Positions 1 through 64,000 of a stretch of 64,000 nt of DNA are shown in pieces. The position numbers and the translations under genes were made by a program. This DNA comes from Acidobacteriaceae bacterium. GTDB lineage: Bacteria > Acidobacteriota > Terriglobia > Terriglobales > Acidobacteriaceae. The first letter of the stretch is position 1, and each line of letters starts with the position of its first letter. The notes under the pieces were generated by a model. It was not told the DNA's origin. It searched no databases and saw only the letters and a program-made list of their open reading frames with translations. The stretch spans positions 1-64,000 of the forward strand of contig JANXUC010000178.1 of the NCBI GenBank assembly GCA_025352065.1, in the 5' to 3' direction.

Positions 1-512
1 CCGGTGGGCTCGTCGGCCAGTACGATCTTCGGGTCATTAATTAGGGCTCGCGCTATGCATACTCGCTGCTGCTCGCCACCAGACATCTGTGCCGGAAGAT
101 GATGTGCACGATCCTTTAGTCCGACCCGTTCCAACGCTTCCAGGGCTTCGTTCTGGTCTGTCATGCTGTGGAAATACTGCGCCAGCATTACATTTTCGAC
201 TGCGGTGAGGTAGGGAATCATGTGGAACTGCTGAAAAATGAAGCCGATCTTTTCCGCGCGCACGCGGTCAAGTTCTTTGGCTGGAATACCCGCCACGTTC
301 AGGCCATCGAGCCAAACTTCTCCCGAAGTCGGCTGATCGAGACATCCAATCAAATTCACTAAGGTCGATTTACCCGAGCCCGAAGGCCCCATCACAGCCA
401 ACCATTCGCCGGCTGCGACCTTGAGAGAGACGTCGTTGAGTGCGCGAACCTCTCCCCCACTCACTTCTGCCTTGGCAGGATAGGCTCGGACTACGTTCTT
501 TATGTCGATCAT
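1..512 (-). CDS. ABC transporter ATP-binding protein, MacB/LolD type (3' end beyond window)
   Basis: Cytoplasmic ATPase that would power the two FtsX-like permeases encoded just upstream. The translation starts [14 protein letters not shown] at an ATG whose A pairs with base 512. It shows Walker A (GPSGSGKST), the Q-loop region [12 protein letters not shown], the signature [15 protein letters not shown] and Walker B (IVLADEPTG) before it runs off the left edge, so only the last part of the domain is missing. The start lies 23 bases after the stop of the second permease, consistent with co-transcription. By context it belongs to the iron-linked FTR1/DUF2318 transporter cluster rather than to a macrolide exporter; this functional assignment is inference. 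Confidence 0.93.
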
Positions 513-535
513 CTGCTTGTACCGAATTGCCCGAG

Positions 536-1684
536 TTATTCCCCTCTCAGAATCATCGCAGGCTGCACGCGTTGCAGCCTGCTCATGGGAAGCAGAGCCG
601 ACAACAGCGCAACGGCAACGCTCCCGAGCATCACAACGGGAAGTACCGACAGACGTGGAACAACCGGAGCATGGAAGTTAACCCTTCCGATCCACATAGC
701 CACCGCAATGCCAATCAAGAAGCCCAGCACTGCTCCAAGAAAGCCGAGCCCAGCGGCCTCGGCGGCAAACAGCCCGCGCAGCAGGCCTTCTGAGGCTCCT
801 AGAGCTTTCATCACGGCGAAGTCTCGACGCCGATCATAGACCCAACCCGTTAGGGTAGCCAGCACGCAAAGCATGGCCGTGAGAATGATGACGACGGTGG
901 AGACGTATAAGGATGCGCGGGTTTTGCCTAAGACGCGAGCTTCCGCCTCAACGATCTGGCGCACCGGTTGCACCTGGGCTTGGGGCAAAGCTTGTCCCAG
1001 CGTCTCCGTCAGGCTGGTGATTTCCTCGCTTGTTCCGTTTGCCGAAAGTTCAATCGAGGTCGGCTGCACTCCCGTCCAAGTTGTGAACTCCGGCAGTGCC
1101 AGGTAAACGCGGCTATCTTCGTCTGCCCCCGTTTGCAAAATACCCGCAGGGTGCAGATGCAGTGTCCTGGTGTTGTAACTCAAATCGAAATCCTGGTTGG
1201 TAGGCGAAAGGATCTCAGCCGCGCGTTTGCCCACCAGCGCTTCTCCCGAGCGTTGCGGCCATGCCGTTACGGCCCACCAGCGGTCCAAGCGTTGCACTTG
1301 TTCCATATCCACACCAGCCACAACCACTGGCTTGCCGCTGGGCGTGTGCGCTACGACATAGGCAAAGGGAACAGCGAGTGCTTGAGCAGGAATTATCCTG
1401 CGGACGATGTTGATCGCGTTCTCTGGAAGCGTCTCGCCGTTTTTGGCGACTACCACGATATTCGCGCCGTAGCTGCGAAATTCGCTGCGTAGCTTGGCCC
1501 CCACATCCGCATAGAGATTCAGCATCGCGGTGCTAACCGTTGCCGCGACCACCACGGCGAGCAAGGCTGTGAGCGCTCGCCCGCGTCGCACCGTCGCACC
1601 TCGGACCAGCATACGAAGAAACATGGAGGGACTATGCTGTGCCAGGGAGCGCCGTTCCGTAATCTCTTGGCGGGAGCTGTCCAT
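536..1684 (-). CDS. ABC transporter permease, FtsX/MacB-like (second of pair)
   Basis: Membrane permease of 382 residues. A short cytoplasmic N-terminus is followed by one membrane segment near residues 37-60, a large extracytoplasmic domain, and three C-terminal helices (about 255-375), which is the FtsX/MacB topology. The extracytoplasmic start GANIVVVAKNGE parallels GANILVTPVDDS in the upstream permease, so the two are diverged paralogues that probably form a heterodimer. Only two bases separate its ATG from the upstream stop, implying translational coupling. The order FTR1-DUF2318, permease, permease, ATPase matches the gene set next to P19-type iron systems (Campylobacter Cj1658-Cj1663), so a role in iron handling or periplasmic redox is inferred. 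Confidence 0.88.
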   Translation of the reverse strand: MDSSRQEITERRSLAQHSPSMFLRMLVRGATVRRGRALTALLAVVVAATVSTAMLNLYADVGAKLRSEFRSYGANIVVVAKNGETLPENAINIVRRIIPAQALAVPFAYVVAHTPSGKPVVVAGVDMEQVQRLDRWWAVTAWPQRSGEALVGKRAAEILSPTNQDFDLSYNTRTLHLHPAGILQTGADEDSRVYLALPEFTTWTGVQPTSIELSANGTSEEITSLTETLGQALPQAQVQPVRQIVEAEARVLGKTRASLYVSTVVIILTAMLCVLATLTGWVYDRRRDFAVMKALGASEGLLRGLFAAEAAGLGFLGAVLGFLIGIAVAMWIGRVNFHAPVVPRLSVLPVVMLGSVAVALLSALLPMSRLQRVQPAMILRGE

Positions 1685-1686
1685 CG

Positions 1687-2961
1687 CTATCCCTCTCCCC
1701 GAAGCACGTGGGCTGGGTTGAGCTGCAGGGCCCGTCGAATCGAAATCGCGCTCCCTGCGTAAGTGACGAGGACGGCCACTCCCAAAATGTAAGGGAAGAG
1801 AACAGGCTGGATCGAGATCTGCTGATCGAAAATGCTTTTGCCAATTTGATGGGCCAAAACGCTGCCGATAGCGAAACCGAGGCAGCCGCCAAGCAACGCC
1901 AGCAGGGCGGCTTCGGCAAAGAATAGAGCGCCTACAGGCAGGCTGCCCGCTCCGAGTGCGCGCATCAGTCCCACCTCACTACGCCGTTCCAGAATTGCAG
2001 TAGCCATCGCCGAAGAGACCGCCAGAGCCGCCGCAACCAACGCCGCTATCGCGATCAAAAGCATCAGCCCTTTGATCCGGGAAAGAACGTTACCCTCGTT
2101 CTGCGCCACCTGGCGAATCTGTTCTGCACGCGAATTCGGGATCGCCTCCTGCAACTGATATGCAATGGATGCCGCGTAGGGGGAGCAGTACCAGCGGTCG
2201 TACACATCGCCTTTGAGGGTTTTGGGGTCGCGTCGTCCAAAGTCGTCTTCGGGCTTAGTGATGGCGCTGACGTAGATATTGCGGACTACGCCCGGCTTGC
2301 CGAGAATCTGTTGCGCGACAGCCAAGGGCGCGTAAATCCGAGAATCGTCTGGCCCGCCCGTGGAAAGAAGTCCAGCTACCTTGTAGGTCAGCTTGCCGTT
2401 GATCTCAATCGTGTCTTCTGCATGCTTGTGGAGAGTCGCTGCCAGCGTAGTACCTAGCAGCACGTCGCGAGACGAGTCTTCGGGCCATTTGCCTGTTACC
2501 TTCCACCAGGGGTGTGTGGTGCGGACGCCCGTCGTAAATTGCTCTGTTCCGTAGCGGACGGTGTGAGCGAAGTAAGTGCCTACTAATTCTGCTGAGGTTG
2601 GCGGCGCGCCATCGGCTGTACCGAGGGAAATTGTCACGGGTAGCATCGGGGCAAATCCGAGAATGTTATTACGCCAAAACAGGCCTTTGATTTTCGGCAG
2701 GTCTGCTTCGTTTAGGTACCCGCCATCGTTGGCAGGCTTCAGGTTCACGCCGCCGATGCGGACGTCCAGCGAATCGTCAACGGGAGTTACAAGTATGTTC
2801 GCGCCGTAGGTGCGCAACTCGCGACTGATTTTGTCGCCAATATCGGTCGCCACGCCCAGCATGGCCGTAGTCACAGCCACACCCAGCGTGATGGCTGCCC
2901 CAGCCAGCAGCTTCCGCCGCTTCTGCCGCCGAAACGATTCGTAGACAAGTCGAGCGAACAT
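1687..2961 (-). CDS. ABC transporter permease, FtsX/MacB-like (first of pair)
   Basis: Permease of about 424 residues with an N-terminal helix after MFARLVYESFRRQKRRKLL, a long extracytoplasmic domain (about residues 45-290), and three C-terminal helices ending in the FtsX-typical LNPAHVLRGEG. The frame is open to 3015, but that longer start would overlap the FTR1 gene. The ATG at 2961 is preceded by an AGGA ribosome-binding sequence and is preferred. It is the third-from-last gene of the iron cluster, with its stop two bases before the next permease start. The substrate is unknown; the family includes lipoprotein, macrolide and peptide exporters as well as the uncharacterised ABC unit linked to FTR1/P19. 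Confidence 0.87.
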   Translation of the reverse strand: MFARLVYESFRRQKRRKLLAGAAITLGVAVTTAMLGVATDIGDKISRELRTYGANILVTPVDDSLDVRIGGVNLKPANDGGYLNEADLPKIKGLFWRNNILGFAPMLPVTISLGTADGAPPTSAELVGTYFAHTVRYGTEQFTTGVRTTHPWWKVTGKWPEDSSRDVLLGTTLAATLHKHAEDTIEINGKLTYKVAGLLSTGGPDDSRIYAPLAVAQQILGKPGVVRNIYVSAITKPEDDFGRRDPKTLKGDVYDRWYCSPYAASIAYQLQEAIPNSRAEQIRQVAQNEGNVLSRIKGLMLLIAIAALVAAALAVSSAMATAILERRSEVGLMRALGAGSLPVGALFFAEAALLALLGGCLGFAIGSVLAHQIGKSIFDQQISIQPVLFPYILGVAVLVTYAGSAISIRRALQLNPAHVLRGEG

Positions 2962-2992
2962 TGTTTTAGAAATTCCTGGTTCTTGAAAATCT

Positions 2993-4243
2993 CTAGTTCT
3001 TGAAAATCCCCGCATGGGCCATGAGTTCGGCTTCAGTAATTACAACCGCATCACCCATAACCGTAGCCTTTAGAGGGATCGGATTGCAGCCACCCTCCGT
3101 CCCCAGCGATTGGGGATTGATGGGTGCCGAACAGTTCTTGCAAACGAAGCCGCGCCCGTCTTTCTTGAAGCCGACAGCGCCGCAAACCGCACATGCGTCA
3201 TAGACCGCAGCAATGTTGCCATCAGGCTTCTTGTAGAGCCACAGGCGCACATCCACGCCATCCTCTCTCGCGACAAAGCGATGCAGGTCGCCATCGGAGA
3301 CTCCGGCCACGGGAATCTGAGCTTCGCCATTTACAAAAGTTAGTGTCGCAGCGGGAGCGCTCTCGCGGTCTGCGCTTTTCGCGTAGATGAATTCGGCTGT
3401 CACCAGAAAGATGAAGACAAAGCTGGTGATGTAAACCGAAGCCATCCACAAGCGTTCACGGCGCGCCATCCACTCCACTTTTCGGCGTTCCGCATTGCCT
3501 ACGGGAGCGGTCGCAGGAGTCCTGCGCTGGTATTCGAAAAGCACCATCAAAGCGGCTAAGGCGAGGATGGTGACGAAGAAAAACATTTCGTTCCGCACGA
3601 TTGGGCCGATAAGAGCCATTTCTTGCTTGCTGGAAGGCAAAACACCGTTCTCAGAGAGTTCATGCAGCCCGGAGACCACCAATTGTGCCGCTACGAACCA
3701 CAAGATCACAGTTGTGACTTTAAAGAATTTTCGCAGATCAATGCGTACGCTGCCTTTGACGAACATCACGCCGAACGCCACCGACGCGCCCACTCCAAGC
3801 AGGGTACCGAGGAAACTCATGAGTTCACTGGAGTTCAGGTTTACTCCGGCAAGAATCAGAACTGTTTCCACGCCCTCGCGCAAAACAAGTAGGAATATGA
3901 AGACAAACAGACCAAGCCCAGAACTCTTCCCCGCTAGAGAGCCTACTTTGCTCTCGATATTGCCTTTCAGATGCTTCGCGGTCCGCATCATGAAAACGAC
4001 CATAGTGACGACAAAAAAAGCTGCCGCCAGCATGATCCAACCCTCAAATATGTCCTGGTTCCAGTTCGTTCGAGAGAGCAGATAGGCCACTCCAAGGCTG
4101 GCCAGAAAAGCGCTAACCAGCGCTGCATATACAGGCTTTCGCAACTCCAAACGCCCGATCTTTGCCAAGTACGTCAACGTGATCCCGACGATGAGTGCCG
4201 CTTCGACCCCTTCACGCAATGTGATGATGAATGCCTCTAACAT
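2993..4243 (-). CDS. FTR1-family iron permease fused to a DUF2318 (Fe-S type) domain
   Basis: Likely inner-membrane high-affinity iron importer. Residues 1-235 form a seven-helix FTR1 permease with the two diagnostic REGVE motifs at 10-14 and 122-126 (the REXXE iron-binding pair). A further helix near 268-287 leads to an extracytoplasmic C-terminal domain with cysteines C351, C354, C368, C371 and C386, resembling DUF2318, which is normally a separate protein in P19/FTR1 clusters. The ATG has a strong AGGAG five bases upstream, and a Fur-box-like palindrome lies about 85 bases before it. The fusion puts the permease and the putative electron or metal carrier in one chain. Families are recognised by motif; iron specificity is inferred. 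Confidence 0.9.
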   Translation of the reverse strand: MLEAFIITLREGVEAALIVGITLTYLAKIGRLELRKPVYAALVSAFLASLGVAYLLSRTNWNQDIFEGWIMLAAAFFVVTMVVFMMRTAKHLKGNIESKVGSLAGKSSGLGLFVFIFLLVLREGVETVLILAGVNLNSSELMSFLGTLLGVGASVAFGVMFVKGSVRIDLRKFFKVTTVILWFVAAQLVVSGLHELSENGVLPSSKQEMALIGPIVRNEMFFFVTILALAALMVLFEYQRRTPATAPVGNAERRKVEWMARRERLWMASVYITSFVFIFLVTAEFIYAKSADRESAPAATLTFVNGEAQIPVAGVSDGDLHRFVAREDGVDVRLWLYKKPDGNIAAVYDACAVCGAVGFKKDGRGFVCKNCSAPINPQSLGTEGGCNPIPLKATVMGDAVVITEAELMAHAGIFKN

Positions 4244-4456
4244 TTTTCTCCTACGAACCCCGATTTATTCCTTAACTATTAACCAAACATTAAAGTGTTC
4301 GATCCAACTTGGCCGCTCGTTGATTTTGAAAATGAATTTCAATTTCAATATCTAGGATACGGTTTTGACTTCAGATCGTCAATCCGCTGAATCACGCAAC
4401 AGTGTGATTTTGGACACATCGGGAAGTGAACTGTTGGGGTCGAAACCCTGATATAT
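4244..4456. other. Intergenic region upstream of the FTR1 operon
   Basis: This 213-base gap lies between the SprT-like gene stop and the FTR1 start. It holds the Fur-box-like palindrome at 4328-4346. The stretch 4262-4300 is AT-rich and may carry the promoter, but no convincing -35/-10 pair was found. Confidence 0.5.
4328..4346 (-). promoter_or_regulatory. Fur-box-like operator
   Basis: The 19 bases GAAAATGAATTTCAATTTC form an imperfect 9-1-9 inverted repeat and match the classical Fur consensus GATAATGATAATCATTATC at 13 of the 18 arm positions. It sits about 85 bases upstream of the FTR1-DUF2318 start in an AT-rich patch. This predicts repression of the iron operon by a Fur protein when iron is plentiful. 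The match is by eye. Confidence 0.6.
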
Positions 4457-5140
4457 CTATAACTTACGCAGGAACTTCTTGGCATCATCCAGTCGGGGAA
4501 ACCGCTTTTCGTCCGCCATAAACTCAGCGGAGTGGACACAGCGGCGGTTCCCGAGCAATTTGACGGGATGCTTCAAATGCAGCATCTCGTGATACAGGAT
4601 GTACTCCACAGCAAAACGCGGAACCCGGGGGTCGTCGAACACTCGGCTCACCACGATTGTGTTGTGCGCCGGATCAAAATGCCCAAGCCGCCGTCGAGCC
4701 TCGCGCCCCCAGGTCAGTCGCGGACGCCCCAGCAGACCATGAAAATATCTGGTATTCAGGTCTTCAAAAATCGATTCCAAATCGTAAATATGGCCTTGCG
4801 GTGCCCGTAGATGCTTGCGTCCTCGCGTTTGCCGCATCATCTGCGCCTTGGCCAGGAAATCACGGCTAGCGACGTGACGGCGATAGCGTGCGCTATGAGC
4901 AGAGTCAATGGGCTTGCGGTAAATCTTGGCTAACAGAATGTGGGCGATCGCGCGAAGAACGTTTTCCGGCGCGCCTTCAATCAAATCCGAAAGCCGCACC
5001 ACCAGCCGCCCGTCGCGCAAGCGGATCGTATGATTCACGCCCGTGTAGGGATAGAACTCCACCCGCAGCTCCGTCATAGGCGCTTCCGGCAGCAGTTCGC
5101 GGTAGGTCTGTTGGAAAACTTCGAGGATGGGCGGCTTCAA
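4457..5140 (-). CDS. SprT-like zinc metalloprotein
   Basis: A 227-residue protein with HEMLH at 184-188 (an HEXXH zinc-binding motif) inside VEYILYHEMLHLKHP, and a likely third ligand at H203. The preceding YDLESIFEDLNTRYFHG (119-135) and RRRLGHFDPAHNTIVVS are the typical lead-in of SprT-like/DUF45-type metallopeptidases. The N-terminal 100 residues are unassigned. It starts with TTG eight bases after the preceding gene's stop and is the last gene of the uvrA-headed run. SprT-type proteins in other organisms act on DNA-protein crosslinks or have unknown substrates; co-location with uvrA is suggestive but no more. An uncharacterised M48-like peptidase is the alternative. Confidence 0.8.
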   Translation of the reverse strand: MKPPILEVFQQTYRELLPEAPMTELRVEFYPYTGVNHTIRLRDGRLVVRLSDLIEGAPENVLRAIAHILLAKIYRKPIDSAHSARYRRHVASRDFLAKAQMMRQTRGRKHLRAPQGHIYDLESIFEDLNTRYFHGLLGRPRLTWGREARRRLGHFDPAHNTIVVSRVFDDPRVPRFAVEYILYHEMLHLKHPVKLLGNRRCVHSAEFMADEKRFPRLDDAKKFLRKL

Positions 5141-5148
5141 TCTTAGGC

Positions 5149-5676
5149 CTAGCTGGTTTTCTTCTTGGGTGGTGGAGAAGCGTTCTGCTCCGCCAATAGT
5201 TTCTTGTGTTCAATGGCACCGTTGTTCACGGTCTCTACCGCGCTGCTGATCGCGAAATCGCATGCAGTGCGCTCCGCGGCAGTCAGGTTATGTTGCAGCC
5301 CTTGCAGTCTGGCATGGAAATCGCTATCGGCCAGCAGTACCGGTTTCAGGGCCTTGCGCAAATCCGACTTCCGGTCCGCGTACATCGCAAGGTTGTCATC
5401 CAGTTCGTCATAGACTGCAAGAAAATCCTCAATTAAATCGTGGACCGCCTCCGGAGTATTAGTCTCAGATTTTTCTTCCGCCCGCACTTTTTCAAGCGTA
5501 GTAAGCCGTGCTCCGGCAAAATCGGCCAACAGCTTTAGGCGCTTCTCGGGTTCCTGCGCCACTTCTCGAAGCTGATCGATTTCATCTCGAGTGAGAGGAT
5601 CGCGTTGCCGCGCCATTGCGCTGAAGGAAGCCAGCAGCAGCGTGCCGATCAGAGCCCACCTAGCGGTGCATTTCAC
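5149..5676 (-). CDS. Hypothetical secreted helical protein
   Basis: A 175-residue protein not assigned to a family. A signal peptide (MKCTARWALIGTLLLASFSAMA) is followed by a charged, mostly helical domain rich in Glu, Asp, Lys and Leu, and a Pro/Lys tail ending PPPKKKTS. The start is GTG at 5676, supported by AGGAG about seven bases upstream. It lies between two genes with 8- and 21-base gaps, so it is almost certainly co-transcribed with the other small secreted protein and the TPR protein upstream. A single Cys (in ACDF) follows the signal region. A periplasmic location is inferred from the signal peptide. Confidence 0.72.
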   Translation of the reverse strand: MKCTARWALIGTLLLASFSAMARQRDPLTRDEIDQLREVAQEPEKRLKLLADFAGARLTTLEKVRAEEKSETNTPEAVHDLIEDFLAVYDELDDNLAMYADRKSDLRKALKPVLLADSDFHARLQGLQHNLTAAERTACDFAISSAVETVNNGAIEHKKLLAEQNASPPPKKKTS

Positions 5677-5697
5677 TTTGCGCTCCTCTTCCCGATC

Positions 5698-6144
5698 CTA
5701 CTTTTTGCCCTTGCCAAACATGGTTTCCAACAGGCGTGATCGCAACTTTTCAATCTGATCCATCACGGTTTGCACTTCAGACTGGTCTTCAAAGGAGGCA
5801 GTTCGTTTCAAATCACCTACTCGGTGGCTGATCTGGCGTAGCTCAATCTCTAATTGCTTCTCGCGCTTATGGGTTGCAATCGCCCCGTCGCAAGATTTCT
5901 CGGCATGAGCAGTCATGGCCTGCAGCTCGGCTTTTGCCGCTTCGGGATTGCCTTGCGCATACTGCGCTTTGGCCTCGTCGAGCTCACGCTGGGCAAGATC
6001 GATGCATATCCGGACGCATTCTTCCGGACGCGTTGCCTCCGCCTCCGCTTTTGCTTCCGCAAGCGTCCCCGTCTTCGCCCCTTTAGCTTCCGCTGCGGCA
6101 ATGCCAAATAAAAGGATCAGCGAGTATTGGGCAACGAACTTCAT
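5698..6144 (-). CDS. Hypothetical secreted coiled-coil protein
   Basis: A 148-residue protein with a signal peptide (MKFVAQYSLILLFGIAAAEA) and an almost entirely helical mature region, with heptad-like stretches such as EKQLEIELRQISHRVGDL and VMDQIEKLRSRLLETMF. Three cysteines (CVRICIDLA and SCDGA) could form a disulphide. The ATG has AAGGA upstream. It lies between the TPR gene (27-base gap) and another small secreted protein (21-base gap). Similar paired helical proteins next to a TPR protein suggest a periplasmic scaffold, but no family is recognised and the function is unknown. Confidence 0.72.
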   Translation of the reverse strand: MKFVAQYSLILLFGIAAAEAKGAKTGTLAEAKAEAEATRPEECVRICIDLAQRELDEAKAQYAQGNPEAAKAELQAMTAHAEKSCDGAIATHKREKQLEIELRQISHRVGDLKRTASFEDQSEVQTVMDQIEKLRSRLLETMFGKGKK

Positions 6145-6171
6145 GCTTGCGTGGTCCTTCTCTCTTTGCGT

Positions 6172-7521
6172 CTACTTCTTAGGTTCAATCGTAATCAGGC
6201 GGTGCCGCGCTTGCCATTCCTGGTCTGGAGATTTTCCATCCGCCACTTCCAAGAACTTATGATAATTCAGAGCCGCGTTCTTGTAGTCCCTGAGATGGTC
6301 GAACGCCGTGGCGCGCAGGAAATAACCAAAAGGTAACTCTGGCAGGAGTTTGGCCCGTGCATCCAACGCTCGAATTGTAAGGGGGTAGTCCTTGTTCTCG
6401 TTTGCCGCCGTCGCCAAGTCTCCATAGGCGCCGCCAAAGTCGGGCTTCAGCTTTACCGCTGCCAGAAATTCGCTCTGTGCCTCAGGAAACTTGTGTTGAT
6501 TCAGGAGTGATTTTCCAAGCGCATGATGCAAATCCGCATCGCCGGGTTTGGTAATCAACAATTGACGATAGAGCGGTTCCGCCTCGGCGTACTTCTTGCC
6601 GAGCGTGTAAACATCCGCCAGATCACGGATCGCAGATGCGTCTCCATGGGCTAACTGGATGCCAGATGCCAGTTCAATGGCCGCTTCGTCGTACTTGCTT
6701 TCTGCGGCCAGTACACGCCCGAGCTGAACATGAACTACGGCGCTATCCGGTTGCGCGATGGCCAACTTGCGGAGCATAGCGTCGGCGTCGGCGAAGCGTT
6801 TCTGGCGCGTGTAGAGATTCGCCAGTGCTATCACCGCATCGCCTAGCCCCGAATTGCCTGTAGGCGATCCTAGCTCCAAGGCCTGCTGGTATTCCCCTTC
6901 TGCGCCCTTCTCGTCTTTCTGCTGTTCCAGAACCGCACCGAGCGCCAGATGAAGGTTAGGCTCTTTGGGTCGCAACTTGAGTGCTTCCCGATAGGCCGCC
7001 ACTGCTTCCTCTGCATTCTTTGTTTCCAAAACCTGTGCCAGCGACGACCACGCTCGCACAAGTCCCTCATCGCTCTCGCTCGTCGGCTTCAATTGCGTAG
7101 CAGCTCGAAGAAATGTAGCCGCATCAAAATTTCCCGCACGTGCCAGCGTAAGTCCAAGATTCAAGTTCGATTCGAAAACGTCTGGCTTCGCGGCGACCGC
7201 TTTGCGATAAGCGGCAATGGAATCCTCTGTTCGGTCTAGCGCGGCGTAGATATACCCGAGGTCAAACCACGCGCGATATTGCGTGGGGTCTTTCGCAGTA
7301 AACGCCGTCAGAAGTTTTTCCGCTGCGGCGTGGTCCTTCTTGTCCATCGCCGATTCGGCTTCGCGAATTTCAGCAGGGAAGTCGTCGGCTACTGCAACTT
7401 TGTGATGACGAACCGTTTGCCCGGTTGTTTTTCTCGCTTGCGCCAGCGCAGAACTACCCCCATACGTGATGAACGCAGCGGTGAAGAAGATTGTTCCGGC
7501 AATGAACGCCGCTCGACGCAT
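6172..7521 (-). CDS. Secreted tetratricopeptide-repeat protein
   Basis: A 449-residue protein with an N-terminal signal peptide (ending near SSALAQA) and a chain of TPR units from about residue 50 to 430. Each has the A-x-x-x-Y/L-x-x-A-L-x-x-x-P-x pattern, for example in AEKLLTAFTAKDPTQYRAW, SIAAYRKAVAAKPDVFESN and AVAAYREALKLRPKEPNLH. TPR arrays mediate protein-protein contacts; no catalytic domain is present. Its ATG overlaps the uvrA stop in an ATGA, so it is translationally coupled to uvrA, an odd pairing of a DNA-repair gene with an exported scaffold protein. The partner proteins may be the two small secreted helical proteins downstream (inference). Confidence 0.88.
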   Translation of the reverse strand: MRRAAFIAGTIFFTAAFITYGGSSALAQARKTTGQTVRHHKVAVADDFPAEIREAESAMDKKDHAAAEKLLTAFTAKDPTQYRAWFDLGYIYAALDRTEDSIAAYRKAVAAKPDVFESNLNLGLTLARAGNFDAATFLRAATQLKPTSESDEGLVRAWSSLAQVLETKNAEEAVAAYREALKLRPKEPNLHLALGAVLEQQKDEKGAEGEYQQALELGSPTGNSGLGDAVIALANLYTRQKRFADADAMLRKLAIAQPDSAVVHVQLGRVLAAESKYDEAAIELASGIQLAHGDASAIRDLADVYTLGKKYAEAEPLYRQLLITKPGDADLHHALGKSLLNQHKFPEAQSEFLAAVKLKPDFGGAYGDLATAANENKDYPLTIRALDARAKLLPELPFGYFLRATAFDHLRDYKNAALNYHKFLEVADGKSPDQEWQARHRLITIEPKK

Positions 7522-10508
7522 CAGGCAACTCCGACTTTCCCATTCAAGATTCGGGCAAGGAATTTTCCTGTGTAAGACTTCTTGTTCCGCGCAATTTCGT
7601 CGGGCGTGCCAACGCCAACCACTTCTCCTCCGCCAGCTCCACCTTCAGGGCCGAGGTCGATGACCCAATCCGCTGTCTTGATCACCTCCAGATTGTGTTC
7701 AATCACTACGATGGAGCCCCCTGCATCTATCAGACGCCTAAAGGCCGCCAGGAGTTTGCTGACATCGTCAAAATGCAGGCCTGTCGTGGGTTCATCGAAG
7801 ATATAAAGTGTTCGCCAGCGCAGCTTCTTAACCTCTTCCTTCGGACGCCCCGCCAGCCGCGCCGGAGCTTGCAAGTGCGCTGCCAATTTCATACGCTGGG
7901 CCTCGCCGCCGGACAATGTAGAAGCCGACTGCCCAAGCCGCAAATAACTCAGCCCGACTTCGTCGAGAACGCGTAGCTTATCCACAATCTTGGGAACGCC
8001 CGCGAAGAATTGCAACGCTTCTTTCACCGTCATATTCAGAGCTTCGTGGATATTCTTGCCGCGGTACCGGATTTCCAGTACGTTCGGTTTATAACGCGTC
8101 CCGTGGCACTCTTCGCAGACCAATTCCACGTCGGCGAGGAACTGCATCTCCACGGTAACCGTGCCATCGCCCTGGCAAACATCGCAACGGCCGCCGGAGA
8201 TGTTAAAAGAGAAACTTCCGGCGGTCAGGCCTTTTTTCTTGGCGTCGGGTATTGAGGCGTATAGATCCCGAATGCCGTCGAATGCCTTGGTGTAGGTCAC
8301 CGGATTCGATCGGGGAGTACGCCCGATCGGCGATTGATCAACTAGTACGATTTCGTCGATAAACTCATCGCCCGCAATGCCGCGGCATTGCATCGGCTGC
8401 GCCACGCCGACCGTGCTTTTGGCAGCTGCCAGTGACGGATAGAGAACATCATGCACCAAGCTGGATTTGCCGGAGCCGGAGACTCCGGTTACCGCTACCA
8501 GCATGTCCAGCGGAAAGACGACGTCGATCTTTTTCAGGTTGTGCGCATAGGCTCCGTGGACTTCGATTTTCCGTTTCCCGGATTCTCGCCGCGTCGCAGG
8601 AGGTTGAATTCGCAGGTCGCCAGACAGATAGCGCCCGGTCAGCGATGCCTTCTGGGTAGAGATTTCCTCATACGTTCCGCTGGCAACGACCTTCCCGCCG
8701 TGCTCGCCCGCGCCAGGGCCCATGTCCAGAATGTAGTCGGCCGTGCGCATGATGTCCGCATCATGTTCTACAACAAGAATAGTATTTCCCAGATCGCGCA
8801 GGCCGTGCAGAATCGTAATCAGACGATGTGTATCGCGTGGGTGCAGCCCGATGGACGGTTCGTCCAGCACATACAGCGTGCCCACCAGCCGCGACCCTAA
8901 AGATGTCGCGAGTTGAATACGCTGTGCCTCGCCTCCGGAAAGCGTTGCTGACAGGCGGTCAAGTGTCAGATACTCCAGGCCAACATCGTTCAAAAAACGC
9001 AGCCGTTCGCGAATTTCGTGCAATATCTTGTCAGCGATGCCCAACTGTTGTTCAGTGAGCTTCACGCCTTCAAAGAACCGCGCCGTCTGCTCGACGGTTA
9101 AAGAGCACACCTGGCAGATATTCTTTTCTCCGACACGCACGGTTCGCGCTTCAGCGCGCAGCCGCATTCCATTGCAATCGGGACACACGGAATATCCTCG
9201 ATAACGGCTCAGAAATACGCGCACGTGCAGCTTGTACTTCTTGCGTTCCAAATATTGAAAGAAGCCGCGAATCCCACCAAAACGTCCGTCTCCGAGCAAT
9301 ACGAATTCCTGCTGCTCTTGCGTGAGTTCCGCCCAAGGCGTGTCCAACGGCAGCCCTGCCTCTTTCGCGAACTTTTTCATCTCGTTGTAGTAAACGCGAT
9401 GTTTCGGTTTGGTCCACGGCTCGATCGCACCTTGGGCCAGCGTCTTCGATTTATCCGGGATTACTAGATCCATATCGAAATCGATGGTATTCCCGAACCC
9501 CTGGCAACGCGGACAGGCTCCGTAAGGATTGTTGAAGGAGAACAGCCGAGGCTCCGGCTCTTCGTAGCGAATGTGGCATTTCTTGCATTCGAAGCGCTGC
9601 GCAAAGCGAAGCCGCTCCGGCTTTGCACTCTCTTCCCGAGGAGCTGTTTCAAAAATGACTTCGCCCGCTTCGCGATAGCAGCTTTCGACTGCGTCAATCA
9701 GGCGAGCACGGGCTTCTTTCAATGGCTCCGCAGATGTATCTGTTGGTAGAGCCAGGCGGTCGACCAACGCAAATACAAGCTCCGCAAAATTTACATCCAG
9801 CAGCGATTCAGGAGACGAAAACTCGAAGACTTGCCCCTTCTGCCACAAGCGATTGAAACCGCGCTTGCGCAGTTCGAAGAGTCGAGCCTTGAGCAAATCT
9901 GTATGCAATGCCGAGGCCGCCGCGACCTCTTCAGAAGCCTTCTTCTTCCCGCGAGGCTTCTTCTTAGGAGCATCTTTCGCGGGCTCCGTCCCGTAATCGG
10001 CTGATACCGCGCCAGCCAACGGTGCGGGAGCCGCCGTCTGCACGGGAAACAACACATTCAGCCGCGTTCCCTCGGGCAGGGCCATCACGGCATCCGCGAT
10101 CTCATCCACGGTGTCTTTCTTTACTTCCTGCCCGCACTGCAGGCAGTACGTCCGCCCAATGCGCGCAAATAGCAGTCGGAGGTAGTCGTAGATTTCGGTA
10201 GCCGTCGCGACGGTCGAGCGAGGATTGCGCGTGCTGTTTTTTTGACGAATCGCGACGGCGGGGGCGATGCCGTCAATCACATCTACGTCGGGCTTCTCAA
10301 TGCGTTCCAAAAACTGTCGCGCATAGGCCGATAGAGACTCCACATAGCGCCGCTGCCCCTCGGCATAGATGGTGTCAAAGGCGAGCGACGACTTCCCGGA
10401 GCCAGAGACCCCAGTCACCACCGTCAGCGCGTTGTGCGGAATCTCAAAATCAATGTTCTTGAGGTTATGAACCCGCGCGCCCTTTACAACTATGCTGTCT
10501 GTGGACAT
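7521..10508 (-). CDS. uvrA: UvrABC excinuclease subunit A
   Basis: Damage-recognition ATPase of nucleotide excision repair, 995 residues from the preferred ATG at 10508, which has AAGGGG five bases upstream; the frame opens at 10532. It has two ABC modules, each with Walker [10 protein letters not shown] and signature LSGGEAQR, plus zinc-finger CxxC pairs ([38 protein letters not shown], and the CLQCGQE pair). Compared with E. coli UvrA (940 residues) there is a Lys/Ala-rich insertion near residues 195-220 ([13 protein letters not shown]) before the first zinc region. A TATAAT hexamer lies at 10580-10585 on this strand, without a good -35. No LexA-type box was recognised. Confidence 0.97.
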
Positions 10509-10671
10509 CGGCCCCTTGCAGGCACGGGTCATTGGCGCACGCGTATGGCGAACGTCAAAAAGTAGTGCCGAAACTTCTTATTATAGGGGCAGACCCAATC
10601 AAGTGGTAGCCGCTGCGCGGCCGATAGGTATTTGGTTGTTTTTGACAAACACCGAGTATAGATTCACATAC

Positions 10672-10944
10672 ATGGAATCGCAGGCAAGCGCTCCTCCGGC
10701 TAACGTTTCGCTCCGCAACGGTCGTGGTTTGTCCTTTGCAGGCGGTTTTCTGATAGCGGGTGGATGCTTCGTTTTAGTCTTTGCTGGCATTGCGTATTTC
10801 ATGCCCGTTTTTATGAGGTTCGTAAACTCTCCTTACGCAAAGCTGATTCCTCTGTTTTCGATTTGTTTTATCTCGTTCAGCGGATTCATTACGTACTGGA
10901 AACGTCGGGCCTCACGGCCACAGAAGAATTCTAGCCAATCCTAG
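10672..10944 (+). CDS. Small two-helix membrane protein, unknown function
   Basis: A 90-residue protein starting MESQASAPPANVSLRNGRG, with two hydrophobic helices at about 22-45 and 57-75 and a basic tail. No family is recognised. The frame is open to 10492, but the upstream part overlaps the uvrA start region, so the ATG at 10672 is chosen. There is no Shine-Dalgarno sequence; a TATAGA hexamer ends ten bases before the ATG, which would allow a near-leaderless transcript. It is divergent from uvrA and convergent with the oxidase subunit III gene, whose stop is only ten bases away. Confidence 0.55.
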   Translation: MESQASAPPANVSLRNGRGLSFAGGFLIAGGCFVLVFAGIAYFMPVFMRFVNSPYAKLIPLFSICFISFSGFITYWKRRASRPQKNSSQS

Positions 10945-10954
10945 CCCTCACAAC

Positions 10955-11692
10955 CTAGCTCATCACCACCAACAAGCCAAACAAATAAATCCAAAGCGCT
11001 CCCATAAAGTGCCAGTACCATCCGGAAATATCCACGACAATCCGCCGCGCTTCCCACGAGCTTTTCAGCACCGCCATTCCCGCCGCGCACAACAACGCAA
11101 TTAACCCCGCGCCCACGTGTATGGCGTGCAAGATCGTCGCCAGATAGACAAACGTGCTGCTCGGCGTGGTCGAGAGATAGTATCCTCGTGCCGCCATTTC
11201 TCGCCACGCTATAGCCTGCCCTGCAAGGAATCCGAAGCCCAGAACAATCGTCACCTGCAGCCACGGGAGATAGCGCTCGTTACCCAACGTCACACCCGGA
11301 ATTCCTTCGATGGGAGCCAGCGCCGCCCGCTTCGTCACTTGGCGGCGGGCCATTTCCATAGTCGCGGAACTGGCCAGCAGCAAAAGGGAATTGAACAGTA
11401 AAAGAGAAATGGGCAGCTGTAGATGAGTCCAGTGACTCGTCCGAATCGTGGCAGAGGAATTCACGCCGGGCGATTCATCAAACACCCGCCGCAGAACGTA
11501 AGTGCAGGTAAACACGACAAACATCATCGTGACCATTCCCACGCCGAGCGCGAGACCGAAGCGCGCGCGCTTAAGAAGTTCGCCGTAGTTCGGAATATCG
11601 CGGTCGCCGCGCGGGCCGTCTCCTCCGCCGCGAGGCGCATTGCTTCCCCCGCCTTGTCGATTGCCGGATTCGCGCGAGCGAATGGGAGACAT
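10955..11692 (-). CDS. Haem-copper oxidase subunit III (cytochrome c oxidase subunit III-like)
   Basis: An integral membrane protein of 245 residues with five predicted helices. The subunit III signatures are visible: SHWTHLQLPISLLLFNSLLL, a first helix near 45-70, ATILHAIHVGAGLIAL, and the terminal VDISGWYWHFMGALWIYLF. The N-terminal 35 residues are Gly/Arg-rich and disordered-looking (GGGSNAPRGGGDGPRGDRD). Subunit III supports proton uptake and stability of the oxidase in the cytoplasmic membrane. No subunit I or II gene is adjacent: the gene stands alone between a small membrane protein and the large propeller gene, so its partners must be encoded elsewhere. A quinol-oxidase or NO-reductase-type subunit III is possible. 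Confidence 0.85.
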   Translation of the reverse strand: MSPIRSRESGNRQGGGSNAPRGGGDGPRGDRDIPNYGELLKRARFGLALGVGMVTMMFVVFTCTYVLRRVFDESPGVNSSATIRTSHWTHLQLPISLLLFNSLLLLASSATMEMARRQVTKRAALAPIEGIPGVTLGNERYLPWLQVTIVLGFGFLAGQAIAWREMAARGYYLSTTPSSTFVYLATILHAIHVGAGLIALLCAAGMAVLKSSWEARRIVVDISGWYWHFMGALWIYLFGLLVVMS

Positions 11693-11790
11693 AAAAGAAG
11701 TCTAGCGCAAACTTGCAGTCAATCGAGATCCCACGGAGCAAACTCCGCTGCTACACCCCCGCAATTTGCTTACGATGAAATGTCTGGCGA

Positions 11791-14700
11791 CTATTTGTCG
11801 TTCCATTCCACCATGCGTCCTGGGGTCCACGGAGCGCCCGCTGCTTCCATCTCACGCTCCAGTTTCGCCAGGTCACCTTGAATTAGGTTCTTTAGCTTTG
11901 TCAGTTCCGCGGATAGCTCTTCCGAAGCAATTGCGTATTCCGCTACGTGAGTCTGAGTTGGCTTAGCAAGCGAGAAGCGTTCGCCATCCATAATGCCGGT
12001 CACGCGGTCATTGATGGAAGGTGCAATGTTCTCATTGCGCGCGGCCAGAGCGACCTCCCCGCGCAACGCGCGCAGGATTTCACTGTTCTGTTTCTCGATC
12101 GCATCCGCTTCGGGGCCGAGTTGTGTCTCCAACGCCGGAACTTCATGCAGCGCGCTTCGGATGCTCTTCATTCGCGCCGTCAAATCGTTGGCCGAGCCTA
12201 GCGCGCCATTCACCGCGCGGTAGAGCCGCGCTGTTCTCTTCATGAACTCGCGCTGTGCCGTAGAGTCTTGCGAAGACATGGCCGACGCCCCGTCAACAAG
12301 TACTGAAAAGGTTTCCGGTCCGCCTATTTCACTCACCTTGCCGTTCACTTTCGAGAACAGCCGTACCGAATACTTGCCCGGAAATACCACCGGACCCGTG
12401 GTCGTCGAACTCGGGAAATCGTCATCGCCTTCGCCGTCCGCCGCTGCAGGCAGGGCTTGCGTGGCATAGCGCAGATCCCAAGCCGTGCGGTGGAAGCCTT
12501 CTCCCACTTCGCCTGCCACGCGCCGGACAGCCGTGCCGGGCTCGTCGTAAATTAAGAAATAGACTTCCGGCTTCTGCTCCTCAGCTTCAGCGCGTAGCGC
12601 ATCGTTCGAGGGGTAGGGAAGCGAAGCGTACGGCCCTTTGTCTTCTTTCTTCGCATCGTCGGATTTCGCGGCGTCTTTCTTGGCTTGGTCGCCCTTCGCG
12701 GAGTCACCAACTTCTTTTTTTACCGCGTCTTTCTCCGCTGCCTGGCGCTGCTCTTTGAGTGTCTTGATTTTCTCTTTCAAGTAATACGTGAATGTTGCTC
12801 CAAACGGAGGATTGGCCGCAGCAAAATACGCGTCGCCCTGAAATCCCTTGCTCGGTCCGCCCAGCGGGCGCCTTTCAATATAAAGTGGGGCACCTTTTAC
12901 AGGGAACATCACCGCATTGTTCTGCACAGTTTCACTAGATGCCTTCCGCAACGGCGAAATGTCATCCAGAATGTAAAAGCCCCGCCCGAAGGTTGCGAGG
13001 ACAAGATCGTCCTCGCGCTTCTGAATCACGATGTCCTTCACAGCAATCGTGGGCAGCCCGCCCTTCATCTGAATCCACTTCTTACCGCCGTCGTTGCTGA
13101 AGAAGGCGCCGAATTCGGTGCCGACAAACAGCAGATTCGGATTGACCGTATCCTCGGCAAATGCCAGCGTGGGGCCGTTTTCCGGAAGATTCCCGGTGAT
13201 TGATGCCCAAGTCTTGCCAGCGTCCGTGCTCTTCATTGCGTAAGGTTTGAAGTCGCTGTATTTGTGATTCTCCAATGTGGCATAGACCGTGCTCGCATCA
13301 AACCGCGACGCTGCCAGTCGGCTCACGTATGCCATATCTGGAACACCCGGAAACTTGCCGTACTTTGTCCAAGTCGCGCCGCCGTCTTGCGAAACCTGTA
13401 CCAGCCCCTCGTCTGTTCCAACGTAGAGCAGGCCCTCTTTTACGGGAGACTCGCTCAGCGCAACAATATTTCCGTAGAAAGAAGTCGACTGATTCTTGGC
13501 CACTGCATCCGGTCCCCAAATCTTGCCCATCACTGGCAGCTTGTTGCGGTCAATCTGCCGTGTCAGGTCACCGCTCACCGCGCGCCAGGTATCGCCGCGA
13601 TCATCACTGCGGAACAGCTTGTTTGCCGCGAAATACAAACGAGTATGCGAATGTGGACTCACCAATAAAGGCGAATCCCAATTCCAGCGCAAAGGCGGTT
13701 CGCCCTTGCCTGGCTGCGGCTGAATCAGCAACTCTTCCCCAGTCTTGCGGTCGTAGCGCACTAGCACGCCGTACTGCGATTCGCCGTAGACGGTGTTCGG
13801 ATCTTCCGGATCGACTGCCGCGTGGAATCCATCGCCGCCGGTCACGCTGTACCAGTCTGAATTCACAATTCCGTGTGCGCTCTTCGTCCGCGACGGGCCT
13901 CCCCAGGTGAAATAGTCCTGCGTTCCACCGTACACGTTATAGAACGGAGTCGCATTGTCGACGGCCACATCGTAAAATTGCAGCGTGGGTAAATTTGCTT
14001 TGAACTGCCACGTGGCAAATCCATCGAAACTCTCGTAAACGCCGCCATCGCTGCCCAGCAAGCAATGCTTTGTGTTCTCTGGATCGATCCAAAGGGCGTG
14101 ATTGTCTCCGTGGTGATATTTTTCGTTGATGGGATGCACGGTTTTTCCGCCGTCCAAAGTTTCCTGGGCAACCACGTTCATCAAGAGAACGCGATCCACA
14201 TTCTTGGGATCGGCAATGATCTGCCCGTAGTACATTCCTTGCGCCACGAATTCGTTGCGGCGCTCCCAAGTTGCGCCTTTGTTTGTGGAGCGGAACAAGC
14301 CTCCCTTGCCATCCGCCGCTTCAATCGAGGCGTAGACCACGTTCGAGTCTGCCGGAGAGATCGACAATCCGATCCGGCCCATATCGACCGATGGCAATCC
14401 CGATTTCAGTTTGTTCCAAGTCGCGCCAGCGTCGGTGGATTTGTAAATCGCGCTCTCCGGGCCGCCATCGATCAGTGTAAACACATGCCGCCGCCGCTGG
14501 TACGAGGCGGCATACACAATGTCCGGATTCGACGGATCGATTGCCACGTCTGTCACGCCCGTGTTTTCGCTGATGGTCAGAACATTTTTCCAAGTCTTGC
14601 CACCATCGACGGATTTGAACAGCCCGCGATCTCCGCCCGGACCCCAAAGTGGACCTTCCGCCGCAACATAAATAACTTTGCTGTCGCGCGGGTCAACTAC

Positions 14701-15261
14701 TACGCGGCCAATGTGTTCGGACTTCTTGAGCCCAAGATTCTTCCAGCTCTTGCCGCCGTCTTCGGATTTGTAAATGCCGTCGCCGTAACCCACGCTGCGC
14801 TGACTGTTGCTCTCGCCAGTCCCAACCCACACCACCGCCGAATCGTTGGGGTCCAGCGTGACCCAGCCAATCGAGTACGATCCTTCGCCATCGAATACCG
14901 GAGTCCAAGTGGTCCCTGCGTTCACCGTCTTCCAGACGCCGCCCGCCGCCACCCCGACGTAAAACTCGTTCTTATTCTTCGGATTCACGGCCAAAGAAAT
15001 CACGCGTCCCGAAGCTACCGCCGGCCCGATGGAGCGGAACTGCAATCCGGAAAAAGTGTCGCTGTCGAAGTCGCCGGGCTTGTGCTCGGGGACTACCTTC
15101 TTCGTGTCGGGTGCCGCATTGTCGCTCTTGGCAGCCTTGCCCGGAGGCGGTTCATTCTTTGCGGAATCTTTCTTCTGTGCCAGAACGAAAACGGAAGACA
15201 ACAAGAAAAGTAGTCCAACTGCGAGAACAGCGCGGTACGAACGTTGCACGGAAATCTCCAT
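11791..15261 (-). CDS. Large secreted BNR/sortilin-like beta-propeller protein
   Basis: A 1156-residue exported protein (signal peptide MEISVQRSYRAVLAVGLLFLLSSVFVLAQ). From about residue 65 to 760 it carries many BNR/Asp-box-like repeats of the form S-x-D-x-G-x-T-W (SEDGGKSWKNL, SVDGGKTWKNV, STDAGATWNKL, SQDGGATWTKY, STDAGKTWASI, SNDGGKKWIQM), giving one or two beta-propellers. A Lys/Ala/Asp-rich low-complexity linker (about 830-880) follows, then a C-terminal beta-rich and helical region. It resembles the VPS10/sortilin or glycosyl-hydrolase-like proteins that acidobacteria encode in many copies. No sialidase active-site set was identified, so the enzyme label is not justified. It is monocistronic and divergent from the ferritin-like gene. 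Confidence 0.88.
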   Translation of the reverse strand: MEISVQRSYRAVLAVGLLFLLSSVFVLAQKKDSAKNEPPPGKAAKSDNAAPDTKKVVPEHKPGDFDSDTFSGLQFRSIGPAVASGRVISLAVNPKNKNEFYVGVAAGGVWKTVNAGTTWTPVFDGEGSYSIGWVTLDPNDSAVVWVGTGESNSQRSVGYGDGIYKSEDGGKSWKNLGLKKSEHIGRVVVDPRDSKVIYVAAEGPLWGPGGDRGLFKSVDGGKTWKNVLTISENTGVTDVAIDPSNPDIVYAASYQRRRHVFTLIDGGPESAIYKSTDAGATWNKLKSGLPSVDMGRIGLSISPADSNVVYASIEAADGKGGLFRSTNKGATWERRNEFVAQGMYYGQIIADPKNVDRVLLMNVVAQETLDGGKTVHPINEKYHHGDNHALWIDPENTKHCLLGSDGGVYESFDGFATWQFKANLPTLQFYDVAVDNATPFYNVYGGTQDYFTWGGPSRTKSAHGIVNSDWYSVTGGDGFHAAVDPEDPNTVYGESQYGVLVRYDRKTGEELLIQPQPGKGEPPLRWNWDSPLLVSPHSHTRLYFAANKLFRSDDRGDTWRAVSGDLTRQIDRNKLPVMGKIWGPDAVAKNQSTSFYGNIVALSESPVKEGLLYVGTDEGLVQVSQDGGATWTKYGKFPGVPDMAYVSRLAASRFDASTVYATLENHKYSDFKPYAMKSTDAGKTWASITGNLPENGPTLAFAEDTVNPNLLFVGTEFGAFFSNDGGKKWIQMKGGLPTIAVKDIVIQKREDDLVLATFGRGFYILDDISPLRKASSETVQNNAVMFPVKGAPLYIERRPLGGPSKGFQGDAYFAAANPPFGATFTYYLKEKIKTLKEQRQAAEKDAVKKEVGDSAKGDQAKKDAAKSDDAKKEDKGPYASLPYPSNDALRAEAEEQKPEVYFLIYDEPGTAVRRVAGEVGEGFHRTAWDLRYATQALPAAADGEGDDDFPSSTTTGPVVFPGKYSVRLFSKVNGKVSEIGGPETFSVLVDGASAMSSQDSTAQREFMKRTARLYRAVNGALGSANDLTARMKSIRSALHEVPALETQLGPEADAIEKQNSEILRALRGEVALAARNENIAPSINDRVTGIMDGERFSLAKPTQTHVAEYAIASEELSAELTKLKNLIQGDLAKLEREMEAAGAPWTPGRMVEWNDK

Positions 15262-15597
15262 CGCGTTATTTGGGTCGTGCGGGTATTAGCGGCTCTCGTT
15301 GTCCGCGACCACTAGTCTACTAGCGGCCTTGGGCCACGCGCCAAACCGTCCAAGTCTACAGGACTCCGGGCAAGAAGAGAGCCACGGTGCTGTGCGGTGC
15401 CAAAAGTTCAACAGGCGAACTGTCTGGTCCAGCGTCTCGTGACAACTGCGCGACAAACCTTTTACACACTCTCGACACGATCATGACAACCGCCCATGAG
15501 CCCCGACTTACGCTTTTGTTGCGGTGCATCGCATCCAAGCTCGAATCCATCGGATCCGGTCCCCAAAATTCATTCGAATCATACTGGAGTTTGCGCC
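15262..15597. other. 336-base divergent intergenic region
   Basis: The region lies between the propeller gene (minus) and the ferritin-like gene (plus). Both need promoters here, but no convincing -35/-10 pair, operator palindrome or repeat was seen. Open frames on either strand have no supporting features. A GGAG sequence near 15586-15589 is the ribosome-binding site of the ferritin-like gene. Confidence 0.4.
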
Positions 15598-16809
15598 ATG
15601 GCAAAAGAGACTCTCTCTCCTACTAACGCTTCCGGGACCACTCAACCGGCAACTGAAACCACCAAATCGCAATCCGCTCGCACCCCAGCTTCTGGCACCG
15701 TGGAGCGGCGCTCTTTTCTTAAAGGCATGGGCGCTGTCGGGGCGGCCCTCTCCGTCGGCTCACTGTTGTCCGGCGAAGCCGAAGCCGCTAGCAGCAAGCC
15801 AATCACTAAAGGTGATATCGCGATTCTGCAATTTCTAGCCGCCGCGGAAATTCTAGAAACCGATCTCTGGCTGCAATATGCCGAACTGGGCGGATTTCAG
15901 GACAGCGAACTTCCAGGTATGCCCACCGGCGGCAGCCCGCTCTATACCCTTGCCATCCAGCAACTCGACGGGGACATGGATCGCTACATCAGCGACAACA
16001 CCGAAGACGAGTTGACCCACGAGCAGTTTATTAACGCCTACCTGATTTCCAAGGGTGCAGACCCCGTCAACCTCGACGCATTTCGCACCTTGCCGAGCAG
16101 CAAGGCCACTGGCGCGAACCAAATCGGGCGCCTCACCAACTTAATGCAACTTACCGTCGACACAACTTGGTGGACCCGCTACCGCAGCCGCACCAAGAAC
16201 CCTGACCGTCATGACAGTTTTGCACAGGCAATCGCCACGCTTGCTGTCGGTCAGCACACCGCTATTCCGCGCACGGACGCCGATGTGGCTCCCGATCCGA
16301 ACAAACCCAACGGCATTTCCGACTTTACGCAGGCGATTGCGAACACGGCTGGCTTCCATTTTGTGTCGATTGAGCAGGGTGGGACGAGCCTCTATCCCTC
16401 GCTTGCGCAACGCGTGACCAGTCAGGAAGTTTTGCGTATCGTCCTCAGCATTGGCGGAACTGAAATCGCTCACTTCCAGACTTGGCATGACAAAGCCGGC
16501 AACGCGATTCATCTCTCTAACGTGATTGATCCCGTCACGGGCGTGAGTGTTACGTTCCCCGACCTGAATTCCGCGCCTTTCGGAGGAGAAGATTTCCAAA
16601 CCAACCTGATCATGCCGGAACCGACGGTATTTCTCAGTAAGAAGTTTCCTCCGTGTTCCATTATTCGTCCAACCGCAACGCACGGCGCAGCCATGGGAGC
16701 CGCGCAAGGGTTGACTGCCAGCGGCTTGTTTATCGGACAGTCGCCGGAGTTTTTCGCAGCTTTAACGGCATTAGCTGCATCGGCCGACGCGGCTCACCGC
16801 GCGTTCTAA
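15598..16809 (+). CDS. Tat-exported ferritin-like domain protein
   Basis: A 403-residue protein from the ATG at 15598 (MAKETLSPTNASG), chosen because TGGAG sits about eight bases upstream; the frame opens earlier. A long polar N-region leads into a twin-arginine signal (ERRSFLKGMGAVGAAL) with cleavage after GEAEA. The mature part resembles the ferritin_2 family: AAAEILETDLWLQYAEL and EDELTHEQFINAYL carry the Glu/His pattern of a four-helix di-iron bundle, and EIAHFQTWHDKAG supplies the second half. These proteins are periplasmic; iron storage or desiccation-linked roles are suggested in the family but not established. Tat export implies folding, and perhaps metal loading, before secretion. 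Confidence 0.85.
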   Translation: MAKETLSPTNASGTTQPATETTKSQSARTPASGTVERRSFLKGMGAVGAALSVGSLLSGEAEAASSKPITKGDIAILQFLAAAEILETDLWLQYAELGGFQDSELPGMPTGGSPLYTLAIQQLDGDMDRYISDNTEDELTHEQFINAYLISKGADPVNLDAFRTLPSSKATGANQIGRLTNLMQLTVDTTWWTRYRSRTKNPDRHDSFAQAIATLAVGQHTAIPRTDADVAPDPNKPNGISDFTQAIANTAGFHFVSIEQGGTSLYPSLAQRVTSQEVLRIVLSIGGTEIAHFQTWHDKAGNAIHLSNVIDPVTGVSVTFPDLNSAPFGGEDFQTNLIMPEPTVFLSKKFPPCSIIRPTATHGAAMGAAQGLTASGLFIGQSPEFFAALTALAASADAAHRAF

Positions 16810-16908
16810 CCTGCGGACACGGAACTCCGCATCTTGCGTGCGGTCCCGACGGTGTTCCCGCCCTCGGGGCCGCCACGCGCACTCTCAGGCGGCGCGTTAG
16901 AATGCCTC

Positions 16909-17373
16909 ATGCCCAAAAAGCCTCCGCCCCGCCACAGCCCCCGCATGGTCCGGCTGCAAAAAAAACGCTGCTTCGTCTGCGGCCAGGATAACGATGCGGG
17001 GATGAAGCTCCGCTTCCGCTACGACAAGGCGCGCAACTGCTATGTCTGCCGTTTTCGCCTCGACGAGCGTTTTATGGGCCCTCCAGGCTACATTCACGGA
17101 GGCATTGTCGCCACCATCCTGGATGAGGTGATGGGTAAGGTCAACAAAATCCACAACGTGGTCGCCCTCACCCGCGCCATGAAGATTGACTACCTGAGGC
17201 CCGTCCCCCTGAACCAGCCTCTGCGCGCGGAAGGCCACTCCATCAGTATTGAAGGCCGCAAACACGCCAATCGCGGAGAGATTCTGAATTCCAAGGGCGA
17301 AGTTCTCGCGCGCGGAGACGCGCTCTTTATCGCAATCGACGTCGAGCGCATGTTTGGCAAACCGAAGGCCTGA
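16909..17373 (+). CDS. PaaI-type hotdog-fold thioesterase
   Basis: A 154-residue protein from the ATG at 16909 (MPKKPPPRHSPRM); the frame is open from 16834 but the extra residues look non-coding. A CFVCGQDNDAGMKLRF motif at about 22-37 is typical of a hotdog subfamily that starts with a CxxCG segment. GPPGYIHGGIVATILDEVMG is the hotdog helix with the HGG and Asp/Glu positions of acyl-CoA thioesterases. Cytoplasmic hydrolysis of an acyl-CoA or acyl-ACP thioester is inferred; the substrate is unknown. It lies 100 bases after the ferritin-like gene and 157 before pdxS, so it is probably separately transcribed. Confidence 0.85.
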   Translation: MPKKPPPRHSPRMVRLQKKRCFVCGQDNDAGMKLRFRYDKARNCYVCRFRLDERFMGPPGYIHGGIVATILDEVMGKVNKIHNVVALTRAMKIDYLRPVPLNQPLRAEGHSISIEGRKHANRGEILNSKGEVLARGDALFIAIDVERMFGKPKA

Positions 17374-17529
17374 ACGGGAATGCCCTCGTCCGACGCAAGG
17401 GGGTACCGCCATTCTGCCCGTGGCTGTAGAATGAGAAGTGAGAAACTTCGGACGCCTCTCACGTGATCCAGCCTGCCCCGGCAGGCGTAGCCATAGTCCA
17501 GACTTCACGATCCAGGAAAGAGGTTGCTC

Positions 17530-18447
17530 ATGTCGCTCAACAACGGAAATTCCAGCCCCCGCCTCAAAGTTGGCCTCGCCGAAATGCTCAAAGGCGGCGT
17601 CATCATGGACGTCGTCAACGTCGAACAAGCCCAGATTGCAGAAAAGGCTGGCGCCGTTGCCGTCATGGCGCTTGAACGCGTTCCCGCCCAGATTCGTGCC
17701 GAAGGTGGCGTCGCCCGCATGGCCTCGCCCGTCATGATCCGCAAAATCATGGAAACCGTGTCCATCCCGGTTATGGCCAAATGCCGCATCGGCCATTTTG
17801 TCGAAGCGCAGATTCTGGAACAGCTTGGCGTCGACTACATCGATGAATCCGAAGTTCTCACCCCGGCCGATGAGGCGCATCACGTCGACAAGCACCTCTT
17901 CAAAGTCCCATTCGTCTGCGGAGCTCGCAATCTTGGAGAAGCCTTACGCCGCATTAGCGAAGGCGCTGCCATGATCCGCACAAAAGGTGAAGCTGGCACC
18001 GGCGACGTTGTTCACGCCGTGAAACACATGCGCCAGATTATGAAAGATATTCGCGAGCTGACTTCCATGCGCGAGGACGAACTCTACACCCGCGCCAAGG
18101 ATTTGCAGGCTCCTTACGATCTCGTACGCATGGTCGCCAAAGAAGGGAAGCTGCCAGTTCCCAACTTCTCCGCCGGAGGCATCGCCACCGCCGCCGACGC
18201 CGCTCTCGTCATGCAGCTTGGAGCCGAAGCAGTCTTCGTCGGCTCCGGAATCTTCATGAACAGCTCCAGCGAACTCGCCAGCACCGACGAAGCCACACGC
18301 CGCGCCAAAGCCATCGTCATGGCCGCCACGCATTTCAACGATCCCAAAGTTTTGTTAGAAGTTAGCGCTGACGTTCCAGGCGCCATGAAAGGCCTATCCG
18401 TAGCAGGCCTACCGGAATCTCAACTGCTGCAAACCCGCGGCTGGTAG
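17530..18447 (+). CDS. pdxS: Pyridoxal 5'-phosphate synthase lyase subunit PdxS
   Basis: A (beta/alpha)8-barrel enzyme of 305 residues that makes PLP from ribose 5-phosphate, glyceraldehyde 3-phosphate and ammonia. Near-identity to the family is obvious: [76 protein letters not shown] and the C-terminal GSGIF phosphate loop. The ATG at 17530 with AAGAGG upstream is preferred over the TTG two codons earlier. The glutaminase partner PdxT, often adjacent, is not in this window. A hairpin at 18474-18513 follows between this gene and the convergent glycosyltransferase. Confidence 0.97.
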
Positions 18448-18473
18448 ATCGTGAAGTAAGAAACAAATGGGTG

Positions 18474-18513
18474 CCCCGTCCTTCTTTCGCGTTCTTTGCG
18501 AAAGAGGGCGGGG
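18474..18513. terminator. Hairpin between convergent pdxS and GT2 genes (REP-like repeat)
   Basis: Arms CCCCGTCCTTCTTTCGC and GCGAAAGAGGGCGGGG pair with minor bulges around the loop GTTCTTT. The flank on the minus strand is T-rich (ATTTGTTTCTT), so it may terminate the glycosyltransferase transcript. Related hairpins at 59942-59978 and about 60050-60099 share the core and loop, so it belongs to a dispersed repeat family. Confidence 0.6.
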
Positions 18514-18529
18514 ACTTTGAACTCTACAT

Positions 18530-20197
18530 TTAAACCCCTACCGCATAAGGCTTCGCGTGACCCTCGCCCGAAGCCATCTCTGCCCCAGCAAACCGCCCCT
18601 GCAGCAACGACATCAACCCCGTACACCAATACCCAAACACAAAAAGTAACAAAAATGGAACAGTAAAAAAATTGTCGTTGTCAATTGCGTACCAAACCGT
18701 CGTCGCGAAGTAAGTCCCAATCGCCAATTCAATCCACGGCACCCAGCCCAACCGCTTGCGATACGTCGAAGTCCGGACTTTATCCGCTTTGCTCTCAACA
18801 CGATACTTCGGCGTGCGCACAAAAGCCGTTTTCTTGCCCACAATCGCCTCCAGCACAGCCCGCGTGTTCGTGACGGTCAACCCAATCCCCAGTGCCATCA
18901 AAAAGGGCAAGTACAAAAACGTCCGATACCATTTCCTCGGAAACAGTTCTTTTTGCGAAACAAGGTAAAAACTCGACACCGAAAACGTCGACGCCATAAA
19001 CAACGGCAGATCTATGTACAGCATCTGAAACCAGCCCTGATAAAACCGGATCATCATCGCGGGCAGCAGCAGCACCGACAGTACAATCATCAACGGATAG
19101 CTCAGATTTGCCGTTAAGTGAAAACAAGCCTCCGCCTTCACATGAAACGGTTCTTTACTTTTGAGAACCTTAGGCAGAATCTTTTTCCCGGTCTGAATCA
19201 ACCCCTTGGCCCAACGTGCTTGCTGCGTCTTAAAAGCAGTCATTTCCACTGGCAATTCCGCAGGGCACTCCACATCCTGCAAATATAAAAACTTCCAACC
19301 CGCCAGTTGCACACGATAAGAAAGATCCGTGTCCTCCGTCAGCGTGTCATGCTCCCAACCGCCGCCGTCCTCAATCGCCTGCCGCCGCCACATTCCAGCC
19401 GTACCGTTAAAGTTGAAAAACGCCCCGCTCCGCGCCCGCCCAGAGTGCTCCAAAACGAAATGTCCGTCGAGCAGAATTGCTTCCACTTCTGTCAAAAACG
19501 AATAATTGCGGTTGATGTGCGTCCACCGCGTCTGCACCATCCCAATCTTCGGATCCGTAAAGTGGTCGATTACCTTCAGTAAAAAGTCTTCCGGTGGCGT
19601 AAAGTCCGCATCAAAAATTGCGATGAACTCACCCTGGGCAGACTGCATCCCGTGTTCCAGCGCCCCAGCCTTATATCCCTCACGATTCGTTCGGTGAATG
19701 TAGCTGACCGGGTTGCCCAAGGCGGCGTAGCGCTCCACCAGATTCCGCGCTACTTCAACGGTCTCGTCCGTCGAGTCATCCAGTAGTTGAATGTCGAGCT
19801 TGTCTTTCGGGTAATCCAGCTTGCAGATCGATTCCAGCAGCCGCTCCACAACGAACTGCTCATTAAAGATCGGCAACTGCACGGTAACGCGCGGCAGCTC
19901 GGGAAACTTTGCAGCAGGCTCAGTCGTGCGGTTCTTCCTGTTTTTGTAATAAAGATATACCATCCAATAGCGATGCCCGCCGTAGGCCGCTAACAGGATC
20001 AGAACAAAAAAGTAGGGGACGAGCAAGGCAACGTCAAATCCGTTCAGAGCATAAATATCTTTGAATCTGTTATCCAGATAATGCTGCTGGATGTAATGCC
20101 CAATGCCCTTGGGAGCAAGTAGCGCAAGGCCCAAATTGTAGATACTCAGAATCAGAAAGGAATCCTTAAATCTTGCTGCCCAAAAACTATTGCTCAA
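18530..20197 (-). CDS. Processive family 2 glycosyltransferase (cellulose synthase/CslA-like)
   Basis: A 555-residue membrane glycosyltransferase. One N-terminal helix (55-73) precedes a cytosolic GT-A domain with the processive-synthase D,D,D,QxxRW signature: DD at 140-141 (LLDDST), DAD at 196-198, TED at 287-289 and QQARW at 325-329. Four or more helices follow, with a gate-like region between them. It would polymerise a beta-linked polysaccharide from a nucleotide sugar and export it; the sequence around the motifs recalls glucomannan synthases (CslA) and acidobacterial cellulose-synthase-like proteins. The substrate is unknown. The start is TTG with no clear ribosome-binding site, so the N-terminus is uncertain. 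No PilZ domain or BcsB-like neighbour is present. Confidence 0.9.
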   Translation of the reverse strand: MSNSFWAARFKDSFLILSIYNLGLALLAPKGIGHYIQQHYLDNRFKDIYALNGFDVALLVPYFFVLILLAAYGGHRYWMVYLYYKNRKNRTTEPAAKFPELPRVTVQLPIFNEQFVVERLLESICKLDYPKDKLDIQLLDDSTDETVEVARNLVERYAALGNPVSYIHRTNREGYKAGALEHGMQSAQGEFIAIFDADFTPPEDFLLKVIDHFTDPKIGMVQTRWTHINRNYSFLTEVEAILLDGHFVLEHSGRARSGAFFNFNGTAGMWRRQAIEDGGGWEHDTLTEDTDLSYRVQLAGWKFLYLQDVECPAELPVEMTAFKTQQARWAKGLIQTGKKILPKVLKSKEPFHVKAEACFHLTANLSYPLMIVLSVLLLPAMMIRFYQGWFQMLYIDLPLFMASTFSVSSFYLVSQKELFPRKWYRTFLYLPFLMALGIGLTVTNTRAVLEAIVGKKTAFVRTPKYRVESKADKVRTSTYRKRLGWVPWIELAIGTYFATTVWYAIDNDNFFTVPFLLLFVFGYWCTGLMSLLQGRFAGAEMASGEGHAKPYAVGV

Positions 20198-20236
20198 ACT
20201 ATAGTTAGACTGTTGCTGAACTATTATTAAAGAATT

Positions 20237-20325
20237 GTCATTCCGAATCGGCTTCAGCCGTGAGGAATCTGCTGTTAGCTTGCAGCGATTACGCTCCGTG
20301 TCTCTCAGCCGTGAGGAATCTGCTT
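20237..20325. repeat. Dispersed GTCATTCCGAA/GAGGAATCTGCT repeat, with a partial second copy
   Basis: The segment starts GTCATTCCGAATCGG and ends CAGCCGTGAGGAATCTGCT, with the second half repeated at 20305-20325. Related copies occur at 21551-21588, in both arms of 52517-52704, and in weaker form near 62744. The preceding TGTTGCTGAAC at about 20211 resembles the terminal repeat of the 21.5-kb element. Confidence 0.7.
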
Positions 20326-20361
20326 CAGGGTTGGCCTTCCCGCTCTAAGCCCTAGCACTTC

Positions 20362-20394
20362 CTCAGTGAAACTCTGTGTTCTCTGTGGTGAAAA
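20362..20394. repeat. Dispersed CTCTGTGTTCTCTGTGGTG-type repeat
   Basis: CTCTGTGTTCTCTGTGGTG lies just beyond the mqnC stop. Other members are at 25070-25095 (reverse orientation), 62783-62818 and 62917-62952. The shared core is cctctgtgaacctctgtgttctccgtggt with variation. All copies are intergenic. Confidence 0.65.
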
Positions 20395-20402
20395 GGTTGT
20401 CG

Positions 20403-21449
20403 CTAGTTGAGAAAATAAGTCCGATACAGCGTATCCCTCTGTGCCGGACGAAACCCGGCATCGCGAATAATCCGTCGTAGCTCTTCCTCGGTGGTGCAGT
20501 TGGTAACCCCAGCGGCCTTCACCACGTTCTCTTCCAACATCACCGAACCCACGTCGTTGCCGCCAAAACGCAGCCCCATTTGGCAGACCTTCAACCCCTG
20601 CGTGACCCAGCTCGATTGCACATTCTTGATGTTCGACAGAAACAGTCGCGAAATTGCCAGCACCTTCAGATATTCCACCGCAGTGGCTTCATCCCACTTG
20701 CGTCCACCCAGGGCCGTGTTCCCAGGTTGGAAGCTCCACGGAATAAACGATGTAAATCCACCCGTCTCTTCCTGCAAATCAAACACGCGTTGAAAATGAT
20801 TGATGCGATGTTCGTAGGTCTCGCCCACGCCAAACATCATGGTCGCAGTTGTCCGCATCCCAAGCTGGTGCGCAGTGCGATGCACGGCAATCCAGTCGTC
20901 GCTCAGGCATTTCAATCGCGCAATACGATGCCGCACTTCGTCATCCAGAATCTCCGCCCCACCGCCAGGAATCGAATCCAGCCCTGCTTCGCGCAACCGC
21001 ACAATCGTGTCGCGCAAATCCAAATTACTATATTCCGCAATCGCCAAAATCTCCGACGCCGAATAACAATGCAGATGTATCTGCGGAAAGCGCTGCTTGA
21101 TCCCAGATAGTAACTTCTCGTGCCACTCAATCTTCAAATCCGGGTGCAGCCCGCCCTGCATCAAAACGCCAGTCCCACCCAGCTCGACGGTTTCCGCAAT
21201 CTTTTCGTAAATCGTCTCGAAATCGAGAATGTACCCTTCCTTTGACGCAGGCCCCTTCAAGGGCCGATAGAACGCGCAAAACGTGCAGTACTCCGTACAA
21301 AAATTCGTGTAATTAATATTGCGGTCAATCACATAGGAGGCCACACCCTCAGGATGCAGCTTCCGCCGCAGGGCATCAGCTTCCATGCCAATCCCAATCA
21401 GGTCATCCGAGTTAAACAGTTCGAGCGCTTCCGCTTTGGTCAAAGACAT
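20403..21449 (-). CDS. mqnC: Cyclic dehypoxanthinyl futalosine synthase MqnC
   Basis: Radical SAM enzyme of the futalosine menaquinone pathway; it cyclises dehypoxanthine futalosine. It is 348 residues, the usual length. The radical SAM cluster is CTEYCTFC with C51, C55 and C58, followed by FYRPLKGPASKEGY. Other family blocks are GGTGVLMQGGLHPDLKIEWHE cut by a short gap, LDSIPGGGAEILDDEVR, and PWSFQPGNTALGG. It starts at an ATG. mqnA is 1.4 kb upstream on the same strand, separated by an AAA ATPase gene and a MITE-like element, so an ancestral mqnA-mqnC pair may have been split. Menaquinone by this route indicates respiratory metabolism without the men pathway. Confidence 0.96.
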   Translation of the reverse strand: MSLTKAEALELFNSDDLIGIGMEADALRRKLHPEGVASYVIDRNINYTNFCTEYCTFCAFYRPLKGPASKEGYILDFETIYEKIAETVELGGTGVLMQGGLHPDLKIEWHEKLLSGIKQRFPQIHLHCYSASEILAIAEYSNLDLRDTIVRLREAGLDSIPGGGAEILDDEVRHRIARLKCLSDDWIAVHRTAHQLGMRTTATMMFGVGETYEHRINHFQRVFDLQEETGGFTSFIPWSFQPGNTALGGRKWDEATAVEYLKVLAISRLFLSNIKNVQSSWVTQGLKVCQMGLRFGGNDVGSVMLEENVVKAAGVTNCTTEEELRRIIRDAGFRPAQRDTLYRTYFLN

Positions 21450-21521
21450 TGCGTGGTCACCAGTGAACCTATAATTTTACAGTGAGTAGGGAAGAAGGCC
21501 AAATGCTGGCCGATCGCTTGT

Positions 21522-21670
21522 CTAAGAGGTTGTTGAAAAACTCTTGAAGTTTGTCATTCCGAACAGTTTTATCGTAAGGAATCTGCTGGTTTGCCGGGGT
21601 TTTCCATAGGTCAAATTCCGGAACCCGCACTGGAATGCCTTCGGAAATACTTTTTCAACAACCTCCTAAG
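21522..21670. mobile_element. MITE-like element with 14-bp perfect terminal inverted repeats
   Basis: AGGTTGTTGAAAAA at 21527-21540 is perfectly inverted as TTTTTCAACAACCT at 21651-21664, and the similarity extends outwards (CTAAG and CCTAAG). The 110-base interior has no coding capacity and contains the GTCATTCCGAA repeat. The right end touches the stop of the AAA ATPase gene. The structure suggests a non-autonomous transposable element; no flanking duplication was recognised. Confidence 0.65.
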
Positions 21671-22814
21671 ACTTTCTCTCTCTACACACAAACCCCGTCA
21701 AACTCTCGAACCGCACGCTGATCTCCCCAAACTGCCGACTGAACGCCCGATCCACATCCTGCGCCACCACCACATTCTCCCCCTCCGGATACACTCGACG
21801 AAACGCCTGCAAATTGCCAGCATCGAAATTCGATGCCGACCACTTGCATTCAATCGCAACCGGCTGTTGCCTCTTACCAGCTAAAACGAAATCCACTTCG
21901 TGCCCACGCTTGTCCCGCCAATAGGAAATCTCGCGAGTCTGCCGTCGCGCCATCATTTCATTCAAGACAAAGTGTTCCCACATAATCCCTACGTCTTCTT
22001 CCCGCAAATCCTGCCATCCGCGGTAATAGCAAACAAAGCCTGTATCGAAGCCGTACACCTTAGGCGCCGAAACAATCTCGGTCGGACGATGCGTGCTAAA
22101 CGGGCGAATGATGTGTGCAACATACGTAGCTTCCAGCGCTTTGAGATAGTTGGCAATCGTCGTCCGACTCACTTCGCAGGGCCCCGTGAATCGCGTTGCT
22201 TCAAACAATCCGCCGCTCTGCGCCAATATCAGTTCTGTAAATTTTTGGAACGACGACCGCCGCTCCAGCCGGAACAATTCCTGAATGTCCTTCGCCCAGT
22301 AAGCGTCCATCCATTCCTGAAAATCACGCTCAGGGAAACTTTGCGCCAAAAAAAATGGCGGCAGACCTCCTTGCAAGAACCGCCGCAGCAAGTCGGGTTG
22401 CTTGAAATCCTTCAAATCCTCCAGACACATGGGAGTGAGCCAAAGATTTTCCTTCCGTCCCGCCAGCGTATCCTTGAACTTGACTGAGGCTTCCAGTGTG
22501 GATGACCCCGTCGCCAGAACGCGAATGTGTGGGTAGTGGTCCGCCGCAATCTTCAACAACTCAGACGGATTCGGCAGCCGATGAATCTCATCCAGCACGA
22601 TTCGTCCTCTGCTGATCGTGTCAAGAAAAGACTCCGGGTCTTCCATCAGCCGTCGCGTACGCGGTAGTTCGCAGTCGAAGTATTCAACATTGGGAAGGCT
22701 CTGGCAAAGCACGGTCTTGCCAGCCCGCCGCACCCCCGCCAACCAAATGACGGAGCGTTCGCGCCATGCATCTTCAATGACTTTTTGCCAAAAATGACGG
22801 CGTACCATATGCAT
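21666..22814 (-). CDS. AAA ATPase with C-terminal DUF4143 domain
   Basis: A 382-residue ATPase of the AAA_14/DUF4143 type. Walker A is GVRRAGKTV (27-35), Walker B is GRIVLDEIHR (70-79) and sensor-like LATGSS follows at about 103-108. The C-terminal half carries the DUF4143 pattern (DAYWAKDIQELFRLERR, TIANYLKALEATYV) and ends with a nuclease-like fold segment, GHEVDFVLAGKRQQPVAIECKWS. Roles are unknown; these genes spread horizontally. It sits between mqnC and mqnA, abuts a MITE-like element, and has a palindrome just upstream (22819-22836). The start may be the second ATG at 22808 (MVRRHFW). It appears intact. Confidence 0.88.
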   Translation of the reverse strand: MHMVRRHFWQKVIEDAWRERSVIWLAGVRRAGKTVLCQSLPNVEYFDCELPRTRRLMEDPESFLDTISRGRIVLDEIHRLPNPSELLKIAADHYPHIRVLATGSSTLEASVKFKDTLAGRKENLWLTPMCLEDLKDFKQPDLLRRFLQGGLPPFFLAQSFPERDFQEWMDAYWAKDIQELFRLERRSSFQKFTELILAQSGGLFEATRFTGPCEVSRTTIANYLKALEATYVAHIIRPFSTHRPTEIVSAPKVYGFDTGFVCYYRGWQDLREEDVGIMWEHFVLNEMMARRQTREISYWRDKRGHEVDFVLAGKRQQPVAIECKWSASNFDAGNLQAFRRVYPEGENVVVAQDVDRAFSRQFGEISVRFESLTGFVCRERKS

Positions 22815-22818
22815 TTAT

Positions 22819-22836
22819 AATGTCATTAAGTGACAC
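22819..22836 (-). promoter_or_regulatory. Palindrome upstream of the AAA ATPase (putative operator)
   Basis: AATGTCATTAAGTGACACT contains TGTCA and TGACA arms separated by five bases. It lies immediately upstream of the start, and a TATAAA hexamer on the minus strand overlaps 22815-22820. The arrangement suggests an autoregulatory site; the regulator is unknown. Confidence 0.4.
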
Positions 22837-22883
22837 TAAACGCAATCGTAAATCCATTTGGTACACCACTGCGTCTTGCAACG

Positions 22884-23711
22884 CTACAAGAATCGCAACT
22901 CCGGAATCTTCGACAGTGCACCAAATTCCGTCGCATATCGGTAATAGAGGTGCAAGCCGTCCAGGCAGGCTTCATCCAGAAAATAATGAATGCTTTCAGT
23001 GAGATAGCTCATAACAGAATGATCGTTCTGTTTCAATCGTGGCGCCCACTCGCGAACGATGTTTTCGAGGCTCGCTGGTTCCAGCCCGTGGTCCCGCGAA
23101 CGCTGAAATGTCCCGGCTAAGTCCAATCCTGGCTTGAGGTTAGCCACGGCGTCCTCCCGAACAGCCCAAAATGCGAAAACAAACGGCTTACCAGTAAATC
23201 GTCGCCACTCTTCCGCGAGATCGAGTGTTGTCACGTATCTTGATCGATCAACCAGCAGAGCGGGATCACCAATCAGCAGGGCGGCATCGCAGGCTCCGAG
23301 CATCTTCTCCAAATCTGGGGCCATCGGCGCGTACTCCAGTCGGCCTCCTAACCACTTCTCCAGCAGCACTTTACAGAGAGCTTCCGATGTCATGGATGAA
23401 GTATCCATGGCAACGCTCTTCACCTGATCCAGCGGCTTATTGCTGACCAGCAGAATAGATCGCACAGCATTCCGCGCGGCGATGGCGACTCCCGGCAGAA
23501 TCACGAGGCCTGGAATTGACGCGTAGGCGGCGGCTGGAATGATGCCAATATCAGCAGTGCCGTCGCGCAGGGCTTTCGCGCAAGCCGAAGGGATTGTGTA
23601 GGTTACGTCGAATTGCTCGCGCAGTTTCGTGCGCCCAGGCTCATGCTCAAAGTCCCACATGAGCGGAGCAGTGTTGAGATAAGAAATCGCGGAAATACGA
23701 AGACGGCGCAT
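22884..23711 (-). CDS. mqnA: Chorismate dehydratase MqnA
   Basis: First dedicated enzyme of the futalosine pathway, converting chorismate to 3-[(1-carboxyvinyl)oxy]benzoate. It is 275 residues with the periplasmic-binding-protein-like fold of the family. The N-terminus RISAISYLNTAPLMWDFE is diagnostic, followed by DVTYTIPSACAKALRDGTADIGIIPAAAY interrupted here for length, then SVAMDTSSMTSEALCKVLL and ALLIGDPALL. It starts at an ATG and is divergent from dprA with 147 bases between. mqnC lies downstream on the same strand beyond the inserted AAA gene; mqnB, mqnD and mqnE are not in this window. Confidence 0.94.
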   Translation of the reverse strand: MRRLRISAISYLNTAPLMWDFEHEPGRTKLREQFDVTYTIPSACAKALRDGTADIGIIPAAAYASIPGLVILPGVAIAARNAVRSILLVSNKPLDQVKSVAMDTSSMTSEALCKVLLEKWLGGRLEYAPMAPDLEKMLGACDAALLIGDPALLVDRSRYVTTLDLAEEWRRFTGKPFVFAFWAVREDAVANLKPGLDLAGTFQRSRDHGLEPASLENIVREWAPRLKQNDHSVMSYLTESIHYFLDEACLDGLHLYYRYATEFGALSKIPELRFL

Positions 23712-23802
23712 GGGAAGACTGCTATCGATTCTACCAAAGTAGGTAGTGCTCTCATTGACGTGTGCGCCGCAAGCTCATAGAGTCCGCGCAGGAGAGGCTG
23801 TT

Positions 23803-23840
23803 GCTTCTTCACAATCTGGCTTCTTCACAATCTGCTTCTT
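23803..23840. repeat. 16-bp tandem repeat upstream of dprA
   Basis: GCTTCTTCACAATCTG occurs twice head to tail (23803-23818 and 23819-23834), followed by a partial CTTCTT. It lies 19 bases before the dprA start, within its probable leader. Confidence 0.8.
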
Positions 23841-23858
23841 AAAAATTAAGGAGACACG

Positions 23859-25034
23859 ATGGCAGCTCTGCCGTTACCTCTGGCCCCGGCTTCATGCAAT
23901 ACGCTGCAATGGCTTGGTCTTACCTTGACTGAGGGGCTTGGGCCGACGCGCTCGCGAAGGCTCGTGGAGCATTTTGGAGGCGTGACCGGCGTGTTTCGCG
24001 CGTCGCTGACCGAGCTTGAGGCTGCGGGATTGCGGGCGGTGTCTGCGCAGTCGATCTTTACGGGGAAATCGCTGGACTTAGCGCAGTCAGAGATGGCGAA
24101 GGTTGCTGACGCGAAGCTGGAGGGAGGGGTTGAAGTCATTGGCTTGGATGATCCACGCTATCCGCCGTCGTTGAAGCAGATCTATGATCCTCCTTTAGTT
24201 TTGTACGTGCGCGGGTCGGTTGAGATTCTTTCGCAGCCCGGGATTGCCGTGGTGGGGACGCGGCATCCCACTCCGTATGGGGTTGGCATGGCGGAGCGGC
24301 TGGCTTGCGACCTGGCGAACCAGGGGCTGGTGATTTTTAGCGGCTTGGCGCGTGGTGTGGATACAGCGGCGCATCGAGGTGTGATCAACGCGAAAAAGCA
24401 GACGGTTGGCATCATGGGAACGGGAGTGGATGAGATTTATCCTCGGGAGAATAAACGGCTGGCCGAGCAAATTCTGTCGTTTGGCGGAGCGGTGGTTTCT
24501 GAGTTTGCCATCCATACTCCGCCGACTCCGCAGAATTTTCCGATTAGGAACAGAATCATCAGCGGCATCTCGGTAGGGGTGCTCGTCGTCGAGGCGGCGG
24601 AGTATAGTGGCACACGTATCACGGCCCGCTGCGCGCTGGAGCAGAGTCGCGAAGTTTTCGCCGTTCCGGGCAACGTAACCAACAAAAATGCCTGGGGCCC
24701 GAACACTTTAATTAAGCAGGGAGCAAAACTTGTTGCGACGTGGGAAGACGTTTGGGAAGAACTACCTGCAGACATTCGGGCGAAGCTGGCACCAGTCCCA
24801 TCTGAATCTTCTTCGGGCACAACCGCATCTCTGTTCAAGGACGCGGAACTTCCGCCACATGAGAAGAAGATACTAGCTGTGCTGAAGGCGGACGAAAGCA
24901 TGCAAATCGACGAAATCGTTGAGAAGCTCGAAAATGAAGTCTCGCCGTCGGAGATTTTCGCAGCGCTATTCGAATTGGAGCTCTCCGGCAAAGTAAAGCA
25001 GTTGCCGGGAAAAAACTTTGTGAAAAGTTTCTAG
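23859..25034 (+). CDS. dprA: DNA processing protein DprA
   Basis: Single-stranded-DNA-binding protein that loads RecA during natural transformation, 391 residues. The Rossmann-like core shows VVGTRHPTPYG, SGLARGVDTAAHRGVI, GIMGTGVDEIYPREN and FPIRNRIISGISVGVLVVEA. An N-terminal helical extension (WLGLTLTEGLGPTRSRRLVEH region) and a C-terminal winged-helix-like domain (about 320-390) frame it. The ATG is preceded by AAGGAG. No other competence genes are near. Its presence implies at least a vestigial DNA-uptake pathway. It is probably a single-gene unit, with a hairpin at 25128-25164 before topA. Confidence 0.96.
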   Translation: MAALPLPLAPASCNTLQWLGLTLTEGLGPTRSRRLVEHFGGVTGVFRASLTELEAAGLRAVSAQSIFTGKSLDLAQSEMAKVADAKLEGGVEVIGLDDPRYPPSLKQIYDPPLVLYVRGSVEILSQPGIAVVGTRHPTPYGVGMAERLACDLANQGLVIFSGLARGVDTAAHRGVINAKKQTVGIMGTGVDEIYPRENKRLAEQILSFGGAVVSEFAIHTPPTPQNFPIRNRIISGISVGVLVVEAAEYSGTRITARCALEQSREVFAVPGNVTNKNAWGPNTLIKQGAKLVATWEDVWEELPADIRAKLAPVPSESSSGTTASLFKDAELPPHEKKILAVLKADESMQIDEIVEKLENEVSPSEIFAALFELELSGKVKQLPGKNFVKSF

Positions 25035-25069
25035 CGACCAATGCAAGATTGGTTGGGGCCAGCCAAATT

Positions 25070-25095
25070 GAACCGCAGAGGTTCACAGAGGAAGG
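25070..25095. repeat. Dispersed CCTCTGTG-family repeat, inverted copy
   Basis: GAACCGCAGAGGTTCACAGAG is the reverse complement of the copies at 62783-62818 and 62917-62952. It lies 35 bases after the dprA stop. Confidence 0.6.
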
Positions 25096-25127
25096 CTTTG
25101 GTCGGGTTTTTCGAGCCCTCACGCAGA

Positions 25128-25164
25128 CCCCAGGTTAGCGCCAAAGAGCGGCGCGAACCTGGGG
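25128..25164. repeat. Long hairpin between dprA and topA
   Basis: CCCCAGGTT and AACCTGGGG pair perfectly around an inner CGCC/GGCG stem. There is no T-tract after it, so it looks more like a REP-type palindrome than a simple rho-independent terminator. Confidence 0.6.
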
Positions 25165-25245
25165 CACCGACGGACAGCCAATAGCGCACTTCGGCTCTTT
25201 CGTGCTAGCTTCATATCGCAATCACATATATAAGGACAGGAAACC

Positions 25246-27735
25246 TTGTCAAAAAGTTTAGTCATTGTCGAATCGCCAGCTAAGGCGAAGACCATTCAGA
25301 AATATTTGGGCAAAGGCTTCGAGGTTGAGGCTTCGCTCGGTCACGTCAAAGATCTGCCCAAGAGCACGCTGGGTGTCGATATCGAGAACGATTTCGAGAC
25401 CGAATACGTCGTCATTCCCGGCAAAGAGAAAGTCCTGGCCAAGCTGAAAAAGATGGCGCTGGGCATGGACCACATCTACCTGGCGCCTGACCCGGATCGC
25501 GAAGGTGAAGCGATTGCTGCGCATCTGGCGGAGGAGCTGGGCGGGGATTTGTTTAGCGGGAAGAAATCCAAGAAGAAGAAGGAAGGCGCGACCATTCAGC
25601 GCGTTACCTTCAACGAAATTACGCAGCGTGCCGTGAAGGAAGCGTTCGAGCATCCGCGCGAAATCAATCGCAATCTGGTTGATGCGCAGCAGGCGCGACG
25701 CGTTCTGGATCGGCTGGTCGGTTACCAGGTTTCGCCGCTGTTGTGGGATAAGGTTCGTCGCGGAATTTCCGCCGGGCGTGTGCAGACGGTTGCGTTGCGG
25801 TTGATTGTTGACCGCGAACGGGAAATTCGGGCGTTTGAAAAGAAAGAATATTGGACGATCGATGCGGCGCTGGCGGGGCCAAAGCCGCCTGGGTTCGAGG
25901 CCCGTTTCCTGGGCAAGGGTGAAGAAAAGATAGAAGTCAGCAACGCCGAAGATGCGGAAAAGATTCGGGCGGCTCTGGAAAAAGCCGACTGGAGCGTTCG
26001 GTCGGTTGAAAAGAAAGAGCGCCGTCGCAATCCCTACGCGCCGTTCACGACCAGTAAACTGCAACAGGATTCTGCACGCAAGCTGCGCTTTAGCGTAAAG
26101 CGCACAATGATGATCGCGCAGCGCTTGTATGAAGGTGTGGAGCTCGGCGAAGAAGGTCTCGTCGGCCTTATCACTTATATGCGTACCGATTCGACGCGCG
26201 TTTCCAACGATGCGTTAGCGGAAGTGCGCGAACATATTGGGAAGGAGTTTGGCGCACCGTATCTGCCAGCCAGCCCGAACCTGTTTAAGTCCAAGAAAGA
26301 TGCGCAGGAAGCGCACGAAGCCGTACGTCCGACGTCTGTACTGCGCGCTCCGGACGACATCAAGAAGTACTTGCAGGAAGACGAATTCAAGGTCTACAAG
26401 CTGATCTACCAGCGCTTTTTGGCGTCGCAGATGATGCCCGCCGTGTTCGACCAGACAACTGTAGACATTGATGCTAAAAATGGCGCGGACAAGTTCTGGT
26501 TCCGGGTCACAGGATCGGTGATGAAGTTCGACGGCTTCCTGAAAGTCTACGAAGAAGCGAAGGATGGAAAGGACGAGGAAGACGAAGAGCTGAAGAACAA
26601 GTTGCCTGCGCTGGAAGCGGGGCAGAAGCTCACGCTGAAGAGTCTGAAGCCGGAGCAGCATTTCACGGAGCCTCCTCCGCGCTACAACGAAGCGTCTTTG
26701 GTGAAGGAGCTGGAAGAGCGCGGCATTGGCCGCCCGTCTACCTACGCGGCCATTCTGACTACGATTCAGGAACGCCAGTATGCACAGAAAATTGGCGGCA
26801 AATTCACGCCAACGGAAATGGGACTGGTCGTCACAGACTTGTTAGTGGCAAACTTCCAGGAGATTTTTGCCATTGAATATACGGCCAAGCTGGAAGAAGA
26901 ACTCGACAGCGTGGAAGACGGTACAGAAAAGTGGACCGACACGATGGCGGAGTTCTACAAGCACTTTGAAAAGGACTTGAAATACGCTGAGCTCCATATG
27001 GAGAACATCAAGCGTATGGAGAAGCCCACTGACGAGAAGTGCGAGCGCTGCGGATCGCCTCTGGTGATTAAGTGGGGCAAGCACGGGTCGTTTTATGCGT
27101 GCAGCGCGTACGACAAGAAGAATCCGGAAAGCTGCACGTTTACGAAAGAGAACCCGATTGCCTTGCCGGATCTGGATTCCGCCGACGTGCAGGAAACGAC
27201 GCAGGAGGAATACTGCGAAAACTGTGGTCGCGTGATGGTGCTGAAGCGCGGGCGCTTCGGGCAGTTCATGGCCTGTACGGGCTATCCGGACTGCAAAACA
27301 ACGCGGCGGCTGGATCAGGGCAAGAAAGTTCCAGATATTCCGCTGGATGAAAAATGTCCGAAATGCGATCGCAACATGATTCTGCGCCACGGTCGTTTTG
27401 GGGAGTTCACTTCCTGTAGCGGCTATCCGGAGTGCAAGTACATCAAGCAGAATTTTGTAGGCGTGAAGTGCCCCGACTGCGCGGACGGCGAGTTGGTGGA
27501 AAAGCGTGCACGCAAAGGCAATACTTTTTATGGTTGTGGGAACTATCCGAAATGCAAATTTACCTCGGCGCACAAACCGATCCCGGAGAAGTGCCCGAGT
27601 TGCGGCAACGCGTATCTAGTAGAAAAATACCTGAAAGCAGGCCCGGTGATCGCGTGCCCGAACAAGGAATGCGATTACGAACGGGAGAATCCTAATGCGG
27701 TTGCGCAGGCGGCGGGCGGCGCGGAGAGTGCTTGA
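25246..27735 (+). CDS. topA: DNA topoisomerase I
   Basis: Type IA topoisomerase that relaxes negative supercoils, 829 residues. The Toprim domain starts VIVESPAKAKTIQKYLG and contains APDPDREGEAIAAHL (acidic DxDxE metal site). The catalytic tyrosine is Y311 in LITYMRTDSTRVS. The C-terminus carries five CxxC...C zinc ribbons, starting at CERCGSPL, CENCGRVM, CPKCDRNM, CPDCADGE and CPSCGNAY, more than the three of E. coli TopA. Translation starts at TTG (25246) with AGGA upstream; the weak start codon is supported by the conserved N-terminus. It lies 211 bases after dprA. Confidence 0.97.
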   Translation: MSKSLVIVESPAKAKTIQKYLGKGFEVEASLGHVKDLPKSTLGVDIENDFETEYVVIPGKEKVLAKLKKMALGMDHIYLAPDPDREGEAIAAHLAEELGGDLFSGKKSKKKKEGATIQRVTFNEITQRAVKEAFEHPREINRNLVDAQQARRVLDRLVGYQVSPLLWDKVRRGISAGRVQTVALRLIVDREREIRAFEKKEYWTIDAALAGPKPPGFEARFLGKGEEKIEVSNAEDAEKIRAALEKADWSVRSVEKKERRRNPYAPFTTSKLQQDSARKLRFSVKRTMMIAQRLYEGVELGEEGLVGLITYMRTDSTRVSNDALAEVREHIGKEFGAPYLPASPNLFKSKKDAQEAHEAVRPTSVLRAPDDIKKYLQEDEFKVYKLIYQRFLASQMMPAVFDQTTVDIDAKNGADKFWFRVTGSVMKFDGFLKVYEEAKDGKDEEDEELKNKLPALEAGQKLTLKSLKPEQHFTEPPPRYNEASLVKELEERGIGRPSTYAAILTTIQERQYAQKIGGKFTPTEMGLVVTDLLVANFQEIFAIEYTAKLEEELDSVEDGTEKWTDTMAEFYKHFEKDLKYAELHMENIKRMEKPTDEKCERCGSPLVIKWGKHGSFYACSAYDKKNPESCTFTKENPIALPDLDSADVQETTQEEYCENCGRVMVLKRGRFGQFMACTGYPDCKTTRRLDQGKKVPDIPLDEKCPKCDRNMILRHGRFGEFTSCSGYPECKYIKQNFVGVKCPDCADGELVEKRARKGNTFYGCGNYPKCKFTSAHKPIPEKCPSCGNAYLVEKYLKAGPVIACPNKECDYERENPNAVAQAAGGAESA

Positions 27736-27857
27736 CGTTCTTGATGTGTGATTTGGTAATTTAAGATCAAGATTGAAGGGTCTTCCCGGGGTTGAGAGTT
27801 CAGCTCACAAACTACAATCACAAATCGCTAAACTATTAATTTATCCAGGAGAAATCA

Positions 27858-28307
27858 ATGCCAAAGAAACCGACCCACGCTGATGCACAACTGATTCTTC
27901 AGCTTTACGAACTACGCCGCGAACCCGAGATGCGGAAAGCCCGCGACTGGTCAACCATGAAGTTTTGGCCACAAAACGCGGACGACTGCATCAAGGTTGC
28001 CACGGCGATGGGCACTCCCGAGAACCAGCACATGCGTCAGGTGAACAGCTATTGGGACATGGTCGCCGCATTTATTGTGAACGGTGTTCTAAGCGACGAA
28101 TTGTTCTTCTCGCCCGGTGTTGGCAATGAAATGTTATTTGTATTTGCCAAAGTGCAGCCGTTTCTGAGGGAAATTCGCGAGAAGACGCAAAGCCCGATGG
28201 CGTTTGTGAACGTGGAAAAAGCGATCAGCAAGAGCAAGAGCGGCAAGGAGAGGTTTGCCATGATCTTGAAGCGCGTGGAAGGTATGCGGAAGACGATGAA
28301 GTCGTAG
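27858..28307 (+). CDS. Hypothetical protein, unknown function
   Basis: A 149-residue soluble, mainly helical protein starting MPKKPTHADAQLILQLYELR after AGGAG. It has no signal peptide, no cysteines and a Lys-rich C-terminus (ISKSKSGKERFAMILKRVE). The pattern ELRREPEMRKARDW near residue 20 and the central FIVNGVLSDELFF recall uncharacterised acidobacterial proteins, but I cannot name a domain. It stands alone downstream of topA and is followed by a good terminator hairpin, so it is a real single-gene unit. Confidence 0.72.
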   Translation: MPKKPTHADAQLILQLYELRREPEMRKARDWSTMKFWPQNADDCIKVATAMGTPENQHMRQVNSYWDMVAAFIVNGVLSDELFFSPGVGNEMLFVFAKVQPFLREIREKTQSPMAFVNVEKAISKSKSGKERFAMILKRVEGMRKTMKS

Positions 28308-28356
28308 GGGCGTTCAAGGGTAGATTTCCAGCTAATTCATGGCGATATAAGCACGG

Positions 28357-28393
28357 CAGAGCGCGGGCATTCCAGCCGCGCTCTGTGTTTGTT
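28357..28393 (+). terminator. Rho-independent terminator after 27858-28307
   Basis: A perfect 10-bp stem CAGAGCGCGG/CCGCGCTCTG with a 9-base loop is followed by TGTTTGTT. It stands between this gene and the convergent ABC ATPase. Confidence 0.8.
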
Positions 28394-28425
28394 GAACTCT
28401 GCACGGTCCATCGCTGCGTAATAAA

Positions 28426-29268
28426 TCAGGAAATATATTCTCGGATGTACTCATCGCGAGAGTGCGCCAGGTCGTGAGCGTTGCCGTCGAAGATGACTTT
28501 GCCTTCGCGCAGGATCAGGAAACTCATAGAGACCTTGTCCTGGCTATCCGGCGGAAGCGGGCGCATCTTATTTGCTTCGCGGTCGAAGTAGTGGCTGGCC
28601 ATGATGAAGGCGTCTTGTAATCGATGGGTCACCAGCAGCGAACTGCTGCGGTAGACGTCGCGCTGTTTCACCAACAGCTCCACGATCGTGGTTGAGGTGA
28701 CGGGATCGAGGCCGCCGGTGGGTGAATCGTAGAGTAAGATTTCCGGTCTAGCGATAATGGCGCGCGCGATGGCAACGCGGCGGCGCATGCCTCCGGAAAG
28801 TTCACCCGGCAGCATATCCATCGTGTGTTCCAATTCGACAAAGCGTAAGACTTCGCGGACGCGCGCTTCAATTTCCTCAGGGGAAGTCCCACCTTCTTCA
28901 ATCAGGCGAAAGGCGACGTTGTCGCGGACAGCGAGAGAGTCAAAAAGAGCGCTCTCCTGGAATACCATTCCTATTCTTCGGCGGAGTTCAAATAGTTGTT
29001 CCTGGGGCAGTGCGGTGACTTCTTCGCCGAGAACCCAAATGCGGCCCGCGTCAGGCTTGATCAGGCCCAGCGCTAATTTCAGGATGCTGCTTTTACCTGC
29101 GCCAGCCACGCCGAAGATTGCTTTGGTCTCGCCATGCTCAAGCTGGAACGAGATGTCATCCAAAACCTGATTTTCCTCAAACGCCAAGGACACGTCTTGG
29201 AAGACAATGGCGCTTTCCGACTTCGCAACGGCAGCGATCGATGACGGCGACGGGGCGGAAACAGGCAT
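28426..29268 (-). CDS. ABC transporter ATP-binding protein, MlaF/Mkl type
   Basis: A 280-residue cytoplasmic ATPase of the retrograde phospholipid (Mla) transporter type. Walker A is GVAGAGKSS (53-61), with FQESALFDSLAVRDNVAFRL containing the Q-loop, signature LSGGMRRRVAIARAI and Walker B ILLYDSPTGGLDP. The MlaF-like GMRRR signature and the ESALFDS segment separate it from generic importers. Its ATG begins one base after the stop of the MlaE-like permease. It is the last gene of the unit; no MCE/MlaD substrate-binding gene follows in this window, so the complex must use an MCE protein encoded elsewhere or act differently. Confidence 0.88.
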   Translation of the reverse strand: MPVSAPSPSSIAAVAKSESAIVFQDVSLAFEENQVLDDISFQLEHGETKAIFGVAGAGKSSILKLALGLIKPDAGRIWVLGEEVTALPQEQLFELRRRIGMVFQESALFDSLAVRDNVAFRLIEEGGTSPEEIEARVREVLRFVELEHTMDMLPGELSGGMRRRVAIARAIIARPEILLYDSPTGGLDPVTSTTIVELLVKQRDVYRSSSLLVTHRLQDAFIMASHYFDREANKMRPLPPDSQDKVSMSFLILREGKVIFDGNAHDLAHSRDEYIREYIS

Positions 29269-29269
29269 C

Positions 29270-30055
29270 TCACTTGTATCCAGCGAACGTAATCATAAGC
29301 AGGCGGGTGACGACAGCATCAGTGAGCAAAATCAAGACAGAGGCGGAAACGACGGCCTGCGTCGTGGCACGGCCCACGCCCTGCGTGCCTCCCCGGCTGG
29401 TCAGGCCGTAGTAGCAGCCTACCGACGCGATGATGAATCCAAAAATAGGGGGCTTGACGAGCCCCATAATCACGTCATCCCGAACCAGCGATTGCCACGC
29501 CGTCGCCCAGTACTGCGCCATATCGAGTCGCAGAAGAACGGTGGCGACGACGCTGCCTCCAACCAGACCCATAAAATCAGAAATGATGGTCAGGAAGATC
29601 AGCATGAAGGCGGTCGCAATTACGCGCGGCGTGACCAACTTCTTCATGGGATCGGTGCCCAGCGCACGCATGGCATCGATTTGTTCCGTCACCTGCATGG
29701 ACCCCAACTCGCTGGCGATGCCCGAGGCGTTGCGTCCGGCTACCATAAGTCCGGTCAGGACTGGACCGAGTTCGCGGACCATAGAGAGAGCCACCAAGTG
29801 GCCAATCAGCGTCAGCGAGCCAAAGCGCTCCAGAGTGTTGGCGCCCTGCAAGGCGAACACGAATCCGGTAAAAAATCCGGTCAGGATAACGATGGGAAGG
29901 GAACCAACGCCGATGAGGTCGGCTTGCTGCAGAGTGTCGCCCAGATAGCGCGGACGCTTAAATATGTTTCCGACGGACCGCCCGGCCAATAGGCAGTATT
30001 CCTGCACGGCAAGGATTTTGTCTTTGGCGAACTCCGTGGGGGAAATCAGTTCCAA
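29270..30055 (-). CDS. MlaE-family ABC permease
   Basis: A 261-residue membrane protein with five to six helices, matching the MlaE/YrbE permease family: LGDTLQQADLIGVGSLPIV, SMVRELGPVLTGLMVAGRNAS shortened here, LGSMQVTEQIDAMRALGTDP and the C-terminal VGRATTQAVVSASVLILL. It would form the membrane channel for phospholipid or hydrophobic-compound transport between membranes. The start is TTG at 30055 with AGGTGA just upstream. It is coupled to the ATPase downstream (one-base gap). Upstream lies an inverted repeat at 30111-30201. Confidence 0.9.
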   Translation of the reverse strand: MELISPTEFAKDKILAVQEYCLLAGRSVGNIFKRPRYLGDTLQQADLIGVGSLPIVILTGFFTGFVFALQGANTLERFGSLTLIGHLVALSMVRELGPVLTGLMVAGRNASGIASELGSMQVTEQIDAMRALGTDPMKKLVTPRVIATAFMLIFLTIISDFMGLVGGSVVATVLLRLDMAQYWATAWQSLVRDDVIMGLVKPPIFGFIIASVGCYYGLTSRGGTQGVGRATTQAVVSASVLILLTDAVVTRLLMITFAGYK

Positions 30056-30110
30056 GCGTCACCTGTCTTGATTATCGAAACGGCCTGCTGGGACTATAGC
30101 AAAGGCGATC

Positions 30111-30201
30111 GGCTGTCGGCTATCAGCGCAACGCACCGAAGTCGCGGGAGGTCAGGAAAACTTGCTTCATGATGACCGCCGAAAGCTGAGAGCCGACAGC
30201 C
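30111..30201. repeat. Inverted repeat between mlaE-like and ntrC-like genes
   Basis: GGCTGTCGGCTATCAGC (30111-30127) is inverted as GCTGAGAGCCGACAGCC (30185-30201) with one mismatch, leaving a 57-base spacer. It ends just short of the response-regulator stop. Confidence 0.7.
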
Positions 30202-30204
30202 GCT

Positions 30205-31641
30205 CTACTCTCTCCCCTTCTTTTTAATTTCGATATTCAGCCGCTTGATTTTCTGATTCAACGTGGAAAGTGGGACATGGAAGCGCTCGGCGGCGTCAGT
30301 CTGATTCCAGTGGCATTTTTCCAGCATTCCTGTGATGATGCGACGTTCGCATTCCTCCAGAATTTGGAACAGGGATGCATCCCCTGGTTGATCGATCATG
30401 GGGAGCATCACGTGGCGGCCAGCGATATTGTCGGGCAGCAATTCGACGCCGACTTCAGTTCCGGTGGAGAGCACAACGGCGCGCTCCATCGTATTTTCCA
30501 GCTCGCGGACGTTGCCGGGCCAGGAGTGCTGCAGGAGCGGACGCAGAGCCTCGGCTGTGATGCGCCGCAGGGGGTGCTCATTTTCCTCGGAATATTTCTT
30601 CAGGAAATGATCGACCAGCAAAGGAATATCTTCCTTGCGCTGACGCAGAGGCGGTAAATCGACGCTGATCACGTTGAGCCGGTAGAACAAGTCTTCGCGG
30701 AAGCGGCCCTCTTTCACCAACTGCTGCAAGTCGACGTTGGTGGCGGCAAGAATGCGCACATCCACCTGAATTTCGTGCGTTCCGCCCAAGTGCATAAATT
30801 TCTTATCTTGCAACACGCGCAGGATCTTGGCCTGCGTTTCCATGCCCATGGAGCCAATTTCGTCGAGAAACAGAGTGCCCTTATCCGCCACTTCGAACAA
30901 GCCCTTTTTCGAGGCAATGGCGCTAGTGAAGGCGCCCTTCAAGTGGCCGAACAACGTAGATTCCAGCAGATCCGGCGGCATGGAGCCAGTATTCACCGGT
31001 ACAAACGGCTGATCTTTGCGCGGCGAGTGGGTATGAATGGCCTTGGCGATCACTTCTTTTCCGGTTCCGCTCTCGCCTTGAATCAGCACCGTGGAGCGGC
31101 TGGCTGCGACTTGAGCGATCAAGTCAAATACGCGCAGCATAGGCTCACTCTTGCCTACGATGTTTTCGAAGCTGTAGCGCTGCTTCAACGCGCGCTTCAG
31201 TTGAACGTTCTCTTCTTCCGCTTGCCGGCGCTTCATCGTCTCGCGCACATCCGCCAGCAGCTTTTCGTTGTCCCAGGGTTTCTGGACAAAGTTTGTGGCG
31301 CCGGATTGCATTGCGCGCACCGCGTTTTCGACGGTCCCATAGGCCGTGATCATGATCACCGGCAGGTAGGCGTCGCGTTCTCGAATCGTGCTCAGCACGC
31401 TGAATCCGTCTTGATCGGGCAAAGTCAGGTCGAGCAAAACGAGATCAAAAGGTTTTTCTCCCGAGCGCATCAGACCTTGCGCGCCGTTGGCGGCGGTGAT
31501 TACTTCGTAGCCTTCCAGTTCCAGCAAAGTTTGCAGCGATTCGCGGATCTCAGCTTCATCATCAATGATGAGGATGCACCCGGTCGCCGGAACTGCCACG
31601 TGGTTTTCGGCATGGCGTGTCATTACCGCGGCTTCAGACAT
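30205..31641 (-). CDS. Sigma-54-dependent response regulator, NtrC family
   Basis: A 478-residue transcription activator: receiver domain (phospho-acceptor D71 in LVLLDLTLPDQDG), AAA+ domain with Walker A GESGTGKE (189-196) and Walker B GTLFLDE (255-261), and a Fis-type helix-turn-helix at the C-terminus (NQTDAAERFHVPLSTLNQKI). The sigma-54-contact loop reads GAFTSA (236-241) instead of GAFTGA. The ATG has AGGAGAG upstream and overlaps the kinase gene by eight bases, so the pair is translationally coupled. It acts on sigma-54 promoters elsewhere; targets are unknown. Confidence 0.95.
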   Translation of the reverse strand: MSEAAVMTRHAENHVAVPATGCILIIDDEAEIRESLQTLLELEGYEVITAANGAQGLMRSGEKPFDLVLLDLTLPDQDGFSVLSTIRERDAYLPVIMITAYGTVENAVRAMQSGATNFVQKPWDNEKLLADVRETMKRRQAEEENVQLKRALKQRYSFENIVGKSEPMLRVFDLIAQVAASRSTVLIQGESGTGKEVIAKAIHTHSPRKDQPFVPVNTGSMPPDLLESTLFGHLKGAFTSAIASKKGLFEVADKGTLFLDEIGSMGMETQAKILRVLQDKKFMHLGGTHEIQVDVRILAATNVDLQQLVKEGRFREDLFYRLNVISVDLPPLRQRKEDIPLLVDHFLKKYSEENEHPLRRITAEALRPLLQHSWPGNVRELENTMERAVVLSTGTEVGVELLPDNIAGRHVMLPMIDQPGDASLFQILEECERRIITGMLEKCHWNQTDAAERFHVPLSTLNQKIKRLNIEIKKKGRE

Positions 31642-34486
31642 GGGTCGCTCTCCTGCTTAACGGGAATTCCAAGTAGAACGTGGTGCCTTGGCCAACAGCG
31701 CTTTCGACGCGAATCTTTCCGGCGTGCTCCTGCAGGATGCCGTAGGTGACCGAAAGGCCCAGCCCTGTGCCCCGAGCGTGGCCTTCGCGAGGTGCGTTCT
31801 TGGTCGTAAAAAACGGATCGTAGATTCGACTAATGTGCTCCTGCGAAATCCCCGATCCTGTATCGGAAATGGATATTCGAACCGCGTTGCCGTTCGATGT
31901 GGCAACTCTTAATGTGCCGCCTTGTCCCGCCATCGCATCCTTCGCGTTCAGGAACAGGTTCAGGAATACTTGCTGCAACCGGTTGGGGCTGCCGTAAATG
32001 AGGGGCAAGCCTTCGTAGAATTCAGCTGCAACTTCCACGTGAGCAGTCTTGAATTGATGCTCCAGCAACGCCAGTGTTTCGCGCACGACACGGTTGACGT
32101 CAACATCGCCGAATTCCGCGCCGCTGGTGCGCGAGAAATTCAGCAGGTTATTCACAATCTCCGAGGCGCGGAAAGTCTGCCGTGTAATCTTCTCCAACAG
32201 AGCGGACTTCTTTTCGTCGCCCTGCAGTTGCTTGGACAGCATCTGCGCGTAGGAGGAAATCACGGCCAGCGGAGTATTCACTTCATGCGCGACACCCGCC
32301 GCCATCAAGCCAATCGAAGACAGCTTGTCGGCTTGCGCCAGTTGCGATTCCAGTTCGATGCGCTCGGTAATGTCGTCCACGATGATGAGACGACCTTTCA
32401 CGCTGAAATTTCGCGTAACCAGAGGCGCGATTGCGACGTTCACTCGACGCGTTTCCCCGGTCGGCGTATCGAGCCGGAACTTGTACAGATTGTGGATGCC
32501 CGTGTTCTGCCGAATATGATGGAACTCCTCGACGAACGCTGGCGGCATCACTTCACTCAGCAGCCGGCCCACAGTCTGCCAACGCGGCATCGCATACATC
32601 ACTTCCATCTGCGAGTTCCAGGACTCGATGCGGTCTTCCAGATCCACAGCCAGAACGCCAACGTTGATGGATTCGACAATATTTTCGTTAAAGTCCTTCA
32701 GACGTTCGTATTCGGAAACTTTCTGTTCCAGCGACGCATACAAACGCGCATTCTGGATCGCGATGCCGATGTAGCCTGCCAGAGTTTCCAAAAGCGCAAC
32801 GTCTTCACTGGTCAAGAAGTCGCCTTCCACCGTCTTGCCCAAGCCGAGCGCCGCAATCGTGCGGTCTCGCACTACGCAGGGAATGTAGTAGTTCAAGTCG
32901 AGCTTGGCGATGGTCTCGCGCGCAGAGGGAGTTTCCCGCGGCAGCATGTGCGTGTTCTCAAAGAACAAGTGCCCTTCACTGGTTTCGGGACGCGGCTTGC
33001 CCAGGAAACTGAGATCCAAACCGCTGGCGGAAGCAATACCAAACGACTTCGCCAGATGAAAACTTATCGGCTTGTTCGTCGTTGCGTCCTCGTCAGCCAG
33101 AAAAATCGCCATGCGATCCACCAGCAGCGTGTGCGACAGCCGGTCCACGATCGACGTCAACATCTTGTCCAGATCTTTTTCTGAACTCAACTCACGGCCG
33201 AATTCCACCAGCGTTCGCCGATAGTCGTAGCGCGTGCGGTAGAAAACCTGGTCGAGCTGCTGCTGAATCCAGTTCTTGACCGGATCGAACAACAACGCCG
33301 TGACCACCATCGCGATAATCAGTCCAGCCGGGCCGCTGCTTGGAATGCGGGCATGAATCAATTCCGCCACGCCGACGACAACCGCAAAATATACGCCCAC
33401 AATCGCCGCCGCGGAGAGCGTATACACCACGCCGCGCTTGAAGATCAGGTCTACGTCCATCAAGCGGTAACGGAAGATGGCGTAGCCGAAAGTGAGTGGA
33501 AGCAGCGCCAGCGACAGCACCGACCACTGCATAAGAGCAGCGGGAATCCAGTCATGCAGTGCTGGCAGCACATAGGGCAGGACGTAAAAGAGCGTGAAGG
33601 GCACGACCGCGAGCACGGTGCCGCGCATGAGCCACTTCATTTGCTGGCGCAGGACTGGCTGTGTCGCCTGCCGGTAAGTGCGTCGCATGACAAACGCCGC
33701 CGCTAAAAAATAGCTAGCGAGGTACGTCATCTGAATGCGGTCCAGATTGAATTGTAGATCGCCGCGCGCGGCTAGAGCGGTGACGGCGAGAATCTGGATC
33801 GCCAGCAAGATCGCGCCCGGCACGTAGACGAATCCCAGCAGCTTCGCGTGTTTTCGAACCCAAGGACGACTTTCCGGAAATACCAGCGCGAAATGCAGGA
33901 ACAGGGCCGGTTGCAGGAAGCCCGCAACTAGGTTGCACCACAAAATTGCCCAATCAAAATCGTTCAGCTTGCCGGTGAAGTGGAACGAGTAGTAGACGAA
34001 CGAAACCAGGCAGAAAATATAGAAATGCAGCGATCCCGGCGCCGTCCAGCGGCGCAGCAGAATGTACATTCCAATGCCAAGATAGATGAGTGCGATAAAC
34101 CGCTGCCAGTCGTAGGCGGAGCGGTCGGCGGGAGCCAGCACAACGATGGTGTCGACCGCCACACCCTGCCGCACCAGCGAATAGGTGGCCTTGGACCAGA
34201 TGCCTTTGCGGAACATTTGGCGCGTGAGCGCTGCGATGGTGGCGGTGTCCTGTTTTTCGATGGCCACCAACTGATCGCCGACTTTGATGCCAGCGTGCGC
34301 GGCAGGTCCGCGGGAATCGACACGCGTCGCCACCAGACGGTCGCCGCTTTCGTGCCAAACCGCACCGTCCACCGGGACTTGGAACGTGCCTTCTTTTGCG
34401 TAGTTGAGTCCGCCAAAGACCACGGCTGCCGTGGTCAGCAGGATGAGGAAGACAACTGTAAAGCGGGTTTGAAACTCGCGATTCAT
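31634..34486 (-). CDS. Membrane sensor histidine kinase with PDZ, GAF and PAS domains
   Basis: A kinase of about 950 residues from the ATG at 34486 (MNREFQTRFTVVFLILL). An in-frame TTG at 34582 would add 32 residues and has AGGGA upstream, so either start is possible. Order: signal-anchor helix; extracytoplasmic PDZ domain (about 35-110, DSRGPAAHAGIKVGDQLVAI); about eight helices (115-390); GAF domain (430-590); PAS domain (610-720); HisKA with H734 in GVAHEVNTPL; HATPase with G-boxes DTGSGIS and GTGLGLSV. It phosphorylates the overlapping NtrC-type regulator. An extracytoplasmic PDZ is unusual for a kinase sensor and may read periplasmic protein termini (inference). Confidence 0.92.
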   Translation of the reverse strand: MNREFQTRFTVVFLILLTTAAVVFGGLNYAKEGTFQVPVDGAVWHESGDRLVATRVDSRGPAAHAGIKVGDQLVAIEKQDTATIAALTRQMFRKGIWSKATYSLVRQGVAVDTIVVLAPADRSAYDWQRFIALIYLGIGMYILLRRWTAPGSLHFYIFCLVSFVYYSFHFTGKLNDFDWAILWCNLVAGFLQPALFLHFALVFPESRPWVRKHAKLLGFVYVPGAILLAIQILAVTALAARGDLQFNLDRIQMTYLASYFLAAAFVMRRTYRQATQPVLRQQMKWLMRGTVLAVVPFTLFYVLPYVLPALHDWIPAALMQWSVLSLALLPLTFGYAIFRYRLMDVDLIFKRGVVYTLSAAAIVGVYFAVVVGVAELIHARIPSSGPAGLIIAMVVTALLFDPVKNWIQQQLDQVFYRTRYDYRRTLVEFGRELSSEKDLDKMLTSIVDRLSHTLLVDRMAIFLADEDATTNKPISFHLAKSFGIASASGLDLSFLGKPRPETSEGHLFFENTHMLPRETPSARETIAKLDLNYYIPCVVRDRTIAALGLGKTVEGDFLTSEDVALLETLAGYIGIAIQNARLYASLEQKVSEYERLKDFNENIVESINVGVLAVDLEDRIESWNSQMEVMYAMPRWQTVGRLLSEVMPPAFVEEFHHIRQNTGIHNLYKFRLDTPTGETRRVNVAIAPLVTRNFSVKGRLIIVDDITERIELESQLAQADKLSSIGLMAAGVAHEVNTPLAVISSYAQMLSKQLQGDEKKSALLEKITRQTFRASEIVNNLLNFSRTSGAEFGDVDVNRVVRETLALLEHQFKTAHVEVAAEFYEGLPLIYGSPNRLQQVFLNLFLNAKDAMAGQGGTLRVATSNGNAVRISISDTGSGISQEHISRIYDPFFTTKNAPREGHARGTGLGLSVTYGILQEHAGKIRVESAVGQGTTFYLEFPLSRRATHV

Positions 34487-34878
34487 GGTCTTGCGGGGCA
34501 CTCTGGGATTGCTCTCGGAGGCCGTATCGCGTTGTTCCTCAATGTGAAGCAACTCGAATGCCACCAATTTTCCTAAATTCAAGATCCCTAACTAGCTAGA
34601 AGGAATAGACTTATTTCATTGTAAACCGATGCATCTCAAGAATATACATTTTTTGGAATCCATCTCCCGTATGTAGGATTCATCTACGGCTAAGCGGAGC
34701 TTCCCTCGAGAGTCGACTGCGTTTAGAATCGTTGTTACAGTCGGACCAACGGACTGTGAATTTCTCAGCTCGCTTGCCGCAATCCAACTAGTTATCCTCC
34801 TAACCCGCTCATAGGGAGTAAGTTAGCTTCACAGGGCAGTCCAAGATCGGGGTTGAAGTCGAAAGATCGGGGTAGAAG
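34487..34878. other. Divergent intergenic region between the kinase and alpha/beta hydrolase genes
   Basis: It contains the possible TTG-initiated extension of the kinase (to 34582), a short inverted repeat ACAGTC/GACTGT at 34737-34757, and a 20-bp imperfect tandem repeat at 34843-34882 that overlaps the hydrolase start. No further gene is visible. Confidence 0.5.
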
Positions 34879-35790
34879 TTGAAAGTGCTAGAGAAAATAT
34901 CGGAGAGCGTGGAAGAGAAAGTTGGCGCGCCGAGGAGAATTCCCCTGCCGCCGGGCGCTACAGAGTGCTTCGCTAACGTCCCAGGAAGCCGACTACGCTA
35001 TTTGCGGGCCGGTTCTGGCCCTCCACTCGTCCTTTTGCATGGAATGCTTGGCTACTCGTTCTCCTGGCGCTTTAATCTGGTAGAGCTGGCAAAACACCGC
35101 ACGGTTTACGCCATCGACCAATTAGGGGCAGGATTCTCCGATAGGCCGATCACTCTGGACTGTTCCATGCGCGCTGTGGCCGAGCGGACTTTAGCTTTCG
35201 TGGAGCAGGAGATTGACGGGCCATTTGACCTGCTGGGTACGTCGCACGGAGGCGCGATTGCCGTGTTTGTCGCAGCAATGCTGGCCCAGCGCGGCAAGTC
35301 ACCACTGCAGCGCCTAATCTTGGTCGCGCCCGCGAACCCGTGGTCGGAACATGGCCGTGTTCTGGCGCCATTTGTTGCTCAACCGCCCGTTTCCGCCGCC
35401 TTTCGCTGGACGGTGCCGCGGGTGCGCTTTGCGTGGGGATTTGCCCTTCGCCGCATTTATGGAGACCCGAAAAAAATTGCTCCAGGTACGCTGGAGGGCT
35501 ATGCCGCTCCGTTTGATCTTCCCGGGAGCCTTGAGTACGGCCTTGGGATTCTCGACACTTGGCTGCAGGATTTGGAAGAGATGAAGGCTCTCCTCCCAAC
35601 TTTGGTCGACATGCCCACCTGCCTGATCTGGGGCTCAGCGGATCCGGCCGTGCTTCCTGAATCCGCCGAACCTTTGCGGCAGAATTTCCGTAACTGTGAA
35701 TACGTAACGCTGCCGGGAGTTGGGCACCTGCCGTATGAGGAAGCTCCGGAAGATTTCAATCGCGCGGTGGTGGAGTTTTTGAAGAAGTAG
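34879..35790 (+). CDS. Alpha/beta hydrolase
   Basis: A 303-residue alpha/beta-hydrolase-fold protein. The oxyanion segment is LVLLHGMLGYSFSW (51-64), the nucleophile elbow is LGTSHGGA with S122, the acid is probably the Asp in LIWGSADPAVLPE, and the catalytic His is in LPGVGHLPYEEAPEDF near the end. It is cytoplasmic (no signal). The substrate is unknown; sequence style is that of lipase/epoxide-hydrolase-like MhpC relatives. The start is TTG at 34879 or GTG at 34885, preceded by a GGGG-containing sequence that is duplicated in tandem. The stop codon is followed directly by the 25-bp tandem repeat at 35792. Confidence 0.88.
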   Translation: MKVLEKISESVEEKVGAPRRIPLPPGATECFANVPGSRLRYLRAGSGPPLVLLHGMLGYSFSWRFNLVELAKHRTVYAIDQLGAGFSDRPITLDCSMRAVAERTLAFVEQEIDGPFDLLGTSHGGAIAVFVAAMLAQRGKSPLQRLILVAPANPWSEHGRVLAPFVAQPPVSAAFRWTVPRVRFAWGFALRRIYGDPKKIAPGTLEGYAAPFDLPGSLEYGLGILDTWLQDLEEMKALLPTLVDMPTCLIWGSADPAVLPESAEPLRQNFRNCEYVTLPGVGHLPYEEAPEDFNRAVVEFLKK

Positions 35791-35791
35791 C

Positions 35792-35904
35792 GAGTGAGTT
35801 GCGAGTTGTGAGTACCGAGTGAGTTGCGAGTTGTGAGTACCGAGTTGGGAGTAGGAACAAGTTCGTGACTTCGCACACGGAACTCGGAACTTGCAACTCG
35901 CAAC
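35792..35904. repeat. 25-bp perfect tandem repeat plus inverted partner
   Basis: GAGTGAGTTGCGAGTTGTGA plus GTACC is repeated exactly at 35792-35816 and 35817-35841, with a degenerate third unit. CAACTCGCAAC at 35894-35904 is the exact inverse of an internal stretch. The block fills the gap between the hydrolase stop and the DedA start. Confidence 0.8.
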
Positions 35905-35916
35905 TTCTTCCCTAAC

Positions 35917-36525
35917 ATGCATATCTTCGCAATTCTGAAGGAACATCTCGCTCATCACGGCTACAGCACTATAGCGGTGGCGCTGCTGCTTGAAAATGCC
36001 GGTATCCCTGTTCCGGGCGAGACTATTCTGCTGCTGGCGAGCTTTCTTGCCTACTCCGAGCACCAACTGAGTCTGCCGTGGATCATCGTGACGGGGACCA
36101 TTGCGGCGACGCTCGGGGACAATCTCGGCTTTACCATCGGGCACTGCGGCGGGCGGCCATTTCTTGACCGTTACCAGCACTTCTTTCGCATCCCAGATCA
36201 CGTAGTCGAGCGTGGAGAGAAGTTGCTGCAACACTACGGATCACCCATCATTTTTGTGGCGCGATTCATTTTCGGCATGCGGGTCATAGCTGGACCGCTG
36301 GCTGGAGTGCTTGGAATGCCTTGGGCGAGATTCGCTTTGTTCAATTTCCTGGGAGCGGCGCTCTGGGTAACCGTGATTGCGTCGGTAGGCTACTTCTTCG
36401 GCAGCCAGTGGGAAACGCTCATGCGGGTTATGCGAGGCGCAAATGTCTTTTTCGCAATCGCCGCTGTTGCCGTAGTTGCAGTCGTTTGGTGGCGCCACAA
36501 GCGGAGCTCCCAAAGGCGCCCATAA
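35917..36525 (+). CDS. DedA/SNARE-associated family membrane protein
   Basis: A 202-residue polytopic membrane protein. Family marks are ENAGIPVPGETILLLASFLA (26-45), the acidic GDNLGFTIGHCGGRPFLDRY block, and FVARFIFGMRVIAGPLAGVLG with the conserved Arg residues and GPLAG. DedA proteins act as proton-coupled lipid flippases or affect membrane homeostasis; several work on polyprenyl-phosphate recycling. The N-terminus is MHIFAILKEHLAHHGY. It sits after a repeat block and before greB and is likely transcribed alone. Confidence 0.92.
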   Translation: MHIFAILKEHLAHHGYSTIAVALLLENAGIPVPGETILLLASFLAYSEHQLSLPWIIVTGTIAATLGDNLGFTIGHCGGRPFLDRYQHFFRIPDHVVERGEKLLQHYGSPIIFVARFIFGMRVIAGPLAGVLGMPWARFALFNFLGAALWVTVIASVGYFFGSQWETLMRVMRGANVFFAIAAVAVVAVVWWRHKRSSQRRP

Positions 36526-36569
36526 GCGTTAACGGTAGCTATTTGGGTTATACAGGTGGGGAAGAATGG

Positions 36570-36602
36570 AAATTGGTGAACGTCCGTCTGTCCCCGCATT
36601 GC
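36570..36602. repeat. Partial copy of the GAACGTTCCGTCTGT repeat family
   Basis: AATTGGTGAACGTCCGTCTG followed by TCCCCGCATT matches the right half of the copies at 38416-38490 and 39268-39341. Confidence 0.6.
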
Positions 36603-36681
36603 CGTCCGCGTTCATTGGGACACCCACTGGATTCGCCCTGGAAGGACTGGGAGTTAAGGACTAGGAGATAAGGAATACGAG

Positions 36682-37299
36682 ATGCGGAAAGGGTCTACGA
36701 GAAAACCACAAGCGGATGCGCCAAGAAGTGATGAGCCCGCGACGCCCGTCAAGAACTACATAACGCGGAGCGGGCTCGAGCGCCTCAAAGATGAGCACCA
36801 GTTTCTGCTCACCAGAGAACGCCCGGCGGTGACGGCGGTGGTGGCGTGGGCTGCCAGCAATGGCGATCGCAGTGAAAACGCAGACTACCAGTATGGCAAG
36901 CGGCGGCTGCGGCAGATCGATGGGCGGATTCGCTTTCTCACCAAGCGAATCGAAGCCGCGGAAGTGGTGGACCCGGAAGCTCCGAGAGCGGGGCAGGCGG
37001 CGACGAGGGCATTCTTCGGAGCGACCGTGCGCTATGCCAATGCCGCGGGAGTATCGCGAGTGGTGAGCATCGTAGGCACCGACGAGATCGATCTTGACCG
37101 CAACCACATCAGTTGGGTGTCACCTCTGGGGCGCGCGTTGATGAAGTCGGCAGCGGGTGACAGCGTAGTCCTCCAATTGCCGGGCGGTACGGAATACCTG
37201 ACCGTGCTGGAAGTGCGTTACGAGCACATTTCTGTGGAACCGTTCCGTGAACCAGTTGGATCCGAGGCCTCGGCAAAGGGACTTCCACGCCGACGCTAA
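36682..37299 (+). CDS. greB: Transcription elongation factor GreB, with repeat-encoded C-terminal tail
   Basis: Rescues backtracked RNA polymerase by stimulating transcript cleavage. The N-terminal coiled coil contains the diagnostic NGDRSENADYQYGKRRLR with the acidic tip, and the C-terminal FKBP-like domain runs to about VLEVRYEHISVE. The protein is 205 residues against about 158 in E. coli: an N-terminal extension of about 25 residues and a C-terminal tail (185-205, VEPFREPVGSEASAKGLPRRR split across) encoded by a 66-bp sequence repeated at 38493-38558. The stop codon lies inside the repeat. The core appears intact, so function is probably kept. Confidence 0.93.
   Translation: MRKGSTRKPQADAPRSDEPATPVKNYITRSGLERLKDEHQFLLTRERPAVTAVVAWAASNGDRSENADYQYGKRRLRQIDGRIRFLTKRIEAAEVVDPEAPRAGQAATRAFFGATVRYANAAGVSRVVSIVGTDEIDLDRNHISWVSPLGRALMKSAAGDSVVLQLPGGTEYLTVLEVRYEHISVEPFREPVGSEASAKGLPRRR
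37234..37299. repeat. Left copy of 66-bp direct repeat (3' end of greB)
   Basis: It matches 38493-38558 at 64 of 66 positions, including the stop codon. Internal palindromes include CCGAGGCCTCGG and GGAACCGTTCC. The two copies flank a toxin-antitoxin pair. Confidence 0.9.
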
Positions 37300-37645
37300 T
37301 CTAGTTGAGGAATTTGCTTCAGGGAGTCCGCAATCCGGCGGTTTTCGCCTGGGCAGCAGTGCCCGCGCCGTGCGCTGCTTCAAAACCTGCATCACCACCG
37401 ACGGATTCCCCACCCTTCGCCGTTGACTTCCCAGACCTGCCGAAGGGACTTGGGTAGTCGACGGTAGCGCGACCACGTGATAAAGTGCAGGTCGTGGTCT
37501 CCATAGTAGCGATGCAAACCGCGCAGCATAAGGCTTTTATTGTATCGGCGGTCTTCACCCACCCTTCAAAAAACGAAGGATGGGCCACCCGCCACAGACG
37601 GAACTGGCCCATATTTTCCGTCCGTCCTTGAACCTCCGAGCTGGC
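37300..37645. other. 346-base region without a recognised gene
   Basis: It lies between greB and the antitoxin-like gene stop. It holds a terminator-like hairpin CCCACCCTTC/GAAGGATGGG at 37558-37584. Open frames here have no start support and partly read through repeat DNA; no gene is called. Confidence 0.5.
37558..37584. terminator. Hairpin downstream of the TumE/TumA-like operon
   Basis: CCCACCCTTC pairs with GAAGGATGGG (one mismatch) around AAAAAAC. It follows the minus-strand antitoxin gene by about 60 bases. The related hairpin at 44112-44136 suggests a repeat family as well as a terminator role. Confidence 0.45.
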
Positions 37646-38008
37646 TCAGCTTTGAAAAGACATCTCTAGCGCGACACCCGAATAGTTGACCTTCGGCACC
37701 AATTGACGATTGGGTCCCTCTTCGAGCTCAACCAGACCGTAACGCTCCATGGTTCGCAGAGTGCGCGAAAGATTTGAAGTCGCACGGCCAGATCGCACAG
37801 CCAGTTCGTTAAGAGACTTGGGATGGGTTTGAATGATGAGCCTTAACAAGTCCCTGTTTTGGTCCGATAAGACCTGGGACAAAGACTGCAGCGATTCAAA
37901 CCAGACCTCGGGCTCACCCTTTCCGGGTACGTACTCACCCCGCGCTATCGCCATCGTCCGCTTTCTATATTTCTCTCTGGAGGCAATTCCAACTTTTAGA
38001 GTGTTCAT
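37646..38008 (-). CDS. Winged-helix DNA-binding protein, TumA-like antitoxin (HVO_A0114 type)
   Basis: A 120-residue protein with a MarR/ArsR-like winged helix. The start MNTLKVGIASREKYRKRTMAIARGEY is typical of a family of putative DNA-binding proteins paired with DUF6516 toxins. The recognition-helix region is SLNELAVRSGRATSNLSRTLRTMERYGLVEL (about 64-95). It follows the toxin-like gene with a four-base ATGA overlap, a toxin-first order. It probably represses the operon through the palindrome at 38372-38396 and neutralises the toxin. Family assignment is from memory of motif style. Confidence 0.75.
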   Translation of the reverse strand: MNTLKVGIASREKYRKRTMAIARGEYVPGKGEPEVWFESLQSLSQVLSDQNRDLLRLIIQTHPKSLNELAVRSGRATSNLSRTLRTMERYGLVELEEGPNRQLVPKVNYSGVALEMSFQS

Positions 38009-38370
38009 AGTGTTGCACCCCTTTCCTTCAAAATCCGATCAACTTCAGTCCAGAAGTGGCCCAGTAAGGTGGCCGCGTCGGCATAGACGTAGAACCTCAG
38101 GCGTTCTCCCTTGTGCTTGTGGTCATATTCGATCCTCGTCCGCGCTCCCGGCCCCGTTCCCTCCGTAATGGGGTGAGCGTTGTCGAATCCCAAGAGGCGC
38201 TGGTTGTCCCCATCATGTAGCGTCAGTGAATAGTCCAGACCATGAGGCTTCTCGGACGAAGTCGGAACTCGCTTTACGACAAACTTGACCCAAAACGCGC
38301 CCTCGACAACAAAGGTTTCCCCATCAAGGAGGAGTAGTGTATCGAGGCTATGGTCGATCCTCACCTTCAT
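38005..38370 (-). CDS. TumE-like toxin (DUF6516 family)
   Basis: A protein of 121 residues from the ATG at 38370 (MKVRIDHSLDTLLL); a GTG at 38382 would add four residues but lies inside the putative promoter. The body FVVKRVPTSSEKPHGLDYSLTLHD and the RIEYDHKHKGERLRFYVYADAATLL region match a small family annotated as toxins of toxin-antitoxin modules, whose mechanism I do not know. It is the first gene of a two-gene operon with the winged-helix protein, lies between 66-bp direct repeats, and has no ribosome-binding site upstream. Confidence 0.7.
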   Translation of the reverse strand: MKVRIDHSLDTLLLLDGETFVVEGAFWVKFVVKRVPTSSEKPHGLDYSLTLHDGDNQRLLGFDNAHPITEGTGPGARTRIEYDHKHKGERLRFYVYADAATLLGHFWTEVDRILKERGATL

Positions 38371-38371
38371 T

Positions 38372-38401
38372 AATGTTATCACCGGATGATAACATTGTCA
38401 A
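38372..38401 (-). promoter_or_regulatory. Toxin-antitoxin promoter with overlapping operator
   Basis: On the minus strand TTGACA (38396-38401) is spaced 17 bases from TAACAT (38373-38378), a good sigma-70 promoter. A perfect palindrome, AATGTTATC and GATAACATT around seven bases (38372-38396), covers the spacer and -10. The toxin ATG lies only two bases downstream of the -10. Confidence 0.75.
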
Positions 38402-38415
38402 GGCCTCGCCAGAAC

Positions 38416-38490
38416 CTGGGGACAGACGGTCGTTCCCCGTATTTGTTTGAGACGAAGACCGGTGAACGTTCCGTCTGTTCCCGCATTTTC
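38416..38490. repeat. 75-bp GAACGTTCCGTCTGT repeat, copy A
   Basis: GGGGACAGACGG and CCGTCTGTTCCC form a hairpin around the core TATTTGTTTGAGACGAA. A related copy is at 39268-39341. The two copies bracket the ParE/ParD-like pair. The form recalls palindromes mobilised by REP-associated tyrosine transposases. Confidence 0.75.
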
Positions 38491-38492
38491 TC

Positions 38493-38558
38493 GTGGAACC
38501 GTTCCGTGAACCAGCTGGATCCGAGGCCTCGGCAAAGGGACTTCCTCGCCGACGCTAA
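38493..38558. repeat. Right copy of 66-bp direct repeat
   Basis: It matches the 3' end of greB (37234-37299) with two substitutions. It directly follows repeat copy A, making a composite repeat block at 38416-38558. Confidence 0.9.
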
Positions 38559-38631
38559 GTCTACCTGACGAAGGTTAGCGAGGCTGCAGGGGGGACGGTT
38601 CCGTCTTCGCCGCGTTTTCCCCAAGGTCGAT

Positions 38632-38955
38632 TCAAACTGGCTTTAGGCCCCTATCCTGGAGAATTGCCGCGATGATTCGCGGGCTGCGTCTCGCGTGAAT
38701 CACAGCCATGACCCACAGGGGTTTTTCATCGTGGGCGTATGCGATGAGGTACTCCCGCACAAGCCAGAAACGTAAAGGCCGCGGTGTAAGATCGGCTCGC
38801 TGATGTCCTTGGCCGGGAAAAGGAACAAGGGAACGAACGGCAGCAAGAATATCCTCGACTACGCGATCAGCGGCGTCGAGATTATCCACGGCGATAAAAT
38901 CCCAGATTTCGTCGAGGTCCGCCAGGGCTTCCGGATGAAAGTCGAACCTGTTCAC
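38632..38955 (-). CDS. ParE/RelE-family toxin
   Basis: A 107-residue basic protein of the ParE/RelE superfamily. It has the typical N-terminal FHPEALADLDEIWDFIA helix pair, SLVPFPGQGHQRADLTPRPLRFWLV in the sheet region, and the terminal VMAVIHARRSPRIIAAIL with conserved Arg residues. RelE-type members cleave mRNA on the ribosome and ParE-type members poison gyrase; RFWLVREYLIAY followed by HARR is more ParE-like. Its ATG overlaps the antitoxin stop (ATGA), so the pair is coupled. Flanked by two copies of a 75-bp repeat. Confidence 0.87.
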   Translation of the reverse strand: MNRFDFHPEALADLDEIWDFIAVDNLDAADRVVEDILAAVRSLVPFPGQGHQRADLTPRPLRFWLVREYLIAYAHDEKPLWVMAVIHARRSPRIIAAILQDRGLKPV

Positions 38956-39200
38956 GAGCGGCGGGAACGATGCGCGGCGCTCTTGGCCGCAAAGTGCTCC
39001 TCAACCTCATCGCCAGGAATCGGCTTCACCTTGCCGCTCTTCAGCTCGTCGTAGCGCTTGTCGAGCATTTCTCGGACGCTGGCCAGTTCGTCAAAGTACC
39101 CCGCCATCGCATCCTGCACGAACTCGTCTTTCGCACGTCCGGTATCGGATGCCAAGCGGTCTAGCTTAGCCTGGATTTCGGGGCTGAGGTGGACTTCCAT
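38952..39200 (-). CDS. ParD-like antitoxin
   Basis: An 82-residue protein. The N-terminus MEVHLSPEIQAKLDRLASDT, followed by RAKDEFVQDAMAGYFDEL, fits a ribbon-helix-helix DNA-binding fold. The C-terminal half, acidic then basic (EMLDKRYDELKSGKVKPIP, EVEEHFAAK), would wrap the toxin. It is the first gene of the pair, upstream of the ParE-like toxin with a four-base overlap, the standard antitoxin-first order. Repression of its own promoter upstream of 39200 is expected from the family. Confidence 0.85.
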   Translation of the reverse strand: MEVHLSPEIQAKLDRLASDTGRAKDEFVQDAMAGYFDELASVREMLDKRYDELKSGKVKPIPGDEVEEHFAAKSAAHRSRRS

Positions 39201-39267
39201 ATATGTCAGTCTAGGGAGGCTGGGAACGGGCTGTCAACAACGCTCCCGCGCTTCAGGAGCTTGAAAC

Positions 39268-39341
39268 CTAGGGACAGCGGGACGTTGACCGTATTTGTTT
39301 GAGACGAAAACTGGGGAACGTTCCGTCTGTCGTCGCATTTC
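39268..39341. repeat. 75-bp GAACGTTCCGTCTGT repeat, copy B
   Basis: It shares TATTTGTTTGAGACGAA and GGAACGTTCCGTCTGT with copy A and reads into the region before the SIR2 gene. Open reading frame in this stretch is repeat-derived and is not taken as part of the SIR2 protein. Confidence 0.75.
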
Positions 39342-39411
39342 CGTCCCCGCATTTCCCCACATTTGGCCAAAAGTGGCAGGTGCAGAATCTTCCTTGTGTA
39401 CGATGTTTGGT

Positions 39412-42400
39412 ATGTGGATTAGCGATGTTGATTTTCCAGATGAGCTCATTCGTGCGCAGCGCGGCGGAAGGCTTGCGGTGTTTGCCGGAAGTGGCGTGTC
39501 CAGGCCTGAGCCTTCGAGCTATCCGGACTTCGCGGGGCTTGTAGAGGTAGTGGCTAAAGGAACTGTGCTCGAACTGGAAAAAGACAAGAAGCCAGAAGAC
39601 CGGTTTCTTGGCCGGCTCGCGAGTAGCGGCGTACTTGTGCACAAGAAAGTCAAAGAAATCCTCTCCAAACCCGAGGCGAAGCCGTGCTCGCTACATCGAG
39701 ATTTACTGCGTCTTTTTGTTGACGAGAGCAAAGGCAGAGAGGGTAGCAAAGTCCGACTAGTTACAACCAATTTTGATGTTTTGTTCGAACAAGCGGCAAA
39801 GGAACTTTTTCCTGGCGCACAACCGGAGGTTTTTCATGCCAGCGCGTTACCGACGGGGAAAAGCTTTTATGGAATCGCTCACATCCACGGTTCGGTAGAG
39901 AAATCAGCGGAGCGCCTCGTACTAACGGATGGAGATTTTGGTAAGGCGTACCTGACGGAAGGTTGGGCGACACGGTTTCTGCTCAATGTATTTCAGGAGT
40001 CCACAGTTTTATTTGTCGGCTATAGTCACTCGGATACTGTGATGCAATACCTCGCGCGTGGAATGCCTGCGGCGGATGCTGCTAGCCCGCACCGTTTCGC
40101 GCTGGTCAAGGACGGCGAATCGGGTGTTGACTGGGAGTTGCTCGGCGTCACGCCCGTAGTGTTTCCAGATGGCGGACCGCCGAATGCCTACTCGGCCTTG
40201 GAAAGGGTGCTGGACGGTTGGGCGAATCGCTGCGGTATGACCGTACTTGATCACGCCCAAGAAATTGAGCGGCTCGTGCAGCAGCCGTTTGATCTGCTTT
40301 CAAAAGGAGACCTCAATTACTTATCGGTCGAATGCCGCAAGCTCCCAGGCGTCAACTTTTTCATCCAGCACGCGAAAGAACTGCACTGGTTAGATTGGGC
40401 CGCGAACGACGGTTTGCTCAACGGAATCTTTAGAGTCAACCAAGCTTCGACGGCAGTAGACCAGAGGTTCGCTTCTTGGTTTGCCGACAAATTTGTCTGC
40501 AAGGAACCCGATGAGGCCATGGTAGCGATGCGAGACCATGGCGGCGAGATTGCGGAGGTGCTCTGGAGTCACATCGGATTCGCGTTTCATCGAGGAGCGG
40601 CGTCGCAGCGTGGCTTACAGCTATGGATACCTGAGCTTATTCGCTTTGCGCCCAGAGGATCCAGATACGATTTGCTCGAGTACGCCTTACGTGCGCGGGA
40701 ACTCCCGCAGGATGAAGATCTTGTAAAGCAGTTGTTCTGGCATCTCACGAGACCCGAGGTCAATGCTCGACCGAGCCCTGAGTGGAACGAACGGTTTGAA
40801 CTCAAGACGGTGGGTTCCAGCTATTGGCTCAATCACGCCTGGCACGCACTTGTAGAGCCTCACCTGGATTCTGTTGGTGAGTGGCTTCTGATTCTGGCGA
40901 ACTGCCACATCGAGCAGGCGTACCTGCTGAAGCATACGTATGAAAAAAATGCGGAAACGAGAACGGATGACCAAGACTTTGATCTTGTCGGGTTCGATCC
41001 GATTGAAGTCGTGCAGTCGGCTGACCATGACCCTAAGGTCAAAATACTGGCGGTGATAGCAAGGAGGTCGCTGCAGTGGTCCATTGCGAACAAGCCCCTT
41101 TGTTCGAGCTACTTCATCGAAAAGTGGCGATCATCAAAATACAGCCTACTGCGCCGTTTGGCCTTGTTTGGCATTGCGGACTCGCCAGGGTGGGAGCCAG
41201 ATCGAGCTGTAAGGATGCTGCTTGAGCAAGATTTACTATATCCGCGCAGTGAGAAGGCAGAGGTCTTCCGCGTGCTCAAGCGGAAATACGCCAATGCGTC
41301 TCCAAGTATAAGGCAAGAGATATTGCAACGGACGCTTGCAGGAGCCAACTGGCTGGACGAGCGGAGCACCAGTTACGCCATTTTCAATCTCCTAAGTTGG
41401 CTCTCGGAAGCCGCGCCGGAATGTGCCGAGACAAGCCGCCAGCTCGGCGAATTTGCAAGCAAGCACCCGAATTATACCCGCCGCGAGCATCCTGACAGGG
41501 ATGTTCAGATCGGGTCTGTTGGTTTTCACGCACCGAAGAGCCCATTAACCATTGAACAAATTACAGCCATGAACGAGAAGGCGTTTCTGGAGCTGTGGAC
41601 TCGTACACTCGAATTTTCTTTTGATGGCCCAGACCGGGAAGGGATTGAGGCGACGCTTTACGGGGCCATGAAAAGCGACCCTGATTGGGGCGTACGTTTT
41701 GCGGTGAGCCTCAATGCTGAAGCAGCTGTGGAAGACAGGATCTGGCGGACGATTGTGAACGGATGGACACGCGCCGATTTGTCAGACGCAAACTGGAAAG
41801 CCGTACTAGAGTTATTGCGAGAGAGACCTACCCTCTACGAGACCACGACACGCGAACTCGCGGAACTGCTTCACGTCGGTTGCAGCAAAGAAGCCTGTTT
41901 TATTCCTGAAGCTCTTTTCGGGTCGGCCTTGGAAACCAGCGTTGAACTTTGGAGAGTATGTAAGGAATTGCCGGCCAGGCTCGGGGGTTCGCAAGACTGG
42001 CTACAAGTTGCGATCAACGAACCTGCAGGTGTTGTGGTTCAGTTTTGGTTTGACGCGCTTCTACGAGTGCGCAGGGCGGCTGGAGAGTCTTGGAACGGAA
42101 TTCCGGTGGAGTACAAAGCGCTACTGGATTCGGTTGTACACGGAGAGACTTACTCCGACGAGATTGGGCGAGTTATTGTCGCGTCGCGGTTGAGATTTTT
42201 TTATGCGCTCGACAAGCCTTGGGCATCCCAGATTATTACGCCCTTGCTAAGCTTCAGCGGCGACGACAAGAAAGCATTGCAGGCTTGGCATGGCTTTTTG
42301 CCCTGGAGTGGCTGGGCGGAGGAGATGCTACCTGGCCTCATGCCGTGCTTTGAAGGAGCCTTCTCTAAAGTTCATTCCGAGTTCGGGGAACAGCGCGAAT

Positions 42401-42987
42401 CATTTTGCGGGTATATCGCCGGAATTGCGTGCACCAGTTCCTACGGTACGACGGAGAGAGACTGGTTAGGCAAATTCCTGCGAAGCGTCACTGGCGAGGA
42501 ACGCGCGATGTGGGCCTACGGCGTTGCAGACAGCCTGAAAGTGATGACGCCCGAGGCGGTCCAGCAAGCATGGAGCAGCTGGATAAGGAACTATTGGAAC
42601 CGAAGGTTAGACGGCATTCCGGTGCCACTCACAGGCACTGAGGCAGGCCAAATGCTTGATTGGGCTCTACACTTGGGAGCGGCGTTTTCCGAGGCTGTAG
42701 AAATGTTGTGCAGAGGAGAGAAACCTGAGACGCAACATAATTTTGTTTACGAAGAACTGGCAAACGCGGAGTTGCGTCATGAGTTTCCGAAAGCGGCATC
42801 ACAGTTCATGCTTTTGTTGCTCAAGATTGAAGGTCATTCCTACTTCGATTTTAATGCCGTTGATGGGTTTGTGAGGGAGATGAAAACCGCTGCAGGGACG
42901 AGGGCAGCGCTAGTGGAGATTTGCGAGCAGCTCGCGTTGCTGGGTTATAGCAACGCAGGAGAGTTGAGGAAGTTTGTGCAAGGGTGA
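39412..42987 (+). CDS. SIR2-domain protein resembling defence-associated sirtuins (DSR/DUF4020 type)
   Basis: A protein of 1192 residues starting MWISDVDFPDELIRAQ. Residues 20-280 form a SIR2-like NAD-binding fold: FAGSGVS (24-30), TTNFD with N120, and AHIHGS with the probable catalytic H159, followed by LFVGYSHSD. The remaining 900 residues are helical, probably repeat-like, with no recognised enzyme domain. Architecture and length match anti-phage sirtuins that deplete NAD+ on infection; this role is inference. The frame is open from 39295, but the first 36 codons come from repeat copy B. There is no Shine-Dalgarno; TACGAT lies seven bases before the ATG. Neighbours are two toxin-antitoxin pairs. 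Confidence 0.85.
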   Translation: MWISDVDFPDELIRAQRGGRLAVFAGSGVSRPEPSSYPDFAGLVEVVAKGTVLELEKDKKPEDRFLGRLASSGVLVHKKVKEILSKPEAKPCSLHRDLLRLFVDESKGREGSKVRLVTTNFDVLFEQAAKELFPGAQPEVFHASALPTGKSFYGIAHIHGSVEKSAERLVLTDGDFGKAYLTEGWATRFLLNVFQESTVLFVGYSHSDTVMQYLARGMPAADAASPHRFALVKDGESGVDWELLGVTPVVFPDGGPPNAYSALERVLDGWANRCGMTVLDHAQEIERLVQQPFDLLSKGDLNYLSVECRKLPGVNFFIQHAKELHWLDWAANDGLLNGIFRVNQASTAVDQRFASWFADKFVCKEPDEAMVAMRDHGGEIAEVLWSHIGFAFHRGAASQRGLQLWIPELIRFAPRGSRYDLLEYALRARELPQDEDLVKQLFWHLTRPEVNARPSPEWNERFELKTVGSSYWLNHAWHALVEPHLDSVGEWLLILANCHIEQAYLLKHTYEKNAETRTDDQDFDLVGFDPIEVVQSADHDPKVKILAVIARRSLQWSIANKPLCSSYFIEKWRSSKYSLLRRLALFGIADSPGWEPDRAVRMLLEQDLLYPRSEKAEVFRVLKRKYANASPSIRQEILQRTLAGANWLDERSTSYAIFNLLSWLSEAAPECAETSRQLGEFASKHPNYTRREHPDRDVQIGSVGFHAPKSPLTIEQITAMNEKAFLELWTRTLEFSFDGPDREGIEATLYGAMKSDPDWGVRFAVSLNAEAAVEDRIWRTIVNGWTRADLSDANWKAVLELLRERPTLYETTTRELAELLHVGCSKEACFIPEALFGSALETSVELWRVCKELPARLGGSQDWLQVAINEPAGVVVQFWFDALLRVRRAAGESWNGIPVEYKALLDSVVHGETYSDEIGRVIVASRLRFFYALDKPWASQIITPLLSFSGDDKKALQAWHGFLPWSGWAEEMLPGLMPCFEGAFSKVHSEFGEQRESFCGYIAGIACTSSYGTTERDWLGKFLRSVTGEERAMWAYGVADSLKVMTPEAVQQAWSSWIRNYWNRRLDGIPVPLTGTEAGQMLDWALHLGAAFSEAVEMLCRGEKPETQHNFVYEELANAELRHEFPKAASQFMLLLLKIEGHSYFDFNAVDGFVREMKTAAGTRAALVEICEQLALLGYSNAGELRKFVQG

Positions 42988-43165
42988 GACTGTTGCGGGC
43001 AGAGCGAGTGGCGCCCTAGCAAAGAACGCAAGCGCGGGGCTCCGGAAATCTCTGGTTGTGGAATGGAGATCAAAAGCGTGAAAGAGTCGGCCACCCGCCG
43101 GGGTACTGTCTGTCCCGGCACTTCCCAACTCCTGCCGCAGATGCCATCGCTTACACTCAAACCAC

Positions 43166-44074
43166 ATGCTCAACCGGGGATACGCCTATACCACAATCAT
43201 CAGCAGCAAATATCACGGACGAACCCTGCTCTCCCACTTGGCAAGCCTTTACCCACACTCCGCCCCACAAGTCTGGCAAGAAAAACTGAACAACGGCGAA
43301 GTCACCGTCAACGGCGTCACTGCCACTGGAAGCGAATCGCTCACCTCAGGCCAAACCATGGTCTGGAACCGTCCACCCTGGATCGAACCAGACGCTCCTC
43401 AGCACTTCGAAGTCCTGTTTCAGGACCCGCATCTGTTGGCCGTCAACAAACCTGGTGGGCTGCCCACCCTCCCCGGCGGCGGTTTCATGGAAAACACCCT
43501 GCTGCGCCTGGTGCAAAAACAAACCCCCAACGCAAACCCTGTGCATCGGTTGGGCCGAGCCACTACGGGCATTGTGCTCTTCGCCAAAACACCGCAGGTG
43601 GCCTCTCAACTATTCGCAAACTGGAACACGCCTAGAATTCACAAAATCTACCGAGCGCTGGCTCAAGGCATGGCACAGCACGACGCCTATGAAATTCTCA
43701 CACCCATCGGCCTTGTGCCGCACCCGCGCATCGGTTCCGTGTGGGCCGCCAACCCAAGTGGCAAACCGTCAAGGTCACTGGCGAAAGTGATCTCACGGGC
43801 GCCAAGCAGCACTGCAAGCACCACAACATTTGAGGTAAGCCTAAAGTCGGGCCGCCCTCATCAAATCAGAATTCATCTGGCATCCATCGGCCATCCCCTG
43901 GTGGGTGATCCTCTGTACGGCTTCACCGGCCAGCCGCTTGAAAATCTCCCCGGCCTCCCGGGCGATGGAGGATATTTGCTGCACGCCCAATTTTTGAAAT
44001 TCGACCACCCCATCACCGGAGAACCAATCAATCTTGAGGCAGCTTTGCCGTCTGGATTCTCATCGCATCCGTAG
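43166..44074 (+). CDS. RluA-family pseudouridine synthase-like protein (atypical active site)
   Basis: A 302-residue protein with an N-terminal S4-like RNA-binding domain (about 15-65, WQEKLNNGEVTVNGV) and an RluA/RsuA catalytic fold (LLAVNKPGGLPTLPGG; SGRPHQIRIHLASIGHPLVGD). The key motif HRLDxxTSG reads HRLGRATTG here, so the catalytic Asp is replaced by G130. The codon is ggc, with good surrounding sequence, so this is not a read error that can be seen. A subgroup with HRLGRxT may exist in other lineages. Activity is therefore uncertain. The ATG has no obvious ribosome-binding site. Confidence 0.87.
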   Translation: MLNRGYAYTTIISSKYHGRTLLSHLASLYPHSAPQVWQEKLNNGEVTVNGVTATGSESLTSGQTMVWNRPPWIEPDAPQHFEVLFQDPHLLAVNKPGGLPTLPGGGFMENTLLRLVQKQTPNANPVHRLGRATTGIVLFAKTPQVASQLFANWNTPRIHKIYRALAQGMAQHDAYEILTPIGLVPHPRIGSVWAANPSGKPSRSLAKVISRAPSSTASTTTFEVSLKSGRPHQIRIHLASIGHPLVGDPLYGFTGQPLENLPGLPGDGGYLLHAQFLKFDHPITGEPINLEAALPSGFSSHP

Positions 44075-44111
44075 GTGCACGGCGCGAACCAAATCAGGGT
44101 GGCCGGATGCT

Positions 44112-44136
44112 CCACCCTTGGCTTTTCAAAGGTGGG
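44112..44136 (+). terminator. Hairpin after the RluA-like gene
   Basis: CCACCCTTG pairs with CAAAGGTGG (one mismatch) around GCTTTT. No long T-tract follows, so its strength is uncertain. It resembles the hairpin at 37558-37584. Confidence 0.45.
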
Positions 44137-44208
44137 CGGGCCTAGGTACGCCGTCCTTGGTTACTTGCCGTTACGGCGCCCTTCCTAGAAGCTGGGATAG
44201 GCGCCTTC

Positions 44209-45639
44209 ATGACGAACTCCACTCCTGTGCTGCCTTTCGCCGCTGGTCCCAACACGCTTCGGCAGAGGCTCGTCTCGATCCCCGAAATCTGGAAGAGATC
44301 TCTCATCGCAGTCTTTGGGCTGGCTTTCGCCTTCGCCACGGCCATTTTCTCGACTGTGATGCGGGACTCGGGAAATGTTGTGGCTACTGCTGTCCTGGCC
44401 GGGGCCTCCCTGCTGCTGGCAGTTTGGGTGGGAATCGCTACCGTCCCTTATCTGGCGGGGCGCGTGGTTTCGGGCGGGCGCTGGCAGGATGCCTTCGACT
44501 TTGAGGTTACTCGGGCCGGGATGATCTACGTGCTGACCACGTTGCTGATTGGCGTGGCGGCGCTCAATACCGGGAACAACTTGCTCTATCTAATCGTTTC
44601 CGCAATGCTGGCGGCAATTCTGGTTTCGGGAGTGTGTTCCGGCCTGATATTGAGCGATTTGGAGTTAGAAGTGACCCTGCCGAGGCATGTGTTTGCTGGT
44701 GAGTCAGTCCGTGGAAGCGTGGTGATCCGGAAGCGGCGCCGAGGCTTGCCCTCTCTCTCTGTGACGCTTGCGCCTCCCAGGCCCGGCAAGCAGCGGGAAC
44801 GATGGAAAGCGGTGCGTGGAAGCTTTGCTTTTCCGCTCAACCGGCCCCCAGGAAACGAATGGCGGAAGGTCACGTGCTTGAAGATCAGGCGTATTCCCGA
44901 TGCGCCGCGCCTGCCTGGTGTTTTTGACGGAAGCCTCTACTTCGCAATGGTACCGGCCGCGTCTTCGGTGCGGGGAGAGCTCGACCTCAATTTCTCTCGT
45001 CGCGGTCTTTACCGCCAGGACGCCTTTACGCTGGCAACCGGCTTTCCCTTTGGCTTGCTCATCAAACGCCGCCGGATCGAGTTGAGTCGCGACGTGATCG
45101 TTTATCCGGCGCTGGACCGGACCAGGAACCTTTCTGGAATCCTGCCGCAATGCGCCGGGGAACAGGAAAGCGCTCGCGTAGGAGTAGGGCAAGATCTGGT
45201 GCGCATACGGGCCTACGTTCCGGGAGACTCTTCGCGCCATGTGGACTGGAAAGCGACGGCGAAATCGGGGTCGCTGAAAGTCCGCGAATACTCCCGCGAC
45301 GAGGAGCGACGATTTCGCATTGTCTTTGATAATCCCGCTCCGGGGCAGCTCTCCGAGGCGGAATACGAGCGGGGGGTTCAGGCTGCGGCGTCGGTGGCGT
45401 GGCAACTGGCAGAGCAGTCGGCCGATGTTTTATTTACCGCTCCGGGTCTAGGCAATTCTCGGGAAATTCATGAATTCTTGAGCTATTTGGCCACCGCTCA
45501 GCCTGCCGTGGGAGCCGACTTGCTGGCCGAGCTGGCAGGCTTCGGCGAGCAGAATCTTGTATTTACGGCGCGACCGCAAGCCGATATTCCTCCGGCTCTA
45601 GCCGCAAGCTCCTCGGTCTGCGATTTGCGGTCGGTTTAG
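44209..45639 (+). CDS. DUF58 domain protein with N-terminal membrane segments
   Basis: A 476-residue protein with three to four N-terminal helices (about 25-145) followed by the DUF58 domain, whose hallmark is GQDLVRIRAYVPGDSSRHVDWKATAKSG cut here at its centre, followed by LKVREYSRDEERRFRIVFD. The last 100 residues carry a vWA-like fold start (IVFDNPAPG) that lacks a full MIDAS. DUF58 proteins usually sit beside MoxR ATPases and vWA proteins; no MoxR gene is here. The ATG has GGATAGG upstream. Function unknown. Confidence 0.88.
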   Translation: MTNSTPVLPFAAGPNTLRQRLVSIPEIWKRSLIAVFGLAFAFATAIFSTVMRDSGNVVATAVLAGASLLLAVWVGIATVPYLAGRVVSGGRWQDAFDFEVTRAGMIYVLTTLLIGVAALNTGNNLLYLIVSAMLAAILVSGVCSGLILSDLELEVTLPRHVFAGESVRGSVVIRKRRRGLPSLSVTLAPPRPGKQRERWKAVRGSFAFPLNRPPGNEWRKVTCLKIRRIPDAPRLPGVFDGSLYFAMVPAASSVRGELDLNFSRRGLYRQDAFTLATGFPFGLLIKRRRIELSRDVIVYPALDRTRNLSGILPQCAGEQESARVGVGQDLVRIRAYVPGDSSRHVDWKATAKSGSLKVREYSRDEERRFRIVFDNPAPGQLSEAEYERGVQAAASVAWQLAEQSADVLFTAPGLGNSREIHEFLSYLATAQPAVGADLLAELAGFGEQNLVFTARPQADIPPALAASSSVCDLRSV

Positions 45640-45666
45640 CCGGATAGTCCTGGCGATTGGGCGACA

Positions 45667-45686
45667 GGTTACTTTGGTTACTTTGG
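45667..45686. repeat. Two tandem GGTTACTTTGG sites upstream of a membrane protein gene
   Basis: GGTTACTTTGG occurs at 45667-45677 and 45676-45686, sharing two bases. The same core appears at 46926-46939 (palindromic) and 47177-47191. They could be binding sites for one regulator. Confidence 0.45.
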
Positions 45687-45773
45687 CCACGCCCTTCGGT
45701 ACTGATACCTTCGAATCCAGCGAAATTCCCCCACGTTGAGTGGAAGTTTCGGCGCGGTTCGGAGGAGAACCCG

Positions 45774-46652
45774 ATGGCGTCACTTCTTACTGTATCGAAC
45801 GCTTTGTGGACTGCCCAGCCCTTGTTGGAGGGCGCTGTAGCGTACTCCCTCTGGCGGCGCAATCTGCACAAGGATTTTCCATTCTTCTTTGGCTATATGC
45901 TGGCCCAGATCGCGATGTTTACGGCCCTGTTTCCAATTTACAACTGGTCTTCCGACGTCTTCTTCCACCGCTACTGGTACTACTTGAATTGGGGAACTAC
46001 GGCGATCGGTATCGCGCTAGGTTTCAGGGTATTGCACGAGATTTCCATGGAAGTTTTCCGGCCCTTCCACACGCTTAAAGACCTGGGTACAATGCTATTC
46101 CGCTGGGCTGCGTTGGTCATGCTGCTGGTGGGTGTTGTGGTTGCGGCGTCGGCGACATCCAATGTTCTTATCATAGAGCAAGTGGTGGTTGCCATTCAGC
46201 GCTGTTTGCTCCTGGCGCAGATGGGTTTGGTTCTCTTCCTTCTCATGTTTTCCTCATACCTGCGCCTGCACTGGAGGCATCGTAGTTTCGGGCTTGCACT
46301 GGGGTTCGGATTGGTCGCAACGGCAGAAGTCGTCACGTATGCGCTGATGCTGAATGACAAGGGCTATGTCTCTGCCGGCGCAGCCTCGCTAGTACTGACG
46401 TTGTCGTATGATCTCGCCCTCGCGGTTTGGCTTACCTACTGCTGGATCGCATGCCCGGTAACGGTTGCCGAATCTACGCGCGTGAAGACGCAGCGCTGGG
46501 ATCGCGGATTGACGGAGATTCAACACCCGGCGCCCGCCGAATCGCTAATTCCAATGTTCGAGGACATGGTCGCGAGGGCTCTGGCGAGGTCGTCGCCGAT
46601 CCTTCCTGTGGAAGACGCTCCCTTAGTGCAGCGAACAGCTGCAGGGCAATAG
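45774..46652 (+). CDS. Multi-pass membrane protein, unknown function
   Basis: A 292-residue protein from the ATG at 45774 with GGAGGAG upstream; the frame opens earlier at 45657 without support. About seven hydrophobic segments span residues 10-240 (for example FFFGYMLAQIAMFTALFPIY, AALVMLLVGVVVAASATS, GLVLFLLMFSSYL). The soluble C-terminal 50 residues follow. No catalytic motif or named family was recognised; similar proteins of about seven helices occur widely in acidobacteria. It begins 135 bases after the DUF58 gene. Confidence 0.75.
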   Translation: MASLLTVSNALWTAQPLLEGAVAYSLWRRNLHKDFPFFFGYMLAQIAMFTALFPIYNWSSDVFFHRYWYYLNWGTTAIGIALGFRVLHEISMEVFRPFHTLKDLGTMLFRWAALVMLLVGVVVAASATSNVLIIEQVVVAIQRCLLLAQMGLVLFLLMFSSYLRLHWRHRSFGLALGFGLVATAEVVTYALMLNDKGYVSAGAASLVLTLSYDLALAVWLTYCWIACPVTVAESTRVKTQRWDRGLTEIQHPAPAESLIPMFEDMVARALARSSPILPVEDAPLVQRTAAGQ

Positions 46653-46925
46653 CGTCGGCCATTCGCCCGTTGTGGCCTAAACTCAACCGTTTTTCTGATT
46701 TCCCCGGGTCGCTTATGGGAGACGCCAGTCTCCTGGCTTCTTTTTTTCAAATCCAAGATCAAAGCTGAGCAATTGTGCTTCCGGAAACACTGGTGTCGAA
46801 GCGGCGATGCGGGAGTGGCGTCGCACCAGTTCGAGCCGTAAGGGCTCTAAGAAGAATGGCTTAGCCGCGAGCCGGTGGTGCCGACGCGGCAACTGAGTAC
46901 AAAAATTCTTGCTTGCGTTAGCGTG

Positions 46926-46939
46926 GTTACTTTGGTAAC
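46926..46939 (+). promoter_or_regulatory. GTTAC-TTTG-GTAAC palindrome
   Basis: A perfect inverted repeat of five bases around TTTG, 52 bases upstream of the small secreted protein start. The half-site recurs three more times between 45.6 and 47.2 kb. Confidence 0.45.
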
Positions 46940-46943
46940 AATG

Positions 46944-46972
46944 AATGCCCGCGCTGTTGTGGCGCGGGCATT
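46944..46972 (+). promoter_or_regulatory. Perfect 11-bp hairpin just before a ribosome-binding site
   Basis: AATGCCCGCGC and GCGCGGGCATT enclose TGTTGTG. The hairpin ends four bases before AAAGGAG of the Cys-rich peptide gene. It could be an mRNA stabiliser, an attenuator, or a processing signal. Confidence 0.55.
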
Positions 46973-46990
46973 TAAAGGAGAACACCAACC

Positions 46991-47131
46991 ATGAAGCATT
47001 CTCTGCGAGTTACTCTACTGCTGTGTGGTCTGGTGGGTGCCTTTGTCGTCGGAGCTGTTACGAGCAGCTCAGCGATTCTAGGTGGCCCAGTTTGTCCAGA
47101 ACGCGGTTGTTGCCGAGGCACAAATTGCTAA
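46991..47131 (+). CDS. 46-residue Cys-rich secreted peptide
   Basis: The frame encodes MKHSLRVTLLLCGLVGAFVV followed by GAVTSSSAILGGPVCPERGC and CRGTNC. A signal peptide of about 28 residues leaves a short mature peptide with four cysteines (C35, C40, C41, C46), enough for two disulphides. AAAGGAG lies ten bases upstream, and a strong terminator follows at 47241, so the unit is well delimited. Function unknown; possibilities are a secreted signalling or antimicrobial-type peptide or a metal-binding peptide. No export or modification genes are adjacent. Confidence 0.65.
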   Translation: MKHSLRVTLLLCGLVGAFVVGAVTSSSAILGGPVCPERGCCRGTNC

Positions 47132-47240
47132 AGCTCGGCAACAGTTATCTTGCTTTGACAGTTCGTACTTGAGCAAGATTACTTTGGTCACATTCAGAAT
47201 CCTTGCACTCGACTTCGAGTCATCTTGGCCCCAAGGAATT

Positions 47241-47278
47241 GGCCGGAGAGGCAAACGCCTCCCGGCCATAATTTTTTT
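47241..47278 (+). terminator. Strong rho-independent terminator
   Basis: GGCCGGAGAGGC and GCCTCCCGGCC pair with a single bulged A around AAAC and are followed by ATAATTTTTTT. It ends the small Cys-rich gene's transcript, just before the convergent YyaL-type gene stop. Confidence 0.88.
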
Positions 47279-47284
47279 AGCGGT

Positions 47285-49396
47285 TTAGAGTAGGGCGCGC
47301 AGAACTGCGGGGTCCGAGGTCGGAGGTTGGCAGGTGAACCCGCTGCACACCACCGCGAGTGCCTCTCCCTTGCCGATGCCGGGAAGATTCGGAATGGTTT
47401 CTATCAGCGCGGGTGGGAGAGCTTTTGCGGCAGCATCGGCTGTACCGATTCGAACGACAGACTTGTTGATGGCATAGCTCGCCGATGCAGCTTGAGTCAG
47501 CTGATCGGCAAGATCTCCTTCGCCGACAATGACGATCTGGGTTTCCGGGTATGCAAGATGGACGGCGGCTAGGCCGTAGGTTCCCGCGAAGATACCGTAT
47601 TGTCCCGCAACTCCCGCGAGTAGTTCGAGTGTTTGCTCGGCCTTGTCGTGATAGCTCGTTTCCTGCGTGTAGGTGTGCAGACGGCAGAGGACGATGGCAG
47701 CGGCTGGATTGCCTGCTGGCGTGGGCGAATCCTGGAACGGCTTGCGGCGCGTGCCGAGAACGCCGAGGTTCGCTTGCTCTGTATTGGTTGCGCTATCGAA
47801 AAAGCCGCCTCCGGTCGCATCGAAAAACTTTTCGATCATGGCATCGCCGATGGCGCGTGCCGATGAGAAGTAATGCATTTGACCTGTGGCTTCGTACGCG
47901 TCCAGACAAGCTCCGGCTACGAAAGCGTAGTCCTCCAGCATGCCGGGGATTTCGCGATGTTCCGCTTGTGGATCGGAATAGGCGATAACGTGCAGCAAGC
48001 CTCGCTCCGGCTGCCAGGCGGCGGTCAAAATGCGGTCGAGCGTCTTCAGGGCAAAATCTTTTGCGGATTCTAGCTGAAGGACGCGCGCCGCTTCTAAATA
48101 GGCGGAAACGCAAAGTCCGTTCCACCCGGAGTACACCGTCTTGTCGACGTATGGGGTTGGGCGGAGGAGTCGAGCCTCGTAAAGCTTCTTTTTTGCGGAA
48201 TCGAGAAGCTGGGTGACTTTTGCGGCATCCAGCTTCAGGCGCCGCGCTATTTCTTCGACAGAAGCGCGTTGGTAAAGTACATTCTTGGCGGGATTATGAT
48301 GCATTTCTCCGATTTCATTGATGTCGTAGCGCAGGCACGCGGCCTCGGCTTCTTCTTGGTCTAGAACGGCTAGAGCCTCGGAGCGAGTCCAGGTGAAGTA
48401 GTCGCCGTCGTCGTCCATGGAATCGTCGGCATCCTGCGAAGCATAAAATCCACTCTGCTCGCGGTCGGAGAGCCACTCGTCCATCCAGCGGATGATGTCT
48501 TTAGCAACGTCGGCAAAAAATTGATTACCGCTGGCTTGAAAAGCGTGCACGTAGTTTTTGAGCAGCTCCGAATTGTCGTAGGACATTTTTTCGAAGTGCG
48601 GCACGATCCACTTTTCGTCGACCGAGTAGCGGTGAAACCCGCCTGCTAGCTGGTCGTACACGCCACCGCGGGCCATGCTTTCCAGCGTGTGCAGGTAGAG
48701 ATCCTTGGCGCGGTCATCTTTGTGGCGGGCTGCGTGGTCGATCAATAGATCGAATGCCGCTGGATGGGGAAACTTTGGCGCATGCCCGAAACCGCCGTTG
48801 CGCGCATCGTGAGCTGCAATCGCCGATTCCACAATTGCTTGAATGACGTTGGGCGAGAAATCGGCGTCGCGCCCGGTGAACGATTCGGCTTGTTGCATCG
48901 CGCTGACGACCTTCTCGGCCTGCTCTGTGACTTCGTCCGTCTTCTCGCGGTAAGCACTGGCGATAGAGAGCAGCACACGTCGAAAACCGGGACGCCCATG
49001 TTGATCGAGAGGAGGGAAGTAGGTTCCTCCGTAAAACGGTTTGCCGTCAGGAGTTAGAAATCCGGTGAGCGGCCAACCGCCCTGACCGCTGACCGCGCTT
49101 ATAGCCGCCTGATAGCGGCTGTCGATGTCTGGACGCTCGTCGCGATCCACCTTTACGGCGACGAAATTGTCGTTGATGATTTTGGCGACTTCGGGATCGT
49201 CGTAAGATTCGCGATCCATTACGTGACACCAGTGGCACCACACGGCGCCAATATCCAGCAAAATTGGCTTGTTTTCGCGGCGTGCAGTTGCGAACGCATC
49301 CTCATTCCATTCTCTCCATTGCACGGGTTGGTGCATGGCGCTGCGCAGGTAGGCGGAGGAGGCTTTCGCGAGGGCGTTCAAGGATTCCGTGGTCAT
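47285..49396 (-). CDS. YyaL/SSP411-type thioredoxin-domain protein
   Basis: A 703-residue protein (DUF255 family). The N-terminal thioredoxin-like domain contains VWCHWCHVMDRESYDDPEVA with C54 and C57 in a CxxC arrangement, and LTGFLTPDGKPFYGGTYFPP. The C-terminal 500 residues form an (alpha/alpha)6 barrel like N-acylglucosamine epimerases and cellobiose epimerases (YDQLAGGFHRYSVDEKWIVP, PHFEKMSYDNSELL). It is widely conserved; eukaryotic relatives are spermatogenesis-linked. The biochemical role is not established. It is cytoplasmic by sequence (no signal) and appears to be a single-gene unit. Confidence 0.93.
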   Translation of the reverse strand: MTTESLNALAKASSAYLRSAMHQPVQWREWNEDAFATARRENKPILLDIGAVWCHWCHVMDRESYDDPEVAKIINDNFVAVKVDRDERPDIDSRYQAAISAVSGQGGWPLTGFLTPDGKPFYGGTYFPPLDQHGRPGFRRVLLSIASAYREKTDEVTEQAEKVVSAMQQAESFTGRDADFSPNVIQAIVESAIAAHDARNGGFGHAPKFPHPAAFDLLIDHAARHKDDRAKDLYLHTLESMARGGVYDQLAGGFHRYSVDEKWIVPHFEKMSYDNSELLKNYVHAFQASGNQFFADVAKDIIRWMDEWLSDREQSGFYASQDADDSMDDDGDYFTWTRSEALAVLDQEEAEAACLRYDINEIGEMHHNPAKNVLYQRASVEEIARRLKLDAAKVTQLLDSAKKKLYEARLLRPTPYVDKTVYSGWNGLCVSAYLEAARVLQLESAKDFALKTLDRILTAAWQPERGLLHVIAYSDPQAEHREIPGMLEDYAFVAGACLDAYEATGQMHYFSSARAIGDAMIEKFFDATGGGFFDSATNTEQANLGVLGTRRKPFQDSPTPAGNPAAAIVLCRLHTYTQETSYHDKAEQTLELLAGVAGQYGIFAGTYGLAAVHLAYPETQIVIVGEGDLADQLTQAASASYAINKSVVRIGTADAAAKALPPALIETIPNLPGIGKGEALAVVCSGFTCQPPTSDPAVLRALL

Positions 49397-49458
49397 AAAT
49401 CTCCAGAAGGCGGATTACGTTCTATTATAGAAACTAAATAAGGAGCGATACTCTTGAG

Positions 49459-50490
49459 TCAAAAGCCGCCCACTAACAGCTTTCTAGCTATTCGCGCGTA
49501 GATTTCGACGGCTTCCAGCAGTTGCGACTTCTCGATGTACTCGCCTTCGGTGTGCGCCACGTGAATCGATCCAGGGCCGACCAGGAGAGGCTCGCCCCAC
49601 TTGCTGAGCCGAGGGATGTCGGTTGTGAATGCGGCGACCATGGTTGGCATATCTTCGAAGGCGCGTAGTTCCTGAAATGGAATCTCCAGGATAAATTCGG
49701 CGCGTGCGCAGCCTTCCACGGCGGCGGTGATCTTTTGCTTGAGTTCCGCTGAAGGGCCGACTAGCCGGTAAAGCAACTGCGCTCGCGCCCGGTCGGGGAT
49801 CACGTTCGGGGCGCGGCCACCCTCGATTACACCGATGTTCAGAGTCGCCGGTCCGATTTCAGGATTTACCGGCAGTTCCATTCTGCGGAGCCGTTCCAGT
49901 GCCGTGAGCAATTTATTGATCGCCGATTCACCAAGCTCCGGGTAGGCCGAATGCGCCATCTTGCCTTCGGCGATCAGCTCTACTCGGAGAGCGCCTTTGG
50001 AGGCCGTCGCGATGCGGTTCTCGGTGGGCTCGCCGTTGACTAGAAACTTGGAACCGGGAGACTGGTCATTGGCGACTTTCGCGCCCAGGCTATCGCGCTC
50101 CTCGCCAACTACGAACAGCAGGCCAACATAAATACCCTCATCGCGCAGTTTTTCGGCCGCGGCGATCTGTGCAGCGATAATGCCCTTTGCGTCGCACGAC
50201 CCGCGCCCGTAGATGCGTCCTTCATCCCCCGAGCTATTTTCCGAGGATGGAATGAAAGGAGGAACGACGTCCATATGTGTGGAAAATACGACGACAGGGT
50301 GCTCTTGTGCCGGCCATGTCGCGTAAACATTTTGGCGCGCACCTGCGACCGGCATCTTGCGGGTGGCGTAACCAAGGCGCAGCAATTCAGCACACAAGAA
50401 GTCGCCGACCGGGCCTTCGTTGCCGGTGATGGATTCAATATCGACCAATTTGCGTGTGAGCGCAAAGACTTCCGTAGCACTGAGTCCCAT
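49459..50490 (-). CDS. M20-family zinc metallopeptidase
   Basis: A 343-residue ArgE/DapE/CPG2-type enzyme. Metal ligands are in VVFSTHMDVVPPF, YGRGSCDAKG (bridging Asp), GEERDSLGA (catalytic Glu region) and the terminal HVAHTEGEYI. The lid domain (about 165-285) includes GKMAHSAYPELGESAI and APNVIPDRARAQLLYRL. Specific substrate is not clear: acetylornithine deacetylase, succinyl-diaminopimelate desuccinylase or another amidohydrolase. Gene context (an alpha/beta hydrolase divergently encoded) does not settle it. Confidence 0.9.
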   Translation of the reverse strand: MGLSATEVFALTRKLVDIESITGNEGPVGDFLCAELLRLGYATRKMPVAGARQNVYATWPAQEHPVVVFSTHMDVVPPFIPSSENSSGDEGRIYGRGSCDAKGIIAAQIAAAEKLRDEGIYVGLLFVVGEERDSLGAKVANDQSPGSKFLVNGEPTENRIATASKGALRVELIAEGKMAHSAYPELGESAINKLLTALERLRRMELPVNPEIGPATLNIGVIEGGRAPNVIPDRARAQLLYRLVGPSAELKQKITAAVEGCARAEFILEIPFQELRAFEDMPTMVAAFTTDIPRLSKWGEPLLVGPGSIHVAHTEGEYIEKSQLLEAVEIYARIARKLLVGGF

Positions 50491-50537
50491 AACACTCAGA
50501 ATAGCGCACAGATTGCGGTTCGTGAGAAACTGCGGCT

Positions 50538-51215
50538 GTGAACATTTCGGAAGCTCAGATTAAGTCGTTGTTTCTCGCGGGCCCGGCAGGACGCATCGAA
50601 GCCTTGCTCAACATGGGTAGCGCGAATCCGACGCATGCTGCCGTTGTGTGCCACCCGCATCCGCTATTCGGCGGAACGTTGCACAATAAAGTTGTTTTTC
50701 ACGCGACGAAGGCGCTACAGGGATTCGGATTTCCCGTGCTGCGCTTTAATTTCCGCGGCACAGGATTGAGTGAAGGGGAACACGATGAGGGTCGGGGAGA
50801 ACTCGACGATGTTCGGACCGCTCTCGATTGGCTGGCGAAAGAATTCTCGTTGCCGCTGGTGTTTGCCGGATTTTCTTTTGGAGCCGCAGTCGGGCTTCGG
50901 GCCAGTGCAGAAGATTCGCGCGTGGTTGGATTGATTGGCCTGGGTACGCCCGTGGTCGCAGTCGAAAATCGCACTTATGATTTGGAGTTCCTGCAAGGCT
51001 GCACTTTGCCAAAGTTGTTCATCAGCGGAGATCGCGATCAGTTTGGCCCGCATGCCAAATTAGAAGCTTTTGTTGCGACTCTGCCGGAGCCGCGTCAGCT
51101 AACTTTCATCTCGGGAGCCGACCATTTCTTCGAAGGCCGTTTATCGGAGATGCGCAACGTGATTGAGGATTGGGTTCCGGCGCATATTCTCAATTCCGAA
51201 CGCTCCCATGCGTGA
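50538..51215 (+). CDS. Alpha/beta hydrolase, dienelactone-hydrolase-like
   Basis: A 225-residue cytoplasmic enzyme. HPHPLFGGTLHNKVV (39-53) and FPVLRFNFRGTGLSEGEHDEG are family blocks, the nucleophile is S113 in FAGFSFGAAVGL, the acid lies in LFISGDRDQFGP and the His in ISGADHFFEGR. It matches small COG2945-type hydrolases. Starts at GTG. The last eight bases overlap the glycerate kinase start, so the two are translationally coupled. Substrate unknown. Confidence 0.9.
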   Translation: MNISEAQIKSLFLAGPAGRIEALLNMGSANPTHAAVVCHPHPLFGGTLHNKVVFHATKALQGFGFPVLRFNFRGTGLSEGEHDEGRGELDDVRTALDWLAKEFSLPLVFAGFSFGAAVGLRASAEDSRVVGLIGLGTPVVAVENRTYDLEFLQGCTLPKLFISGDRDQFGPHAKLEAFVATLPEPRQLTFISGADHFFEGRLSEMRNVIEDWVPAHILNSERSHA

Positions 51216-52500
51216 ACTAGCCCGCCAGATCTTTCAGCACGCTCTCGCCGAGGCCAACATCGCGCGGGCTTTTGATCGGTACGTCGAACTGAATCGCGGC
51301 GTGCTGCGCGTAGGTGAGGTTCTTTTCGATCTCGATTCCTACACTCGCCACTTCGTGGTTTCCATCGGCAAAGCCGCCAATACTATGGTGGAGGCGCTGG
51401 CCGCGAAGGCCGGGGAACGCTTCGAAGGCATTGTCGCCAGTCCCGACGCTCCCGGCCAGCAGGTGCGCGGCTACCGCTATTTTCGCGGCGGCCACCCCAC
51501 TCCGAATGCCGATTCCATGCTGGCGGCGGACGCTGTCCTGCGCGCTCTGCGGTCTCTCGGTCAGAATTCGCTGGTTATCTTCATGATTAGTGGCGGCGGT
51601 TCTTCCATTCTGGAAAAGCCGTCCGATCCGGACATTTCTTTGAATGACCTGATCGCGACGTACAAAGCCCTTGTCCTCTGCGGCGCCCCCATCGCCGAGA
51701 TCAACGCCATCCGCAAGCATCTCTCCGCCGTCAAAGGTGGCCGCCTCGCCCTCGCCGCCAACGGCGCGCAACAAATTTCGCTGCTAGTCTCCGACGTGCC
51801 GGATTCCACGCCGGATGCGCTCGCCTCCGGGCCGACCATGCCGGATTCAACCAGCGTGTTCGATTGTAGGAACATCGTGGAGAAGTACGAACTCCTGCCG
51901 CAGTTTCCGGCTTCGGTGCGAGAACTCTTCGAACAAGACGCGTTGGAAGAAACACCAAAGTCCGACGACCCCGTTTTCGTGCGCTCGCGGTGGTGCACGA
52001 TCCTGTCGAACAAGTCCGCAGTGGATGCCGCTGCCGCGGAGGCCACTCGCCTCGGCTTTACGGTCGCCATCGATAACTCCTGTGACGACTGGGATTACGC
52101 CCGCGCCGCCGAGTATTTGCTCGGACGTTTGCGTGAACTGCGCCGAGAACATCCGCGTGTTTGTTTGATTTCCGGCGGCGAAGTGACGGTGAAGGTAAAA
52201 GGAGAGGGCGGAGTCGGGGGCCGCAATCAGCAATTTGCGCTGGCCTGCGCCGAGAAGATTGCAGGAGAAGACATCGCTGTGTTGAGCGCGGGGACGGATG
52301 GCATCGACGGCAACAGCATAGCGGCAGGAGCGGTTGTCGATGGGACAACTTTGACCCGCGCCGCTGCGCTGAAACTCGACGCGGCAAGTAGCTTGGCGAA
52401 GTTTGATGCGTATCCTTTCTTTGAGGCTTTAGGCGATGCCATCGTAATTGGCCCCACCGGAAACAACGTGCGAGACTTGCGGATTTTGCTGGCAAACTGA
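51208..52500 (+). CDS. Glycerate 2-kinase (GckA/DUF4147 family)
   Basis: A 430-residue kinase from the ATG at 51208 (MRELARQIFQHAL). The family blocks are VSIGKAANTMVEAL, GGHPTPNADSMLAADAVL, FMISGGGSSILEKP with the glycine-rich loop, NAIRKHLSAVKGGRLA, SDVPDSTPDALASGPTMPD and the C-terminal GGRNQQFALACAEKI plus SAGTDGIDGNSIAAGA. It phosphorylates glycerate at C2 for entry to lower glycolysis (known of the family). The overlap with the hydrolase gene suggests one operon. Confidence 0.93.
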   Translation: MRELARQIFQHALAEANIARAFDRYVELNRGVLRVGEVLFDLDSYTRHFVVSIGKAANTMVEALAAKAGERFEGIVASPDAPGQQVRGYRYFRGGHPTPNADSMLAADAVLRALRSLGQNSLVIFMISGGGSSILEKPSDPDISLNDLIATYKALVLCGAPIAEINAIRKHLSAVKGGRLALAANGAQQISLLVSDVPDSTPDALASGPTMPDSTSVFDCRNIVEKYELLPQFPASVRELFEQDALEETPKSDDPVFVRSRWCTILSNKSAVDAAAAEATRLGFTVAIDNSCDDWDYARAAEYLLGRLRELRREHPRVCLISGGEVTVKVKGEGGVGGRNQQFALACAEKIAGEDIAVLSAGTDGIDGNSIAAGAVVDGTTLTRAAALKLDAASSLAKFDAYPFFEALGDAIVIGPTGNNVRDLRILLAN

Positions 52501-52516
52501 AAGAGAGATTGAAGAT

Positions 52517-52704
52517 TTGTCATTCCGAACGGCTCTTCGTGAGGAATCTGCTGTTTCCCCGCGAGTTCCGTGGCGCGCGAATCCTCAAGGAGGTCCGTGA
52601 GAAATCATTGTTCGGTTTGCGTCCGGGGCTTGTTCGTGAGACGACGATTCGCTGAGCGGCTAGAGGAAAGCAGTTCCTCACGAAGAGCCGTTCGGAATGA
52701 CAAA
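52517..52704. mobile_element. 188-bp palindromic element (GTCATTCCGAAC terminal repeats)
   Basis: The left arm TTTGTCATTCCGAACGGCTC continues to about 52558 and is inverted at 52665-52704 (GAGCCGTTCGGAATGACAAA at the end). About 40 bases pair with few mismatches around a 106-base centre. The ends match the dispersed repeat at 20237 and 21551. It is a strong candidate for a non-autonomous mobile element or a long RNA hairpin. Confidence 0.8.
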
Positions 52705-52765
52705 CTTCAGGGTGCTGCAACGAGCTCTGAAGAGACGAAAAAACGATAGTGAAAGATAGAGACGA

Positions 52766-52850
52766 AATGTTTTCTGAACCAGGAATTCTCTTGCGCATCG
52801 AGGGCGCGGCTCTGTTTGCGCTCAGCCTCTATCTCTACCGGTTGATGTCG
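52766..52850 (+). pseudogene. Possible 5' remnant of a DUF4260-type membrane protein gene
   Basis: The frame reads MFSEPGILLRIEGAALFALS then LYLYRLMS, which resembles the conserved first helix of small DUF4260 membrane proteins (LRLEG-ALF-L-LYLY). After about 30 residues the similarity ends and the rest of the frame looks non-coding. I judge it a truncated remnant, with low certainty. Confidence 0.35.
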
Positions 52851-52946
52851 CCTCTTTTAATGATTTTTCCCACTTCCTCAAAGGTCATAGCTTCGCTAAT
52901 CCACAGGTGCAGTGCCATTTCTACGCGAGTGACGAGACGCCAACTT

Positions 52947-53843
52947 CTAAAAAAACCTCGTCACGCCCTCATCCAGCACCACAACCTTATCCGCAACCCC
53001 CGCCGCCGCGGCTTCACGTTCCAATAGCTGAAGAGGTTCATCCACCGGTTCGTGCGATAGGCGAAACGAGCCGTAGTGCATGGGAATCATCCAACGCGAG
53101 CCGAGATCGAGGAATGCCTTCGTCGCGTCTTCCGGACTGGTATGCACATTGCGAAAGCCTTCGGGATGGTACGCGCCGATGGGTAGCAGAGCGACTTCGG
53201 GCGAGAGGCGCTCGCCAATCTCGCGGAAGCCGGCGAAGTAGGCGGTGTCTCCGGCGTGGTAGAGAGAGTTTTTTCCCGCACGCAAAACGTAGCCGCCGTA
53301 GCCGCGATGGGCATCTTTTAAAATGCGCGCTCCCCAATGCCGAGAGGGAACATGCGTCACTTCCAGCGCTCCCTGCGTGTAGTTGGCCCACCAGTCGAGT
53401 TCGATCAGATTCGAATAGCCCAGGTCGGATACCAGATCATGCACATGTTTCGGCGTGACCATCACAGGAGCTTTGCCGCAGAGTTCTTTTGTGCGTTTTG
53501 CGATCGCGCGCAGCGACGGTCGATGCAGGTGATCGAAGTGAGCATGGCTCACCAGCACCAAGTCAATGGGAGGCAGGTCGGCGATGCGAAGTCCCGGCTT
53601 TCGTAGGCGTTTCAGAACGAAAAGCCAGCGCGCAAAATTCGGATCGATCAAAACGTTCAATCCGGCAATCTGGACGAAAAAGCTGGCATGGCCGATGAAC
53701 GTAACCCCAAGATGTCCGTTGGTGGCTAGTTCAGGCTTGCGCGTCTCCCCCGAGCGCGGAGTCACGGCGGAGTGTCGCACCAGCCTTCCGAAGGCCGTTG
53801 CGCGTTGCCGCAGATTCGGATGAGAAACCGGGGACTTGAGCAT
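52947..53843 (-). CDS. MBL-fold metallohydrolase, UlaG/NAPE-PLD-like
   Basis: A 298-residue metallo-beta-lactamase-fold enzyme. The metal motif HAHFDH is at 100-105 (VSHAHFDHLHRPS), with further ligands in PSRHWGAR, YHAGDTAYF and PMHYGSFRLS. GVTFIGHASFFVQIAGLNVL and IDPNFARW are the fold's start and match UlaG and N-acyl-phosphatidylethanolamine phospholipase D relatives, which hydrolyse phosphodiesters or lactones. No signal peptide. Substrate unknown. It is isolated by repeat-containing gaps on both sides. Confidence 0.92.
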   Translation of the reverse strand: MLKSPVSHPNLRQRATAFGRLVRHSAVTPRSGETRKPELATNGHLGVTFIGHASFFVQIAGLNVLIDPNFARWLFVLKRLRKPGLRIADLPPIDLVLVSHAHFDHLHRPSLRAIAKRTKELCGKAPVMVTPKHVHDLVSDLGYSNLIELDWWANYTQGALEVTHVPSRHWGARILKDAHRGYGGYVLRAGKNSLYHAGDTAYFAGFREIGERLSPEVALLPIGAYHPEGFRNVHTSPEDATKAFLDLGSRWMIPMHYGSFRLSHEPVDEPLQLLEREAAAAGVADKVVVLDEGVTRFF

Positions 53844-53852
53844 GTTTTGAGC

Positions 53853-54003
53853 TTTTAGCTGTTAGCTCTTAGCCTTTGGCTACGAGCCTCCTCTTCCGGA
53901 AGTCGGGCTTAGCAGCGGCAAGTTATTTAGATGCAGGCCCAAGAAATTCAATCGAAAACATTTCGCAAGGTCTTGGCTAACAGCTAATAGCTAACGGCTA
54001 AAA
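53853..54003. repeat. Inverted repeat of TTAGC units
   Basis: TTTTAGCTGTTAGCTCTTAG (53853 on) is inverted as GGCTAACAGCTAATAGCTAA...GGCTAAAA at 53975-54003. The block fills most of the gap between the MBL-fold gene and the dehydrogenase gene. Confidence 0.6.
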
Positions 54004-54082
54004 TCTCACTTCTATTCTACTCCCGCCATTTCCAGCTTGACCGCTGGGAGTGCCTCATTTCTAATCCACCAAGGAGATATGA

Positions 54083-54952
54083 ATGAAAGTTGCATTTCTA
54101 GGTTTGGGAATTATGGGTCGGGCGATGGCTGGAAACTTGGTCAAGGGAGGGCATGAGGTCACGGTTTGGAATCGCGGCGCGGGTGCTCCGGTCGAGGGCA
54201 CACAGCGAGCGGGAAATCCGGAAGATGCGGCGCGCGGCGCGGAAGTCGTCTGGCTCTGCGTTTCCGATACGGCTGCCGTCGAGCATGTGGTATTTGGCTT
54301 GCGTGGCGTAGCTGGAGCGTTGGCTCCGGGGGCGGTTCTTGCGGATTCCAGCACAATTTCGCCCGCAGCGACTGTAAAGTTTGCCGAACGTGTGCGAGCG
54401 CTCGGAGCGGATTGGGTCGACGCTCCTATGACCGGATCGAAGATCGCTGCGCAGAATGCGACGCTGATTTTTATTCTTGGCGGCCACGAGGCTTCGATTG
54501 AAAAAATCCAGCCGCTGCTGGCGGCCATGGGCACGCAATTCTTCCGCATGGGAGATACCGGCAAAGGCCAATCCGCCAAACTGGTGATGAATCTGCAAAT
54601 TGCGATGATCTACGAAGGTTTTGCCGAGGCTATTACATTGGGCGCCAAGCTAGGCGTCAGTTTAGATTCGTTATTGCCGCTGATTCAGGCGTCGATGGTG
54701 CGTTCCGGCGTCATCGACTACAAAGCTCCGTTCGTGCAGAAACACGATTTCACACCGAATTTTCCGCTGCGCTTGATGCTGAAAGACCTGAAGCTGATTT
54801 TGGCGGCGGCGAAGGAAACTCGCGTGAAGTTGCCCGGGCTAAAAGCGGTAGAAGAAATTTATGATCTGGCCAGCGAAGAAGGGCACGGCGATCTGGACTA
54901 TGCGGCAACGCTTCTGCTTTTGGAAAAATGGGCGGGGTTGAAAACGCAGTAA
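54083..54952 (+). CDS. NAD(P)-dependent beta-hydroxyacid dehydrogenase (3-hydroxyisobutyrate dehydrogenase family)
   Basis: A 289-residue oxidoreductase. The Rossmann start is VAFLGLGIMGRAMAGNLV (GxGxxG), the substrate-binding signature is DAPMTGSKIAAQNATL, and the catalytic Lys is in GKGQSAKLVMNLQI. The C-terminal helical domain (about 165-289) includes DFTPNFPLRLMLKDLKL. Candidate substrates are 3-hydroxyisobutyrate, tartronate semialdehyde (glyoxylate reductase) or similar; with a glycerate kinase 1.6 kb away, a glycerate/tartronate role is tempting but unproven. AGGAGAT precedes the ATG. Confidence 0.92.
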   Translation: MKVAFLGLGIMGRAMAGNLVKGGHEVTVWNRGAGAPVEGTQRAGNPEDAARGAEVVWLCVSDTAAVEHVVFGLRGVAGALAPGAVLADSSTISPAATVKFAERVRALGADWVDAPMTGSKIAAQNATLIFILGGHEASIEKIQPLLAAMGTQFFRMGDTGKGQSAKLVMNLQIAMIYEGFAEAITLGAKLGVSLDSLLPLIQASMVRSGVIDYKAPFVQKHDFTPNFPLRLMLKDLKLILAAAKETRVKLPGLKAVEEIYDLASEEGHGDLDYAATLLLLEKWAGLKTQ

Positions 54953-55052
54953 CCAGTAGCCAGTTTTCAGTTGCCAGTGGAACCTGATCCAGCCCTGAAT
55001 TTCGACAAGGGTGAGTGGATTGCAAACACTGAAAACTGGCAACTGGCTACTG
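54953..55052. repeat. 100-bp inverted repeat bounded by two stop codons
   Basis: CCAGTAGCCAGTTTTCAGTT (54953 on) is inverted as AACTGGCAACTGGCTACTG ending at 55052. The left arm begins directly after the dehydrogenase TAA, and the right arm supplies the CAG-TAG end of the minus-strand membrane protein gene. Confidence 0.75.
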
Positions 55053-55814
55053 CTTTTTCGAGGTTCTGGTTTCCTGCACCAGCTCCTGTAGTGATTCAAA
55101 CATCTGCTTGGCCGTGGAATCATTGACCAGAGCGTCAACGGGAGCTGTCACCGTCAGATGCGGAGACTGCGGCTTCAAGATCACATCTGTGAATTCGCTT
55201 TGACGCGCGACCAACAGAGCGCTCAGCGCGGGATTATGCTCCGTTTCCCAATCTTCACAAGTTGTCAGGATCATCGGTCCCGAACGGTGAATCATCCAAG
55301 GCTGTTCCACACGAGGAACCTTGCGTGTCAGGCGCCCGCTCCAGCGATGGTTGTGCACTTTTAAAGAAAAACTCGGTGGGCGGTCGAGATCGGCTTCAAT
55401 GGTTACGGTTTCCACCTGAGCATCCCAATGACGCAATAACCACTGCACGGGAAGAGCACGCGGCAAAAGCCTTACAGTAATGTGGGCGCTGCCAAAAAGG
55501 TTGGAGGGAAGCCGCATGCCAACATGCAGGCGCGAAGTGCCACTCCACCGGCGGCTCAGGATGCGCCCGCGCCACGCCAGCCGGAGCCGATCCACAACCA
55601 GCACGGCGCGCTTCTGGTTGTAGCGCGCGAACAGCGCATACCAGGCCAGCACGAACCCGGCAGAAATTGCGGCGCTGATGAGGAAAATGGGGAGCACACC
55701 GGGCCTCGCGTACCGCCAGAGTATACAGGGCTCGGGCCGTATGCGCTCGTAGATTTTAAGGGCGACTCTCGGCTGTCCGCTTTCGGCCCAAGCAAATCCG
55801 TGTTTTCGTGGCAT
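55047..55814 (-). CDS. Membrane-anchored hypothetical protein
   Basis: A 255-residue protein from the ATG at 55814 (MPRKHGFAWAESGQPRVALK); the frame is open to 55997 but that part overlaps the divergent acetyltransferase gene. One membrane segment (about 37-60, VLPIFLISAAISAGFVLAWY) is followed by a beta-rich domain with RLHVGMRLPSNLFGSAHITV and VETVTIEADLDRPPSFSL. No family was recognised. Its stop codon is inside an inverted repeat, so the last two codons may be repeat-derived. Confidence 0.65.
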   Translation of the reverse strand: MPRKHGFAWAESGQPRVALKIYERIRPEPCILWRYARPGVLPIFLISAAISAGFVLAWYALFARYNQKRAVLVVDRLRLAWRGRILSRRWSGTSRLHVGMRLPSNLFGSAHITVRLLPRALPVQWLLRHWDAQVETVTIEADLDRPPSFSLKVHNHRWSGRLTRKVPRVEQPWMIHRSGPMILTTCEDWETEHNPALSALLVARQSEFTDVILKPQSPHLTVTAPVDALVNDSTAKQMFESLQELVQETRTSKKQ

Positions 55815-55864
55815 CTGGCCGGGAGACGATAGCCGAAAGCCGACCGCCCCAGTACAATCATTTC

Positions 55865-56365
55865 GTGGAATACACCCTTCGCGACGGACGCTCCTCCGAC
55901 CTCGACTCCCTTTGGCGCATCGATCAAGCCTGCTTCCCGCCGGGCATCTCCTACTCACGGTTGGAGCTGGCGGTTTATATGCGGCGCCCGGGAGCATTTA
56001 CGCTCATTGCTGAACAGCCTCGCCCTAAGCTGAAGTCCTTCGGCGAGCAGCCCGGCACCATCCTCGGATTCCTGGTCATGCAGGAGGAATCCAACAAGGT
56101 TGGGCACATTGTCACCATTGATGTTGTTGGCAACGTCCGCCGTGCTGGGATTGGATCGCGCCTGATGATGGCCGCTGACGCGCGCAGTCGCGTCTCTAAC
56201 TTTAGTTCTATTTATCTTGAAGCCATGGTGACGAACCTTTCGGCGATTGAATTCTATAAACGCCATGGATACTCCATCTTACGAACCGAGCTGGCCTATT
56301 ACTCGGACGGCACCGATGCCCACATATTTTCGAAAGACTTGCTTTCAAGTCCTGTCACCCAGTAA
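55865..56365 (+). CDS. GNAT N-acetyltransferase, RimI-like
   Basis: A 166-residue acetyltransferase starting at GTG 55865 (VEYTLRDGRSSDLDSLWRID). The acetyl-CoA loop is VVGNVRRAGIGSRLM (R/Q-x-x-G-x-G/A), preceded by LGFLVMQEESNKVGHIVTID and followed by LEAMVTNLSAIEFYKRHGY. It resembles RimI/Ard1-type N-terminal acetyltransferases. The frame is open to 55808, but the divergent gene begins there. There is no Shine-Dalgarno; TACAAT lies six bases before the GTG, suggesting a leaderless message. It is followed at 12 bases by pheA and probably co-transcribed. Confidence 0.85.
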   Translation: MEYTLRDGRSSDLDSLWRIDQACFPPGISYSRLELAVYMRRPGAFTLIAEQPRPKLKSFGEQPGTILGFLVMQEESNKVGHIVTIDVVGNVRRAGIGSRLMMAADARSRVSNFSSIYLEAMVTNLSAIEFYKRHGYSILRTELAYYSDGTDAHIFSKDLLSSPVTQ

Positions 56366-56377
56366 CGTCATGTTCCC

Positions 56378-57241
56378 ATGAAAGGTATTGCTAGCAATAG
56401 AGTTGCAGGCCCTCGGGTAGCGATTCAGGGTGAACTTGGGGCTTTCAGTCACGAAGCGGCTGAGCGCATGGTCCCCAGAGCCCGCATTGTGCCCTGCACG
56501 CGCTCGCTGGAGGTATTTGACAGGTTGGGTGCAGGTTCCGCTCAGCGTTCTGTAGACGTGGCTGTGGTGCCCATAGAGAACTCACTGGCCGGGTCGGTGC
56601 TAGAGCACTTTGATCTGCTGCTGACGCGCAACGTCTTCGTGCAACGCGAATTTAGTCTGCGGATTGTACACAACCTGATTGCCGCCCCCGGCGTGAAGCT
56701 GCCGGATATTCGGCGCGTCTACTCGCATCCCGTTGCGCTGGATCAATGCAGAGAGTTCTTCCGTCTGCATCCGAAAATCGAGCCGGTTTCCTATTACGAC
56801 ACAGCAGGCAGCGTAAAGCACATTCTGGCGGAAGATCTGAGAGACGCAGCCGCCGTTGCCAGTCGGCGGGCAGCAGGGGTGTACGGCGGCAAGATTCTTC
56901 GCGCTGGAATTGAGGACAATAAGCAGAATTTCACTCGATTCTTCCTGGTGCAAAGCTTGGCGAGTGGTAAGCGTAAGATTCTGCCGGGCGCGAACAAGAC
57001 TTCCATAGCCTTTGCGCTCAAGAATGTGCCGGGAGCGCTCTTCAAAGCGCTAAGCGTATTCGCTTTACGCGACATTAGTCTGACCAAAATCGAATCACGC
57101 CCGGTCAAGGGACGCCCCTGGGAATACGTTTTTTATGCGGATTTACTGTGTGGCCCCACTCCGGAAGCTGCGAACGCGCTGAGGCATCTGGATGAAATTA
57201 CAGAATTTGCCAAAGTTCTGGGGGTCTATCCTGCTGCGTAA
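56378..57241 (+). CDS. pheA: Prephenate dehydratase
   Basis: A 287-residue enzyme converting prephenate to phenylpyruvate in phenylalanine synthesis. The two-lobed catalytic domain shows RVAIQGELGAFSHEAAERM, VVPIENSLAGSVLEHFDLLL, RVYSHPVALDQCREFF, DTAGSVKHI and the ending NFTRFFLV (the TRF motif). A C-terminal ACT domain (about 208-287) starts KTSIAFALKNVPGALFKALS and carries ESRPVKGRPWEYVFYAD, the phenylalanine-binding ESRP motif, so feedback inhibition is expected. No chorismate mutase domain is fused. Confidence 0.95.
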   Translation: MKGIASNRVAGPRVAIQGELGAFSHEAAERMVPRARIVPCTRSLEVFDRLGAGSAQRSVDVAVVPIENSLAGSVLEHFDLLLTRNVFVQREFSLRIVHNLIAAPGVKLPDIRRVYSHPVALDQCREFFRLHPKIEPVSYYDTAGSVKHILAEDLRDAAAVASRRAAGVYGGKILRAGIEDNKQNFTRFFLVQSLASGKRKILPGANKTSIAFALKNVPGALFKALSVFALRDISLTKIESRPVKGRPWEYVFYADLLCGPTPEAANALRHLDEITEFAKVLGVYPAA

Positions 57242-57403
57242 GGTGCCGACCGCTGTCCTCAAAGGTGGACGAGTACTTTGGGCAGGTGCAAGCATTCACA
57301 GAAGTGCTATACAATCCAACATCTTGGGTGCATTCTGGCGCGAATTTCAGAAGGCTCTGAATCCATTGCCGCCACCACCTCATCAAAGATCGTTGTGATA
57401 AAA

Positions 57404-57424
57404 GTTGAGTGATGTAGACTCAAG
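57404..57424 (+). promoter_or_regulatory. lon: HAIR-like HspR operator before lon
   Basis: GTTGAGTGATGTAGACTCAAG matches the HspR-associated inverted repeat CTTGAGT-N7-ACTCAAG at all but the first base, with exact 7-base spacing. It overlaps the AAGGAG ribosome-binding site and ends eight bases before the lon ATG. HspR control of lon by this site is known in actinomycetes; extension here is inference. Confidence 0.7.
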
Positions 57425-57432
57425 GAGACAGG

Positions 57433-59907
57433 ATGCCCCGTTCCGACAAGACTTCCGAAAAACCCGCCAGCCCCAGCAATCCGAAGCCAGCGGCAGAGTT
57501 GCCTCCAGCGGACCGCGCGCTACCGATTCTGCCCGTTCGCGACACAGTGCTGTTTCCGCATGCCGTGCTGCCGCTGACGGTGGGGCGTGAGAGTTCGATT
57601 CAGCTCATTAATTCGCTGGGCGAGGACAAGACAATCATCGTGGTGGCGCAGCGCGAAGCGCGCGTGGACATTCCGCAGCCCGGCGACTTGTACGCCATGG
57701 GTACCTTGGCGACCGTACACAAGGTAGTCAAGATGCCGAATCAGAGCCTTTTTGTGTTTGCGGAAGGCGTGGAACGCGTGCGCATGACCGAGTTCGCCCA
57801 AGTGGCACCGTTCATGCGGGCCCGCTACGAGTCCGTCGCAGAGGCCACTCTGGCTCTCAGTCCCGAAGTGGAAGCGCTGCAGCGCAATGTGTTGACCTTG
57901 TTCCAGCAGATTGTTGCTGGTTCACCTACGCTTTCCGATGAACTGGCGACGGTTGCAATGAACATCGACGAGCCGGGGCGGTTGGTGGATTTCGTAGCTT
58001 CCTCGTTGCCGTCGCTGGCTACTCCCGACAAGCAGGATGTGCTCGAAACTACGGACATTCGCGTTCGTCTGGACAAAATTAACCAGCATTTGGCAAAAGA
58101 GCTGGAAGTTCAGCAGCTGCGCAACAAGATTCAGTCCGAAGTGCAGGATCGCGTGCAGCAAACGCAGCGCGAATATTACCTGCGCGAGCAGATGAAGGCG
58201 ATCCAGAAGGAACTGGGCGAGGCGGACGAAGGCCAGCGCGATATCGACGACCTGCGCAAGAAGATTGAAGACGCGGGCATGCCGGAGGACGTCAAGAAAG
58301 AGGCCAACAAAGAGCTCAGCCGCCTCTCGCGAATGTCTCCCATGGCGGCCGATTTTGCCATTACGCGCAACTATATTGAGTGGCTGGCTGTGCTGCCCTG
58401 GAACAAGACTTCGGGCAGCGAAGTCGACATTGTCAAAGCCAAAGAAATTCTCGATGCCGATCACTACGACCTGCAAAAGGTGAAGGATCGGATTCTGGAT
58501 TTCCTTTCCGTGCGTCGCCTAAAGCCGAATATGAAGGGGCCGATTCTTTGTTTCGTTGGGCCCCCGGGCGTCGGGAAGACTTCGCTGGGGAAATCGATTG
58601 CTCGTTCTTTAGGGCGCAAGTTCGTCCGCATATCGCTAGGCGGCATGCATGATGAAGCGGAAATCCGCGGTCATCGTCGCACGTACATTGGCGCGCTGCC
58701 CGGACAAATCATGCAGGGCATTCGCCGCGCTGAGACGAAAGATCCGGTCTTCATGCTGGACGAAATCGACAAGGTCGGGCGCGATTTCCGCGGCGATCCC
58801 AGCTCAGCTTTGCTGGAAGCGTTGGATCCGGAACAAAACGCCACCTTCCGGGATAACTATCTCGACGTGTCGTTCGATCTTTCCAATGTGCTCTTCATCA
58901 CGACGGCGAACGTGCTGGATACGATTTCCGAGCCGTTGCGCGACCGCATGGAGATCATCGAACTGCAAGGCTACACCGAGGAAGAGAAAGTTCACATCTC
59001 GTTCAAGTACCTGATCCCGCGCCAGATTGAAGAAAACGGAATCACGGCGGAACAGATTGAATTTCCTGAAGAAGCCGTGCGCCACGTGATTCGGCATTAC
59101 ACGCGGGAAGCGGGTGTTCGTAACTTAGAACGAACACTGGGAACGATTTGCCGCAAACAGGCTCGCCGCATCGCCGAAGGGAAGACCGATAAGCTGACCG
59201 TCAATAAAGAAATCATCCAGGAATTTCTGGGCGGGATTAAGATCCGCGTGGAAGGCGAAATTGCCGAGCGCACAAAGCGCCCCGGCGTGGCGGTTGGACT
59301 CGCCTGGACTCCGGCAGGTGGCGATGTGCTCTTTATTGAAGCCAACAAAATGAAGGGCAAGGGCGGCTTCACCATGACCGGGCAGATTGGCCAGGTGATG
59401 CAGGAATCCATGCAAGCGGCGCTGACCTGGGTGCGTTCCAACGGCGCGAATCTTGGCATCGGCGACGACTTTTTCGCCAACAACGATCTTCACATCCATG
59501 TGCCGGCGGGAGCCATTCCGAAAGATGGGCCTTCGGCTGGCATCACCATGGCGACTGCGCTGGTCTCGTTGCTGACCGAGCGTCCGCTGCGTCCACACAC
59601 GGCGATGACGGGAGAAATCACGCTGAGCGGGAACGTGCTGCCGGTCGGCGGAATTAAAGAAAAGGTTCTAGCAGCGAAACGAGCTGGAGTTCGCGACGTG
59701 ATTCTTTCCAAAGAAAATAAGATGAACGTTGAGGAAGACATCACGCCCGAACAACTCGCTGGGGTAACCATGCACTATGTGAATACGATCGACGAAGTGC
59801 TGGCAATTGCGCTCTCAACCCCGGCGGCCACTTCGCCCAAACCGCAAGCCACCAAGGTCGCGAAAGCTGAAAAAGCGGAGCGCTCGATGAGCCAGCCCGT
59901 AGGGTAA
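57433..59907 (+). CDS. lon: Lon ATP-dependent protease
   Basis: An 824-residue cytoplasmic quality-control protease. The N-terminal substrate domain begins [19 protein letters not shown], followed by a coiled coil (about 205-280), the AAA+ domain with Walker [10 protein letters not shown] (376-384, K382) and Walker [11 protein letters not shown], and the proteolytic domain with the Ser-Lys dyad S701 (KDGPSAGIT) and K744 (GGIKEK). All core residues are present, and the length is typical of LonA. The tail ([20 protein letters not shown]) is low complexity. AAGGAG precedes the ATG inside a HAIR-like operator; a terminator hairpin lies at 59942. Confidence 0.97.
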
Positions 59908-59941
59908 GTGAAGCAGCGTCACTCGTACTCTGGAAAATGTG

Positions 59942-59986
59942 CTCCGTCCTTGTCGCGTATTTTGTGACAGGGACGGAGTTTCCTCT
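59942..59986 (+). terminator. lon terminator hairpin (REP-like repeat)
   Basis: CTCCGTCCTTGTC and GACAGGGACGGAG pair around an 11-base loop and are followed by TTTCCTCTT. The same core and loop style occur at 18474-18513 and about 60050-60099. Confidence 0.7.
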
Positions 59987-60049
59987 TGCCGACTCGCAGC
60001 CCCTGCCGCCCAAACTCCCCGCCGTTCGTGACTTTCAGTCCATCCCCTG

Positions 60050-60099
60050 TGTACTGCGATCTTTGCGACAGGGCGGGGCTTTTGTCATTCGGCATGGCT
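60050..60099 (+). repeat. Second REP-like hairpin after lon
   Basis: ATCCCCTGTGTACTGCGATC followed by TTTGCGACAGGGCGGGGCTTTT is a degenerate copy of the 18474 and 59942 hairpins, with the same GCGACAGGGCGGGG right arm. It lies about 85 bases before the rhomboid gene. Confidence 0.55.
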
Positions 60100-60182
60100 C
60101 CTCGGGCAGCTGGCCCGCGCCACACAAACCCTTCTCCGCGATACACTAAGCACGGACCACTCGAAACGAACTCAGGAGACCA

Positions 60183-61019
60183 ATGGCGGACTGTACTCGC
60201 TGCGGGCGCAAGCTCCCCGCAATTTCATTCGGCAGCGGCGGCCTTTGCGCCAACTGCCGGCAAACGGAAAAAGACGAACTCCAGCCCGGCGGCCATGCTT
60301 CGCAATTAATTTCGTCGTGGCGCTCCGGGCCATCGGTGACCATGGCCATCATGGGCCTGAACATTGCGGTCTACGCGGCAATGGTTCTGAACGGCGTCTC
60401 AGCCATCAATCCCGCCTATCAGGACTCGATCAAGTGGGGCGCTCTTACCGGTGATTTTACTTTCGGTATCGGTCACAACGCTCAGCCATGGCGCGTACTT
60501 ACTTCGGTTTTCGAGCACGGCGGTTTCTTCCACATTCTGATAAATATGTGGTGCCTCTGGAATCTCGGTCGCATGGCCGAACAAGTTTATGATAAAGGAA
60601 CCTACCTCGCTGCCTACTTGCTGTGTGGGGTCGGCGGCAGCCTGGCTTGCCTGTGGTGGAGTCCGATGGCAGCAACGGTCGGAGCCTCGGGCGCGATTTT
60701 CGGAGTCGCCGGTTTGCTCATCACAACATTCTGGCTCGGTCAGCTCCCCATACCGCGCGAGCGAACCAACGCCATGCTGCAGAGCCTGCTCGGGTTCGCC
60801 GGCTTCAACTTGTTTTTCGGGGCTGCCATGCCCGGCATCAGCAACTCCGCCCATATCGGAGGCCTGTTCACCGGCTTGATCCTCGGAGGACTGATGGCGC
60901 CAAGCCTTACAAGCGATCCCCGCAAATCCAAAGGAATGCGCTGGCTGATCCTGGCGGGAGCTGCGGCGGCGCTGGTCTTTGTGTTCCACTTTCTTAAAAC
61001 ACAAGCGCTGAATTCTTAG
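60183..61019 (+). CDS. Rhomboid-family intramembrane serine protease with N-terminal zinc ribbon
   Basis: A 278-residue membrane protease. The rhomboid core has RVLTSVFEHGGFFHILINMW (HxxxN region), GASGAIFGVAG with catalytic S169, and SNSAHIGGLFTGLILGGLM with catalytic H224, in six or more helices. The cytoplasmic N-terminus carries a zinc-ribbon pattern C4-x2-C7...C22-x2-C25 (CTRCGRKLP, GLCANC), which is common in this subfamily. Substrates are unknown. AGGAG precedes the ATG. It is followed after 17 bases by the moaD-moaE fusion, so the two may share a transcript. Confidence 0.93.
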   Translation: MADCTRCGRKLPAISFGSGGLCANCRQTEKDELQPGGHASQLISSWRSGPSVTMAIMGLNIAVYAAMVLNGVSAINPAYQDSIKWGALTGDFTFGIGHNAQPWRVLTSVFEHGGFFHILINMWCLWNLGRMAEQVYDKGTYLAAYLLCGVGGSLACLWWSPMAATVGASGAIFGVAGLLITTFWLGQLPIPRERTNAMLQSLLGFAGFNLFFGAAMPGISNSAHIGGLFTGLILGGLMAPSLTSDPRKSKGMRWLILAGAAAALVFVFHFLKTQALNS

Positions 61020-61036
61020 CTGACATCTAGAAGTCG

Positions 61037-61810
61037 ATGAAAATCCACCTCCTCTATTTCGGCATTCTCAAAGACTTAGTCGGTCAGACAAACGAGACGG
61101 TCGAGCTTCCGGAACTCGCGACGCTTGCCGATTTGCTTGCGTATTGCAAATCCAGAACGCCGCGGCTGGAGGGACATCTCACTGGCATTGCGTTGTCCAT
61201 TAATCAGGAATTCGCTGATCCTGCCAGCTTGTTACATGAGAATGACGAAGTAGCGTTACTGCCACCGGTATCCGGAGGTTCCGATTCTTCGCGCGACGCT
61301 CGCTCCCAGCCCTGCGTCATCACGCGAGCAGCCATCGACACAGCCAAAATCGCGAATGCACTCAAGCATCCAGAAGACGGCGCTACGGCTATCTTCGAAG
61401 GCATCGTTCGCAACAACACGTGCGGACGCCAAACGCTCTACCTTGACTACGAATCCTACGAAGCGATGGCGCTCAAGAAGATGGAAGAACTGGCCCAGCA
61501 AGCGCTGGCGGATTTCAAGATTCGTGACGTCGCCATCGTTCACCGCCTTGGCCGCATTGAAATTGGAGAGACCAGCGTATTGATTGTTGTTGCGTCAGCG
61601 CACCGTGGCCCCGCCTTTGACGCTTGCCGCTGGCTGATTGATACCCTGAAGCGAACGGTGCCAATCTGGAAAAAGGAATATTTCGTGGATGGTGCGGTCT
61701 GGGCCGATGGCGAGCCTTTTCCCGAGAGCGTAGTCAGACCTGAGACGGGAAAAGACGCAAATGCGCAACATTCTCAGGCGACACCCAGCCCGAAGAAGGC
61801 ATCTCACTGA
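61037..61810 (+). CDS. Fused molybdopterin synthase, MoaD-MoaE
   Basis: A 257-residue fusion of both molybdopterin synthase subunits. Residues 1-81 are a MoaD ubiquitin-like fold ending VALLPPVSGG, where G80-G81 is the usual thiocarboxylated C-terminus. A ten-residue linker (SDSSRDARSQ) joins MoaE (92-250), which has AIFEGIVRNNTCGR, DYESYEAMALKKME, HRLGRIEIGETSVLIVVASA and active-site lysines in the LKRTVPIWKKEYF block (K205, K212, K213). Because Gly-Gly must be free for sulphur loading, the chain is likely to be cleaved after it, as reported for fused MoaX proteins. Only two bases separate it from the VWFA gene region. Confidence 0.94.
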   Translation: MKIHLLYFGILKDLVGQTNETVELPELATLADLLAYCKSRTPRLEGHLTGIALSINQEFADPASLLHENDEVALLPPVSGGSDSSRDARSQPCVITRAAIDTAKIANALKHPEDGATAIFEGIVRNNTCGRQTLYLDYESYEAMALKKMEELAQQALADFKIRDVAIVHRLGRIEIGETSVLIVVASAHRGPAFDACRWLIDTLKRTVPIWKKEYFVDGAVWADGEPFPESVVRPETGKDANAQHSQATPSPKKASH

Positions 61811-61818
61811 CGTTGCTT

Positions 61819-62727
61819 ATGCGCCCCTGCCTCTTGTCACTCCTCTTCGCCGCCGCGTCCGCTTTCTCGCAAGCCCAGAACGCCTCTGGCGACATTAAAG
61901 TAGACGTTAAGTTGGTCAACGTGTTCGTCACGGTGACGGACCAGCGCGGGGCACCCGTCGGCTCCCTGAATAAAGAGGATTTTACTCTGGCGGAAGATGG
62001 CAAAGAACAGAAGATCGCAGTGTTTGACCGCCAATCTGAACTGCCCCTTTCCATCATCACGGCGATCGATACCAGCGGCAGCACAAAGAAGGATCTCAAG
62101 CTCGAGTTGGAATCGGCGCGGCGTTTTGCGCACGCCATTCTTCGCCCCGTGGATGCGATGTCGCTCTACCAGTTCAGCGAGATTGTGCACGAAGTCGTGC
62201 CCTTTACTTCGGACGTCAACCGTATCGATCAGGGCATTGGGCGAGTCCATGGAGGCGGCGCGACGGCTCTTTACGATGCGATCTGCCTGGGCTCGCAGGC
62301 TATGGAGGACCGTCGTGGCCGCAAAGTGATGGTCGTCATCACCGATGGCGGCGACACGGCCAGCCAAAATAAATACAACGATGCCCTGCGTGCCGCGCAG
62401 CAGGCCGAGGCAATCGTCTACAGCATCATTGTTGTTCCAATCGAGGCCAGCGCGGGACGCGATACCGGCGGTGAGCATGCGCTGATTCAGATCTCCAACG
62501 ACACGGGCGGCAAGTATTACTATGCGACCTCGCTGCCGCAGCTCGATGCAGCCTTCCGCAAGATCAGCGAAGAACTGCGCACGCAGTATTTGTTGGCCTA
62601 CTATCCGTCGAAGCGCTACTCGGACACTGACTTCCGCCGTATTGAAATCAAGCTCGCTTCCCCAGCTTCCGCCAGCTACCACGCAAAGTATCGCACCGGC
62701 TACTACACCAGCCAGGGGCATTTTTGA
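61819..62727 (+). CDS. Acidobacterial VWFA-related secreted protein
   Basis: A 302-residue protein from the ATG at 61819 (MRPCLLSLLFAAASAFSQAQ); a TTG two codons earlier is less likely. The signal peptide is followed by a beta-rich N-domain (VDVKLVNVFVTVTDQRGAPV, LNKEDFTLAEDGKEQKIAVF), which is the hallmark of the acidobacterial VWFA-related family. The vWA domain has a MIDAS DTSGS motif (ITAIDTSGSTKKDLK), MVVITDGGDTASQNK and the expected downstream residues. It probably mediates metal-dependent binding at the cell surface or periplasm. It follows the moaDE fusion closely. Confidence 0.92.
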   Translation: MRPCLLSLLFAAASAFSQAQNASGDIKVDVKLVNVFVTVTDQRGAPVGSLNKEDFTLAEDGKEQKIAVFDRQSELPLSIITAIDTSGSTKKDLKLELESARRFAHAILRPVDAMSLYQFSEIVHEVVPFTSDVNRIDQGIGRVHGGGATALYDAICLGSQAMEDRRGRKVMVVITDGGDTASQNKYNDALRAAQQAEAIVYSIIVVPIEASAGRDTGGEHALIQISNDTGGKYYYATSLPQLDAAFRKISEELRTQYLLAYYPSKRYSDTDFRRIEIKLASPASASYHAKYRTGYYTSQGHF

Positions 62728-62983
62728 TGAAAAGCGCGCCGGATTTGTCATCCCGAATGTCGCCAGCCCTGAAGAACCAGCGCTTCCTCTGTCAGACTCT
62801 GTGTTCTCCGTGGTTCAACGACCTGTGTTAACCCCGATTTCCCGACGCCCCTTGAAATCTGTACAATCGCTCTTGGACTTTTTGATCTCAGCTCTAATAC
62901 TTTCAGCCCCCACGCGCTTCCTCTGCGAACCTCTGTATACTCCGTGGTCGAGAGCCGTGGCTGCAAACTCCCGGAGATAGCCC
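62728..62983. repeat. Repeat-rich leader of the TonB-dependent receptor gene
   Basis: This 256-base gap contains a degenerate GTCATCCCGAATG copy (from 62744) and two CCTCTGTG-family copies (62783-62818, 62917-62952). GGAG at 62972-62976 is the ribosome-binding site of the receptor gene. No gene is seen. Confidence 0.6.
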
Positions 62984-64000
62984 ATGAACTGGTTGAAAAC
63001 AAAGTTAGCTTTTCTATTCGCCGCCCTTGTGCTCTTGACACCTCTCGCCCTTCAAGCGCAGACCACCATTGCCACCGGTAGTATTCAGGGCACAGTTACG
63101 GATTCCACGGGAGCCGTTGTCGAAGACGCAAGTGTTGTCATCACCAACAAAGCTACCGGCCAAGCCATCTCCAGGGCAACGAGCGGCGGCGGCGTCTACA
63201 GCTCGGGAGCGCTGACGCCCGGTTCCTACGATGTTCGCGTCGAAGCCAAGGGTTTCAATTCCGCACATCTTTCTCTTACAGTCCAGGTTGGAAACACCGC
63301 GACGGGCAACGTTAAGCTCGCTGCGGGAGCTGGGAGCCAGGTCGTAGAAGTGCAGGGAAGCACGGTTGGAGTCAATACCGAACAAGCCACCATTCAGGGT
63401 GTCCTTACCGCGCAACAGATCGAATCGCTGCCTGTGAACGGGCGCAATTTTCTAGATCTGGCCCAGCTCGAGCCCGGTGTGCAGATTCAGGACGGCGTCA
63501 ACTTCGATCCCACCAAAATCGGCTACTCGTCCATCTCATTCGGCGGTCGTTTCGGACGTACCGCTCGCATTGAGGTTGACGGCGTCGATATCAGCGATGA
63601 AACCGTCGGAACTACCACGCAGAACATTCCCGCCAGCGCCATCGCGGAATTTTCCTTAAGCCAGTCGAGCCTCGATCTCTCGAATGAACTTACCTCCTCC
63701 GGTTCGGTCAGCATTGACACCCGCACCGGCACCAATCTTTGGCATGGCGAAGCATTCGGCCTCTTCCGCGACAGCCGCACCGCAGCCTCCTTGCCCGCGC
63801 CTACTGGAACCAAAGCACCCTTCCAGCGCAGCCAGTTTGGCGGAAATCTTGGCGGCGCCATCGTCAAGAACAAGCTGTTTGTCTTCCTGGATGCCGAGCG
63901 GATCAAGCAAAGCCTGCAGGCCCCCATCGTGTTGATCTATCCATTCGCGGGCTACTCTGGCACCTTCAGTTCGCCGTTTAAGGAATTCACCTCCGATGCG
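62984..64000 (+). CDS. Carboxypeptidase-regulatory-like / TonB-dependent receptor, N-terminal part (runs off window)
   Basis: At least 339 residues. A signal peptide (MNWLKTKLAFLFAALVLLTP, cleavage near ALQAQ) is followed by a CarboxypepD_reg-like domain (about 30-115, GSIQGTVTDSTGAVVEDASV) and a plug-like domain with the acidobacterial SLPVNGRNFLDLAQLEPGVQ motif, a VDGVDISDE block, IPASAIAEFSLSQSSLDLSN and SGSVSIDTRTGTN. FGGNLGGAIVKNKLFVFLD is the start of the barrel. It is an outer-membrane transporter of the SusC/OmpA-like family that acidobacteria encode in many copies, likely for polysaccharide or siderophore uptake. Incomplete at the right edge. Confidence 0.9.
   Translation, partial: MNWLKTKLAFLFAALVLLTPLALQAQTTIATGSIQGTVTDSTGAVVEDASVVITNKATGQAISRATSGGGVYSSGALTPGSYDVRVEAKGFNSAHLSLTVQVGNTATGNVKLAAGAGSQVVEVQGSTVGVNTEQATIQGVLTAQQIESLPVNGRNFLDLAQLEPGVQIQDGVNFDPTKIGYSSISFGGRFGRTARIEVDGVDISDETVGTTTQNIPASAIAEFSLSQSSLDLSNELTSSGSVSIDTRTGTNLWHGEAFGLFRDSRTAASLPAPTGTKAPFQRSQFGGNLGGAIVKNKLFVFLDAERIKQSLQAPIVLIYPFAGYSGTFSSPFKEFTSDA

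Follow-up and report, generated by a model that had tools for sequence, protein, structure and literature searches.

A predicted HspR operator overlapping the ribosome-binding site of lon in Acidobacteriaceae

Control of lon by the repressor HspR through its HAIR operator has been described in Streptomyces lividans (Sobczyk et al. 2002, as cited in PMC9775585 and PMC13033682), with the HAIR consensus quoted as CTTGAGT-N7-ACTCAAG in the first of these two articles. Two other settings are relevant here. In Deinococcus radiodurans, HspR is described as acting alongside the heat-shock sigma factor Sig1 (PMC6888292), and in Helicobacter pylori and Campylobacter jejuni as acting with HrcA at heat-shock operons (PMC6102357, PMC7464140). 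The locus considered here lies in a stretch of 64,000 nucleotides from an Acidobacteriaceae bacterium, the whole of which is called the window below. As far as the cited accounts go, it resembles the S. lividans system in consensus, in having lon as its target and in that an HspR homologue is encoded. It differs in its host, a member of the Acidobacteriota to judge by the matches of lon to named records of that phylum, and in the presence of an alternative-sigma-type promoter element upstream of lon. The overlap of the operator with the Shine-Dalgarno sequence, at a nearly fixed distance from the ATG, is described here for the acidobacterial side alone. What is shared with D. radiodurans, on the account cited, is HspR/HAIR repression of chaperone and protease genes beside a dedicated sigma factor, although dual control in the acidobacterium is read from motifs alone.

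Table 1. Features around the lon start in the window.
Feature	Positions	Strand	Basis
Promoter-like element GAATCC-N16-CATCAAA, ECF-like, proposed lon promoter	57359..57387	+	Related element in family loci
HAIR-like inverted repeat GTTGAGT-N7-ACTCAAG, predicted HspR operator of lon	57404..57424	+	Direct sequence reading, conservation
Shine-Dalgarno AAGGAG, its AAG common with the operator right arm	57422..57427	+	Direct reading
lon, ATP-dependent protease La, 824 aa, ATG at 57433	57433..59907	+	TIGR00763 match

The lon product matches its family model with 951.5 bits, against a cut-off of 608. Before it, the operator reads in full GTTGAGT-GATGTAG-ACTCAAG, with one mismatch to the HAIR consensus and the exact N7 spacing. 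The initial annotation had claimed an HspR-type inverted repeat with exact spacing that overlaps the lon Shine-Dalgarno, and the letters bear it out on both counts. The overlap is best seen as an economy, the CTCAAG of the right arm supplying the AAG of AAGGAG. In its exact form, TTGAGT-N7-ACTCAA, the lon site is the sole occurrence in the 4.25-Mb genome, in which our own 4^-12 estimate gives about 0.25 such 6+6 sites by chance. Looser matches are not in excess: HAIR matches with up to three mismatches number 2 in the window against 2.01 expected, and those with up to two mismatches number 81 in the whole genome against 131 for a reversed control, which is fewer and no enrichment. The lon site therefore stands out by its exactness and placement, not by raw pattern counts.

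Conservation was assessed in related genomes. Orthologues of lon were sought in 41 genomes and matched in all, and 30 loci were taken, 23 from the family of the window (f1) and seven from a sister family (f2); lon starts for the f1 comparison were picked by hand among in-frame ATGs. Among the 23 f1 loci, 14 have a repeat that begins 26-29 bases ahead of the lon ATG. It is exact in seven of the 23 and has at most one mismatch in 12, compared with simulated chance values per 160-nt lon upstream region of 0 and 0.0004, respectively. Majority identity among the f1 sites is 92% and 96% for the two arms, 54% for the N7 spacer and 42-53% for the flanks. Conserved arms set in divergent spacer and flanks are typical of a protein-binding site. 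In most relatives the right arm is followed by GGAG or GGTG.

Some loci depart from this arrangement. Three in f1 (L051, L059 and L066) have TTGATA-N7-ACTC and then the ATG itself or A-ATG of lon, and three from named relatives (L100, L102 and L106, e.g. Granulicella, Edaphobacter and Silvibacterium records) are much like them. What precedes lon in these loci is a variant close to TTGATAGAGG-N3-ACTCAATG, the right arm of which enters or adjoins the lon start codon, with a Shine-Dalgarno-like GAGG in the spacer. In L046, L047 and L049, left out of the 14 start-near sites, TTTAGT/C-N7-ACTCAT overlaps the promoter-like element. A wider set of lon leaders (76 of 80 loci had enough upstream sequence) gave no match with at most one mismatch; sites with two mismatches occur there in L100, L101 and L106 from Acidobacteriota and in L165 and L177 from other phyla. 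In family f2 a site with at most one mismatch is found in none of the seven lon loci, although HspR and the dnaK sites are present. Because f2 lon is without the site while f2 dnaK keeps it, the HspR regulon seems to have gained or lost lon within the order.

The promoter-like element lies 17 bases upstream of the operator TTGAGT in the window (gap 57388-57404); in the majority of family loci its end and the operator are 2-3 bases apart. A search with G[AC][AG][TA]C-N15-17-CATC[TAC] or GTCTA placed a related element directly before lon in 21 of the 23 family loci, and before dnaK in 17 of the 21 family loci used (L229 and L231, in which the start was not located, were left out). As that pattern was drawn up by eye from these very loci, its chance rates of 1.4% and 2.5% are flattering. 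The genome-wide count is a fairer test, if with a reversed control that may not match dinucleotide content: the strict form GMATCY-N16-CATCHAA occurs 70 times in family f1 against 6 in the control, and the other genomes have 6 copies against 9. Among these 76 places in the 41 genomes is another copy in the window's own genome, at G000:C155:18279-18307. Fifty element loci were looked at and ten downstream proteins, chosen as likely stress genes or as recurring, were scanned, eight with a Pfam match and two without; many other element places are inside ORFs. Besides lon and dnaK, genes downstream of the element encode HrcA, an ECF sigma factor, a ferritin-like (Dps-like) protein, Fe/Mn superoxide dismutase and OsmC, BON and FecR proteins, each class seen in one genome. 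We take the element to resemble known ECF promoters. It probably serves as the promoter of lon, with recognition by an alternative (ECF-like) sigma factor, and may mark a family-specific ECF stress regulon.

An HspR homologue, P0001 (135 aa), is encoded in the window's genome at G000:C37:76270-76674. It scores 101.8 bits against the NCBIfam model HeatShock_HspR, with a cut-off of 105, over profile positions 3-90 of 92 (88 positions), and 54 bits against the best non-HspR model; all 17 aligned members match HeatShock_HspR. Of the 41 genomes, that of the window included, 39 have an orthologue with at least 61% identity, the exceptions being G007 and G019; in G027 and G033 the orthologue contains one TGA. 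In 30 of the 39 genomes with HspR, hspR and dnaK share a contig and are at most about 7 kb apart, and the order dnaK-dnaJ-(other ORFs)-hspR is seen in three regions from relatives that were looked at in detail. The expectation of an hspR gene is thus borne out. As for a place beside dnaK, most relatives with HspR show the linkage, but in the window's own genome hspR is on C37, apart from dnaK at the end of C155. No relaxed HspR site precedes hspR itself in the 23 family loci scanned, in which hspR is mostly downstream of dnaJ. Genome G007, listed as 100% complete, has no HspR match above 38% identity, yet its dnaK operator TTGACA-N7-ACTCAA is intact; this may reflect an assembly gap or another regulator.

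The initial annotation had also called for the same site before dnaK and clpB, and this check too comes out in favour, with an amendment as to form. N7-spaced sites do precede dnaK (TTGACA-ATAACTC-ACTCAT) and hsp20-clpB (TTGACA-ATAGAGC-ACTCAT) in the window's genome, as imperfect HAIRs with the right arm nearly kept. Their left arm TTGACA also forms a -35 box; a spacer of 17 bases separates it from a downstream TATCAT or TATGCT. No HAIR with up to three mismatches over 7-base arms was found at dnaK, hsp20-clpB or hspR; this strict search missed the first two because the arms there are TTGACA and ACTCAT, a form that was recognised by reading flanks and relatives. The relaxed pattern TTGASH-N7-ACTCAW picks out eight places in the genome (nine strand-matches, against three in the control), three of which precede lon, dnaK and hsp20-clpB. 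The other five, on C51, C60, C124, C142 and C169, fall within unrelated ORFs or at their start, and we regard them as chance matches. Among relatives, a same-spaced site stands before dnaK in 29 of 30 loci, a count that includes L233, which is without the site and omitted from the dnaK table; the hsp20 site is found with at most one mismatch in 16 of 30 loci. Three f2 loci (L254, L255 and L256) carry two HspR-like sites in tandem before dnaK, 26 bases apart. A second lon-like gene of 50% identity lies at G000:C47:42076-44373, with no HAIR match just upstream among the matches with up to two mismatches listed.

An unbiased scan of the 41 genomes with the exact pattern TTGAGY-N7-ACTCAA returned 20 places, 11 of them directly before lon. 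Of the full palindromes among them (n=9), seven are at lon and two upstream of groES-groEL. The number of matches is not above the reversed control (29 against 44 strand-matches), and the distinction from the control is one of placement only, not of overall count. Upstream of groESL in G006 (L180 1501-1519) the HAIR overlaps a CIRCE-like repeat, while in G014 (L179 1501-1519) such a repeat follows the HAIR in series; we named these repeats from what we take to be the CIRCE consensus. The arrangement makes double control of groESL by HspR and HrcA possible in these two genomes. It resembles groESL under HspR and HrcA in H. pylori and C. jejuni, so far as the cited articles describe it, with the difference that HspR of H. 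pylori is given as covering 70-80 bp (PMC6102357), and no site of such extent is evident here.

The site with its conservation, the hspR gene and the further sites with their placement lead us to think it highly likely that the inverted repeat is the operator of the MerR-family repressor HspR at lon, with relief on heat shock. Against it count the score of P0001, slightly under the cut-off, pattern counts no higher than the reversed control, the five relaxed sites at unrelated ORFs, the f2 lon loci without the site, the wider promoter-operator gap of the window and the dnaK site kept by G007 without an HspR match. We also judge that the HspR circuit known from actinomycetes very probably works in Acidobacteriota too. 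Three other explanations deserve weighing. The best placed, though we rate it as improbable, is an RNA thermometer: a small hairpin in the mRNA would conceal part of the Shine-Dalgarno until heat melts the stem. The repeat can form a stem of 6-7 bp with a 7-base loop that takes in the AAG. However, the folding energies of seven leaders do not stand out (z between -1.47 and +0.89). Nor do the 14 sites covary: pairing is as good in 107 of 500 shuffles and the covariation score as high in 436 of them, and in four of the 14 sequences the pair that closes the loop is a C-A left uncompensated. Neither folding nor covariation thus supports a Shine-Dalgarno-pairing stem with compensatory changes, and at dnaK the motif falls within the -35/spacer region, so that a transcript from that promoter would not include it. 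Somewhat less probable still is that the site belongs to another regulator of similar palindrome, such as a different MerR-like protein. The window's genome does hold five MerR_1 matches, but the three of the other four MerR proteins that were scanned against the HspR model score 24-47 bits, far below P0001, and the targets dnaK, hsp20-clpB, lon and groESL are those of HspR. Chance, or mere common ancestry of a short leader, can practically be set aside: an exact 12-base palindrome is not rare by the estimate above and counts do not exceed controls, but the frequency of the site among the f1 lon loci, far over the simulated rate, and arms kept while spacer and flanks diverge between genera rule it out for the family as a whole.

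HspR binding at lon, repression, feedback through DnaK, the transcription start and the sigma factor we infer as follows. In unstressed cells HspR would bind the DNA between the lon promoter and the start codon, at about +1 to +20 in most relatives, a position that follows from the element ending 2-3 bases upstream in most family loci. Bound there, it would stop initiation of lon transcription or promoter escape. In known systems DnaK is the co-repressor of HspR. On heat shock, unfolded protein would titrate DnaK, HspR would release the operator and lon would be transcribed together with dnaK and hsp20-clpB. Expression of lon would then need both the alternative sigma factor and relief from HspR.

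The initial annotation had favoured roadblock or masking of the Shine-Dalgarno over promoter occlusion. Masking is unlikely, as HspR is a DNA-binding repressor and the Shine-Dalgarno acts in mRNA. With so short a gap between element and operator, blocked initiation or escape appears more likely than a distant roadblock in most relatives. The roadblock part of the proposal is left standing in the window's own species, where a short-range roadblock may apply, given the 17-base gap between promoter and operator there. More tentatively, and with less than even confidence, we suggest that the family lon leader is a two-key heat-shock gate, in which an ECF-type promoter is the ON key. The OFF key would be an HspR operator merged with the Shine-Dalgarno (with the start codon in other genera, TTGATAGAGG-N3-ACTCAATG). 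The operator would be anchored to the translation start, not to the promoter, so that one sequence would serve as repressor site and ribosome-binding site, and the same pair of elements would head dnaK.

A literature search for HspR together with acidobacterial names turned up no relevant paper, and heat-shock regulation in Acidobacteriota appears uncharted. The data give a regulon open to testing, comprising dnaK, hsp20-clpB, lon and, in some genomes, groESL, and point to a stress promoter common to lon and dnaK. The suggestion that an acidobacterium would widen a lon circuit known from actinomycetes is supported by the hspR gene, the dnaK and hsp20-clpB sites and the conserved lon site. Together these sequences suggest that HspR governs lon beyond the actinomycetes as well: this is a known kind of circuit in a new phylum, with its operator built into the translation-initiation region.
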